Below, one piece after another: positions 1-44,062 of a stretch of 44,062 nt of DNA. Numbering within the stretch: position 1 is the stretch's first letter; the number at the start of each line of letters is the position of its first letter. A program made the translations under genes and the position numbers. The notes beneath the pieces were generated by a model, which had not been told where the DNA came from, searched no databases, and saw only the letters and a program-made list of their open reading frames with translations. Origin of the DNA: Gammaproteobacteria bacterium (lineage in GTDB: Bacteria > Pseudomonadota > Gammaproteobacteria > HyVt-429); assembly GCA_022340345.1 (NCBI GenBank), contig JAJDOE010000052.1, forward strand, positions 1 to 44,062. The letters run 5' to 3'.

Positions 1-563
1 ACAGCAAGATCGGCAACACGCTGGACGAATATGCCGGACTGTTCACCAACGGCGGCGAGCTGGATATCCCCGCCAGCGCCAATATCGGAGTGGCCTTCAA
101 GGTCAGCGACAACACCACCATCACCGCGGATATTCAGCAAATCTGGTACAGCGACGTTGATGCCATTGGCAATTCCAGCTCGCTGATCAACGGCTGTTTC
201 GCCGGTAACGCGGCCAACTGCTTCGGCGGTTCCCAGGGCGCCGGCTTCGGCTGGGAGGACATGACCGTCTTCCGTGTCGGCATCGAGCACACCAGCGGCG
301 ACTGGACCTGGCGCGCGGGCTTTGGCACCGGCGACCAGCCGATTCCGGAAGATGAGGTGACCATCAACGTCCTCGCACCGGGGGTGGTGGAAGACCACTT
401 CACGCTCGGTTTCACCAAGAAGACCGCCGGCGGCAACGAGCTGTCCGTGGACCTCATGATCGCGCCCTCGGTGACCGTGAGCGGACCCCACCTGTTCGTG
501 CCGGGCCGCACCGTGGACATCACCATGAAGCAGTACCAGGTCGGCGCCAGCTTCAGCTGGTAG
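1..563 (+). CDS. FadL/OmpP1-family outer membrane transport protein, C-terminal part
   Basis: Partial gene: the frame is open from base 3 and the start lies before the window. About 186 residues of the C-terminal half of a beta-barrel are visible. Alternating aromatic and polar strands, a run reading GAGFGWEDMTVFRVGIEH, and a later QPIPEDEV/ILAPGVVEDH segment are typical of the FadL (OmpP1/TodX) family, which moves long-chain fatty acids or other hydrophobic molecules across the outer membrane. The last residues are Phe-Ser-Trp, a terminal aromatic as expected for BAM-assembled barrels. A strong terminator follows within 25 bases. The secreted SCP2-type lipid-binding gene downstream suggests a role in hydrophobic substrate handling. 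The substrate cannot be read from this fragment. Confidence 0.88.
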   Translation, partial: SKIGNTLDEYAGLFTNGGELDIPASANIGVAFKVSDNTTITADIQQIWYSDVDAIGNSSSLINGCFAGNAANCFGGSQGAGFGWEDMTVFRVGIEHTSGDWTWRAGFGTGDQPIPEDEVTINVLAPGVVEDHFTLGFTKKTAGGNELSVDLMIAPSVTVSGPHLFVPGRTVDITMKQYQVGASFSW

Positions 564-586
564 GCGGTCCTGCAGGAAAAGAAATC

Positions 587-623
587 GGGGGTTGCGGGTT
601 GTCCCGTAACCCCCTTTTTTTTT
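587..623 (+). terminator. Rho-independent terminator after the FadL-family gene
   Basis: A 12-bp stem (587-598 with 603-614, one G-U pair) with a 4-base loop is followed directly by nine T residues at 615-623. This is a textbook intrinsic terminator. It lies 24 bases after the FadL-family stop and just before the ribosome binding site of the next gene, so the two genes are probably separate transcription units or linked by read-through. Confidence 0.93.
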
Positions 624-645
624 GCGTTTTAAAGAGGAGAAAACC

Positions 646-1161
646 ATGCACAAGAGCAAACAGATTATCGGCGCTGCCCTGTTGTTCGGCATCGCTGGCA
701 CGAGCGCTGCGGCACCGGTACTGATGTCGCCCGCCGACTGGGGGCCGCCGGCCTGCGAGGCCTGGAACCAGAGCGAGTCCCTGACCACCGGACTGGTCCC
801 GGACTGGATTGGCAACGACAGGGGCCGTGGCTACAAGGTGTTGCACATTTACCGCAGCGACTGCGAAAACAGCCCACAGGTCGAGCTGGTTATCGAGCTC
901 AAGGACGGCAAGGCCATATGCACCTACGGTGGGGCAACGCAGAAAGAGCCGGACACCGGCGTGGACTACATTATGCATGCCGACACCAAGCGCTGGCGGG
1001 AAATGGGAGCCGGCAAGTACGGCCCCATGAAAGCCATGATGTTTGGGCGCCTGAAATTCAGCGGCCCGATGATGGAAGCCATGGGGCACATGGGTCCGTT
1101 TGGGGATTTCCTCAAACTGACCGGGGCCGTAGAGAGCGACAGCAGCAGCTGCCCGCAGTAA
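646..1161 (+). CDS. Secreted SCP2 sterol-binding-domain-like protein
   Basis: A 171-residue protein. The ATG at 646 is chosen because a strong Shine-Dalgarno (AGAGGAG, 633-639) sits 6 bases upstream; an in-frame TTG at 622 would overlap the terminator. Residues 1-22 form a signal peptide ending in SAAA, so the product is probably periplasmic. The body has the layout of the SCP2/sterol-carrier fold: a central VELVIELKDGKA strand, then a KYGPMKAMMFGRLKFSGPM segment typical of SCP2 lipid-binding proteins. Cysteines near residues 39, 77, 94 and 169 could form disulfides. It probably binds a lipid or acyl group in the periplasm and may hand cargo from the upstream FadL-type porin; that link is inference from adjacency. 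Confidence 0.75.
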   Translation: MHKSKQIIGAALLFGIAGTSAAAPVLMSPADWGPPACEAWNQSESLTTGLVPDWIGNDRGRGYKVLHIYRSDCENSPQVELVIELKDGKAICTYGGATQKEPDTGVDYIMHADTKRWREMGAGKYGPMKAMMFGRLKFSGPMMEAMGHMGPFGDFLKLTGAVESDSSSCPQ

Positions 1162-1167
1162 TCCGGC

Positions 1168-1214
1168 CCGACAGGCCAACCGAAACGGGGTGTCTATAGG
1201 GACGCCCCTGTATT
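1168..1214 (+). repeat. Hairpin-forming repeat, copy 1
   Basis: First of two similar 46-47 base units between the SCP2 gene and the PilT-like gene. Each begins CCGAC(A/G)GG(C/T)CAACCGAAA and ends in a GGGGYGTC...GACGCCCCTGTATT hairpin. Here the stem is 1187-1194 with 1201-1208, with one G-U pair. There is no T-tract, so it is not a standard terminator. Confidence 0.75.
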
Positions 1215-1227
1215 CGAGCTGACCGCG

Positions 1228-1273
1228 CCGACGGGTCAACCGAAAGGGGCGTCCAAAGGACGCCCCTGTATTT
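1228..1273 (+). repeat. Hairpin-forming repeat, copy 2
   Basis: Second copy of the unit at 1168-1214, starting 60 bases after the first. Its hairpin is perfect: 10 bp (1245-1254 with 1258-1267) with an AAA loop. It ends 22 bases before the ATG of the PilT-like gene and overlaps the place where that gene's -35 element would lie. Confidence 0.8.
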
Positions 1274-1283
1274 AGTCCCGCGC

Positions 1284-1289
1284 TATACT
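1284..1289 (+). promoter_or_regulatory. Possible -10 element (TATACT) for the PilT-like gene
   Basis: TATACT lies 6 bases before the ATG at 1296. There is no recognisable -35 at 17 bases upstream (CGCCCC, inside the hairpin arm) and no Shine-Dalgarno before the ATG. If used, transcription would begin at or next to the start codon. Confidence 0.35.
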
Positions 1290-1295
1290 GCGTCC

Positions 1296-2417
1296 ATGAG
1301 CGCCAAGTCCACGGCGGCCCAGGTCCCGGCCCAGCCCGTCGAACCGCTGCGATTCCTCAGCCAGGTCCTGGACCTGGCAATCCGTAGTCGCGCCTCCGAC
1401 ATCCACCTGCGCACCAAAAACCACCCGATCCTGCGTATCGATGGCGTACTGCGGCCGGCCCGGGAGTTTCCTCCGCTGCCCATGCAGTTCATGGAGGAAC
1501 TGGCCCACACCATCATGGCACCCATGCACTGGGACCGCTTCCAGAAGGATTACCAGGTTGACCTGTCCATCGGACTGAAGGGCATCGGCCGGGTGCGCGT
1601 CAACGTTTTCTACCAGCGCGGCTCCATTGCCATGGCGCTGCGGGTTATCAACACCGAGATTCCGACCCCCAAGGAACTGGGCCTGCCGGACATGATCAGC
1701 CAGTTCACGCAAATGGAACGTGGCCTGGTGATCGTGACTGGCGCCACCGGCTCCGGCAAGTCCACCACCCTGGCGGCGCTGATCAACGAAATCAATTTCA
1801 ATTTCGCCAAGCACATCATCACGATCGAGGATCCCATCGAATACTTGTTCACGGAGCGGCGCAGCATTGTCTCTCAGCGGGAGGTGGGGGTAGACGCGAA
1901 TACATTTGCCGATGCCATGCGCGCTTCCTTGCGCGAGGATCCGGATGTCATTCTGCTCGGCGAGATGCGCGACCCGGAGACCATCGAGATCGCCCTGACC
2001 GCGGCGGAGACCGGCCACCTGGTGTTTTCCACCCTGCACGCACCGGCGGCCGCGGAGACCATCACTCGCATCATTTCCTCTTTCGAAGCCGATGCCCAGG
2101 CAACCATCCGTTCCAAGCTGGCGCAAAACCTGCGTGCGGCAGTGGCCCAGCGACTCTTGCCCCGGCAGTCCGGCGAGGGCCGCGTGGTGGCTTCCGAGGT
2201 GATGACGGTATCCGCGCTGATCCGGGAACACATCCTGGATCCGATCAAGGGCAAGGAGATTTCGGACCTGATCAAGAAGGGATCCCAGGCCGAGGGCATG
2301 CTTTCTTTTGACCACAGCCTGTTCGAGTTGGTGCGGCGTGGAGAGATCACCGAGGAGACCGCTCTGCAACATGCCAGCAGCGCTACCGACCTCAAGCTGC
2401 GGCTGGAGGGCTACTAA
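1296..2417 (+). CDS. PilT/PilU-family type IV pilus retraction ATPase
   Basis: A 373-residue hexameric secretion-type ATPase. The N-terminal domain carries the ASDIHLRT motif (about residues 31-38) of PilT/GspE proteins. The C-terminal domain has a Walker A GATGSGKST near residue 149, a Walker B-like DPDVILLGEMRD, and the His box TAAETGHLVFSTLH. These proteins power pilus retraction at the inner membrane. The GEMRDPETIEIALTAAETGHL stretch resembles PilT, whereas the tail (ASSATDLKLRLEG) resembles PilU, so I do not assign either symbol. It stands alone here, without the usual pilT-pilU/yggS neighbours, and may be a paralogue. The ATG has no clear ribosome binding site. Confidence 0.9.
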   Translation: MSAKSTAAQVPAQPVEPLRFLSQVLDLAIRSRASDIHLRTKNHPILRIDGVLRPAREFPPLPMQFMEELAHTIMAPMHWDRFQKDYQVDLSIGLKGIGRVRVNVFYQRGSIAMALRVINTEIPTPKELGLPDMISQFTQMERGLVIVTGATGSGKSTTLAALINEINFNFAKHIITIEDPIEYLFTERRSIVSQREVGVDANTFADAMRASLREDPDVILLGEMRDPETIEIALTAAETGHLVFSTLHAPAAAETITRIISSFEADAQATIRSKLAQNLRAAVAQRLLPRQSGEGRVVASEVMTVSALIREHILDPIKGKEISDLIKKGSQAEGMLSFDHSLFELVRRGEITEETALQHASSATDLKLRLEGY

Positions 2418-2505
2418 TCCAATACCGCCTTCGCCGGCGAGCGGCTTTCGCCCCGCCGCTTCCTGTGTTCAAATGCACGGTCTCCGTTACTGAACCACAC
2501 CCACC

Positions 2506-3408
2506 ATGGCCGATCGCCGCCTCCAGGTTTTTCATACCGTTGCCCGTCTGCTGAGCTTTACCAAGGCGGCAGAATCGCTGCATATGACCCAGCCGGCGGT
2601 AACCTTCCAGATTCGCCAGTTGGAAGAGTTCTTTAACACCCGCCTGTTCGACCGCACGCACAATAAAATCAGCCTGACGGAAGCGGGTGAGAAGGTGTTC
2701 GCTTACTCCGAGCGAATCATCGGCCTGTACAACGAAATGGACAACGAGGTGCGCCGGCTGACCGGTGACGTCATCGGGCTGCTGGTTATCGGGGCGAGCA
2801 CCACCATCGCCGAATACGTGCTTCCCGGGATCCTCGGGGAGTTTCAGTCCCGGTTCTCGGACGTCAAACTGCGACTGAGCGTCTCCAACTCGGTGGGCGT
2901 GGTGCAGATGGTGGAAAACAACGAGGTCGACGTAGGCATCGTCGAGTCTCCGGTTACCAACAAGAATCTGGCGATCCGGGTCTGCTGGCAGGACCAGCTC
3001 AAGCTGGTGTGCCATCCCAAACACGAGTTCGCCGGACGCAAGCGCGTAAAGGTGGCGGATCTGGAGGGGCAGACCTTCATCTCCAGGGAGGAGGGCTCCG
3101 GTACCCGGGCCTTTATCGAGGCCTACCTGAAAGATGGCGGGCTGTCTTCCAGCGATATGCGCCATATTATGGAGTTCGGCAGTCCGGAATCCATCAAGAG
3201 CGCGGTGGAAGCGGGTCTTGGTATTTCCATCATCTCGTCGGCGACCCTCTCCAAGGAACTCAAGCTCGGCACCCTGGCGGCGGTGGAACTCGATCCTCCG
3301 CTGGAGCGTCCGTTCTCCCTGGTGCACCAGCGCCAGAAGTTCCGCTTGCGGGCCATGGAGGAGTTCCTGGAGTTCGCTCTCGAGCACTGCGACGCCCAGG
3401 AAGAGTAG
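2506..3408 (+). CDS. LysR-family transcriptional regulator
   Basis: A 300-residue regulator. The N-terminal winged helix-turn-helix (about residues 1-62) has the standard FTKAAESLHMTQPAVTFQIR helix pair. A linker helix and a periplasmic-binding-protein-like effector domain (about 90-295) follow, with the GLGISIISSATLSKEL segment typical of the family. The closest resemblance I recognise is to the CysL/YeiE-like branch, but the effector is unknown. LysR proteins usually regulate a divergent neighbour; here the upstream gene is co-directional, so the target is not obvious. The next gene starts only 7 bases after the stop, so co-transcription is likely. Confidence 0.92.
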   Translation: MADRRLQVFHTVARLLSFTKAAESLHMTQPAVTFQIRQLEEFFNTRLFDRTHNKISLTEAGEKVFAYSERIIGLYNEMDNEVRRLTGDVIGLLVIGASTTIAEYVLPGILGEFQSRFSDVKLRLSVSNSVGVVQMVENNEVDVGIVESPVTNKNLAIRVCWQDQLKLVCHPKHEFAGRKRVKVADLEGQTFISREEGSGTRAFIEAYLKDGGLSSSDMRHIMEFGSPESIKSAVEAGLGISIISSATLSKELKLGTLAAVELDPPLERPFSLVHQRQKFRLRAMEEFLEFALEHCDAQEE

Positions 3409-3415
3409 CCGCACG

Positions 3416-3760
3416 GTGGCCGGAGCCCGCCAGCGCCTGGCCAAGCTGGTCGAGCGCCTGCCTGAAGAACAGCAGCGCCAGTTGCTGGAGTTCGCGGAGT
3501 TTCTCGCCGAACGTCATGCCCGGGATGAAGACCTTCCCACCGCCCCCCTGCCGATCCCGCGGCCCGCAGAAGAAAGCGTGGTGGCCGCGATCCGCAGGCT
3601 GAGCCGGACCTATCCGATGCTGGGAGGCGAAGAACTGCTGAGCGATGCCAGTGCTCTGATGTCCCGACATGTGCTCCAGGGGCACCCGGCCACGGCAGTG
3701 ATCGACGAGCTCGAGACGCTTTTTCGGGAGCGGTTCGAGGCGCTGCAACCGAGCGACTGA
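3416..3760 (+). CDS. Small conserved-looking protein of unknown function, DUF2281-like N-terminus
   Basis: A 114-residue soluble protein starting at GTG 3416, 7 bases after the LysR stop. A longer frame reaching back to 3134 overlaps lysR completely and is not credible. The N-terminus (LVERLPEEQQRQLLEFAEFL) matches the LPEeqqqeLLdFaEFL pattern of DUF2281-type small proteins. The middle is proline-rich (about residues 40-52), followed by SVVAAIRRLSRTYPMLGGEELL and a helical C-terminus. There is no signal peptide or membrane segment. It ends 15 bases before the CRP-like gene, so it is probably co-transcribed with that gene and the adenylate cyclase. I cannot assign a function. Confidence 0.72.
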   Translation: MAGARQRLAKLVERLPEEQQRQLLEFAEFLAERHARDEDLPTAPLPIPRPAEESVVAAIRRLSRTYPMLGGEELLSDASALMSRHVLQGHPATAVIDELETLFRERFEALQPSD

Positions 3761-3775
3761 TCCCGCCGAGCCACC

Positions 3776-4462
3776 ATGGACCCCGCGACCTTCCTCGCTG
3801 ACGTGCCGCTCTTCGAGGGCCTTGCCTCCACGGAGCTTGCGTCCATCGCCCGGCATGCGGTTTCCCGGGAAGTCGTGCGCAATGCCGTGTTGTTGCGCGA
3901 AGGCGAACGGCCGAGTTCCCTGTACATCGTACAGACTGGAATGGTCCGGGTGCTGGTGAGCGACGAACAGGGCCGTGAACTGGTGCTGTCCGAACTGGGT
4001 CCCCGCGCAATTTTCGGTGAACTGGCGCTGATCGATGGCGAGCCGCGTAGTGCGACGGTCGTCGCCATGGAACCGACCCTGCTGACGGTGCTGTCCCGGA
4101 ACGCGTTCACGGTATGTCTGGGGGAGCAGCCGGAAATCGCCATTCAGCTGCTGCGGCACCTGAGCCGGCGCATGCGTGAACTGACCGGCAACCTGAAGGA
4201 ATTCGCCCTGCTGGATGTGCAGGGTCGCCTGTGCCGGCTGCTGCTGCGCCTGGCGAAGGACCGGGACGGGGCGCGGGTGGTGGGGCCGGTCACCCAGCAG
4301 GAGCTGGCCAACCGGGTGGGCGCCTCACGGGAGATGGTTTCGCGGGTGCTGACGGGATGGCGAAACGAGAGCCTCATCAGCATGCGTGGCAAGTACATCA
4401 CCGTCGGTGACGGCCTGGCGGATTTGATCCGGCTCGGCGACAGACAGCCGCTGTCCCGGTGA
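3776..4462 (+). CDS. Crp/Fnr-family regulator with cAMP-type binding pocket
   Basis: A 228-residue regulator. The cyclic-nucleotide-binding domain contains FGELAL (residues 80-85) and PRSA (90-93), the phosphate-binding cassette signature of CRP-type proteins. The C-terminal winged helix has SREMVSRVL (184-192); R185, E186 and R190 match the CRP residues that read TGTGA half-sites. The only cysteines are near 114 and 153, so the N-terminal iron-sulfur cluster of FNR is absent. Its stop overlaps the start of an adenylate cyclase gene, which strongly suggests cAMP as ligand. Whether this is the cell's global CRP or a local regulator cannot be decided from the window. Confidence 0.92.
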   Translation: MDPATFLADVPLFEGLASTELASIARHAVSREVVRNAVLLREGERPSSLYIVQTGMVRVLVSDEQGRELVLSELGPRAIFGELALIDGEPRSATVVAMEPTLLTVLSRNAFTVCLGEQPEIAIQLLRHLSRRMRELTGNLKEFALLDVQGRLCRLLLRLAKDRDGARVVGPVTQQELANRVGASREMVSRVLTGWRNESLISMRGKYITVGDGLADLIRLGDRQPLSR

Positions 4463-6693
4463 ACAAGATCCTCTCCACCCTGCGCCGTTCCGCGGTACGG
4501 CTGACTCTCAGTCTTGCGGTCACGGCGGTACTGGTCAGCCATGCCATGGGCTGGATGGACCTGCGCTTCGTCCAGCAACTGGAAAACCAGGCCTACGATA
4601 CCCGCCTTCGGCTGACCGCGCCGGAGACCGTAGACGATCGCATTGTGGTGGTAGACATCGACCAGCGCAGCCTGCAACGCCAGGGGCGCTTTCCCTGGCC
4701 GCGGGCCCGCATGGCGGAACTGGTGGAACGCTTGTTCGATGCCGGCGTCGCGGTGATCGGATTTGACATTTTGTTCTCCGAGACCGAGGAACCACTGGCA
4801 GGCCTGGACCCCGCCCTGGCGGAGCGCGTTCGTGGCGTGCTGGCGGATGCGGGCGGCGTGGCTTCGGGGGATGCGCGCCTGGCCGCCGCCTTTGGTCGAG
4901 GTCCGGTGGTGCTGAGCTACACGCTGGAGAAGAATCCCGAGAACACGGACCGCATCGGCGCGCTGCCGGCGCCGGCGCTGGACGTGCGCGGGTTTCGCGA
5001 CAACCCGATCCGGTTCATCGAAACCTTCGGCTATTCCGGTAACCTGGAGTCGTTGCAGGCGGCGGCCGCCGGTGGCGGGCATATCTCCAACCCGCTGGTG
5101 GACGAGGACGGGGTGTTCCGCCGGGTGCCCATGCTCCAGCGCCTGGGCAACGGGCTGTACGAGTCCCTGTCCCTGGCCATGGCCCGGGCGGCGCTGGGCG
5201 GGCCCCTGCGGCCGGGGCTGGTGGCCACTTCCGGTCGTTACCCGAGCCTGGAATGGCTGGGGGTGGGCAAACGCCGCATCCCGGTGGACGCCAATGTGGC
5301 AACGCTGATCCCGTTTCGCGGGCCGCACCTGCGCGGGGGCGGCGCGAAGCCCTACTTCCCCTACGTGTCGGCCACCGATGTGCTGGAAGGACAGGTGCCG
5401 AAGGACGTGCAACTGGCCGGCCGCGCGGTGCTGGTGGGCACCACCGCCCCGGGGCTGATGGATTTACGCTCCACGCCGATGCAGAACATCTACCCGGGGG
5501 TGGAGATTCACGCCAACCTGCTGTCCGGAATCCTGGACCAGCGTTTCAAACAGCGGCCGGCCTACGTGTTGGGCGCCGAGGCGATGTTGCTGCTGCTGGT
5601 GGGCCTGGCCATGGGCCTGGGTCTGCCCTTGTTGGGGGTGCTCGGCGGCGCCGTGGTGAGCCTGGGCCTGGCGGTGGGCCTGGTGGCCCTCAACCTTCTC
5701 GCCTGGAACCATCTCAACCTGGTGTTGCCGCTGGCGCCGCCCCTGCTGCTGATCAGCCTGCTGTTCGCGCTGAACATGACCTACGGATTCCTGGTGGAGT
5801 CACGGGGCAAGCGTTTTCTCGGCACCTTGTTCGGCCAGTATGTGCCGCCGGAACTGGTGAACGAGATGAGCGCCGACCCGCAGAACTACCGGGCGAGCCT
5901 GGAGGGCGAGCGGCGTGAGATGAGCGTGCTGTTTTCCGACGTGCGGGGTTTCACGGGAATTTCCGAAGGGCTGGATCCCCGGGAACTGACGGAACTGATG
6001 AACGCCTTCCTTACGCCGATGACCCGGGTAATCCACAAGCACCGCGGCACCATCGACAAGTACATGGGCGACGCGATCATGGCCTTCTGGGGGGCTCCCC
6101 TGGAAGATCCGGCCAACGCGCGCCACGCGGTGCAGGCGGCGCTGGACATGGAACGGGTAATCACCCGGCTCAGCGAAGAATTCATCCAACGGGGCTGGCC
6201 ACCGATCGCTATTGGAATCGGCATCAATACCGGAATCATGAATGTTGGCAACATGGGATCGGCGTTCCGCATGGCCTATACGGTACTGGGTGACGCGGTG
6301 AACCTGGGTTCGCGACTCGAGGGCCTGACCAAGCAGTACGGGGTGACCACCATCGTCAGCGAGTTCACCCGGGAAAAGACCAGCGGAGTCGTGTTTCGCG
6401 AACTCGACCGGGTACGAGTGAAAGGGCGGGATGAGCCGGTAGTGATCTACGAGCCCCTGTGCCGCGAAGCGGAGGCCGGAGACATGCTGTACCGGGAACT
6501 GGACCTGTACCGGGAGGCCCTGCGGGTCTACCGGAAGCAGGACTGGCCGCAAGCCCGGCAACAGTTTTCCGACCTGGAAAAAAACTACCCGCAGCGCCGC
6601 CTGTATCCCATCTACCTGGAGCGCATCGTGTATTTTCGCGCCAACCCCCCGGGGCCAGACTGGGACGGAGTGTTTTCCTTCACGACGAAGTAG
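4459..6693 (+). CDS. CHASE2-domain membrane adenylate cyclase (class III)
   Basis: A 744-residue sensor enzyme making cAMP from ATP. It starts at GTG 4459, overlapping the CRP-like stop by 4 bases. Order: an N-terminal membrane segment (about 13-30), an extracytoplasmic CHASE2 sensor domain (about 35-345), three clustered membrane helices (about 370-440), then a cytoplasmic class III cyclase domain (about 485-660) and a helical tail. The catalytic set is intact: metal-binding D494 and D538, substrate-selecting K534 and D612 (Lys/Asp, the adenylate type), and transition-state N615 and R619. The ligand of the CHASE2 domain is unknown. The coupled CRP-like gene suggests that signal input leads to cAMP and then to transcription. 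The 3' end overlaps the convergent permease gene by 14 bases. Confidence 0.93.
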   Translation: MNKILSTLRRSAVRLTLSLAVTAVLVSHAMGWMDLRFVQQLENQAYDTRLRLTAPETVDDRIVVVDIDQRSLQRQGRFPWPRARMAELVERLFDAGVAVIGFDILFSETEEPLAGLDPALAERVRGVLADAGGVASGDARLAAAFGRGPVVLSYTLEKNPENTDRIGALPAPALDVRGFRDNPIRFIETFGYSGNLESLQAAAAGGGHISNPLVDEDGVFRRVPMLQRLGNGLYESLSLAMARAALGGPLRPGLVATSGRYPSLEWLGVGKRRIPVDANVATLIPFRGPHLRGGGAKPYFPYVSATDVLEGQVPKDVQLAGRAVLVGTTAPGLMDLRSTPMQNIYPGVEIHANLLSGILDQRFKQRPAYVLGAEAMLLLLVGLAMGLGLPLLGVLGGAVVSLGLAVGLVALNLLAWNHLNLVLPLAPPLLLISLLFALNMTYGFLVESRGKRFLGTLFGQYVPPELVNEMSADPQNYRASLEGERREMSVLFSDVRGFTGISEGLDPRELTELMNAFLTPMTRVIHKHRGTIDKYMGDAIMAFWGAPLEDPANARHAVQAALDMERVITRLSEEFIQRGWPPIAIGIGINTGIMNVGNMGSAFRMAYTVLGDAVNLGSRLEGLTKQYGVTTIVSEFTREKTSGVVFRELDRVRVKGRDEPVVIYEPLCREAEAGDMLYRELDLYREALRVYRKQDWPQARQQFSDLEKNYPQRRLYPIYLERIVYFRANPPGPDWDGVFSFTTK

Positions 6694-7666
6694 GCCCGCC
6701 GCGGTAGCTTCGCCGCAGCAGCACCAGGAACAGCGGTACGCCAAGCAGCGCGGTGACGGCACCCACCGGCAATTCCCGCGGCAGCAGGACGGTGCGCGCC
6801 ACCAGGTCCGCCAGCAACAGGAACAGGCCTCCGGCCAGGGCCGCGTTGATCAGCAGGGTGCGATGGTCGGCGCCGGACAGCAACCGCACCAGGTGCGGAA
6901 CAATCAGACCCACGAAACCAATACTGCCGGCCACGCTTACCGCCACCGCGGTAAGGGCCGAAGCACTCACGAAACAAAGGCCGCGCAGCCGGTTTACATT
7001 GACGCCCAGTACCGCCGCCGCCTGGCTGCCGCGGGCCAGCAGATTCAGGGCGCGGGCCTGGGGCATCGCTACCGCCAGCGCCACGGCCACCAGCAACAGG
7101 GTCCAGCGCCCGCCGGCGGCAAGGGAAAGATCGCCCATCAGCCAGTAGAGCAGGCTGTGCAGCCGGCTCGACGGGGAAAGCGACAGGATCAGGCTGACCA
7201 ACGCACCCCAGCCGGCGGCGAGGATCACGCCGGTCAGCAGCAGGCGGGTGGTGGACCAGGCGCCGGCCCCCCGCCCCAGTCCAAAGACCAGCGCGGTGGA
7301 GGCGAGGGCGCCGGCGAAGGCACTTCCGCTCACTGCCACCGCCGCCATGCCGCCGAGCAGGGCCAGCAGCGCACCCACCGCGGCGCCACCCGAGACGCCC
7401 AGCACGTAGGGGTCCGCCAGCGGGTTTCGCAGCAGCACCTGCAACAGCGACCCGGCCAGCCCCAGGCAGGCGCCCACACCCAGCGCGGCCAGAACCCGCG
7501 GCAGGCGGAGTTCGGTGATCACGGTGCCCGGAATTCCGGCGTCGCCGCCACTGAGCAGGGTCCACAGGGTCTCCGGCGGGGTCGCGACGCTGCCGGTGAG
7601 CAGGGCGAGGCCGGCGGCCACCGGCAAAGCCAGTCCCAGAGCCCAGGTCAGGCGCCAGCGCAGCAT
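6680..7666 (-). CDS. FecCD/BtuC-family ABC transporter permease
   Basis: A 328-residue, highly hydrophobic protein with about ten membrane helices. It has the family's signatures: LRLPRVLAALGVGACLGLAGSLLQ, the NPLADPYVLGVSGGAAVGA segment, and GSIGFVGLIVPHLVRLL near the C-terminal third. Such permeases import siderophores, heme or cobalamin together with a periplasmic binding protein and a BtuD/FecE-type ATPase. Neither partner gene is adjacent: the upstream gene is an HAD phosphatase (one base between stop and start) and downstream lies the convergent cyclase. It must either borrow partners encoded elsewhere or be a remnant of a larger locus. The substrate cannot be assigned. Confidence 0.9.
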   Translation of the reverse strand: MLRWRLTWALGLALPVAAGLALLTGSVATPPETLWTLLSGGDAGIPGTVITELRLPRVLAALGVGACLGLAGSLLQVLLRNPLADPYVLGVSGGAAVGALLALLGGMAAVAVSGSAFAGALASTALVFGLGRGAGAWSTTRLLLTGVILAAGWGALVSLILSLSPSSRLHSLLYWLMGDLSLAAGGRWTLLLVAVALAVAMPQARALNLLARGSQAAAVLGVNVNRLRGLCFVSASALTAVAVSVAGSIGFVGLIVPHLVRLLSGADHRTLLINAALAGGLFLLLADLVARTVLLPRELPVGAVTALLGVPLFLVLLRRSYRGGPTSS

Positions 7667-7667
7667 T

Positions 7668-8333
7668 TCAGTCCAGCCGCAGGACCGGCCAGCCCCGTTC
7701 CAGGGCGTGGCGTTCCAGCGGCGGGTCCGGATTCACCGCCACCGGGTGGCCGACCCGCTCCAGCAGCGGAAGGTCGTTGTGGGAATCGCTGTAGAACGTA
7801 CTCGTCGCCAGGGCCGGCTCCGCCGCCAGGCCATGCTCCGCCAGCCACGCCTGCATACGTGTCACTTTTCCCTCCCGGTAGCAGGGAACTCCCTCCACCT
7901 CCCCAGTGAAGCGGCCGTCCCGTTGTTGCGGTTCGGTGGCGATGAGTTCGCCGATGCCGAATTCCGCGGCAATGGGTTCGGTGATAAAGCGGTTGGTGGC
8001 CGTGATGATCACCAGGGTGTCCCCGTCCCGTCGATGCCGCTCCACCAGCTGCCGTGCGGACGGCGTGATGATGGGTCGAATGTGCTCCTTGAGAAAACGA
8101 AGGCGCCAGTCTTCCAGGGTGGCCTGATCGAAGCGGGTCAGCGGCTCGAGTTGGAAACGCAGGAAGGCCAGAATATCCAGTCGACCCGCCAGGTAGTCGG
8201 CGTAGTATCGATCGTGGTCCCGGGCCACCTGAATGGCATCCACCGCTCCCTGGGCGATCAGGAACTGGCCCCATTGATAATCGCTGTCACCGCGCAGTAA
8301 AGTGTTGTCGAGATCAAACAGCGCCAGGGACAA
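7668..8333 (-). CDS. HAD-IB family phosphatase (SerB-like)
   Basis: A 221-residue haloacid-dehalogenase-fold hydrolase. All four motifs are visible: FDLDNTLL at residues 5-12 (nucleophile and acid Asp), a VIITAT Thr motif, a Lys in REGKVTRMQ, and YSDSHNDLPLL with the metal-binding Asp pair. The long insert after motif I is the IB-type cap. Members include phosphoserine phosphatase and related small-molecule phosphatases; the substrate here is not known. It is divergent from rppH, and the same HAD-rppH neighbourhood exists in Pseudomonas, so this placement is conserved. Its stop is one base from the permease start. Confidence 0.88.
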   Translation of the reverse strand: MSLALFDLDNTLLRGDSDYQWGQFLIAQGAVDAIQVARDHDRYYADYLAGRLDILAFLRFQLEPLTRFDQATLEDWRLRFLKEHIRPIITPSARQLVERHRRDGDTLVIITATNRFITEPIAAEFGIGELIATEPQQRDGRFTGEVEGVPCYREGKVTRMQAWLAEHGLAAEPALATSTFYSDSHNDLPLLERVGHPVAVNPDPPLERHALERGWPVLRLD

Positions 8334-8416
8334 GTCGTGGACTCCTTTAACTACACAATGCCGGTCGGATGGGGTCTGATGCTAGCCGCTGGCCGCCGTG
8401 GAAACAAAAGAATCGC

Positions 8417-8908
8417 ATGACCCCTGATGGTTACCGGCCCAATGTGGGCATCATCCTGTGCAACCGCCTTGGCCAGGTCTTCTGGGCGCGGCGGGTGCGC
8501 CACGATGGCTGGCAGTTCCCCCAGGGCGGCATGCGCGAGCACGAGAGTCCCGAAGACGCTCTGTTTCGCGAGCTTTACGAAGAGACCGGCCTGCGCCCGG
8601 AACAGGTGGAGGTGGTGGCCCGCACCGCGGACTGGCTGAGCTATGACCTTCCGCAATCGTTGCGGCGGGGGAAGGGCAACTTTCGGGGCCAGAAGCAACT
8701 GTGGTTTCTGCTGCGCCTGCGCGAGGATGACCGGGGAATTTGCCTGGACGCCAGCGGTGAGCCGGAGTTCGACGCCTGGCGCTGGGTGGATTACTGGAAA
8801 CCGCTGGATCACATCGTGGAGTTCAAGCGCGAGGTGTACCGCAACGCCCTGGCCGAGCTGGAGCCGTTCTTCGAAGGCCTCGCGGAACGTGATTCCCGTA
8901 GCCGCTGA
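8417..8908 (+). CDS. rppH: RNA pyrophosphohydrolase RppH
   Basis: A 163-residue Nudix hydrolase that removes pyrophosphate from the 5' end of triphosphorylated mRNA and so starts RNase E-dependent decay. The start at ATG 8417 gives [19 protein letters not shown], aligning with the E. coli protein; an earlier in-frame start at 8369 would add 16 unrelated residues. The Nudix box (about residues 37-59, [20 protein letters not shown]...) is intact, and the WQFPQGG and [10 protein letters not shown] motifs are typical of RppH. The 3' end overlaps the next gene by 20 bases in another frame. ptsP, the usual neighbour in pseudomonads, is replaced by an RND efflux operon. Confidence 0.95.
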
Positions 8909-9956
8909 TCGCACCGCGCCACTGCGGATCGCAGCGATCAGCCTGCTGCTGCTGATTGCGGCTTGTGAGCAGAATTCCGCGCCGGGCGCCGGCCCGGCCG
9001 CTGGCAAAAAACCGCCCCTGGTGCAGCTTGCCGTGGTGAGCGAGCGCGTGGTGCGGCATCGGGTGGAGCGCGCCGGTACCCTGCGTGCCGAACGTTCCGC
9101 GCGCCTGTTCAATCAGGAAGAGGGCGCCGTTGTCGAGGTCACGGTGCGCGAGGGTGATGTGGTCAGTCAGGAGCAATTGCTGGTGCGCCTGGACGACCGG
9201 TTGCTGGCGGCACAGCACGCCAAGGCGCTCTCCCAGCGCCTGCAGGCCGAGGCCGATCTGCGACGCCTGGAGAAAGTCGGCGTGCGCCTGGTCAGCGACG
9301 AGGATCGTGCCCGGGCGCGCACCGCGCTGGACGTGGCGCGCGCAGAAGAGCGCCTGTTGGCAACCCGCCTGGACTACCTGCGGATCCGCGCGCCCTTCGC
9401 CGGGCTGATCACCGCACGGGAGATCAATCCGGGCGATGTCGCTCCACGGCACTCCCACCTGCTGAGCCTGATCGACCCGGACAGCCTGCGCACCGAGGTC
9501 GAGGTGTCCGAGTTGCTGTTGCCGAGGCTGGCGGCCGGGGATGCCGCGGACGTACGAATTGATGCACTTGGCAATCAACAGTTTGCGGGCCGCATCCTGC
9601 GCATCCATCCGCGGGTCAATGAGACCACGCGGCGGGGGATCGTGGAAGTGGCGCTGGACCCGGTCCCGCCGGGAGCGCGAGCCGGACAATTTTGCCGCGT
9701 GACGCTGACCACCCGGGACGCCAGAAGCCTGGTGGTACCACTGGCATCCGTGCGCCGCGACGCGGAGGGTGAATTCGTGTTCCGCTTCGTGGATGGCGTG
9801 ATTGAACGCCTGCCGGTTGCCACCGGCCTGCGGTTCGGGGACGGAGTGGAGATTCTCTCCGGCCCGTCCGCCGGTGAACGGGTGGTACGCGCCGGATTCA
9901 TGGGGCTGCACGCGGGTACGCGGGTGCGTCCCGCGGCGGACGGGGAGGGCAAATGA
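8889..9956 (+). CDS. RND efflux periplasmic adaptor (membrane fusion) lipoprotein
   Basis: A 355-residue HlyD/AcrA-type adaptor. The start at GTG 8889, inside the end of rppH, is preferred because it places a lipoprotein signal at residues 12-26 (SLLLLIAAC, acylated C26); frames starting further upstream run through rppH. Lipoyl/barrel-sandwich halves (about 65-95 and 165-195, the second with [20 protein letters not shown]) flank an alpha-helical hairpin (about 95-160). A beta-barrel and a membrane-proximal domain (about 200-355) follow. It would bridge the inner-membrane pump to an outer-membrane channel. No TolC-type gene is in the window. The last 4 bases overlap the pump gene, so the two are translationally coupled. 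Confidence 0.9.
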
Positions 9957-12900
9957 ACCTCGCTGGAGCGGGCCTGGCGGTGCGGGCCATCAATCACCCG
10001 GTGGGTACCATCATGATCACCCTGGCGGTGGTGGTGCTCGGCGTGTTCGCGGTGGAACGCCTGTCGGTGAACCTGTTGCCACATCTCATCTACCCGGAAG
10101 TCCGGGTACGCATCCTGGACCCGGGTGTCAGCGCAACGGTCATGGAAGAGCGGGTGACGCGACAGCTCGAGGAACAACTGGCGATAACGGAAGACGCCAT
10201 CAACGTTACTTCCACGACGAATGAAGGCGGCGCCCTGGTCGGGCTGGAATTTTCCTACGGCAAGGATATTGATATCGCCCTGCGGGATGCGAGTACTCGC
10301 CTGGACCGGGCCAAGCGTTTTCTGCCGGCCTCCATCGATCCCCCGATCATCTACAAGCTGGACCCGTCCCAGATTCCCGCCATGGAGTTCGTGGTGACCT
10401 CGCGCACGCGCGACCCGGTGTCGTTGCGGACCTGGACCGATGATGTATTCGCAAAGTGGTTCCTCAACCTCCCCGGGGTAGCGGCGGCGGAAGTCGGCGG
10501 CGGCCTGGTGCGGGAGATCCACATTCGCCCCGACATGAAACGGCTGGCGGGGCTGGGCCTCACGGTGGACGATCTTCTGGCTGCGATCCGCAACGGCAAC
10601 CGGGAGGAGGCCGCGGGTCGATTGACGCTGCCGGGGCTGGAGTACGGCTCGCGCACCGCCGGCCGGGTGACCACCCTGGAACAACTGGCCGACCTGTTCC
10701 TGCCCCTGAAAAGTGGGGGTTCGATTCGCCTCGGGGAAGTGGCCGAAGTACTCGATTTTCACGAAGACAACCGCTTGCGGGTGCGGAACAACGGTGTGTC
10801 CGGCGTAAAGATGACGGTGCAGAAACAGCCGGACGCAAATACCGTGGCGGTCGCCGACGTGGTGCGCAAACGACTGGGGTGGTTGCGTTCCAATCAGCTC
10901 ATTCCCGCGGACGTGGAGGTGACCAACATCTCCGATCAGTCTGTATACGTTCGCAATTCCGTGGGCAACGCTTCCATGGCCGCCGTCAGCGGCGCGTTGC
11001 TGGCGATGATAGTGGTCTACCTGTTCCTCGGAAACCTGCGGCGTACACTGATCATTGGCAGCGCAATCCCGATTTCCATCTTCGCAACCTTCATTCTCAT
11101 GGGCCTGGGCAACCTGACCCTGAATATCATGACGCTCGGTGGGTTGGCGCTCGGCATCGGCATGCTGGTGGACAACACCATCGTGATGCTGGAAAACATC
11201 AGCCGTCATCAGGATGCCGGCGAGAGCATGCTGGACGCCGGACGTAACGGAGCCGGTGAGGTAAACAGCGCTATCGTGGCGTCCACCAGCACCAACCTGG
11301 CGGCGGTGTTGCCTTTCCTTTTCATCAGCGGTCTGGTGGGCCTGCTGTTTCGGGAACTGATCGTTACCATATCGGCGGCGATCTTCGCTTCCCTGATCAT
11401 CGCGCTCACCCTGGTGCCGGCGCTCGCCGCGCGGGTGCCGGCCAGTTCCCACAACCGCCTGCGCGTTTTCGTGGACCGCCGCCTGAAGTACCTGCGTGAC
11501 CGGTACGCGGCTCTTCTGGAACGCCTGATCGAACGCCCGTATCCGCTGCTGGTGGCGGCCGTGCTGGCCCTGGCGTTGCCCTGGTGGACCTTCACGTCGA
11601 GCCAAACCGAGTTCCTGCCACGCATGGACGACGGGCGGGTGCGCATAAACGTCTCCATGGATCCGGGAACGCCGGTCGATGTGATGGATGTGGCCGTTGA
11701 GCAGCTGGAAGAGCTGGTGTGGTCGCAGGGCGACGTCGCCAATGTGTTTACTTATGTTGGCGGGCGCATTTTTGGCCGCACGGAACGGGAAATCGCCAAT
11801 CGCAGTTCCCTGCATCTGCAGCTGGTGCCGCGTAGTGCCCGGCAGCGCAGCGCTCGCCAATGGGTGACCGACTTCCAGCAGAACCAGCGCAAGCAGCAAC
11901 GCGCGGACATGCGCGTGCGCGCGCAGGCGGAACGAATTCGCGGCCTGCGCACCAGCCAGTCGGAAGAGGAAATCAGCGTGCGTATACAGGGACCGGACCT
12001 GGCGGTGTTGGCACGCCTGGCGGACACGGTTCTGGAACGCTTGCAGGACACGCCCGGAATTCGCAACCTGGAGCATTCCCTGCAGGACGAACGCCAGGAA
12101 CTGGCGGTGGAGGTGGACCGCGAGCGAGCTGCGGAGCTGGGGCTTAGCGTCGCCGACGTGGGACGCATGCTGCGGCTGGCGCTGACCGGAGAGACCGCGG
12201 GGGATTTTCTGGAGGGGGACCGCGCCTTTCCGATTCGGGTTCGCCTTTCTCCCAACGATCTGCAGAGTCCCGAATCCCTGAAATCGATTCTGCTGTTCGG
12301 CGCTCGCGAGGACCGGGGCCCGGTTTACCTGGGTGATGTGGCGCAGCTGGGCCTGGTCCCGGTGCCGTCGGAAATCCGACGGGAAAGCCAGCGACGCATC
12401 GTTGAGGTCACCGCCAGCGTGACCGGAACCCTGGGCGAGGCGTTTTCCGCGGTGCGCGGACGCCTGCAGTCGCTGGAGCTGCCGGTGGGCTATTCGCTGT
12501 ACTACGGTGGAGCGGAGCAGTCGCTGGAAGAGGGCCGCAGTCTCGGGGTGGGGCTGCTGGGCCTGGCCATTTTTCTGGTGTTCGTGGTCATGGCGGTGCA
12601 ATACGAATCTCTGCGCAACCCGCTGGTGATCCTGGTATGTATCCCGTTCGCCCTGATCGGCGTGGCGGCGGGCCTGGAGATACTCAATCTCCCGGTGTCC
12701 ATGCCGGTGTGGCTGGGGCTGATCATGCTGGCCGGTATCGTGGTCAACAACGCGATCGTGCTGGTGGAGTACATCGAGATCCTGCGCCGGCGGGGCACGA
12801 TGCTGAGCGAGGCGATTATCGAGGCGGGCCGCCTGCGTCTGCGGCCGATCCTGATGACGACCCTGACCACGGTCATCGGCATGTTGCCGCTGGCGCTGGG

Positions 12901-13069
12901 CTGGGGAGAGGGAGCTGAGATGCTGCAGCCCCTGGCGATCGCAATTATCTGGGGCCTGGGTTTCTCGATGCTGGTAAGTCTGCTGCTGGTTCCGCTGGTC
13001 TACCGGCTACTGCACGCTCACGATTCCGTGCCGGTGGCCGCATCGCCTCATCTTCCGGACGGCGCGTAA
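9953..13069 (+). CDS. RND efflux pump inner-membrane transporter (AcrB-like)
   Basis: A 1038-residue proton-driven exporter with the duplicated RND plan: TM1, a large periplasmic loop, TM2-6, a central cytoplasmic linker rich in Arg/Gln, TM7, a second loop, TM8-12. The TM4 motif is GIGMLVDNTIVMLENI, with one Asp followed by Asn where AcrB has Asp407-Asp408. TM10 reads LAGIVVNNAIVLVEYIE, with Asn where AcrB has Lys940. These replacements occur in a recognised subset of RND exporters, so the pump need not be inactive, but its proton relay differs from AcrB. The substrate is unknown. It is coupled to the adaptor gene by an ATGA overlap; its 3' end overlaps a convergent gene by 22 bases. Confidence 0.94.
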   Translation: MNLAGAGLAVRAINHPVGTIMITLAVVVLGVFAVERLSVNLLPHLIYPEVRVRILDPGVSATVMEERVTRQLEEQLAITEDAINVTSTTNEGGALVGLEFSYGKDIDIALRDASTRLDRAKRFLPASIDPPIIYKLDPSQIPAMEFVVTSRTRDPVSLRTWTDDVFAKWFLNLPGVAAAEVGGGLVREIHIRPDMKRLAGLGLTVDDLLAAIRNGNREEAAGRLTLPGLEYGSRTAGRVTTLEQLADLFLPLKSGGSIRLGEVAEVLDFHEDNRLRVRNNGVSGVKMTVQKQPDANTVAVADVVRKRLGWLRSNQLIPADVEVTNISDQSVYVRNSVGNASMAAVSGALLAMIVVYLFLGNLRRTLIIGSAIPISIFATFILMGLGNLTLNIMTLGGLALGIGMLVDNTIVMLENISRHQDAGESMLDAGRNGAGEVNSAIVASTSTNLAAVLPFLFISGLVGLLFRELIVTISAAIFASLIIALTLVPALAARVPASSHNRLRVFVDRRLKYLRDRYAALLERLIERPYPLLVAAVLALALPWWTFTSSQTEFLPRMDDGRVRINVSMDPGTPVDVMDVAVEQLEELVWSQGDVANVFTYVGGRIFGRTEREIANRSSLHLQLVPRSARQRSARQWVTDFQQNQRKQQRADMRVRAQAERIRGLRTSQSEEEISVRIQGPDLAVLARLADTVLERLQDTPGIRNLEHSLQDERQELAVEVDRERAAELGLSVADVGRMLRLALTGETAGDFLEGDRAFPIRVRLSPNDLQSPESLKSILLFGAREDRGPVYLGDVAQLGLVPVPSEIRRESQRRIVEVTASVTGTLGEAFSAVRGRLQSLELPVGYSLYYGGAEQSLEEGRSLGVGLLGLAIFLVFVVMAVQYESLRNPLVILVCIPFALIGVAAGLEILNLPVSMPVWLGLIMLAGIVVNNAIVLVEYIEILRRRGTMLSEAIIEAGRLRLRPILMTTLTTVIGMLPLALGWGEGAEMLQPLAIAIIWGLGFSMLVSLLLVPLVYRLLHAHDSVPVAASPHLPDGA

Positions 13070-13626
13070 ACCTCTATTCCTTCGAGTGCCCCGCTGGCGA
13101 AGCGAAAACTGATTCCAAGCTGCGGGTACGCAATCAGGGACTTGTCGCGACTGGCGCGGCCGGCGCCGTAGAGCGCGCTGATCTGGAAGGCCGGCATGCC
13201 GAAACCGGCACCTCGGGTGGTCTGGAAAGGCGACCCTGGTTTGCCGCGTAAAACGATTTTCTCCACGAATTTTTTGCCGTCCACCCGCACCTCCGTGAAA
13301 TAGTCGGCGCGGTAGTACCACTTGTTGGTGCCGAGCAGATGCCCGTCTTCCGAGCGTATGGGCCGCCCCCAGGCCTTCAGTACCGCCTGAAACGAGGAAC
13401 CCACGCGGACCGCCTTCAGGCCCTGGCCGGCGCGCACATGCACGTCCGCCTGCAACAGGTGGCTGATGAACTCCGCACGGCGGCGGTTGATCGGGTCCGC
13501 CGGCGCCGCCGATGGGCCCGCTGATGCCGGCGGCTTCGGGTCAGCGGTCGGCTGAGCCTGGGCGGTGGCGCAGAGCAGCAGGACGGAGAAAAGCGCAAGC
13601 GAGTAGGGTATAGGCATCGCGGACAA
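13048..13626 (-). CDS. Secreted protein of unknown function
   Basis: A 192-residue protein with a signal peptide (about residues 1-24, ending AQA) and a Pro/Ala-rich linker (25-45). A compact domain follows, containing AVRVGSSFQAVLKAWGRPI, NKWYYRADYF and an LGISFRFASGALEGIEVY C-terminus. Phrases such as VGSSFQAVLKAWGRP recur in small envelope proteins with an SmpA/BamE-like or related fold, but I do not recognise this family and give no function. An alternative Met lies three codons downstream. The gene converges on the RND pump gene with a 22-base overlap. The DUF3301 gene lies 87 bases upstream on the same strand and may be co-transcribed. Confidence 0.75.
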   Translation of the reverse strand: MSAMPIPYSLALFSVLLLCATAQAQPTADPKPPASAGPSAAPADPINRRRAEFISHLLQADVHVRAGQGLKAVRVGSSFQAVLKAWGRPIRSEDGHLLGTNKWYYRADYFTEVRVDGKKFVEKIVLRGKPGSPFQTTRGAGFGMPAFQISALYGAGRASRDKSLIAYPQLGISFRFASGALEGIEVYAPSGR

Positions 13627-13713
13627 TTATGGCACGAGCCCGCTGATGGTTCGCGGCCGGGATGCCACCGCCGGTCTGTGGGGTGGCGCCGCCGGCGCCC
13701 GCCGGGCCGCTGC

Positions 13714-14022
13714 CTAGTGCGCCGCTCCCGGAACCCGGTCGACTTCCAGCATCCGGCCACCGGCCAGCGCTACGTAGCCCGATTGCCGCGAAATGCCGCT
13801 GACGGAAAATTCGAAACCGTAGATTCGACAGACCACCGGGCGACCATCGATTCGCCGCAAGCCGATTCGGCCTAGCTGGACAGTATCGTCGAGCAGCTGG
13901 AAACCCGCATTGTTACAGTAGCGGCGGGCTTCGCGTTCCGCCGCTTCGCGAGCACGCATGAAGTCAAGCCAGACCAGCACGCCAATGCCGAGAAACACCG
14001 TCAACGTCACCAGGGAGCCCAT
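13714..14022 (-). CDS. DUF3301-family membrane-anchored protein
   Basis: A 102-residue protein with one N-terminal membrane helix (about residues 3-19), a charged [13 protein letters not shown] helix, and a small beta-rich domain with [15 protein letters not shown] and YGFEFSVSG. This is the plan of DUF3301 proteins of gammaproteobacteria, whose function is unknown. The cytoplasmic or periplasmic side of the soluble part is not settled. It is divergent from the macrodomain gene, with 56 bases between the two starts. Confidence 0.8.
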
Positions 14023-14078
14023 CGCGCCATGCTGCCGTGCTTGCCAGCGCGGTGCAATCCTGCGTAGAGTTCGATGCC

Positions 14079-14573
14079 ATGATCAGGGTCGTGCAGGGTG
14101 ACATCACCCGGCTGGCCGTGGACGCCATTGTGAACGCGGCGAACGCCAGCTTGCTTGGTGGCGGCGGAGTTGATGGCGCAATTCACAAGGCGGCGGGACC
14201 GGAGCTGAAGGAATTCTGCCGCACGCTTGACGGCTGCCCGACCGGTGAGGCGAGAATTTCGCCCGGGTTCAATCTGCAGGCGCGCTGGATCATTCATACC
14301 GTGGGGCCCATTTGGCACGGTGGCTACGCTGGCGAATCGGAGCAGCTCGCATCCTGCTACCGCAATTGCCTCGCGTTGGCCCGTGAACACGACGTTCGCA
14401 GCATCGCCTTTCCCAGCATCGGTACCGGCGCCTACCGTTTCCCCAAGAACGCTGCAGCCAGCATCGCGGTCAACGTTTTCGGCGCTGCCGAGTTGTCCTT
14501 TGATGAGATCATCTGTTGCGTGTTCAGCGACGAGGACCAGGAGATTTATGAACAAGCTCTCAAAGATCGTTAG
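14079..14573 (+). CDS. Macrodomain protein, O-acetyl-ADP-ribose deacetylase (YmdB-like)
   Basis: A 164-residue single-domain macro protein. The start at ATG 14079 gives [25 protein letters not shown], the canonical N-terminus; an upstream in-frame Met would add 14 atypical residues. GDIT, the NAAN motif with the glycine-rich [14 protein letters not shown] loop, and [12 protein letters not shown] form the ADP-ribose pocket. YmdB-type members hydrolyse O-acetyl-ADP-ribose and some remove ADP-ribose from proteins; E. coli YmdB also inhibits RNase III. Which activity applies here is unknown. The last 26 bases overlap the start of the EipA-like gene, so translation of the two is probably coupled. 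Confidence 0.92.
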
Positions 14574-15153
14574 GTTTGGCTCCCGGGCCGGCGGACTCGT
14601 GGTTCTGCTGCTGCTCGGTGGACCGGCCAGCGCCCAGGATTATGGTGCGCGCACGCAGCCGAACCCGGATGAAACCTATGACAAGCAGACCATCATCACG
14701 GCCGCTGAGGAATTTTTCGGTGATGGGGCGGAGGGTCTGGGAACTGTCCTCGAGAAGGTGTTTTCGGACCTGGGTCGCCCCAACGCCTACATCAAGGGCC
14801 AGGAAGCTGGCGCTGCGATCGCGGTTGGTGTGCGCTACGGTGATGGCACGCTGATTCTCAAGAACGGGACCACCGCCAAGGTGCACTGGAAGGGTCCCAG
14901 TATCGGATTCGATCTGGGCGCCAATGCCTCGCGAACCTTCATCCTGGTTTACAGTCTGCCCGCCGCCCAGGCGATTTTTCGGCGCTTTCCGGGTGTCGAA
15001 GGCAGCCTGTACTTCGTCGCCGGCCTGGGCGTGACCTATATGCGCGCCGGTGGGATGGCGCTGGCCCCGATCCGTCTCGGAGTGGGCTGGCGGCAGGGCG
15101 CGAACGTGGGGTACATGCACTTCACGCCGGAAAAGAGCTGGGTTCCCTTTTAG
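14548..15153 (+). CDS. EipA-like envelope protein (DUF1134)
   Basis: A 201-residue secreted protein. ATG 14548 is chosen because it gives a signal peptide (about 1-30, ending ASA); the frame also continues upstream but only as a shadow of the macrodomain gene. The mature part follows the DUF1134 pattern closely: [64 protein letters not shown] and a final [16 protein letters not shown]. In Brucella, EipA of this family is a periplasmic beta-barrel-like protein needed for cell-envelope integrity. The 26-base overlap with a macrodomain gene is notable because the two families have no known link. Confidence 0.88.
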
Positions 15154-15170
15154 ATAGGCTTAGATAGGCT
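15151..15170 (+). repeat. Perfect 10-bp tandem duplication at a stop codon
   Basis: TAGATAGGCT occurs twice in tandem. The first TAG is the stop codon of the EipA-like gene, so the duplication supplies further stop triplets in other frames. It is probably a small slippage event. Confidence 0.8.
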
Positions 15171-15302
15171 CCGAAGAATTCCATCCCGAAATTCCCGGAG
15201 CACGGAAAGCGATAAGCGCGATGTACGCGGGAAGGACCCTCCGCTTCGCTACGGGTCATCCGTGGTGGCCTGGCAGGCCTTCGCCACACCGTATTTCACC
15301 TT

Positions 15303-15333
15303 CAAAAACCGCCGAACCGAGCGCCGGTTTTTG
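15303..15333. terminator. Bidirectional hairpin between eipA-like gene and folA
   Basis: A 9-bp perfect stem (CAAAAACCG at 15303-15311 with CGGTTTTTG at 15325-15333). The A5/T5 arms give a T-run on either strand. It lies between two convergent genes and is a reasonable terminator for both. The rest of the 15154-15368 gap contains a weaker GACCC...GGGTC inverted repeat near 15235 and no gene that I can support. Confidence 0.6.
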
Positions 15334-15368
15334 ACGGCGCATCCGTGCGCCGCACGGGTTTCGCGCAA

Positions 15369-15878
15369 TCAGCGCGTCGCCCGCACCAGTATTTGCCAGG
15401 TGAACCCGAATTGGTGTTTTTCATCCGCCGGGTGTTCACAGCTCCAGCGCAGACGCCACTCCTCCGGGTTCAGGCCTTCAAACCGGGTATCTCCATCCAG
15501 CCGCGCATGCACCCGGGTCAGGTAGATGCGCTCCGCCAAAGGCAGGCAGGCGGCGTAGAGGCTTGCGCCGCCGATGCATAGTGTCTCGCGCACATCGCCG
15601 GCGGCCTCCAGGGCCCCTTCCACGGAGCTTCGTACCCGGGCGCAGGGAGCCACATAGTGCTCGTTACGGGTCACCACGATGTTCGGCCGCGCCGGCAGTG
15701 GACGGCGGGGCAGGGACTCCCAGGTGCGTCGGCCCATGATGATGGGTTTCCCCAGGGTATGGCGACGGAAAAGGCGCAGGTCGTCGGGCAGGTGCCACGG
15801 TAAACCATTGTCCTGACCGATCAGATCGCCCTCATCCATGGCGACGATCAGGGATAGCCGGGGCGATCGCTTTTTCAT
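15369..15878 (-). CDS. folA: Dihydrofolate reductase
   Basis: A 169-residue enzyme reducing dihydrofolate to tetrahydrofolate with NADPH. The folate pocket shows [11 protein letters not shown] with the catalytic Asp, the NADPH-binding [15 protein letters not shown], and the conserved IGGASLY and IYLTRV motifs. Its ATG overlaps the thyA stop (ATGA), giving a thyA-folA operon in which thymidylate synthase produces the dihydrofolate that this enzyme recycles. Length and motifs are ordinary for a chromosomal FolA; nothing suggests a resistance cassette. Confidence 0.96.
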
Positions 15879-16669
15879 ACGGCCACCGGTGCGCGGATGG
15901 CCGGATGGTGCTGATACTGCAGCAATTCGAAATCCTCGTAGCGAAAGCCGAAAAGGTCGCGTAGCTCCGGGTTCAGGCGCATGCGGGGGGCCGGCAGCGG
16001 TTCGCGCGCCAATTGGGTATCCGCCTGCTCAAGGTGATTGAGATACAGGTGGGCATCTCCGAAGGAATGAATAAACTCACCCGGCTTCAGATCGCAGACC
16101 TGCGCCACCATCATCGTGAGCAGGGCATAGGATGCGACGTTGAATGGCACGCCCAGGAAAACATCAGCGCTGCGCTGGTACAGGTGGCAGGACAGGCGAC
16201 CTTCCGCCACGTAAAACTGGAACAGGGTATGACAGGGCGCGAGCGCCATGCGATCCAGTTCAGCCACGTTCCAGGCGCTCACCAGGATTCGGCGGGAATC
16301 CGGGGTGTTGCGAATCTGGTCCAGGATGGTGGCGAGCTGGTCGTGGTGTCGTCCATCGGGCCCGGGCCAGGAGCGCCATTGCGAACCGTAAATCGGGCCG
16401 AGCTCGCCGTGCTCGTCGGCCCACTCGTCCCAGATGGTGACTCCGTTTTCCCGCAGGTAGCCTGTGTTCGTATCGCCCCGAAGGAACCAAAGCAGTTCGT
16501 GGATAATCGACCGCAGGTGGAGTTTCTTGGTGGTGACCAGGGGAAACCCCTTGGCCAGATCAAATCGCATCTGGTGGCCGAAGATGCTGAGCGTGCCGGT
16601 GCCCGTGCGGTCGGATTTGCGAATCCCGCGGTTGCGAACGCGGCGCATCAGGTCGAGATAGGGTTCCAC
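15875..16669 (-). CDS. thyA: Thymidylate synthase
   Basis: A 264-residue enzyme converting dUMP to dTMP with methylene-tetrahydrofolate. An ATG at 16714 would add 15 residues; the GTG at 16669 is preferred because it gives [10 protein letters not shown] as N-terminus, the same length as E. coli ThyA (264), and places the catalytic cysteine ([10 protein letters not shown]) at residue 146, exactly as in E. coli. Other signatures: [11 protein letters not shown], the [14 protein letters not shown]-like dUMP loop (here [14 protein letters not shown]), and GDAHLYLNH. It lies first in the thyA-folA operon and is divergent from a Sel1-like lipoprotein gene. Confidence 0.96.
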
Positions 16670-16785
16670 GGATATTCCGGATCGGGGTCGCGGGAAATGA
16701 TAAACGCCGCACATCGCCGCGTCGAGGCGTGTTTGCGGGAACGGGGCATCCCTCCCATAATTCCGCCTGAATCCGGAGAAGCCGA

Positions 16786-17301
16786 ATGATGCGAATATTT
16801 CGTCACCCCGCCCCGTTGCTGGTCTTGTTGCTGTTGGCCGGCTGCGCCGGCAGCCTGGCGCCGGGGGCCGGCGCCCGCGCCACCCGCGCCGAATGGCTGG
16901 AGCGGGCCCAGCAGGGCGACCCGCAGGCCCAGTTCGTGGTCGGGCGTTCCTATTGTTGCGGGCGCGGGATCGCCTACAACACCGAGCGGGCCGTGGCCTG
17001 GTATTGCCGGGCCGCGGTACAGGGGCATGCGGAGGCCCAGTTTGAGCTGGCGAAGATCTACGCCAACCGGCTGAAGCTGACTACCCGCCTGCTGTCCGCC
17101 GGCAAGTCCTTTACCGACCGGGAGCGTGCCTATATCTGGTACACGGCGGCCATGGTGGCGGGGCAGGCCGGCGCCGAGGAACATCGCGCGCAGCTGATGG
17201 AGGGGCTGGAACCGGCGGACCTGAGCCGGGCACGGCGTGCCGCGACCCGCTGGCGAACCACCGTGTGTCCACCGATAGAAACGCCACGGAGAGCGGGATG
17301 A
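16786..17301 (+). CDS. Sel1-repeat lipoprotein
   Basis: A 171-residue lipoprotein: signal peptide with lipobox LLLAGC, acylated C20. The mature part has two or three Sel1-like TPR units, the clearest being [36 protein letters not shown] and [16 protein letters not shown] (cited as two adjoining segments), then an [21 protein letters not shown] helix pair. Sel1 repeats mediate protein-protein contacts. Three cysteines in and around the first repeat (CC, C) are unusual. The stop overlaps the next lipoprotein gene by 4 bases (ATGA). The function is unknown, but a role as a periplasmic scaffold for the downstream MCE-like lipoprotein is possible. Confidence 0.85.
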
Positions 17302-18017
17302 AGCGCGGCCTGGCGGTGCTGGGGCTGGTCACGATGCTTGCCGCCTGCGGGCAATTCGGAGCGGTGGAGGCGGAGGTCGTGTTCCCGGGGCCAGTGGACA
17401 CCCGGCCGGGAGCCGCGGTGCTGCTGGAAGGACGCCAGGTGGGTGAGGTGCTGTCGGTGGACGGCAACCGCATCCGGATTCGCGTCAGCGCCAAGGAGCG
17501 GTCGGCGGTTTCTTCGGCAGCGGTGGTGCTGCCGGCCAGCGGCGGCAGCCTGGCATTGCGGAATCCGCCCGCTGCCGGGGATCCGATCCGGGACGGGCAA
17601 CAACTGCGCGGCTTGGCCGGTTCTGAATGGGAACGGCTCGCCCGCGAGTTGACGGAAGCGCTTGGCAGTGCGATCGAAGAATTCAGCACCTCGCTGGATC
17701 AGTACCTGGCCAGCGATGACTGGCGCCAGCGCAAGCAACGAATCCGCGATCAGCTCGGCAGCCTGGGCGAGGAGGCAGACCGCTCCCTGGGCGAGCTTGC
17801 GAACGGTTTCGCGCAATTTCTCGAAGACCTGGAAACCGACAATCGCGAAGACCTGCGCAGGCAACAGCAGCGCATGAAGGCGCTGGCGGCGGAGTTGCGC
17901 GCCGACCTGGACCGCGCCCGCGGTGAGGGGCAGGCCGCGTTGGCGGAGGCCCTGCGAACCTTGCAGAAGGAACTCGCGGAGCTGGAAGAGCAACTGGAGC
18001 GCCCACGGGAGCGTTGA
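17298..18017 (+). CDS. Lipoprotein with short MCE/MlaD-like domain and coiled coil
   Basis: A 239-residue lipoprotein (lipobox MLAAC, C17). ATG 17298 is chosen from the ATGA overlap with the Sel1 gene and the fit of the signal peptide. Residues about 25-80 (TRPGAAVLLEGRQVGEVLSV, then a strand ending in AVVLPA) resemble the core of MCE/MlaD domains, which bind or channel lipids between membranes. Residues about 110-239 are almost entirely charged heptad-like helix, rich in Glu, Arg, Gln and Leu: a long coiled coil. The combination looks like an envelope-spanning or tethering protein. The MCE assignment is by eye and moderate. The downstream kinase gene starts 5 bases after the stop. Confidence 0.72.
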   Translation: MKRGLAVLGLVTMLAACGQFGAVEAEVVFPGPVDTRPGAAVLLEGRQVGEVLSVDGNRIRIRVSAKERSAVSSAAVVLPASGGSLALRNPPAAGDPIRDGQQLRGLAGSEWERLARELTEALGSAIEEFSTSLDQYLASDDWRQRKQRIRDQLGSLGEEADRSLGELANGFAQFLEDLETDNREDLRRQQQRMKALAAELRADLDRARGEGQAALAEALRTLQKELAELEEQLERPRER

Positions 18018-18021
18018 TGTT

Positions 18022-20421
18022 GTGAAGCCGGTGCGCGTCGCCAGCAGATACCATGCCGGCAGGGTAGGACGGGCACTGGCCGCGCTGTTGGTGCTGATGC
18101 CGCTGTCCGCCGTCGCCGCGGACCACACCATCGGCGTGCTCGCCTTCCGGGGCCATGAAGCGGCACTGCGCATGTGGACCCCCACAGCCGAGTACCTCAA
18201 TCTGATCATCCCCGGCGAGCGTTTTTCCATCCGCACGCTCGACCTCCCGGCCATGGAGGCCGCGGTGAGCGCCGGCACGGTGGAGTTCATCCTGACCAAT
18301 CCGGGCAACTATGTGGTGCTGGAGGCCCGCTACGGAGTGTCCCGCATCGCCACGCTGAAGAACCAGCGCCAGCAGGATCCCTACACCCGCTTCGGTGCCG
18401 TTATCTTCACCCGTGCAGACCGGGAAGACATCAAGCAGATCTCCGACTTGCGCGGACACAGTTTCATGGCCGTCAGCAAAAGTGCCTTCGGGGGTTTCCA
18501 GATGGCATGGCGGGAGTTGCGGGATCACGGCCTGGATCCGTTCTCCGACCTTTCACGCCTGGAATTCGCGGGTTTTCCGCAGGACCGTATTGTTATGGCG
18601 GTGCGCAACGGCCAGGTGGATGCGGGTACCGTGCGCACCGACGTTATTGAGCGAATGGCCCAGGCGGGGCGCGTGAAGGTGAAGGACTTCCGCATCCTTG
18701 GCCCGCACGCCAGCCCCGGATTTCCCTTCGTGCATTCCACCCGGCTGTACCCGGAATGGCCCTTCGCCAAGCTCAGCAGTACTCCCGACCGGCTCGCGGA
18801 ACAGGTGGTGGTGGCGTTGCTGGCGCTGCCCGAGAACAGTCCGGCTGCACTCGCTTCCCGTTCCGCGGGTTGGACCATCCCGCTGGACTACTCGCCGGTG
18901 CACCAGCTGTTACGGGATTTGCGTCTTGGCCCCTACCGGGAGTTGGGTCGGGTGAGTATCGCCGCGCTGGTGCGGGAGTACGGCGCCTGGCTGGCCGCCG
19001 GCGCGGTGGCCTTCCTGTTGCTTGCCTCGCTGACCAGCTACGTGATCAATATGAACCGGCGACTGGCCCAGTCGCGCCTGGAACTGCAACGGGAGGTGGA
19101 CGAACGCGCCGCAGCCCAGACCGCGCTTGCCCGCCATCGGGAGGAGCTGGAGCAACGGGTACGGGACCGAACCCGCGAACTGGAACGCGTAAACCGTGAC
19201 CTCACGGAGGACATCCAGGCACGCCTGCGTGCGGAAAAAGCATTGCGTAGCAGCGAACGCGCCTTGCGCCAGTTGCACGATGCGACAAACCGGCGGGGCG
19301 CCAGCCTGCGCGAACACCTGAATACGATGCTGCGAATCGGTTGCGAGTATTTTCAACTGCGTGCCGGCCTGTTCGTGGACATCCGCGGTGCGGAGCCGGT
19401 GGTCCTGTGCCGATTCGGCGATCCGCTGCTACTATCCCCTCCGGCAAATTTCCTGCGCGCTACCGTCGCCTCCAGCGAACCCCAGGTGGTGCTCGACGGT
19501 GTCGGGCTGGCGCCCGGAACCAACACCGCGTTCGCGGCCGCCGCCCGTGGCGCCAAGGATTTTTTCGGGGTGCTGGTATTCCTGGATGCGGATCAAAGGT
19601 CCGGGCCTTTCACCTCGGTGGACGTGGATATCCTGCAACTCATGACGCAGTGGATCGGCGGGGAAAGCGAGCGCCTGCGGGCGGAAGAGCAGGCCCGCCA
19701 GCACCAGAGTGAACTTGCCCACGTGGCCCGCCTGAGCACCATGGGTGAGATGGCCTCGGGTCTGGCTCATGAACTGAACCAGCCCCTGACCGCGGTAATG
19801 AACTACACCCGCGGCGTTTTGCGACGCCTGTCCGCTTCCGAGGTGGACCCCGCGTTGGTTGATGCCATGGGACGCGCCACCGCGGAGGCGGAGCGCGCCG
19901 CGCAGATCATCCGCCGGCTGCGGGAATTCGTTCGTAAGCGCGAACCCCGTGCGGAGGTTGTGGATCTCAACGACACGGTGCGTGGCGTTGCCCATATCGC
20001 GGCCCCCGAGGCCGAACGCAACGACGTTCGGGTGCAACTGGAGTTGGAAGACGAGCTTCCCCCGGTGCTGGGGGACCGTATCCAGCTCGAGCAGGTGCTG
20101 CTCAACCTGACCCGCAATGCGGTCGAGGCGATGGCGGGTGGCGACACCCGCAGCCTGCTGATCCGAAGCAGCCAACGTGGCGAACGGGTACGGGTCGAGG
20201 TTCTGGATTCCGGTCGCGGTGTGCCGGACGAGGACCGGGAACGCTTATTCGACCCGTTTTTCAGCACCAAGCCCGAGGGAATGGGGATGGGCCTGTCCAT
20301 CAGCCGCAGCATCATCGAGGCCCATGGTGGCACGCTGGCGGTGGAGCTCACGCCGGACAGCGGTAGCCGCTTTTATTTTGACTTGCCGGCTCATGGCGAG
20401 GCCAGGCAGGGGGTGGCATGA
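18022..20421 (+). CDS. TtrS-like sensor histidine kinase with PhnD-type binding domain
   Basis: A 799-residue kinase starting at GTG 18022, with GGGAG about 11 bases upstream. Order: signal peptide (1-32), a periplasmic PhnD/TtrS-type binding domain (about 34-310; GVLAFRGHEAALRMWTPTAE, FILTNPGNYVVLEARYGVSR), a membrane helix (321-344), a coiled coil (350-425), a GAF-like domain (about 428-550), then HisKA with H583 in LAHELNQPLT and an HATPase domain with LLNLTRNAVEAM, DSGRGVPDE and GMGMGLSIS. Salmonella TtrS with this sensor type detects tetrathionate; relatives sense thiosulfate. The neighbouring SulP and persulfide dioxygenase genes fit a sulfur-compound signal, which remains inference. 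Its stop overlaps the response regulator by 4 bases. Confidence 0.92.
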   Translation: MKPVRVASRYHAGRVGRALAALLVLMPLSAVAADHTIGVLAFRGHEAALRMWTPTAEYLNLIIPGERFSIRTLDLPAMEAAVSAGTVEFILTNPGNYVVLEARYGVSRIATLKNQRQQDPYTRFGAVIFTRADREDIKQISDLRGHSFMAVSKSAFGGFQMAWRELRDHGLDPFSDLSRLEFAGFPQDRIVMAVRNGQVDAGTVRTDVIERMAQAGRVKVKDFRILGPHASPGFPFVHSTRLYPEWPFAKLSSTPDRLAEQVVVALLALPENSPAALASRSAGWTIPLDYSPVHQLLRDLRLGPYRELGRVSIAALVREYGAWLAAGAVAFLLLASLTSYVINMNRRLAQSRLELQREVDERAAAQTALARHREELEQRVRDRTRELERVNRDLTEDIQARLRAEKALRSSERALRQLHDATNRRGASLREHLNTMLRIGCEYFQLRAGLFVDIRGAEPVVLCRFGDPLLLSPPANFLRATVASSEPQVVLDGVGLAPGTNTAFAAAARGAKDFFGVLVFLDADQRSGPFTSVDVDILQLMTQWIGGESERLRAEEQARQHQSELAHVARLSTMGEMASGLAHELNQPLTAVMNYTRGVLRRLSASEVDPALVDAMGRATAEAERAAQIIRRLREFVRKREPRAEVVDLNDTVRGVAHIAAPEAERNDVRVQLELEDELPPVLGDRIQLEQVLLNLTRNAVEAMAGGDTRSLLIRSSQRGERVRVEVLDSGRGVPDEDRERLFDPFFSTKPEGMGMGLSISRSIIEAHGGTLAVELTPDSGSRFYFDLPAHGEARQGVA

Positions 20422-21023
20422 ACGACCCGCCGGGCACGGTGTATATCGTTGACGACGATGAGGCGGTACGCACGTCTCTGAGCTGGCTGGTGGATTCCGC
20501 GGGCCTGCCGGCGCTCACTTTTGCCAGCGCCACGGAGTTCCTCGATGCGTGGGACGGCGCCAGTCACGGTTGCCTGGTGCTGGATGTGCGCATGCCGGGT
20601 ATGAGCGGACTGGAACTGCAGCAGCGGCTGCACGAAGCAGGCTCTCACCTGCCGGTGGTCATCGTTACCGGCCACGCGGATGTGCCGATGGCGATTCGCG
20701 CCCTGAAGGCGGGTGTACGGGATTTCATCGAAAAGCCCTACGACGATGAGGAGTTGCTGGAGCGGATCCACGATGCCATGGCGCACGCCGCGGCGGACCA
20801 GGAGGCCCAGGCCAGGCAACAGGACCTCAGCCGCCGTTTCGAGACCCTTACCGCACGCGAACGGGAGGTGCTGGACTGCGTAGTGGCCGGGCTTTCCAAC
20901 AAGCAGATCGCCGACCAACTGGGGCTGAGCATCAAGACCGTGGAGGTCCACCGTTCCCGGGTAATGAACAAAATGGCTGCCCATTCCCTGGCGGAGCTGG
21001 TGCGCCTGGCGATGGCGCTTTGA
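20418..21023 (+). CDS. FixJ/TtrR-like response regulator
   Basis: A 201-residue two-domain regulator. The receiver domain (about 1-120) has the acidic pocket D12-D14, phosphoacceptor D56 in VLDVRMPG, a Thr switch residue in VTGHADVP, and K in FIEKPYDD. The C-terminal LuxR-type helix-turn-helix (about 140-200) reads LTAREREVLDCVVAGLSNKQIA...IKTVEVHRSRVMNKM, the FixJ/NarL class. The ATGA overlap with the kinase gene makes it the cognate partner. Likely targets are the nearby sulfur genes, but no operator was identified. Confidence 0.95.
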   Translation: MNDPPGTVYIVDDDEAVRTSLSWLVDSAGLPALTFASATEFLDAWDGASHGCLVLDVRMPGMSGLELQQRLHEAGSHLPVVIVTGHADVPMAIRALKAGVRDFIEKPYDDEELLERIHDAMAHAAADQEAQARQQDLSRRFETLTAREREVLDCVVAGLSNKQIADQLGLSIKTVEVHRSRVMNKMAAHSLAELVRLAMAL

Positions 21024-21033
21024 TCCGCGGTAA

Positions 21034-21056
21034 CTGCCGCTGGGGTCAACCGGCAG
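21034..21056. terminator. Weak hairpin between convergent genes
   Basis: A 6-bp CTGCCG/CGGCAG stem with an 11-base loop lies in the 39-base gap between the response regulator and the persulfide dioxygenase gene. There is no T-tract, so terminator function is doubtful. Confidence 0.3.
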
Positions 21057-21062
21057 CGCGCT

Positions 21063-22073
21063 TCAGGCCTCGCTTTGCCAGTCGAGCATGCCGCCGCGGA
21101 GGTTGTAGACCTCGTCAAAACCCAGCGCCGTGAGCATGGCGGCAGCGGTGGTGCTGCGCACTCCCGACCGGCAAATCAGGATCCACGGCCGCTGCTTGTC
21201 CAGGTCGCTGGCGGCCTGCACCAGTTCCTTCAGGGGCACCAGCCGGGCGCCCTCGATGTGCCCCAGTTCGCCGTTGAATTCCTCCGCCTCGCGAACATCG
21301 ATCAGTCCGGCCCCGGCCTGGAGCCGCTCCCGCACCTGGGCGGGTCGCAGTTGCTGCACGTCGCTGAGTTGCGACAGGGACGGAAAGGGCATTTTTTCGT
21401 CATCGATGGCCGACTGGTTCGGTTGCAGCACTTCCTGAATCTTGTCCGGTAGCGGGAACTCGATGCTGTCCATCAGCGCGACGTACTCGTCGCGAGTTTT
21501 GCCGGCGACCCGCGGGTTGTGTTGCTTTTCCTGGCCGATGGTGGACTGGGTATTGCCCCGGTAATCATGTCCCGGCAGTACCACGGTGTCGTCGGGAAGG
21601 ACGAATAACTTGCCGGTAATCGCGTCGTACTGGTCCCCGGCGTCACCGCCGGCGAAATCCGCACGCCCGGTTCCGTGGATCAGCAGCACGTCTCCGGTGA
21701 AAACGTAGCCGTGTCCATACAGGCTGATGCTGTCCGGGGTGTGTCCCGGCGTATACAGGACGGTGAATTTCAGCTTGCCCGCGGCTAGCTGTTCTCCGTC
21801 TTTCACGTGACGGCCGACGATCGGTGTCGGCGCTCGTTCGTGCATGACGATCGTGGCGCCGGTGAGCGCATGCATCAGCGCCGTGCCGGAGGGGTGATCT
21901 GCATGGGTATGGGTATCCACCAACCACTCCAGGGTCAGGCCACGATAGGCCAGCATCGCGAGGTACCGGTCGGCGTTGCCGGCGACCGGGTCGATGAGCA
22001 TGGCGCTACCGGTGTCGGGGCAGGACACCAGATAGGTTTTGCATTTTCCCTGGTTGAGTTCAATCGGTTTCAT
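21063..22073 (-). CDS. Persulfide dioxygenase-rhodanese fusion (ETHE1/PRF-like)
   Basis: A 336-residue two-domain enzyme. The N-terminal metallo-beta-lactamase fold (about 1-230) has THTHADH, a His in YTPGHTPDS, FTGDVLLIHGTGRADF and LPGHDY. These are the iron ligands and the GTGRADF motif of ETHE1-type persulfide dioxygenases, which oxidise glutathione persulfide to sulfite. The C-terminal rhodanese domain (about 240-336) keeps its active cysteine in CRSGVRSTT and moves sulfane sulfur. Such fusions (PRF, CstB) couple the two steps. It follows the SulP gene by 27 bases on the same strand, consistent with export or uptake of sulfur oxyanions. The cytoplasmic location is inferred from the lack of a signal peptide. 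Confidence 0.93.
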   Translation of the reverse strand: MKPIELNQGKCKTYLVSCPDTGSAMLIDPVAGNADRYLAMLAYRGLTLEWLVDTHTHADHPSGTALMHALTGATIVMHERAPTPIVGRHVKDGEQLAAGKLKFTVLYTPGHTPDSISLYGHGYVFTGDVLLIHGTGRADFAGGDAGDQYDAITGKLFVLPDDTVVLPGHDYRGNTQSTIGQEKQHNPRVAGKTRDEYVALMDSIEFPLPDKIQEVLQPNQSAIDDEKMPFPSLSQLSDVQQLRPAQVRERLQAGAGLIDVREAEEFNGELGHIEGARLVPLKELVQAASDLDKQRPWILICRSGVRSTTAAAMLTALGFDEVYNLRGGMLDWQSEA

Positions 22074-22100
22074 TTGGCGCTCGTCGCTTTTCGGTGTTGT

Positions 22101-23813
22101 CTATACGCAGTCCAGGGCTCGCATTGCCTCGTCGGTACTGAGAAATACGCGGCCCGGTTTCAGGACTTCCAGAAAGTCGGTACGTTGCAGGCGGTCTTCC
22201 ACCGGACCCTTGACCTCCGCCAGGTGCAGCGTGATGCCGGCATCCTGCAATTCCTCGCGAAGTTTGTACAGCGTCTCCAGGCCACTACTGTCGATCAGGT
22301 TCACCGCGCTGCAAATCAGCACGATGTGCTCCAGCTCTTTGCTGTTGGCCGCCAGGCCCAGCAGGGTTTCTTCCAGTACCCGGGCATTCGCGAAATGCAA
22401 GCTCTCGTCAATCCGCACCGCCGCTACCTGGGGGCAGGTACGCACCTGGTGGCGTTTCACATTGCGGAAATGTTCGCTGTCGCCTACCCGGCCGACGATG
22501 GCGACATGGGGGCGGCTCGCCCGCCACAACAGCAGTAGCAGGGACGAGCCGATACCGGTGAGGATGCCGACTTCCACTCCCCAGCTAAGGACCGCAAGAA
22601 AAGTCACCAGTAGTGCCGCGGCGTCCGCTTTGTTGTATCGCCACGCGTTTCTCAGCGGCGCCACGTCCACCAGCCGCGCCACCGCCACCACGATGATCCC
22701 CGCCAGAACGGCCTTGGGCAGGAAGAAAAACAATGGCGTCAGAGCCAGCAGCGCAATCGCTACCAGTACCGCGGTGACCATCGCGGCCAGTTGGGTGTTG
22801 GCCCCGGCGGTAAAGTTCACCACCGATCGGCTGAAGCCGCCGGTTACCGGGTAGCCGCCGGTCAAGGCGGCGGCAATGTTGGCGGCGCCCAGGCCCACCA
22901 GTTCCCGGTCGGCATCCACAATTTCGCGGCGCTTGGAGGCCAGTGCCTTGGCGACGGAGACACTCTCCAGGAAACCCACCAGCGCAATGAGTGCGGCGGA
23001 GGTCAGCAATTGCACGACCATGCCCCGATCCAGGCCTGGCCAGGCAAACTCCGGCAGGCCGGCAGGAATCTCGCCGATGATCGCTACGGCGTGGCTGCGG
23101 TCCAGGCCGAACGCGGCCACCAGCCCGGTAAACAACACCACCGCGAACAGCGGGCCGGAGCGCCCCAGCACCTGGCCCGCCTGCGAACCGGGGTCGGCGA
23201 CAAATCGGGCCAGGCGACCGGCGCTCAGCAGCAGGCCGATGCTGCCCAGGCCGATGACCAGGGTTACCGGGTTGATAGAGGCGAGCTGGCCGAACACGGC
23301 CACGATCACGTCCAGGAACTGGTGTGTTTGCGGAAGCGAAATGCCCAGCAGGTGCTTGAGCTGGCTGAATCCGATCACCAGCGCGGCGGCGCTGGTAAAC
23401 CCGGAAATTACCGGGTGCGACATGAAATTGACGATGAATCCCAGGCGAGCCAGGCCCATGACCAGCAGCATCAGCCCGGAAAGCAACGCCAGCAGCAACG
23501 CTGCCGAAAGGTAGGCCGCACTTCCGGGGGCGGCGATTTCGCCGGCGGCGGCCGCTACCATCAGCGAGATGATGGCTACCGGTCCCACCGCCAGGGTGCG
23601 GCTGCTGCCAAACAGGGCGTAGGCGAGCAGCGGCAGCACACTGGCGTACAGCCCCACCTGGGCGGGCAGGCCGGCGAGCAGGGCATAGGCCATGCCCTGG
23701 GGCACCAGCATGATGGCGACCACCAGGCCGGCCACCACGTCGCCCGGCAAGTCCCCCCGCTGGTAGTTCGCGAGCCAGTCCCGGGCCGGAAGCAGTCGCA
23801 ATATCGGATTCAT
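22101..23813 (-). CDS. SulP-family anion permease with STAS domain
   Basis: A 570-residue inner-membrane transporter. ATG 23813 gives MNPILRLLPARDWLANYQRGD, the usual SulP start; the frame is open further upstream but that part is proline-rich shadow. The membrane domain (about 10-420) has GDVVAGLVVAIMLVPQGMAYALLAGLP, the SulP signature, and NIAAALTGGYPVTGGFSRS. The cytoplasmic STAS domain (about 440-555) contains HIVLICSAVNLIDSSGLETL. Family members carry sulfate, bicarbonate or other anions; the adjoining persulfide dioxygenase favours sulfate or sulfite, without proof. It is the first gene of a two-gene operon. Confidence 0.93.
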   Translation of the reverse strand: MNPILRLLPARDWLANYQRGDLPGDVVAGLVVAIMLVPQGMAYALLAGLPAQVGLYASVLPLLAYALFGSSRTLAVGPVAIISLMVAAAAGEIAAPGSAAYLSAALLLALLSGLMLLVMGLARLGFIVNFMSHPVISGFTSAAALVIGFSQLKHLLGISLPQTHQFLDVIVAVFGQLASINPVTLVIGLGSIGLLLSAGRLARFVADPGSQAGQVLGRSGPLFAVVLFTGLVAAFGLDRSHAVAIIGEIPAGLPEFAWPGLDRGMVVQLLTSAALIALVGFLESVSVAKALASKRREIVDADRELVGLGAANIAAALTGGYPVTGGFSRSVVNFTAGANTQLAAMVTAVLVAIALLALTPLFFFLPKAVLAGIIVVAVARLVDVAPLRNAWRYNKADAAALLVTFLAVLSWGVEVGILTGIGSSLLLLLWRASRPHVAIVGRVGDSEHFRNVKRHQVRTCPQVAAVRIDESLHFANARVLEETLLGLAANSKELEHIVLICSAVNLIDSSGLETLYKLREELQDAGITLHLAEVKGPVEDRLQRTDFLEVLKPGRVFLSTDEAMRALDCV

Positions 23814-24130
23814 GCCTGGGTCCTCGGGGCGCCATTCGGGCGCCACAGTTGGCCCGTGCCCGGCGGTTTTTGCAAGCTCCAACGGTGGTAATACACATTC
23901 CGGTGGGGTTATGATTTCACGCGCCCCGCGGACCACGCGGATATCGATGGTGGAAAATCGGGGGCGGGCCGGACCATCGGGCCGACGCTGCGGGTAGTGA
24001 ACGGGGTCGCGGGGGAAAACGCGGACCGCGTGCCGCGGGCAGGGAAAAAGAAGACCGAAAAGAATACCAATAAAGGCCGCGCGCCCTGGGGGGGGTGGTG
24101 GCGGCAAGGACCTCTGACACGGAGAGTGGA
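23814..24130. other. 317-base divergent intergenic region with G8 tract
   Basis: The gap lies between the divergent SulP and ACT/PilZ-like genes and should hold both promoters, but I see no convincing -35/-10 pair on either strand (the best is a lone TAATAC at 23889). It holds a run of eight G at 24088-24095, 35 bases before the ATG at 24131, and a ribosome binding site GGAG just before that ATG. No gene is supported here. Confidence 0.6.
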
Positions 24131-25702
24131 ATGGATGCCAGTATCGCCGCCCGGCTGGATGGGAGGCCGGGGACTCTGGCTCGTTTGATGGTTGCGCTCC
24201 GCCGCCACGGTGTCGGTGTCGGACCCTATTCGCTGGCGGAGTCGGATGGTCAGCGCACGGTCCGCATCCCGCTCAATGGCTCGTTGCCGCTATCCGACGA
24301 GCTTCACCGCCAGCTGGCCGGGCTTCCCGGAATCCTCGAACTGAGCGTGCCCGGCTTCGAGCCGGATCGCCTGGCAAACCCCGAACGCCTCGAGCAGGCG
24401 ATCAGCACACTGGAAGAAGAACTCGCCGCGCCGCCCAGTCGTGCGCGACTGGATGCTGCCGGGGAATCCCTGGCCAGCATCGTTACGCGACTGGCGGACG
24501 CTGACGCGGACTGGGATCCGCCACTGACCCCTGCCGTGCTGGGGCGTGCAACGCGAGTCGCCGGATTGGCGCGCCATCTCTGCAGCGCCTGGCAGAAACT
24601 GGCGGAGCTTGGCGAAATCGATGCGCCCGGTGCGCGCAGCGCGGGCCTTGCCAGCCTGCACCAGGAGTTGCGAATCGCGCAGCTGAGTTGCCAGCCGGCC
24701 GCGGCGGGTCTCTGGTCTGCTGCCAACGCCCTGTTCCGCGATGGGGTGAGATCGCCGGATGGAGATCGGGCTGCCCTGCGCCAGAGTTACAAGGAAATCC
24801 TGCTGACCGGCCTGTTGCGCTGCGACTACTTCTCCGCTTTCTCCCAGCGCTGTATCCACACCGCCATGCCACAGTTGGCGGCCGTTGCGCGCCTGCGCCA
24901 CGCGGCGGGAAAAATACCGGGCACCGGGCGCTTCGCCGTGTGCCTCGGCGAAGACCATGCGCCACTGCGCTGGAACGGTCAACCGGACATCGAGCTGATC
25001 CTCGATACCCGACCGCTGCTGGCTCGCCTGAAAACCGAAGACGAGCAACGGGAGGCCGGAGCCGCCGGCGAGCTGTTTCCCGGGGTGCCCGTGGCCCAGG
25101 CCCGTTTTCTCGCCCGGGGCCTGATGCGTCAGTTGGGCGACTTTCGCGAACGCGCCTGGCCGCGGGAAAACACCGAGCGCCCGTTCCAGGTGTTGCATGG
25201 CTTCAGCGCCGTGGTCGACATGCTCTCGGGGCGGCCTACTCCGAAACCGCAGGAGTGGGTCAGCGTGGACGAGAGCCTGTTTGGCCTGCAGCTGTCCGGT
25301 CCCTGCGTGGATCTGGACGGCCCGGTGCGGGCCGGCGAGTTGCTGCTGCTGCGCCCGGCGGACGGCGACGATTCCTGGATCCTGGGCGTGACCCGCTGGG
25401 CGCGTGCGGACCCGGAGCGTATTCACGTCGGCGTGTTCAAGCTCGGTACCGGGGCGCGCGCGATGCAGGGACGACCGGCACAGGCGAACGGGGTGACCGG
25501 GTTCGAGTTCGCACTGCTGCCGCCGCTGCCCGGTGTTGGCCGCGGAGCCCGGTGCGTGGTGCCCGCCGGGATATACACACCGCCCGGAATCCTCGCGGAA
25601 CTGGATGGCGAGGAACACCTGCTGGTGGCCCGGGAGGCGCCGCGGGGCAACCACCTGGTGGAGTGGTTCGAGGTGGCCGGGTCGCCGGTTTCCTCGGCCT
25701 GA
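24131..25702 (+). CDS. Unknown protein with ACT-like N-terminus and PilZ-like C-terminus
   Basis: A 523-residue soluble protein. ATG 24131 has a GGAG ribosome binding site; a GTG at 24095, next to the G8 tract, is an alternative. Residues about 5-75 (ARLDGRPGTLARLMVALRRHGV...) have an ACT-domain look (DGRPG turn, then a regulatory helix). The helical middle (about 80-340) is not recognised. Near residue 380 the segment SVDESLFGLQLSG fits the D-x-S-x-x-G part of a PilZ motif, with VRAGELLLLRP and ILGVTRWAR strands after it. An RAWPR stretch (RxxxR) lies about 35 residues before, further than usual. It may bind cyclic di-GMP, but this is a hypothesis from motif shape only. There is no signal peptide. 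Confidence 0.7.
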   Translation: MDASIAARLDGRPGTLARLMVALRRHGVGVGPYSLAESDGQRTVRIPLNGSLPLSDELHRQLAGLPGILELSVPGFEPDRLANPERLEQAISTLEEELAAPPSRARLDAAGESLASIVTRLADADADWDPPLTPAVLGRATRVAGLARHLCSAWQKLAELGEIDAPGARSAGLASLHQELRIAQLSCQPAAAGLWSAANALFRDGVRSPDGDRAALRQSYKEILLTGLLRCDYFSAFSQRCIHTAMPQLAAVARLRHAAGKIPGTGRFAVCLGEDHAPLRWNGQPDIELILDTRPLLARLKTEDEQREAGAAGELFPGVPVAQARFLARGLMRQLGDFRERAWPRENTERPFQVLHGFSAVVDMLSGRPTPKPQEWVSVDESLFGLQLSGPCVDLDGPVRAGELLLLRPADGDDSWILGVTRWARADPERIHVGVFKLGTGARAMQGRPAQANGVTGFEFALLPPLPGVGRGARCVVPAGIYTPPGILAELDGEEHLLVAREAPRGNHLVEWFEVAGSPVSSA

Positions 25703-25738
25703 GGGCGCCCCGCCGTACCCGGATTTCCCTTTTCCTGC

Positions 25739-25765
25739 GACCTTTTCCCCCTCTGGGGTATCTAA
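25739..25765 (+). promoter_or_regulatory. Possible ECF-type promoter upstream of the sigma factor gene
   Basis: GACCTT (25739-25744) and TCTAA (25761-25765) are 16 bases apart, similar to RpoE-type promoters (GAACTT, 16 bases, TCTGA/TCTAA). ECF sigma factors often transcribe their own gene. The predicted start would fall at the first possible start codon (25774), which leaves no leader. Confidence 0.35.
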
Positions 25766-25767
25766 GT

Positions 25768-25783
25768 CGGTAGATGGCTACCG
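25768..25783 (+). promoter_or_regulatory. Palindrome enclosing the sigma-factor start codon
   Basis: CGGTAG-ATGG-CTACCG is a perfect 6-bp inverted repeat whose 4-base centre contains the ATG at 25774. In RNA it would put the start codon in a tetraloop; in DNA it could be an operator. It also raises the possibility that the true start is the GTG at 25798. Confidence 0.45.
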
Positions 25784-26343
25784 GCTTCGCACAACCCGTG
25801 GAGGAAGACCTGATCGCCGCCGCCCGGCAGGGCCGCCGGTCGGCATTGGAGATCCTGTTCCGCCGTTTCGAGCGATCGGTCTTTACCCTGGCGTTGCGGG
25901 TCAGCGGCTCCGATGCCGAGGCCCAGGACGTATTGCAGGATACCTTCATCGATGCGTTTACCCGCCTGGTGCAGCTGCGGCGGGACGCGGCCTTTGGCCC
26001 CTGGTTGCGGCGCATCACGCTGAATCATGCTCTCGGCCGACTACGCCAGGCGCGACGCTTCAGCGATGAGGATCCTGCGGATTTCCAGGGCGCGGATGGC
26101 GAGGCCATGCGCACGCAGCAGCGCCTCGACCTCAACGGCGCGTTGGCGCGGCTGTCCCCGCTGTCGCGCACCGTACTTTGGCTGCACGACGTAGAGGGCA
26201 TGACCCATAGCGAGATCGCCAGCACCCTGGAACAGAGTGAAAGCTTTTCCAAATCCCGACTATCGCGGGCGCATGCGCGCCTGCGGGAACTACTGACATG
26301 CGAGAACCCGAAACAAATCACCCCGATACAGCAGAGTTGCTAG
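25774..26343 (+). CDS. ECF-type RNA polymerase sigma factor
   Basis: A 189-residue sigma factor of the RpoE-like group. Region 2 (about 12-80) contains ALEILFRRFERSVFTLALRV and DAEAQDVLQDTFIDAF, which contact core polymerase and the -10 element. Region 4 (about 125-180) contains LARLSPLSRTVLWLHDVEGM, then a helix-turn-helix with HSEIASTLEQSESFSKSRLSR. No region 1 or 3 is present. ATG 25774 lacks a ribosome binding site; GTG 25798 would remove only eight residues and no conserved part. The gene overlaps a zinc-finger anti-sigma gene by 46 bases, giving a classic sigma/anti-sigma pair. The stimulus is unknown. Confidence 0.93.
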   Translation: MATGFAQPVEEDLIAAARQGRRSALEILFRRFERSVFTLALRVSGSDAEAQDVLQDTFIDAFTRLVQLRRDAAFGPWLRRITLNHALGRLRQARRFSDEDPADFQGADGEAMRTQQRLDLNGALARLSPLSRTVLWLHDVEGMTHSEIASTLEQSESFSKSRLSRAHARLRELLTCENPKQITPIQQSC

Positions 26344-26921
26344 AACCCACCCGGGCGGCAACCCGTCTGCACCTGGTCGGCTGTCCCCGCTGCCGGGCAC
26401 AGCTCGATTCCCTGGAGGCAATGGGCGAAGCGCTGCGCGCACTGCCGGAGATCACGCCAAACCGGGATGCCTGGCCCGCAGTACGCCGGGCCCTGCCGCG
26501 GAAGGTGGATTTCCGTCACCCGGGCTGGTGGGGCGCCGCGCTGGCGGCGAGCGTGGCCGGCGCATTGTTTCTTGCGCCGCAGTTTCGTTCGCCGGTACCC
26601 GCGCCGCAGGTCGTAGCGGCGCAACCGCTGCCGGGTCTGGTGGCCCGTTCCCAGGCGCTGGAAGCGGACTGGCAGCGGCTCACGCCGACGCGGGTTGTGA
26701 GCTTGCGGGAAGCGGCGCGCAGCGCGGCCCTGCAGGATCGCATTGCCATGCTGGATCAGATGCTCGCAGATGGCTGGTCCCGGCAGCGCAACGCCGGATT
26801 GGAACAGGAACTGTGGCGCCAGCGTGTCGCATCGATGCAGCAATTGGTGGATCTGCGCATGGCGCCATCCGGCTGGTCCCGCACCGCTTTGAAAGAACCC
26901 GCTTCATCGCAACGGAGGTAA
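26298..26921 (+). CDS. Membrane anti-sigma factor with zinc-finger motif
   Basis: A 207-residue protein whose start overlaps the sigma gene by 46 bases. Residues 25-32 read HLVGCPRC, the H-x3-C-x2-C motif of ZAS anti-sigma domains. A membrane helix follows at about 76-92 (WWGAALAASVAGALFLAP), and the rest (about 93-207) would lie in the periplasm as an amphipathic, possibly coiled-coil, domain with no known fold. The expected action is to hold the ECF sigma factor at the membrane until an envelope signal releases it. The adjacent periplasmic PDZ protein could take part in that signal. Confidence 0.85.
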   Translation: MREPETNHPDTAELLEPTRAATRLHLVGCPRCRAQLDSLEAMGEALRALPEITPNRDAWPAVRRALPRKVDFRHPGWWGAALAASVAGALFLAPQFRSPVPAPQVVAAQPLPGLVARSQALEADWQRLTPTRVVSLREAARSAALQDRIAMLDQMLADGWSRQRNAGLEQELWRQRVASMQQLVDLRMAPSGWSRTALKEPASSQRR

Positions 26922-26924
26922 ATC

Positions 26925-27737
26925 GTGAACAAGACTGTTTTTGCTGTTGTCGCGCTGCTGGCGCCGCTGGCACTGGCCGCGCCCGCCGTGGCCCATGATC
27001 GCGACCGCAATAGTGTGGACGTGGAAGTCGACGGCCTCGGTGACCTGGGCCACCTGATGCGCCGCTTCGAGGACCTGGGCATGGACTGGCATGCGCGCAA
27101 GGCGCATATCGGCATTGCCTTCGAGGTCGACGAGCAGGATGGTAAGGAAGCCGGCGTGATCGTGAAGGCGGTGACCCCCGACGGACCCGCCGAAAAGGCC
27201 GGCCTCAAGGCGGGCGACGTGTTGTTGGTTGTGCGCGGCGAAAACCTGGAGGGTGTAAAACACCCAGGCCAACGCATGCTCGGGGCGCTGGAAAGCCTGG
27301 AGCCCGGTGAGGAGCTGGAGGTGGCGTATCGCCGGGACGGAAAGACCCACAAGACCAGCCTGGTGGCGGCCCAGGGCGGACCCGGCGGCCAGGCCTTCAG
27401 CTATCGCTTTGACGGTATGCCCCATCACAAGGAAGTCATCATTCGCGAGCAAAGCGGTTTCGAGCGCGGCGCCTGGGGAGAGGTGGAACTGGTTTCCCTC
27501 AATCCGGACCTGGGCGCCTATTTCGGCGCCAAAGACGGCGTGCTGGTGGTGGCCGTGCCCCAGGGCAGTGACCTCAAACTGCGTGGCGGGGACGTGATCG
27601 AATCCATCGCCGGGCGCACGCCGAAGGGCCCGTCGCAGACTTTCCGCATCCTCAACTCCTACGACAAGGGCGAATCCATCGAGATCCGGGTGCGTCGCAA
27701 GGGCAAGAGCCAGACGCTCGCCGTCGCTGCGCCGTAG
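26925..27737 (+). CDS. Periplasmic double-PDZ protein without protease domain
   Basis: A 270-residue protein starting at GTG 26925, with GGAGG 8 bases upstream and a signal peptide (about 1-23, ending AVA). The first PDZ domain (about 62-150) has IGIAFEV and PDGPAEKAGLKAGDVLLVVRG. The second (about 175-268) has GVLVVAVPQGSDLKLRGGDV and KGESIEIRVRRKGKSQTL. No trypsin-like or metalloprotease catalytic motif is present, unlike DegS, DegP or RseP. PDZ domains bind C-termini of unfolded or outer-membrane proteins. Third in the sigma/anti-sigma operon, it is a candidate stress sensor or a regulon output. The partner is unknown. Confidence 0.85.
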   Translation: MNKTVFAVVALLAPLALAAPAVAHDRDRNSVDVEVDGLGDLGHLMRRFEDLGMDWHARKAHIGIAFEVDEQDGKEAGVIVKAVTPDGPAEKAGLKAGDVLLVVRGENLEGVKHPGQRMLGALESLEPGEELEVAYRRDGKTHKTSLVAAQGGPGGQAFSYRFDGMPHHKEVIIREQSGFERGAWGEVELVSLNPDLGAYFGAKDGVLVVAVPQGSDLKLRGGDVIESIAGRTPKGPSQTFRILNSYDKGESIEIRVRRKGKSQTLAVAAP

Positions 27738-27750
27738 TCGTGCGCACTTC

Positions 27751-27824
27751 GAGCCAGGGCGGGTCAGGCGCCCTGGCTAAACCTCGCCCCGCCAGGGAAG
27801 GAGTGCGAGGTTCTGCGCTGGGGG
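27751..27824. repeat. Dispersed intergenic repeat, copy A
   Basis: About 74 bases beginning GAGCCAGGG and ending CCAGGGAAGG...GCGAGGTT..GCGCYGGGG. The same start, end and spacing occur at 36044-36118. It fills the gap between two convergent genes and contains a perfect 10-bp hairpin at 27752-27778. Confidence 0.55.
27752..27778. terminator. Hairpin between convergent genes, within repeat copy A
   Basis: A perfect 10-bp stem (27752-27761 with 27769-27778) with a 7-base loop lies between the PDZ protein gene and the MFS gene. Neither side has a strong T-tract, so it may be a weak or Rho-assisted terminator or simply part of the repeat. Confidence 0.45.
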
Positions 27825-27842
27825 ACGCGCGGCATGGACGCA

Positions 27843-29021
27843 TCACCATTTGCGGTCCAGCCACGCCAGCGGCCAGCCGACCGCGAATACCACCGCGCAC
27901 AGGGCCGGCACCGCCCAGCCCAGCAAGCCCAGCCCGATGCTCGCGTCGATGAGACCCGCCGCCAGTACCGGACCCAGCAACGAGGCCCAGCCGTAGGCGC
28001 TGGAGAACGCGGCGTTGGCGCGGGCCAGCGCCTGCGGAGGTACCCGCTCCGGCAGCATGGCCAGCGACACCGGGTAGGCTCCGCCGATGGCCATGCCCAG
28101 CACGACGAAGGCGGCCGCCTGCCACGGGCGGGTCGCTGGCAAGCCGGTGGCAAGCCAGCCGCACACCAGCGCCACCACCAGGCCCAACGCACACACCGCC
28201 ACCAGCGTGGCACGGGTGCCGATGCGATCCGCCACCGCGCCGCTGAACGGCTGACCAATGACCGTTCCCAGCGCCACCATCCCCACCAGTTCCAGGGCCT
28301 GGCCGCGGTCCAGGCCCAGGCGCATGGCCTCCACCGGATAGGCGCCGGAAAAGGCGGTATCCAGCGCGCCGAACAGCGCGGAACCGAACAATGCCAGCGC
28401 CAGCAGCCGCCACGGCAGGGTGGCTACGCGGTGACGGGTTTCCACCGGTGTCCCGGATGCTGGCGGGTTCTGCGGCAGGCGGATTCCAAAACGGATCAGC
28501 GGCAGAACGACCAGCGCCACCGCGGCGATGGCCGGGAAAGCCCACAGGCCCAGGCGTTCGTAGACCGGGTTGCTGGCGAACACCCCGAGCATGAAACCAC
28601 TGCCAAGCATGGAGCCGTACAGCGCCATCACCCGGCCCCGGTGCCCGGCGCGGGTGCCGGTGAGCAAGGCGTACTCGGCCGCTACGAAGGTCATGGTGGC
28701 GGCTGCGCCCAGCAGCAGGCGAGCCGGAAACAGCCAGGCGGGGTGTGCCAGCATCGCGGCGCCGATCGCCAGGAAGCCGACGGCCTGGCCGGCGATTCCC
28801 AGGCTGTTCACGCGGCGCGCACCGTAGCGGGTGACCCAGCGACCGGCCATCGGGCTGCCGAGAATGATGCCGACGGCGAGAATTCCGGAAACCGCGCCGG
28901 TGAAGTATTCGCTGAGCCCACGTTGTTCCAGCAGCGCCGACACCAGCGGAGCGGCGGCGCCGAAGCTGAGGCCCACCACGGCCATGGAAAGCACCAGGGC
29001 GATGACTTCGAGACGGGACAC
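27843..29021 (-). CDS. MFS transporter (YcaD-like)
   Basis: A 392-residue major facilitator with 12 predicted membrane helices in two halves separated by a short loop containing PPASGTPVETRHR. The TM2-3 loop motif (GSPMAGRWVTRYGARRV) and its second-half counterpart (SGAVADRIGTRATL) are typical of MFS carriers. The overall pattern (FGAAAPLVSALLEQRGLSEYFTGAVSG, AYPVSLAMLPERVPP) resembles the YcaD/uncharacterised small-molecule exporter group. The substrate is unknown. It is divergent from acpH, with 46 bases between starts. Confidence 0.9.
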   Translation of the reverse strand: MSRLEVIALVLSMAVVGLSFGAAAPLVSALLEQRGLSEYFTGAVSGILAVGIILGSPMAGRWVTRYGARRVNSLGIAGQAVGFLAIGAAMLAHPAWLFPARLLLGAAATMTFVAAEYALLTGTRAGHRGRVMALYGSMLGSGFMLGVFASNPVYERLGLWAFPAIAAVALVVLPLIRFGIRLPQNPPASGTPVETRHRVATLPWRLLALALFGSALFGALDTAFSGAYPVEAMRLGLDRGQALELVGMVALGTVIGQPFSGAVADRIGTRATLVAVCALGLVVALVCGWLATGLPATRPWQAAAFVVLGMAIGGAYPVSLAMLPERVPPQALARANAAFSSAYGWASLLGPVLAAGLIDASIGLGLLGWAVPALCAVVFAVGWPLAWLDRKW

Positions 29022-29067
29022 GCTGCGACCGCGGACTCGGGTGGTACTATGACGCCGGGATTACGCC

Positions 29068-29640
29068 GTGAATTATCTGGCCCACTGCTATGTCTCCCGC
29101 CATTCCGAACAGGGCATCCTGGGCGCCATGCTGGGTGACTTCGTCAAGGGACCGCTGGTGGATCGTTTCGATCCGGCGGTCCGCGATGCCATCCGCCTGC
29201 ACCGCCAGGTGGACAGCTTCATGGACGGCCATGAAACCAATCGACGCTTGCGCAACCGGTTTTCTCCCCGGCGGCGGCGTTTCGCCGGCATCGTGCTGGA
29301 CATCTGTTACGACCATTTTCTTGCCCGTCACTGGAGTCACTTCGCGGAAGGTAGGCTCAGTGCCTTCAGCGCGCGGGTATTTTCCGTGCTGGAGGCGCAC
29401 CGGGACAGCCTGCCGGAGCGCCTGCGCGAGCAGCTTCCGCACCTGGTGCGCCACAATCCGCTGCTCGCCTGCCGGGAACTGGCCAGCGTGGAGCGGATCC
29501 TCGATGGCGTTGCCTCGCGAATCCGTTTTCCGAACCAGTTCCGGGGTTCGCTGGAGGAGGTGCGCGTGCACTATGCCGCCCTGGAAGCGGGATTCTGGAA
29601 ATTTCTGCCGGATCTCATGGACCGCGTGGAGGCAAAATGA
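29068..29640 (+). CDS. acpH: Acyl carrier protein phosphodiesterase AcpH
   Basis: A 190-residue hydrolase starting at GTG 29068, giving MNYLAHCYVSR like the E. coli enzyme. It removes the 4'-phosphopantetheine arm from holo-acyl carrier protein. Conserved blocks of this HD-related family are present: LGDFVKGP, LHRQVDSFMDGH, LDICYDHFLARHWS near the middle, and VHYAALEAGFWKF near the end. The Asp and His residues in these blocks probably hold the manganese. The stop overlaps a small membrane-protein gene by 4 bases. Confidence 0.92.
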   Translation: MNYLAHCYVSRHSEQGILGAMLGDFVKGPLVDRFDPAVRDAIRLHRQVDSFMDGHETNRRLRNRFSPRRRRFAGIVLDICYDHFLARHWSHFAEGRLSAFSARVFSVLEAHRDSLPERLREQLPHLVRHNPLLACRELASVERILDGVASRIRFPNQFRGSLEEVRVHYAALEAGFWKFLPDLMDRVEAK

Positions 29641-29828
29641 CCAGCACGCCCACCTGGGAACTCATCGGCGTTGCTATCCTGCTGGTGCTGGTTTTTTTCC
29701 TGTACCGGGGCGGATTCCGGCGTGTATTCGAGGAAAGCGCCCGCGCCGAAAAAGACTGGCCCGCCTTTCTGTGGCCGGTGGCGCTGGTGATCGCCTTCGT
29801 TGTCCTGCTCATCGTATCCGTTAGCTGA
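29637..29828 (+). CDS. Small two-helix membrane protein
   Basis: A 63-residue protein with two membrane helices (about residues 8-23 and 43-62) joined by a short charged loop (FRRVFEESARAEKDW). It starts in an ATGA overlap with acpH, which supports real, coupled translation. I recognise no family. The charged loop is probably cytoplasmic or periplasmic; orientation is uncertain. Confidence 0.68.
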   Translation: MTSTPTWELIGVAILLVLVFFLYRGGFRRVFEESARAEKDWPAFLWPVALVIAFVVLLIVSVS

Positions 29829-29838
29829 GAGGGCGCGG

Positions 29839-30294
29839 CTACTGTTCTACCTCGTGGCAACTCACCGGCCTGCAGCGCCAGGGGCCGCATTCCGGCGCTA
29901 ACACCACCACTTCGGTGGGCGACAGCACGCTGCCCCCCAGACCCCGGTCCCGTTCCAGCCAGGCCTGGCAGGCTGGATCCGGGTTGGGATTCAACAGTTC
30001 CACGAACATCCCGACGCAGGTGTCGTCGCTGGCGAATTGTGCCCAGCGGGTCTCTTCCCGCACCCGACGCAGTTCCAGCGCCAGGCGTGGGTCCGTACTA
30101 CGTGGCTGTGCCTCGTTCAGCGATTCCAGCAGCAACTGCTGAAAATCCGCGTCCGCCCCCGGCGGGCCGCCCGCCGCGATATATGCCCGCGCGAAACGTA
30201 GCGGGTCGAAATCACCACTCTCCCGGAGAACGGCGCGGGCCCGCTGCACCGCGATGGCCAGGGCCCGGGCCTGGTCTGGCTCAAGGGGATTCAT
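29839..30294 (-). CDS. Unknown protein at the end of the lpoA operon
   Basis: A 151-residue soluble protein. ATG 30294 overlaps the stop of the upstream FAD oxidase gene (ATGA), so it is preferred over a longer frame reaching 30486 inside that gene. The N-terminal half is helical (LEPDQARALAIAVQRARAVLRE, then RFARAYIAAGG). The C-terminal half has several cysteines (CVGMFVELL, ACQAWLE, CGPWRCRPVSC), of which the last three could bind a metal or form disulfides. I recognise no family. It ends 11 bases from the convergent small membrane-protein gene. Confidence 0.68.
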   Translation of the reverse strand: MNPLEPDQARALAIAVQRARAVLRESGDFDPLRFARAYIAAGGPPGADADFQQLLLESLNEAQPRSTDPRLALELRRVREETRWAQFASDDTCVGMFVELLNPNPDPACQAWLERDRGLGGSVLSPTEVVVLAPECGPWRCRPVSCHEVEQ

Positions 30295-31679
30295 GCAGGG
30301 GGCAGCATCTTGCCGGGATTGAGAATCCCGTCCGGATCGAATTGCCGGCGCAGATCGTGCATCAGTGCGCGGGTCGTGGCGTCGATTTCCCGGCCGACGA
30401 AATCGCGTTTCTCCTGGCCCACGCCGTGTTCCCCGGACAAGGTGCCGTCCAGCGCCAGCACCAGCGAGAACACCTCGTCCAGACACGGCCGTGCTGCGCG
30501 CTCCTGGTTGGGGTCGCTGGAGTCGTATAACAGGTTGACGTGGATGTTGCCGTTGCCCGCATGTCCGAAATTGACGATCGGGATGTCGTAGCGCTGACTC
30601 AGTTCCTTAAGACCGCGGATCAGCTCCGGCATGCGCGAAACCGGAACCACCACGTCTTCGTTGATCTTGTTGGGGGCTACGTGGCGCAGTGCGGGCGAAA
30701 GCGCCTTGCGCGTTTCCCATAGCGTGGCGCGTTCCGCCGGGTTGCTGGTACTGGTCAGTTGCAGCAGACCATCTCCCGCGAGCGCCCCGCGCAGTGCGTG
30801 CTCCGCCGCGTCGATGCTGTCCGGTTCCCCGTCCACTTCCACCATCAGCAGGGCCTGCGCGCCGTCGGGAATCGTCACCTGTGCCGAACGCTGCAACAAC
30901 TCCAGCGCGCCGTCATCGATGAACTCGAGGGCGCAGGGTGTGACCGGTTGACCCATCACCCGCACAATGGCGGCGGTGGCGGCCTCGAAGTTCGAGTAGA
31001 CGGCCTTCAGCGTGCACAGCGCCGCCGGGCGGGGCAGCAAGCGCAATGTAGCTTCCGTGATAATGGCGAGTGTGCCTTCGGAGCCCACCAGCAACCGGGT
31101 GAGGTCGTAGCCGACCACGCCCTTGGTGGTGCGGACTCCGGTGCGAATGCTTTCCCCGCGTCCGGTGACCGCCCGCAAGCCGAGTACATTCTCGCGAACG
31201 CTACCGTACTTGACCGCGCGGGGGCCAGCCGCATTGAAGGCCAGGTTGCCGCCGACGCTGCAATAGTCGGCGCTGGAGGGATCCGGTGCCCAGAACAGCC
31301 CGTGCTCGCCCGCCACCCGTTGCACTTCACCATTCGTGACGCCGGGCTCGGTTACCATCAGGCGGTCGGCGGGGCTGACTTCCAGCACCCGGTTCATGCG
31401 CTCCAGGCTCAACACCACGCCACCGGCAATGGGGATGCAGCCACCGGTGGTTCCGGTGCCGCGGCCGCGGGCCACCAGCGCACAAGCTGCGGCGCGGCAG
31501 GCGCGCACTACCGCAAGCACTTGTTCATGACTGTCGGCGAATACCACCGCGTCCGGCGGCGCATGCTTGCGCGAGTTGTCCCCACCGTAGGCCCAGGTGT
31601 CGGCGTTTTCGGTGAGCACCTGCGAACTGCCTACCGCATCCACCAGTGCCTGTTTGAGCCCGGCCGCCAGCGCGGTCAT
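30291..31679 (-). CDS. FAD-linked oxidase, GlcD/D-lactate dehydrogenase family
   Basis: A 462-residue flavoprotein. The N-terminal FAD-binding (PCMH-type) domain contains LVARGRGTGTTGGCIPIAGG, DPSSADYCSVGGNLAFNA and LLVGSEGTLAIITEATLRL. The C-terminal cap has NFGHAGNGNIHVNLLY and LSGEHGVGQEKRDF with catalytic-site histidines. Family members oxidise D-lactate, glycolate or other 2-hydroxy acids. The substrate is not known; its position in a heptose/LPS and peptidoglycan operon does not point to one. It is coupled to rfaE2 upstream and the unknown gene downstream by 4-base overlaps. Confidence 0.9.
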   Translation of the reverse strand: MTALAAGLKQALVDAVGSSQVLTENADTWAYGGDNSRKHAPPDAVVFADSHEQVLAVVRACRAAACALVARGRGTGTTGGCIPIAGGVVLSLERMNRVLEVSPADRLMVTEPGVTNGEVQRVAGEHGLFWAPDPSSADYCSVGGNLAFNAAGPRAVKYGSVRENVLGLRAVTGRGESIRTGVRTTKGVVGYDLTRLLVGSEGTLAIITEATLRLLPRPAALCTLKAVYSNFEAATAAIVRVMGQPVTPCALEFIDDGALELLQRSAQVTIPDGAQALLMVEVDGEPDSIDAAEHALRGALAGDGLLQLTSTSNPAERATLWETRKALSPALRHVAPNKINEDVVVPVSRMPELIRGLKELSQRYDIPIVNFGHAGNGNIHVNLLYDSSDPNQERAARPCLDEVFSLVLALDGTLSGEHGVGQEKRDFVGREIDATTRALMHDLRRQFDPDGILNPGKMLPPA

Positions 31680-32146
31680 GGGCGGCTCAGGGACGCGAGC
31701 AGGCGCGAGGTGGAACGCTCATAACGTATCGGGATGCTATGCACCTGGCCGCCCCAGGCGGCGACCTCTGCGGCGCCGACGATGCGTTCCACCGGCCAGT
31801 CACCGCCCTTCACCAGGTGGTCCGGTCGGACCCGCTGGATCAGCGCCAGCGGGGTGGGTTGATCGAAGTAGGTCACAGCGTCCACGCAGGCCAGCGCGGC
31901 CAACACCGCAAGGCGGTCTTCCAGCGGGTTCACCGGGCGTCCCTCCCCCTTGAGCGCGCGCACCGAGGCGTCGCTGTTGAGTGCTACCAGGAGGCTGCCC
32001 CCCAGTTCGCGGGCTTCTTCCAGGTAGGCCACGTGACCACGATGCAGGATGTCGAAACAACCGTTGGTGAATACCAGCGGACGGCTCAGGTCGCGGATGC
32101 CGGACGCCAGCCCCTCCGGCTCGAGGATCTTGCCGCGACTGTTCAC
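31676..32146 (-). CDS. rfaE2: D-glycero-beta-D-manno-heptose 1-phosphate adenylyltransferase
   Basis: A 156-residue nucleotidyltransferase of the cytidylyltransferase fold. GCFDILHRGHVAYL carries the HxGH nucleotide-binding motif, and KGGDWPVERIVG and a RYERSTSRLL C-terminal motif complete the site. It corresponds to the C-terminal half of the bifunctional HldE of enterobacteria, present here as a stand-alone enzyme making ADP-heptose for the LPS core. The kinase half is not in the window. It shares an operon with gmhA, the first enzyme of the same pathway, through a 4-base overlap. Confidence 0.93.
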   Translation of the reverse strand: MNSRGKILEPEGLASGIRDLSRPLVFTNGCFDILHRGHVAYLEEARELGGSLLVALNSDASVRALKGEGRPVNPLEDRLAVLAALACVDAVTYFDQPTPLALIQRVRPDHLVKGGDWPVERIVGAAEVAAWGGQVHSIPIRYERSTSRLLASLSRP

Positions 32147-32736
32147 CGGTCGTCAGCGAGAACCAGCTGGTCCACCAGGTCACACAGGCAGTGGATGATA
32201 ATTCCATGCACTTCCTGGATGCGTGGCGTTCGGTCCGAGCCGACCCGCAGTTCCAGATCCATCTCGCCAAGTTGCCGTGCCAGCTCGCCACCATCGCGAC
32301 CGGTCAGAGCGATACAGCTCATCTTTTGTTCGCGGGCCGCCGCCACGGCCTCGACCAGGTTCGCCGAGTTGCCCGAGGTGGTGATCAGCAGCAGCAGGTC
32401 GCCGGGACGTCCGAGGCCCCGCACCTGCCGCGCGAACACCTGGGAAAAGTCCTCGTCGTTGGCGATCGCGGTGAGGGTGGCACCATCGCTGGTGAGCGCC
32501 ACGGCGCCGAGCGCCGGGCGCTCGGCGAGATACCGATTCAGCAGCTCCGCGGAGAAATGCTGGGCGTCCGCTGCGGAACCACCATTGCCGCACACCAGTA
32601 CGCGTTGTCCGGATCGCAGGCTGTTGAAAATGCGTTGCGCGGCAGTGGCCACCGGTTCGGCCAGATCCTCCATGCAGGCCGTGACCGCGTCGACGCTGTC
32701 CTGGAAATTGCTGCGTACCCGTTCGCTCAGGTTCAT
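32143..32736 (-). CDS. gmhA: Phosphoheptose isomerase (GmhA/DiaA family)
   Basis: A 197-residue SIS-domain protein. ATG 32736 gives MNLSERVRSNFQDSVDAVTA; the frame extends 23 codons further into yraN but lacks family similarity there. The sugar-phosphate site is visible in VLVCGNGGSAADAQHFSAEL and ITTSGNSANLVEAV. GmhA converts sedoheptulose 7-phosphate to heptose 7-phosphate; DiaA, a close relative that controls DnaA, occupies the same place beside yraN in E. coli. Coupling to rfaE2 favours GmhA. It starts 7 bases after yraN. Confidence 0.88.
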   Translation of the reverse strand: MNLSERVRSNFQDSVDAVTACMEDLAEPVATAAQRIFNSLRSGQRVLVCGNGGSAADAQHFSAELLNRYLAERPALGAVALTSDGATLTAIANDEDFSQVFARQVRGLGRPGDLLLLITTSGNSANLVEAVAAAREQKMSCIALTGRDGGELARQLGEMDLELRVGSDRTPRIQEVHGIIIHCLCDLVDQLVLADDR

Positions 32737-32743
32737 GGCCGGC

Positions 32744-33097
32744 TCAAAACGCGTTTCGGATCCACTCGAGGACCACCCGTCCGCGCCGTGGTGACAATGC
32801 AACAACGTCGAATCGGCACGCCAGGCGGGACAGGTCGGTATTATGCACGAGGAAGTGGCGTGCCGCGCGGCGCAGGCGTTGCTGCTTGGTGAAGGTCACG
32901 CTTTCCAGCGCCGACCCGAAGGTGGCGGAAGCCCGGTAGCGCACTTCCACGAACACCAGCACGTCGGCCTCGCGCATTACCAGGTCGATCTCACCGCCTT
33001 GGCAGTGGTAGTTGCGTGTGACCAGCGAAAGGCCCCTCGCGCGAAGGTGACGCGCGGCCCGGGCTTCAGCCGCGCGGCCGGTCCGAAAAGTCGGCAT
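32744..33097 (-). CDS. yraN: YraN family protein (UPF0102)
   Basis: A 117-residue protein with a predicted endonuclease-like fold: RGLSLVTRNYHCQGGEIDLV and VLVFVEVRYRASATFGSA, with the Asp and Glu of a PD-(D/E)xK-like site, and KQQRLRRAARHFL. Its biochemical role is unsettled. It overlaps the 3' end of lpoA by 32 bases, the standard lpoA-yraN arrangement of gammaproteobacteria. Confidence 0.92.
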   Translation of the reverse strand: MPTFRTGRAAEARAARHLRARGLSLVTRNYHCQGGEIDLVMREADVLVFVEVRYRASATFGSALESVTFTKQQRLRRAARHFLVHNTDLSRLACRFDVVALSPRRGRVVLEWIRNAF

Positions 33098-35000
33098 TCC
33101 CTTGCCGTCCCGGAAGTTCCGGTGTGGGTTGATCCAGTGGAACCGGCGCGCCGCGCTCGAAACGCGCCCACACCGCGCGGCGCAACACCCGACCCTGGCC
33201 GTCGCCGCTCAGGGACCCGGTGACCCCGGATAAGTGAAATTGTCCCACCGCCGCGGGCTGCCTTGGCACCATCGCCATCAACCGGTAGCTGTCGATGCCC
33301 ATGCCATACAGGCGGTCGAGCTGGGTATGGCGAAACTCCCAGTTGCCCTGCAGTTGCCGACGAATGGACTGCTCGCGACCGAACTGCTCCAGCATCCATG
33401 GCATTTCCGGGAAACGCACGCCGACCAGGTCGGCATCATGAATGGGCGAGACCTGTCCGCTGAAGATGCCGGAGGTGGAGTACACCGGCAGGCCAATGCC
33501 ACGATGAAAGCGCAGCTGGGGATTGACCAACCGACCGGTTACCGGGTCCGCCACCAGGAAAACGAAATCAATGTCGTGGCGGCGCCGGGGTTCGAACTCC
33601 AGTTGCGTGCCCAGCAGGGACTGCAGGCGATCCTTGCGCGCCTCACTGGCGTCCAGTTCGAGCAGGCGCATGATGATTCGCGAATAATCGGTCTCCGATG
33701 GTCGAAATCCTTCACTGGCGGCGACCCGACCGCCGAGCTGTTGCCATTCGCTGGCGAAGGCCTGGTGAATGCGCTGACCACGCGGGGTCCGCGGATACAG
33801 CACCGTTGCAACACGGTGACCGTCGAGCCAGGCGCGGCGTGCCACGTCCCGCGCCTCGTCTTCCGGGTCGAGGCCGAACTGCAGGCTCATCAGAGGTGCC
33901 GGTCCCTCCAGTTTGCCGAGAAACAGCACCGGTACCTGCCCGGCCAGGGCCGCTGCGGCGCCGGCGGCATCGCGGCCCAGTGGTCCGACCACCAGTTGTG
34001 CCCCGTCGCCGATGGCCTGGCGCAGGAGATACGGCAACAGCGCCGGGTCCTCGCCGGCGTCGTAGACCAGCACCTCGGGACGCCCCGGGTCCAGATTGGC
34101 CTTGTGCATGGCCATGAACCCGTCCTGCACGGCGCGGCCGGCCTCGGCGAATCGGCCGCTCAGGGGAAGCAGCAAGGCGACCCGGGACAGGCCCGGCTCG
34201 GTCCAGTCCAATGTCAGCGGTCGCACGAAAATCTCGCCCCGGTGTCCCGGGTAGCGCTGCCGCCAGTCGCCCAGCATACTCGCGAGCTGTTGCGGTTGGG
34301 TGGCGAAACGGTTGGAGAGCACCGACAGATCCAGCCAGCCGGCCAGCTCACTGCCGGGCGGCACCCGCGCGATGGCCTCGGACAGCGTGGCATCGTCCAG
34401 CAACTGCAGTTGCTGCCACAGGTAACGGGTGTTTTCTGTGAGCTGCGACGGGTCGGTGAGGTAACGGCCCCGTTCCAGCAGGGTGCGCACGGCCCCCAAC
34501 AGATTGTCCGAGCGGGAGTACGCGTGGGCGAGCAGGGCGTAATATTCCGCCAGCAGCTCCGGCGCCACGCCGCCGGCGGGGCGCACGCGGTGGAGCGTGC
34601 TGACCGCGCTCCGTGGACGGTTTTCCTGAAGCGCGAGCCGTGCCTGCAGCAAGCCCAGGCGCAGGGTCTCGGGGGGCTGCAGCACGCTGGTATCGCCGAG
34701 CCTCTTCACGCTGGTCGCGGCGGCCTGGTACTGGCCGGCGCGATACAGGGCCTCGGCCTCGCGCAACCGCAGATGTACCTGGTCGGCGGGACTGGCGGAC
34801 AACGCGGCCTCGGCGTATCGGCGCGCTTCTTCCATCGGCGGAATCTGTGACTGCTGCGCGGCAGGCTGCCGCAATCCATACTCGCGGGGTGTGGGGCGGT
34901 GCTCCGGCACCGGCAGCCGTTCGAGGGGCATGCGGCCACAGGCGGCGATGAGAAGCGCCAGCGACAGGACTGACGCCGATGCGCGGTGCTTGGTTATCAT
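33066..35000 (-). CDS. lpoA: Penicillin-binding protein activator LpoA
   Basis: A 644-residue outer-membrane lipoprotein. ATG 35000 is chosen because it gives a lipoprotein signal with lipobox LIAAC (C21); the frame continues 41 codons upstream through the tandem repeats, without similarity. The N-terminal half (about 60-290) is a TPR-like helical domain (AEALYRAGQYQAA; VSTLHRVRPAGG). The C-terminal half (about 295-600) is a periplasmic-binding-protein-like domain (SRVALLLPLSGRFAEAGRAVQDGFMAA-type start). LpoA reaches through the periplasm to stimulate PBP1A. It is the first gene of the minus-strand operon and divergent from rsmI. Confidence 0.92.
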   Translation of the reverse strand: MITKHRASASVLSLALLIAACGRMPLERLPVPEHRPTPREYGLRQPAAQQSQIPPMEEARRYAEAALSASPADQVHLRLREAEALYRAGQYQAAATSVKRLGDTSVLQPPETLRLGLLQARLALQENRPRSAVSTLHRVRPAGGVAPELLAEYYALLAHAYSRSDNLLGAVRTLLERGRYLTDPSQLTENTRYLWQQLQLLDDATLSEAIARVPPGSELAGWLDLSVLSNRFATQPQQLASMLGDWRQRYPGHRGEIFVRPLTLDWTEPGLSRVALLLPLSGRFAEAGRAVQDGFMAMHKANLDPGRPEVLVYDAGEDPALLPYLLRQAIGDGAQLVVGPLGRDAAGAAAALAGQVPVLFLGKLEGPAPLMSLQFGLDPEDEARDVARRAWLDGHRVATVLYPRTPRGQRIHQAFASEWQQLGGRVAASEGFRPSETDYSRIIMRLLELDASEARKDRLQSLLGTQLEFEPRRRHDIDFVFLVADPVTGRLVNPQLRFHRGIGLPVYSTSGIFSGQVSPIHDADLVGVRFPEMPWMLEQFGREQSIRRQLQGNWEFRHTQLDRLYGMGIDSYRLMAMVPRQPAAVGQFHLSGVTGSLSGDGQGRVLRRAVWARFERGAPVPLDQPTPELPGRQGNADFSDRPRG

Positions 35001-35040
35001 GCGTGGGACACGAGGCAGCCTGGCCCCCGAACGCGGGGAA

Positions 35041-35082
35041 AATCCATCCCTGGGAATCCATCCCTGGGAATCCATCCCTGGG
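35041..35082. repeat. Three perfect 14-bp tandem repeats between lpoA and rsmI
   Basis: The unit AATCCATCCCTGGG occurs three times without mismatch, at 35041, 35055 and 35069, in the 112-base divergent promoter region. The 14-bp period is not a multiple of three, so it is not coding. Each unit contains the small palindrome CCCTGGG. It could be a regulatory binding array or replication slippage. Confidence 0.9.
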
Positions 35083-35112
35083 CAAGAGACCCGAGAGTAC
35101 ATCGATCCGCTT

Positions 35113-35940
35113 ATGGCAGGCAAAAAAGGTCAACTCTGGGTGGTGGCGACCCCGATCGGCAATCTCGAGGACCTGGGGGAGCGCGCGCGGCGCCTGCTCC
35201 GGGAAGCGGACCTTGTCCTGTGCGAAGACACCCGCCACTCCGCGCGTTTGCTGGATCCCATCGGCGCCCGCGGCAAACGCCTGTCCCTGCACGAGCACAA
35301 CGAGGAGCAGCGATTGCCGGCGCTGCTGGAACGCCTGGCGGCGGGCCAGCAGCTGGCGCTCATCAGTGATGCCGGTACCCCGCTGATCAGCGACCCGGGT
35401 TTCCGGCTGGTGCGCGCCGCGCGTGTCGCCGGCTTCGATGTGTCGGTGGTGCCGGGACCAAGCGCAGTGACCGCGGCCTTGTCTGTCTGCGGCCTGCCCT
35501 GCGAACGCTTTGTTTTCGAGGGATTTCTTCCGTCCCGAGGCGCCGCTCGCCGCAAGCGCCTGCAGGAGCTTCGGGACGAGCCGCGCACGCTGGTGTTTTT
35601 TGAATCCCCCCACCGGGTGCCGGCGAGCCTGCGGGACATGGCCGCGGTTTTCGGCGCGCAGCGGCCCGCTGCGCTGGTACGCGAACTGTCCAAACTGCAC
35701 GAAGAAGTTGCGGGCGGCACGCTCCAGGAACTTGCCGACCGGGTGAAGGAGAGCCCCCGTGGTGAATGTGTGATCGTGGTGACCGGTTCGCCGGACCCGG
35801 CCGCGCCGGATCTGGAACGGGTGCTTGCGGCGCTGGGGGATGCGCTGCCGGTGGCCCAGGCCGCGGGGGTGGCGGCGAAGATCACCGGGCTGCCACGCAA
35901 GCAGATCTATGCGCGCATCCTGGAGCGCCGCAAGGGCTGA
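35113..35940 (+). CDS. rsmI: 16S rRNA 2'-O-methyltransferase RsmI
   Basis: A 275-residue SAM-dependent enzyme that methylates C1402 of 16S rRNA. ATG 35113 gives MAGKKGQLWVVATPIGNLED, the typical start. Tetrapyrrole-methylase-fold motifs follow: LVLCEDTRHSARLL, LISDAGTPLISDPGFRLV (SAM pocket), VVPGPSAVTAALSVCGLP, and GFLPSRGAARRKRL. The divergent lpoA-yraN-gmhA block next door is the conserved gammaproteobacterial neighbourhood. Confidence 0.96.
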   Translation: MAGKKGQLWVVATPIGNLEDLGERARRLLREADLVLCEDTRHSARLLDPIGARGKRLSLHEHNEEQRLPALLERLAAGQQLALISDAGTPLISDPGFRLVRAARVAGFDVSVVPGPSAVTAALSVCGLPCERFVFEGFLPSRGAARRKRLQELRDEPRTLVFFESPHRVPASLRDMAAVFGAQRPAALVRELSKLHEEVAGGTLQELADRVKESPRGECVIVVTGSPDPAAPDLERVLAALGDALPVAQAAGVAAKITGLPRKQIYARILERRKG

Positions 35941-36010
35941 AACCCCGTCCCGCCTCACCTCATCTTCTCCGGCTGGCGGGGAGCCGCACCAGAGATTGCG
36001 CGCCGGAGCT

Positions 36011-36125
36011 GGGCTTGCCCGGGCGCGTCGTGGCGACGAGCGGGAGCCAGGGACGGCGGAGCGAGGAGCCCCGATGCGAGCGGCCCCAGGGAAGGGGCCG
36101 CGAGGTTTAGCGCCGGGGCAAGCCC
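36011..36125. repeat. Long imperfect inverted repeat (foldback) upstream of rnpB
   Basis: GGGCTTGCCCGGGCG at 36011-36025 and its near-perfect inverse CGCCGGGGCAAGCCC at 36111-36125 (14 of 15 bases) bracket 85 bases. A second hairpin, GCGGCCCC/GGGGCCGC (36080-36087 with 36094-36101), lies inside. The element sits between rsmI and the rnpB promoter and encloses repeat copy B. Confidence 0.6.
36044..36118. repeat. Dispersed intergenic repeat, copy B
   Basis: Imperfect copy of the element at 27751-27824: the same GAGCCAGGG start, the CCAGGGAAGG block 42 bases later (41 in copy A), then GCGAGGTT and GCGCCGGGG. The central parts differ. It is again intergenic. Confidence 0.55.
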
Positions 36126-36143
36126 GGTGGCGGTGCGAATGCT

Positions 36144-36172
36144 TGCTACGCGGAACCGCCTGCCGTACTTTC
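36144..36172 (+). promoter_or_regulatory. Promoter of rnpB
   Basis: TTGCTA (36144-36149), 17 bases, TACTTT (36167-36172), followed 6 bases later by the first base of RNase P helix P1 at 36179. The spacing and position fit a sigma-70 promoter that starts transcription at the mature 5' end. Confidence 0.75.
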
Positions 36173-36178
36173 CCGCCG

Positions 36179-36524
36179 GGGTCGGCCGGACAGTCGCCGC
36201 CGCCTTCGGGTGGGGGAGGAAAGTCCGGGCTCCACAGGGCAGGGTGCCAGGTAACGCCTGGGCGGTGTAAACCGACGGAAAGTGCCGCAGAAAACATACC
36301 GCCTACGTCTCCTCCGGGAGGCCGGTAAGGGTGAAATGGTGCGGTAAGAGCGCACCGCGCCCGTGGTAACACGGGTGGCAGGGTAAACCCCACCCGGAGC
36401 AAGACCGAATAGGGACCCGATGGCGTGGCCCGCGCCGGGTCCGGGTAGGTCGCTGGAGGCCGGTGGTGACGCCGGCCCTAGATGAATGGCTGTCCTCGAC
36501 AGAACCCGGCTTACAGGCCGACCC
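36179..36524 (+). ncRNA. rnpB: RNase P RNA (class A)
   Basis: About 346 nucleotides of the catalytic RNA that trims tRNA 5' leaders. Helix P1 pairs 36179-36187 (GGGTCGGCC) with 36516-36524 (GGCCGACCC), fixing both ends. Universally conserved blocks are present in order: GAGGAAAGTCCGGGCTCC with ACAGGGCAG (CR-I), GCCAGGTAACGCCTGGG, AAGGGTGAAA-type and GGTAAGAGCGCACC (CR-II/III), CACCCGGAGCAAGACC-like, and the 3' GATGAATGGCTGTCC...ACAGAACCCGGCTTA (CR-IV/V). The form is the ancestral type A of proteobacteria. It has its own promoter and lies between rsmI and the dcw cluster. Confidence 0.97.
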
Positions 36525-36557
36525 CTATCTCTTTGATTTAGCTGTTTTTTCTGTTTC

Positions 36558-36584
36558 GTCCCGATTTCCCCCGGAAATCGGGAC
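36558..36584. terminator. Perfect 12-bp hairpin after rnpB
   Basis: GTCCCGATTTCC (36558-36569) pairs perfectly with 36573-36584 around a CCC loop, 33 bases after rnpB. The T-rich stretch precedes rather than follows it, so it is not a standard intrinsic terminator; it may block 3' exonucleases or stop transcription before the mraZ promoter. Confidence 0.5.
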
Positions 36585-36642
36585 CGTCCGTGCATGTTTC
36601 TCTAACCGTTTGTCTTTTCAGGGAAAACTCCGTTCTGAGCGG

Positions 36643-36672
36643 TTGACACCGGTTTGTCTGTGTCTCTATAGT
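36643..36672 (+). promoter_or_regulatory. Sigma-70 promoter of the dcw cluster (PmraZ)
   Basis: TTGACA (36643-36648), an 18-base spacer, and TATAGT (36667-36672). Transcription would start near 36679, inside the MraZ boxes, giving a leader of about 53 bases. This is the strongest promoter-like sequence in the window. Confidence 0.85.
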
Positions 36673-36696
36673 GTGAAATGGTGGGAAATTGTGGGG
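36672..36696 (+). promoter_or_regulatory. MraZ operator (three direct repeats)
   Basis: TGTGA (36672), TGGGA (36682) and TGGGG (36692) are spaced exactly 10 bases apart, matching the known MraZ target of TGGGN repeats separated by 5 bases. The array overlaps the -10 end and the expected transcription start, consistent with repression of the cluster by its own first gene product. The first box deviates (TGTGA). Confidence 0.82.
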
Positions 36697-36731
36697 AAAT
36701 AGGCAGCCTTTGGGCCGCCCGGTGTAATTAA

Positions 36732-37187
36732 ATGTTTCGTGGTGTCAGTGCGCTGAATCTGGATGCCAAGGGGCGCCTGCAGGTGCCGGTCAAATACCGG
36801 CAAACCCTGCAGGCGGACGCCGACGGCTGTGTGGTGATCACCGCCAATATGGGCGAGCGCTGCCTGTGGCTGTACCCCCTCCCGATCTGGGAGGAAATCG
36901 AGCGCACCCTGGTGAAACTGCCGAGCCTGGACGCCACCGCGCAGAAGCTCAAACGAATCCTTATGGGTCATGCCACCGACGTCGAGTTGGACAGCGCCGG
37001 CCGGGTGCTGGTGTCGACTCCTTTGCGTGAATTTGCCGGAATCGACAAGCGCGTGGTTCTGATCGGCCAGGGCAACAAATTCGAAATCTGGAACGAGGCG
37101 CATTGGAACGAGCGCCGCGAACAGTGGCTCAGCGAGGACGAAGCCGGCGGACCGCTGCCCGTTGAACTGGAATCGCTGGCCCTGTAG
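36732..37187 (+). CDS. mraZ: Transcriptional regulator MraZ
   Basis: A 151-residue AbrB/SpoVT-like DNA-binding protein made of two tandem halves. Each has the DxxGR motif: LDAKGRLQVP near residue 11 and LDSAGRVLVS near residue 87. It forms a ring that binds repeated TGGGN boxes and represses the dcw cluster; such boxes lie just upstream. The ribosome binding site is weak. It is the first gene of the cluster, with rsmH starting 11 bases after its stop. Confidence 0.96.
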   Translation: MFRGVSALNLDAKGRLQVPVKYRQTLQADADGCVVITANMGERCLWLYPLPIWEEIERTLVKLPSLDATAQKLKRILMGHATDVELDSAGRVLVSTPLREFAGIDKRVVLIGQGNKFEIWNEAHWNERREQWLSEDEAGGPLPVELESLAL

Positions 37188-37198
37188 GGGGCGGCGTC

Positions 37199-38152
37199 GT
37201 GCCGGACAACGCCGAGCATCGGCCGGTTCTGCTGGAGGAGGTTCTGGCGGGCCTGAAGCTTGCGCCCGAGGGCGACAACCAGGGCGGATACCTGGACGCG
37301 ACCTGGGGTCGCGGCGGCCATGCCCGGGCGATGCTGGCGGTGCTTTCGGAGCGGGGTCGGGTGCTGGCGCTGGACAGGGACCCCCAGGCCGTGCGCCAGG
37401 CGCAGCAGAGTGCTGCGGAGGATTCGCGACTGACAGTGGTGCAAGGGGCGTTTTCAGAAATGGCAAAGTTGATTGCCGAATCGGGGTTTCAACAAAGGTC
37501 ATTCGCCGGTGTGCTGTTTGACCTGGGGGTTTCCTCACCCCAGCTGGATGAGCCCGCGCGCGGATTCAGTTTTCGCGCCGACGGACCACTGGACATGCGT
37601 ATGGACCCGGAGCGGGGAGAGCCGGCGCAGGTTTTCGTCAACCGGGCTTCAGAACAGGAGCTGGCCGGGGTGATCGGCCGCCTCGGAGAGGAACGCTTCG
37701 CGCGGCGCATAGCGCGCGCCATCGTCGCCCAGCGGCGCGCGGCGCCGATCGACAGCACCTCCGCACTGGCGGCGCTGGTGGCGGGCGCGGTAGCCACCCG
37801 GGAGCCGGGGAAACACCCGGCAACGCGCACCTTCCAGGCGCTGCGTATGCATGTCAATGACGAGCTCGGTGAGCTGGAAAAGGCCCTGCCCCAGGCGGTG
37901 GACGCGCTGGCGCCGGGCGGCCGTTTGTGCGTGATCAGTTTTCACTCTCTGGAGGACCGCATGGTGAAGCGCTACCTGCGGCGCCTGACCCGGGACGACG
38001 ATCTGCCGCCGGAGGTGGCGGTGGCTCATGGGCCCGGTCCCCGGTTGCGTTTGTGCGGACGCCCCCGGCGCGCGTCGGTGGCGGAGGTAGAGCGCAATCC
38101 GAGGTCCCGCAGCGCAGTGCTGCGAGTGGCGGAACGGACCGATGTGGATTGA
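37199..38152 (+). CDS. rsmH: 16S rRNA N4-cytosine methyltransferase RsmH
   Basis: A 317-residue enzyme methylating the N4 of C1402 in 16S rRNA, the same nucleotide modified by RsmI encoded 1.3 kb upstream. It starts at GTG 37199 behind GGGGGCGG. SAM-binding and family motifs: HRPVLLEEVL, DATWGRGGHARAML, FDLGVSSPQLDEPARGFSF, MRMDP, and ISFHSLEDRMVKRYLR. The 3' end overlaps ftsL by 11 bases. Confidence 0.96.
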   Translation: MPDNAEHRPVLLEEVLAGLKLAPEGDNQGGYLDATWGRGGHARAMLAVLSERGRVLALDRDPQAVRQAQQSAAEDSRLTVVQGAFSEMAKLIAESGFQQRSFAGVLFDLGVSSPQLDEPARGFSFRADGPLDMRMDPERGEPAQVFVNRASEQELAGVIGRLGEERFARRIARAIVAQRRAAPIDSTSALAALVAGAVATREPGKHPATRTFQALRMHVNDELGELEKALPQAVDALAPGGRLCVISFHSLEDRMVKRYLRRLTRDDDLPPEVAVAHGPGPRLRLCGRPRRASVAEVERNPRSRSAVLRVAERTDVD

Positions 38153-38420
38153 TGGGCGGACCACGGCACTGGCGGTGCTGGTACTGGTTTCCGCGCTGGC
38201 GCTTGCCTGGGTGCGGGTCGCCAGCCGCGAGGCCTTCGTGGACTGGCAGAAACTGCAACGGCAGCGGGACGAGCTGAACATCGAATGGCAACAACTGGTT
38301 ATCGAACACGCCACCTGGTCGGTTCCGCGCCGGGTCGAGGCCGTGGCGCGGGACGACCTGGATATGCGGTCGCCGGCGGACGACGAGGTCGTGGTGCTGC
38401 GCGCCGGGGAACAACCGTGA
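38142..38420 (+). CDS. ftsL: Cell division protein FtsL
   Basis: A 92-residue bitopic divisome protein: a short cytoplasmic N-terminus, a membrane helix (about 9-25), and a periplasmic coiled coil (DWQKLQRQRDELNIEWQQLVIE) that pairs with FtsB. The C-terminal VPRRVEAVARDDLDM is typical. It starts inside rsmH and its stop overlaps the ftsI start (GTGA). Sequence conservation of FtsL is low, so length, topology and position carry the call. Confidence 0.92.
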   Translation: MWIDGRTTALAVLVLVSALALAWVRVASREAFVDWQKLQRQRDELNIEWQQLVIEHATWSVPRRVEAVARDDLDMRSPADDEVVVLRAGEQP

Positions 38421-40111
38421 AGCGCCCGTTTGCCTTCCGGTTCTGGATGGTGCTCATCACCCTGGGCATGGGCTTCGCTGTGCTTGCGGCGCGCGCCTTC
38501 CAGGTGCAGGTGCTGGACGCCAGCACCCTGCAGGCGGAGGGCGACGCGCGCCAACTTCGCGTTGTCACCGTCGCCGCGTCCCGCGGCATGATTCTGGACC
38601 GCAACGGCGAACCGCTGGCGGTGAGCACACCCATGGACAGCGTCGCCGGCGTGCCCGAGGAGTTACTCGACGAGCAGGCCAAGTGGCCGCAGCTGGCGGG
38701 CCTGCTGGGCATGCCGCTCAGCGAGCTGGACAAGCTGGTGCGCCGCAACGCCGGCCGGGGGTTCATGTACCTGAAGCGCCAGGTAAATCCGGACAAGGCG
38801 GGCCGAATTCTGAACCTGGCGGTGCCCGGCGTTTCCCTGGTGCGCGAGTACAAGCGCTTCTACCCGGCGGGTTCCAGTGTCAGCCACGTGGTGGGCTACA
38901 CGGACGTGGACGAAAAAGGGATCGGTGGCCTGGAGCTGGCATTTGAATCCAGCCTGCGCGGACAGCCCGGCGCCAAGCGCGTGGTGCGCGACGGAAAACG
39001 CGACGTGATTCGCGACCTGGAGAGTCTCAAGCGTTCGGTGGACGGAGCCGACCTGCACACCAGCCTCGACATGCGTCTTCAGCACCTGGTGTCACGGGAA
39101 CTGGAGGCCGCGTGGCGCGAAAACAAGGCGCGCTCGGCGACCGCGGTGCTGCTGGACGCACGCAGCGGAGAGATCCTGGCACTGGCCAGTCAGCCGGGCT
39201 TCAACCCCAACGTGCGCCGCGACCTGGGGACGGATCGCTCCCGCAATCGTGCGGTGACCGACGTGTTCGAACCGGGTTCCACCGTCAAGCCCTTCACCAT
39301 CGCCGCGGCGCTGGATTCCGGCGTGGTGCAGGCTTCCACCACCATCGATACCGCCCCTGGCCGGCGCCAGATCGGGCGGCACACGATCCGGGACACCAAG
39401 AACTACGCCCGGCTGACGGTTCGCGAGGTACTGGTTCACTCGTCCAACGTGGGCGCCATGTTGGTGGAGCAGCGACTCAAGCCCGATGCCCTGTGGAAGA
39501 TGTACCGGCGCGTGGGCCTGGGCAACTCCACCCGCTGTGGCCTGCCCGGCGAACTGGGTGGTCACCTGCCCGCCGCTTCGCGCTGGGGCCCGGCGGAACA
39601 CGCCACCCTGGCCTTCGGCTACGGCCTTTCGGTCACGGTGCTGCAACTGGCCCAGGCCTACACCGCGTTCGCCAATGACGGGCGGGTGATCCCGGTCAGC
39701 ATTCTGCGCCGGGACGCGCCGGTGCAGGGCTGGCGCGCCATGTCGGCGCAAACCGCACGCGAAGTGCGCAGCATGCTGGCCGACGTGGTCAGCGAGGGCA
39801 CCGGTAGCGCGGCCCAGGTGCCCCGCTACCGGACGGCCGGCAAGACCGGAACCGTGCACGTGGCCACCGCCGGCGGGTACTCCGAACATCGCTATGTGGC
39901 CTCCTTTATCGGCATGGCCCCGGCGGACAACCCGGACCTGATCATGGCGGTGCTCATCGAAGAGCCGAGCGGTGCGCGCCACTTCGGGGGTTCCGTGGCG
40001 GCGCCGGTGTTTTCCCGGGTAATGGCCGGCGCCCTGCGGTTGCGCAACATCGCGCCGGACGCGCGCCACAGCGTGGATGCAAAAAGCGATCTTCCGGGGG
40101 GTGCGGCCTGA
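38417..40111 (+). CDS. ftsI: Septal peptidoglycan transpeptidase FtsI (PBP3)
   Basis: A 564-residue class B penicillin-binding protein that cross-links septal peptidoglycan. It starts at GTG 38417, overlapping the ftsL stop. An N-terminal membrane anchor (about 8-28) is followed by a pedestal domain with SRGMILDRNGEPLAVST. The transpeptidase domain has the three active-site motifs: S288-T-V-K291 (EPGSTVKPF), S342-S-N344, and K476-T-G478. Everything needed for activity is present, and nothing suggests altered beta-lactam binding. Confidence 0.96.
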   Translation: MKRPFAFRFWMVLITLGMGFAVLAARAFQVQVLDASTLQAEGDARQLRVVTVAASRGMILDRNGEPLAVSTPMDSVAGVPEELLDEQAKWPQLAGLLGMPLSELDKLVRRNAGRGFMYLKRQVNPDKAGRILNLAVPGVSLVREYKRFYPAGSSVSHVVGYTDVDEKGIGGLELAFESSLRGQPGAKRVVRDGKRDVIRDLESLKRSVDGADLHTSLDMRLQHLVSRELEAAWRENKARSATAVLLDARSGEILALASQPGFNPNVRRDLGTDRSRNRAVTDVFEPGSTVKPFTIAAALDSGVVQASTTIDTAPGRRQIGRHTIRDTKNYARLTVREVLVHSSNVGAMLVEQRLKPDALWKMYRRVGLGNSTRCGLPGELGGHLPAASRWGPAEHATLAFGYGLSVTVLQLAQAYTAFANDGRVIPVSILRRDAPVQGWRAMSAQTAREVRSMLADVVSEGTGSAAQVPRYRTAGKTGTVHVATAGGYSEHRYVASFIGMAPADNPDLIMAVLIEEPSGARHFGGSVAAPVFSRVMAGALRLRNIAPDARHSVDAKSDLPGGAA

Positions 40112-40112
40112 C

Positions 40113-41570
40113 ATGAGCATCACCCTTGCGAAGCTGCTTGCCGGCATCCCCGGAGTTACCGCAACCGGCGCCGAAGCAAAAATCCGTATCTCCGGCATGT
40201 GCCTGGACAGCCGCCAGTTGCAACCCGGGGATCTGTTCGTGGCGCTGCGTGGAAGCCACGATGATGGACACCACCACATTGGCGCAGCTCTGGAGGCTGG
40301 CGCCGCCGCCGTGTTGTTTGAAGATCCGCAGTGGCCTGGCGGCAACTCGCCGGTGCCCCAGTGGTGCGTGCCGCAGTTGCGCGAGCGTCTCGGTACGCTG
40401 GCGAATCGCGTCTTTGACCGGCCCTCCCATGACCTGCAGGTCATCGGTGTGACCGGCACCAACGGCAAGACGACCTGCGTTCACCTGCTGGCCCAGGCGC
40501 TGGTTGCCTGCGGCCAGAGCTGCGCGTTGATGGGCACCGTGGGGGAGGGGTTCATTAGCGCCCTGCGCCCGTCGCGCAATACCACCCCGGACGTGATCAG
40601 CGTGCACCGGACGCTGGCGGCGTTCCGCGAGCAGGGAGCCCAGGTGGTGTGCATGGAGGTCTCGTCCCATGGCCTGCAACAGGGACGCGTGGATGGCGTG
40701 CGTTTCTCCGCCGTGGTGTTCACCAACCTCAGCCACGAGCATCTCGATTACCACGGCAGTATGCGCAACTACGGGGAGGCCAAGGCGCGGTTGTTTGGTC
40801 TTCCCGGTGTCGCCCACCGGGTAATCAACGCGGACGATCCCTTCGGCCAGGAATTGCTGGCGCGCTATCCGCAATCCATCAGCTACGGTTTTTGCGAATC
40901 GGACGTGCGTGCCCTGGGCGTACGTCCGTCGCCGGACGGCCTGTCTCTGAAGATTCGCGCCGTTGGCGACGAATTCCCCCTGGTCTCGTCCCTGCTTGGT
41001 CAGTTCAACGCCGGCAACCTGCTGGCGTCCCTGGCGACCCTGCTGTGCCTGGGGCTTTCCCCCAGCGAGGCGGTGCTTGGGCTGGAGGGCGCTCGCGCGG
41101 TTCCCGGTCGCATGGAGCCCTTCGGTGGGGGCGCCGGGCGCCCGCGGGTGGTGGTGGACTACGCGCATACCCCGGCGGCGCTGGAAGCGGTGCTGCGGGC
41201 GCTGCGGGACCACGTCAGCGGCCGCATTGTGTGTGTTTTTGGCTGCGGCGGAGATCGGGATGCGGAAAAGCGGCCGATCATGGGCCAAATCGCCGAGCGG
41301 CTTGCGGACCAGGTCATTCTCACCGATGACAATCCACGCCACGAGTCGCCGGAGGAGATCGTTTCCCAGATTCGTCGCGGAATGCACTCCGAGCCCGCGG
41401 TGGTGCATGACCGGCGTGCCGCTATTCTCCAGGCCCTGGACAGCGCGCGTCCCCGTGACGTGGTGCTGGTGGCGGGTAAGGGCCACGAGGACACCCAGCA
41501 GGTGGGAGACGTCCGGATTCCTTTCAGCGACCGCACCGTAGTGAACGAACTGCTGGGGAAGGCCGCGTGA
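40113..41570 (+). CDS. murE: UDP-MurNAc-tripeptide synthetase MurE (meso-DAP adding)
   Basis: A 485-residue Mur ligase adding the third amino acid to UDP-MurNAc-L-Ala-D-Glu. ATG 40113, one base after the ftsI stop, gives MSITLAKLLAGIPGV. The ATP loop GTNGKTT lies near residues 115-121, VSSHGLQQGRVDG and the carbamylated-Lys region (YGEAKARLF) follow, and the DNPRHE motif marks meso-diaminopimelate rather than lysine specificity. This supports a Gram-negative peptidoglycan. The stop overlaps the start of murF. Confidence 0.96.
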   Translation: MSITLAKLLAGIPGVTATGAEAKIRISGMCLDSRQLQPGDLFVALRGSHDDGHHHIGAALEAGAAAVLFEDPQWPGGNSPVPQWCVPQLRERLGTLANRVFDRPSHDLQVIGVTGTNGKTTCVHLLAQALVACGQSCALMGTVGEGFISALRPSRNTTPDVISVHRTLAAFREQGAQVVCMEVSSHGLQQGRVDGVRFSAVVFTNLSHEHLDYHGSMRNYGEAKARLFGLPGVAHRVINADDPFGQELLARYPQSISYGFCESDVRALGVRPSPDGLSLKIRAVGDEFPLVSSLLGQFNAGNLLASLATLLCLGLSPSEAVLGLEGARAVPGRMEPFGGGAGRPRVVVDYAHTPAALEAVLRALRDHVSGRIVCVFGCGGDRDAEKRPIMGQIAERLADQVILTDDNPRHESPEEIVSQIRRGMHSEPAVVHDRRAAILQALDSARPRDVVLVAGKGHEDTQQVGDVRIPFSDRTVVNELLGKAA

Positions 41571-42913
41571 TGCAACTGAGCACCGCCGCCAGCACCGTGG
41601 ACGGGCAACTGATTGGGGCCGACTCCTGGTTCACGGCGGTGTCCACCGATAGCCGCCGTTTGCGGGGCGGTGAATTGTTCGTCGCCTTGCGTGGCCCCCG
41701 TTTCGACGGCCATGACTACCTGGCCGCAGCCCGTGCCGCCGGCGCCGCCGGCGCGCTGGTCAGCGACCCGGAGGGGCTGCCGTTTCCGCAAGTGGCGGTG
41801 ACGGACACCCTGGACGCCCTGACCCGGCTGGCCGCCGGCTGGCGGGCGCGCTACGCGCATCCGCTGGTGGCAATCACCGGCAGCAACGGCAAGACCACGG
41901 TGAAGGAACTCATCGCCGCGATCTGCGGCCAGCTGGCGCCTACCCTGCGCACGCCAGGCAACCTGAACAATCACATCGGGGTTCCGCTGACCCTGCTCCG
42001 GTTGCGGGACGAGCACCGCTTCGCGGTCGTGGAAATGGGGATGAACCACGCGGGAGAGATCACCCGGCTTAGCCGGCTGGCACAGCCGGCGGTGGCGGTG
42101 CTGAACAATGCCCAGGCGGCGCACCTGGCGGGTTTCGCCGATGGCGTCGAAGCAGTGGCGCGGGCCAAGGCGGAAATTTTCGATGGCCTGGGGAACGCCG
42201 GCATGGCGGTGGTGAACGCGGATGATCCGCACGCCAGCCTGTGGCTGGAGATGCTCGGCGAGCGCCAGTCATTGCGTTTCGGTGAGCAGCCCGACGCGCA
42301 GGTTCGCGCCACGGATATTCAGGGCAACCGATTTACGCTGCTGCTGCCGGACGGCTCCGCCACGCCGGTGCGGCTGCGCCTGGAGGGGCGGCACAACGTG
42401 CACAACGCCCTGGCCGCCGCCGCCGCGGCTTTTGCTCTGGGAATCCGCCCGGATGCGATCCGCCGTGGCCTGGAAAGCGTGGCGGCGATTGCCGGGCGGC
42501 TGCAGCGACTGTCGTTGCCGGGTGGCGCAACCCTGCTGGACGACAGCTACAACGCCAATCCCGCTTCGCTGGAAGCGGCCGTCGCGGTGCTGGCCGCCGA
42601 GGCCGGCCGGCGCGTGCTGGTGCTGGGCGATATGGGGGAGCTGGGCGCATCCGAACGGCAACTGCACGCACGCTGTGGCACCGCGGCCCGGACCGCCGGG
42701 CTGGACGCCCTGTATACGCTTGGCGAGCTGGCGCGGTCGGCGGCGGAGGCCTTCGGCGAAGGCGCCCGGGAATTCGATGATCTGCCGGCGCTGGTCGCGG
42801 CGATACAGGACTTCCTGGCCGGGCCCGGACCGGTGAGCCTGCTGGTCAAGGGCTCCCGCGCCAGTTGCATGGAACGGGTGGTGAAGGCGCTGGTGGGCGG
42901 GAGGGTCGACTGA
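41570..42913 (+). CDS. murF: UDP-MurNAc-tripeptide-D-Ala-D-Ala ligase MurF
   Basis: A 447-residue Mur ligase that adds D-Ala-D-Ala to the UDP-MurNAc tripeptide. The start is ATG 41570 in a TGATG overlap with murE; a GTG one codon earlier is possible. The ATP site [14 protein letters not shown], the [10 protein letters not shown] motif, [17 protein letters not shown] and [16 protein letters not shown] are diagnostic of MurF. The stop overlaps the mraY start. Confidence 0.96.
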
Positions 42914-43998
42914 TGTTGCACGCCCTGTTCGACACGCTGGCCCAGGACTACACGGCCCTGAACCTGTTTCGCTACATCACTTTCCGCGCCATCTGCGCGG
43001 TGCTCACCGCGCTGGCCATCTGCCTGGTGCTGGGCCCGAGCATGATCCGCCGCCTCACCCGCAACCAACTGGAGCAGACGGTACGCCAGGACGGGCCACC
43101 CACCCACTTTCACAAAGTCGGCACGCCCACCATGGGGGGCGCGCTGATCCTGGTGTCGGTGCTGCTGGCGACCCTGCTGTGGGCGGATCTGTCCAACCGC
43201 TTCGTCTGGATCGTGCTGCTTACCTGCCTGTTCTTCGGGCTCATCGGCTGGGTGGACGATTACCGCAAGATTGTGGACAAGAACCCGCGTGGCATCGGCG
43301 CCGGATCCAAATTCTTCTGGCAGTCGGTGGTGGGCTTCGCTGCCGCCATCTGTCTGTATGTCACCGCCCAGTCGCCGGCGGAGACGGCGCTGCTGCTGCC
43401 GTTCCTGAAGGGCGTATCCATTCCCCTCGGTGCGGTGAGCTTCGTGTCGCTTACCTACCTGGTGATCGTCGGCACTTCCAATGCGGTCAACCTTACCGAC
43501 GGCCTGGACGGGCTGGCGATCCTGCCCACGGTTATGGTGGCAGGCGCGCTGGGAGTGTTCGCCTACGTCATGGGCAACAGCGTGTTCTCCGGCTATCTGG
43601 GGTTCCCATTCATTTCCGGTACCGGCGAGGTATTGATTTTCTGCGCAGCGCTGGTCGGTGCAGGGCTCGGTTTCCTGTGGTTCAACACCTACCCGGCACA
43701 GGTATTCATGGGCGACATCGGCGCGCTGGCCCTGGGTGCCGCGCTGGGAACGGTGGCGGTGGTGGTACGCCAGGAGATCGTGCTGGCGATCATGGGTGGC
43801 GTGTTCGTGATCGAGACGGTGTCCGTGGTGTTGCAGGTGGCTTCGTTCAAGTTGTTGGGCAAGCGAGTTTTTCGCATGGCGCCGCTGCATCACCATTTCG
43901 AACTCAAGGGCTGGCCGGAGCCAAGAGTGATCGTGCGGTTCTGGATCATCAGCCTGATCCTGGTGCTCATCGGTCTGGCCACTCTCAAGGTGCGGTGA
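42913..43998 (+). CDS. mraY: Phospho-MurNAc-pentapeptide transferase MraY
   Basis: A 361-residue, ten-helix inner-membrane enzyme that makes lipid I from UDP-MurNAc-pentapeptide and undecaprenyl phosphate. ATG 42913 (TGATG overlap with murF) gives [21 protein letters not shown], the usual start (cited in part). The active-site motifs are GWVDDYRK (Asp pair), [22 protein letters not shown] and the C-terminal [12 protein letters not shown]. It is followed by murD in a GTGA overlap. Confidence 0.97.
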
Positions 43999-44062
43999 CG
44001 ATTGCCGGTATGCACAACATCAGCTCATACGCATCCGATGTTCCGGGGCCGGTGGTCGTGAA
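43995..44062 (+). CDS. murD: Start of murD (UDP-MurNAc-L-alanine--D-glutamate ligase), truncated by the window
   Basis: Only about 22 codons are visible. GTG 43995 overlaps the mraY stop (GTGA); an ATG at 44010 is an alternative. The reading frame ends in PGPVVV, which fits the strand before the VVGLGxTG nucleotide-binding loop of MurD. The identification rests mainly on gene order: murD follows mraY in this cluster. The frame runs off the window end. Confidence 0.7.

Follow-up and report, generated by a model that had tools for sequence, protein, structure and literature searches.

Little is known of how thiosulfate and related compounds are sensed by sulfur oxidisers, according to the accessible part of PMC10451225. 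For the tetrathionate system TtrSR, the box published for the regulator is GTGG-N4-CCAC (excerpt of PMC11293645), and for the thiosulfate system ThsSR the regulator element is TATGTGGTTTACCACAAT (excerpt of PMC5408782). As described in part of PMC5093147, RsrSR of Acidithiobacillus caldus is of the EnvZ-OmpR type and has a 19-bp site. SoxR and sHdrR of Hyphomicrobium denitrificans are ArsR-type one-component repressors sensing sulfane sulfur (PMC10451225, accessible part). No link between sox genes and a FixJ-type regulator in Cupriavidus was found in the accessible part of PMC2864759, and no description of the sensor-regulator system considered here was found in the titles and abstract openings of the open-licence literature searched. 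This system is encoded in a window (the whole stretch of DNA analysed, 44,062 nucleotides) from a gammaproteobacterium, which is presumably a sulfur oxidiser judging by its gene content (Sox and Dsr genes).

Gene content of the locus

The kinase-regulator pair and the SulP-PDO pair are convergent (Table 1), and 39 bp separate the stop codons of the regulator and PDO genes. SulP and PDO are probably one transcript, read from SulP, since only 27 bp lie between the SulP stop and the PDO start.

Table 1. Features of the locus, in window positions.
Feature	Positions	Strand	Basis or remark
PhnD-type sensor histidine kinase	18022..20418	+	Pfam, NCBIfam
Stretch folded as GAF domain	19255..19677	+	kinase residues 412-552
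FixJ/TtrR-like response regulator, receiver + LuxR-type HTH	20418..21023	+	Pfam Response_reg + GerE, NCBIfam
Persulfide dioxygenase (PDO)-rhodanese fusion	21063..22073	-	Pfam Lactamase_B + Rhodanese; 5ve3 match
SulP-family anion permease	22101..23813	-	Pfam Sulfate_transp + STAS; TIGR00815
SulP upstream region	23814..24130		operator-like site absent by matrix score

The kinase, which plausibly starts with the GTG at 18022, comprises a signal/transmembrane segment, a PhnD-type periplasmic domain (Pfam Phosphonate-bd, residues 37-275, E 1.2e-37), a transmembrane segment, a GAF domain (about residues 420-545) and HisKA-HATPase_c, both also matched in Pfam. The middle domain of the window protein has no Pfam match at E<=0.01; GAF (PF01590) is matched by 28 of the 30 aligned members of the kinase family, the window member not being among them. 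Since a fold search with the whole kinase ranked kinase-domain matches first, the GAF stretch was folded separately. The resulting model (pLDDT 92) resembles GAF domains of solved structure such as 3cit and 2vzw, and the profile of the kinase family gives weak matches to GAF proteins of solved structure (best E 2.7e-5). FixL, the kinase of FixLJ-type systems, carries a haem PAS domain; the window kinase has no PAS match in Pfam and possesses PhnD and GAF domains instead. It is the only PhnD-type kinase that the genome yielded.

For the response regulator the best NCBIfam model is FixJ (256.6 bits, cut-off 255), and the TtrR model gives 182.7 bits (cut-off 290); its recognition-helix region resembles that of relatives. 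A PhnD-type sensor with a histidine kinase and a FixJ-like regulator, the arrangement of TtrSR, is therefore present. The permease scores 465 bits with TIGR00815, above the cut-off of 380, and has a STAS domain. The closest solved protein to the PDO-rhodanese fusion is BpPRF (5ve3; E 2.9e-63, residues 8-335). The motifs THTHADH (54-60) and CRSGVR (301) are the Fe-site motif and the rhodanese Cys loop of such fusions, so that all features of the BpPRF type, including Lactamase_B plus rhodanese, are found.

These gene calls, together with the convergent layout, had been made in the first-pass annotation and are borne out by Pfam and NCBIfam. The extra GAF-like domain suggested there is confirmed by PF01590 in relatives and by the fold match, and its term TtrS-like is correct as a resemblance (NCBIfam TtrS, NF040750: 356 bits, cut-off 750). 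Neither tetrathionate reductase nor phs/psr thiosulfate reductase genes occur among the seven window proteins scanned (16786 to 25699). The statement that thiosulfate enzyme genes are lacking holds within the window but fails genome-wide: SoxB, SoxY and DsrA are present, with the sox genes on contig C153.

Neighbourhoods and promoters of related sensor pairs

In relatives, genes often adjoining the pair encode a secreted DsrE-type carrier, an SBP_bac_11 protein, SoxYZ and a SoxB-like enzyme. Matches fall within 800 bp of the pair for DsrE in 22 of 25 cases, SBP_bac_11 in 14 of 17, SoxY in 6 of 8 and the SoxB-like enzyme in 5 of 8, this zone making up 14.5% of the flanking DNA; like that of the motif described below, this enrichment is partly post hoc, because the neighbour families and the motif seed pattern were picked after inspection of the same loci. 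Of 30 GAF-class loci whose downstream sequence spans 900 bp or more, 21 have a DsrE, SBP_bac_11, SoxY or SoxB-like neighbour and nine have none of them. In 113 loci searched by tblastn, SulP was not found and PDO gave two matches, weak or partial, so both genes were rejected as conserved partners of the pair.

When promoters were compared, 41 of 48 regulator-downstream ones were found to share a palindrome, AGGG-N4-CCCT, which is conserved and akin to the TtrR box. Its layout matches the TtrR box and the ThsR element as given in the excerpts cited above. With a matrix built from other classes, sites above 14 bits were obtained in 12 of 19 GAF-class regulator-downstream gaps, and the remaining sequence of those loci, 239,946 bp, gave none; the test covered 19 of the 35 class-A loci, and seven of these 19 gaps have no such site. 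Loci with DsrE, SoxYZ and SoxB-like neighbours share the motif.

In the window, no operator-like site precedes SulP (23790-24140; best score -2.1 with the non-GAF matrix, 0.8 with the GAF-class matrix), PDO (-13.3 bits) or the kinase (-4.7). The box GTGG-N4-CCAC is also absent upstream of these three genes, a weak control since it is literal in just two of the eight ttr-type reference flanks; its three window matches lie elsewhere, one of them inside the regulator gene. Operator-like matches occur in the window at 36380 (inside RNase P RNA) and near 7879, 16536 and 41047.

Among 32 scored sites in this organism's own genome, the top three (20.9, 20.2 and 18.7 bits; the next reaches 16.2) precede, at distances of 73-127 bp, two secreted dsrE genes on contigs C3 and C127 and a gene for a PhnD-type binding protein on contig C82, none of these being the contig of the window. 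The genome has no other secreted DsrE gene of that type, and downstream of one of the two come a gene of the fatty-acid-hydroxylase family and one for a multihaem cytochrome. No strong operator-like site was found upstream of this genome's sox operon.

Proposed signalling route and its alternatives

On sequence grounds, the pair is likely to be a system of the TtrSR/ThsSR kind that detects a reduced sulfur oxyanion and regulates distant periplasmic sulfur-carrier genes, SulP-PDO being a neighbour. The PhnD-type periplasmic domain would bind the oxyanion, for which thiosulfate or a close relative is the most likely candidate, and the GAF domain could provide a second, cytoplasmic input to the kinase. 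The kinase would phosphorylate the FixJ-like regulator, which, as conservation of the motif suggests, could then bind AGGG-N4-CCCT palindromes and most likely drive the two secreted DsrE-type carrier genes and the PhnD-type binding protein elsewhere in the genome. The SulP-PDO operon would form a unit of its own for sulfite production and anion transport, which the regulator probably does not target directly. The sulfur signal, already supposed at first reading, is strongly backed by the dsrE, sox and SoxB-like neighbours in relatives, by the tree placement and by the genome's SoxB, SoxY and DsrA.

The least probable alternative, a sensor that is TtrS proper and detects tetrathionate, draws on TtrS being the best NCBIfam model for the kinase. 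Since this model gave nothing above its cut-off in 229 genomes sampled from the class or in 54 sampled from the order, L137-L144 were used as references for the ttr type; five of these eight have TtrA or TtrC nearby, with the neighbour family checked on L137 and L144. The references also fall below the cut-off (360-563 bits), so that the window kinase's failure to reach it is weak evidence, and because the ttr-linked L144 has just 359.8 bits, the score alone cannot separate the window kinase from the ttr type. The separation comes from the sensor phylogeny that the first-pass annotation had proposed, here with L137-L144 as the reference set: in a quick tree (LG+G4) the eight references form one branch (SH-aLRT 99) with the window outside it, grouped with sensors linked to sulfur oxidation by dsrE, sox and SoxB-like neighbours. 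Its sensor domain is 54-56% identical to these and 37% identical to the references, whose flanks have no AGGG-N4-CCCT-type site. It is unlikely, though less so, that the sensor binds a different oxyanion (molybdate, sulfate, selenate or a phosphonate-like compound) and that the SBP_bac_11 neighbours are the binding proteins for it. This family is the most frequent among GAF-class neighbours (12 of 88 proteins), and for one member the closest named models are those of molybdate, thiosulfate and sulfate binders, each under its cut-off; yet the DsrE, SoxYZ and SoxB-like neighbours carry the same operator-like motif.

It is rather unlikely that the regulator uses a different or degenerate site to act on the SulP-PDO operon, which converges with the pair. 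The operon is adjacent to the pair, PDO produces sulfite, an output that would suit a sulfur sensor, and in the relative L125 a gene with weak likeness to PDO (32% identity) is found roughly 1.5 kb away from the pair. Against this, none of 103 relative loci carries SulP or PDO 800 bp or less from the pair, in 2 of 11 PDO loci of other genomes SulP adjoins PDO where the pair is missing, and both operator types are missing upstream of the two genes; control of SulP-PDO, as first suggested, is not supported, and the best sites precede distant genes. It is also improbable that AGGG-N4-CCCT belongs to another, global sulfur regulator and stands beside the pair incidentally. Some loci with the pair do lack the motif, but its concentration in the regulator-downstream gaps and its likeness to the TtrR and ThsR sites, as excerpted, argue for the pair's own regulator.

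A broader reading is offered tentatively: a widespread, undescribed two-input sulfur-oxidation switch, in which a single family of PhnD-type sensors, having an operator of its own and several architectures (GAF, shorter insert, none), might control periplasmic DsrE-type carriers, SBP_bac_11 and Sox genes across Gamma- and Alphaproteobacteria, here also a soluble PhnD-type binding protein as a possible co-receptor or ligand buffer. The conserved operator, the short list of predicted targets and the sensor family make directly testable predictions, and secreted DsrE-type proteins, whose role is unclear, become linked to a sulfur signal. Sulfur genes adjoining a sensor pair need not be its targets.

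Comparison with described systems

The PDO-rhodanese fusion shares domain order and near full-length similarity with BpPRF; unlike that of BpPRF, its gene follows a SulP permease gene. RsrSR, in the excerpt cited, resembles the proposed system in two-component control of thiosulfate and tetrathionate oxidation; it was set aside as a counterpart, the protein families being different. SoxR and sHdrR, as excerpted, also regulate sulfur oxidation genes but are not two-component systems.

ThsSR, the thiosulfate sensor of Shewanella halifaxensis, has by description a PhnD-type sensor and a FixJ-like operator layout, and for both systems a sulfur oxyanion is the likely ligand. Also by description, it is set apart by adjoining a thiosulfate reductase operon, whereas the window-type system is linked to dsrE and sox genes. 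TtrSR, serving tetrathionate respiration in Salmonella and Vibrio, shares the PhnD-type kinase, the FixJ-like regulator and a palindrome with a 4-bp spacer. The window system differs from it in the GAF domain, the lack of adjacent ttr genes, the separate tree branch, the use of AGGG-N4-CCCT rather than GTGG-N4-CCAC, and predicted targets tied to sulfur oxidation.

Genes of the window locus

The kinase, the regulator, the SulP permease and the persulfide dioxygenase-rhodanese fusion (PDO) were found where the first-pass annotation had placed them. The gap between the stop codons of the regulator and PDO is 39 bp, and that between SulP and PDO is 27 bp. The closest solved protein to the window PDO, over almost its full length, is BpPRF; the THTHADH motif and the CRSGVR loop, both of which we take to be catalytic, are retained. 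The ORFs of 250 and 521 aa had no match in Pfam or NCBIfam; the former may be co-transcribed with the kinase.

Features of the window and top-ranked operator-like sites of its genome (score by the non-GAF matrix)
Feature	Location	Strand	Properties	Score
250-aa ORF	17265-18017	+	lipoprotein-like; ends 4 bp ahead of kinase start
Sensor kinase	18022-20418	+	GTG start; Phosphonate-bd, middle domain, HisKA, HATPase_c
Regulator	20418-21023	+	receiver and LuxR-type HTH
PDO	21063-22073	-	convergent to kinase-regulator pair; Lactamase_B-rhodanese fusion
SulP	22101-23813	-	convergent to kinase-regulator pair; STAS domain present
521-aa ORF	24137-25699	+	divergent from SulP
RNase P RNA	36178-36529	+	bacterial class A (Rfam RF00010, 337.6 bits)
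C82 site	contig C82		73 bp ahead of 286-aa PhnD-type binding protein gene	20.9
C127 site	contig C127		93 bp ahead of DsrE lipoprotein-like gene	20.2
C3 site	contig C3		127 bp ahead of secreted DsrE gene	18.7

The middle stretch of the window kinase has no Pfam match of its own, and the profile of the kinase family gave weak matches to GAF proteins in the PDB. The GAF-like domain proposed earlier is upheld by GAF (PF01590) matches in 28 of 30 aligned kinases of the same architecture (E<=0.01), by an AlphaFold2 model of the middle domain (pLDDT 92) and by Foldseek, where the best matches of this model include solved GAF domains, e.g., 3cit and 2vzw (the haem-bound GAF of DosT).

Sensor classes and neighbouring genes

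A scan of genome contigs retained 80 loci. Matches at E<=1e-60 came from 26 of the 95 genomes of a relatives sample, the window's own genome being counted among the 26. In the own genome only one kinase matching the PhnD domain was found. Alignment divides the sensors into those sharing the architecture of the window kinase (the GAF class, in which 35 loci were counted besides the window), those without an insert, those with an insert of ~95-100 residues, hybrids and the ttr-type references (L137-L144), five of eight with TtrA or TtrC genes nearby. A maximum-likelihood tree, built quickly from the PhnD and kinase columns alone of 87 sensors, puts all eight ttr-type references on one starred branch. 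The window sensor sits in a starred set in which 31 of the 34 rows are GAF class. Its sensor domain shares on average 56% identity with the GAF class, 54% with a sox/dsrE-linked set and 37% with the ttr-type set. At seven positions of this domain the GAF class and the sox/dsrE-linked set have the same fixed residue, and the ttr-type set has a different fixed one.

Immediate neighbours of the kinase-regulator pair were tallied by Pfam with no families preselected. The tally gave SBP_bac_11 (12) and DsrE (7) among 88 proteins of the GAF class, and DsrE (11), SoxY (6), SBP_bac_11 (5), SoxZ (2) and SoxA/TsdA (2) among 150 proteins of other classes. Profiles built from the tallied families were then searched, the zone within 800 bp of the pair covering 152 kb of the 1,048 kb of flanking sequence. 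Within it lay 22 of 25 DsrE matches (binomial P 5e-16), 14 of 17 SBP (8e-10), 6 of 8 SoxY (2e-4) and 5 of 8 SoxB-like (2e-3), P values that are too strong because the families were picked for recurring beside the pair. SoxZ (0 of 7) and SoxA (1 of 4) are few in this zone, since they stand second and third in sox runs. A DsrE, SBP or Sox-type neighbour is present in 21 and absent in nine of the 30 GAF-class loci with enough downstream sequence, and present in 21 of 68 other loci.

SoxB-like metallophosphatase/5'-nucleotidase proteins adjoin the sensors of loci L063, L066, L069 and L087. The two L069 proteins score 133.9 and 66.4 bits, far under the SoxB cut-off. These proteins possibly form a distinct periplasmic family.

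Operator-like palindrome and its candidate targets

Promoters in the gap that separates the regulator from the gene behind it share the palindrome AGGG-N4-CCCT; a matrix built on these promoters finds a site in 41 of 48 of them. As a cross-check, a second matrix was trained on 20 sites taken from 27 non-GAF loci and applied to 19 of the 35 GAF-class loci. In 12 of the 19 the regulator-downstream gap holds a site scoring more than 14 bits, and the remaining 239,946 bp of the same loci hold none, the seed pattern having been known beforehand from both groups. Exact matches to AGGG-N4-CCC[TC] are present within 800 bp in 15/35 GAF-class, 18/60 other and 0/8 ttr-type loci, and exact matches to the published TtrR box GTGG-N4-CCAC in 1/35, 4/60 and 2/8, respectively. 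A stringent form has two copies in the complete genome G083, one in the regulator-SBP gap and the other inside an open reading frame, with modest matrix scores (8.9 and 8.0). One operator-like string of the window (36380) falls within the RNase P RNA.

In the window's own genome two pattern searches gave candidate sites, and 32 distinct sites were scored and ranked with the non-GAF matrix. The top three stand clear; the fourth (16.2) lies within a coding frame. Among ten DsrE-family genes only those on C3 and C127 are of the secreted type seen beside the pair in relatives, and both are preceded by a site. They are 55-66% identical to two DsrE proteins of this type, the other eight giving <=35% or no match. 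The C3 gene is followed by genes for a fatty-acid-hydroxylase-family protein and a multihaem cytochrome. A weaker site on contig C155 (13.9), ahead of a run of DsrE-like, TusA-like and SQR-like genes (L224 5894-7881; the latter two names given by eye), makes this run a possible further target. On contig C21 (L184 1497) an operator-like site of 15.3 bits lies near the beginning of an ORF (480 aa, signal-like start). SoxY, SoxB and DsrA exceed the cut-off, and gene content therefore marks the organism as a sulfur oxidiser; no strong site was found upstream of its sox genes.

Control of SulP and PDO by the regulator, as suggested in the first-pass annotation, is not borne out. The best upstream scores are -2.1 for SulP and -13.3 for PDO (-4.7 for the kinase), and neither gene lies within 800 bp of the pair in any of 103 relative loci. 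A tblastn search of 113 loci returned two PDO matches, both weak or partial, and none for SulP. SulP adjoins PDO in 2 of 11 PDO loci of other genomes (1.5-kb flanks), without kinase or regulator. Independently, SulP-PDO most likely oxidises persulfide in the cytoplasm and exports the product anion or exchanges it.

Proposed signalling and known systems

The following scheme builds on what was observed: gene content, domain make-up, placement within the family, association with neighbours, and the conservation and location of the motif. The regulator would bind AGGG-N4-CCCT and would activate rather than repress its targets. The ligand could be thiosulfate-like, our best guess because of the association with Sox and DsrE and the ThsSR precedent. 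The GAF domain would supply input. The C82 binding protein (L178 8510-9367), which stands alone at a contig end, would have a role in the system, possibly as a co-receptor.

No description of the GAF architecture, the AGGG-N4-CCCT operator or the dsrE/SBP link was found in the open-licence literature searched. PhnD-type kinases as a group are published and were used to find a thiosulfate sensor; that survey comprised 838 proteins, 131 of 154 non-redundant ones adjoining a regulator, 13 lying beside thiosulfate genes and 18 beside tetrathionate genes (PMC5408782).
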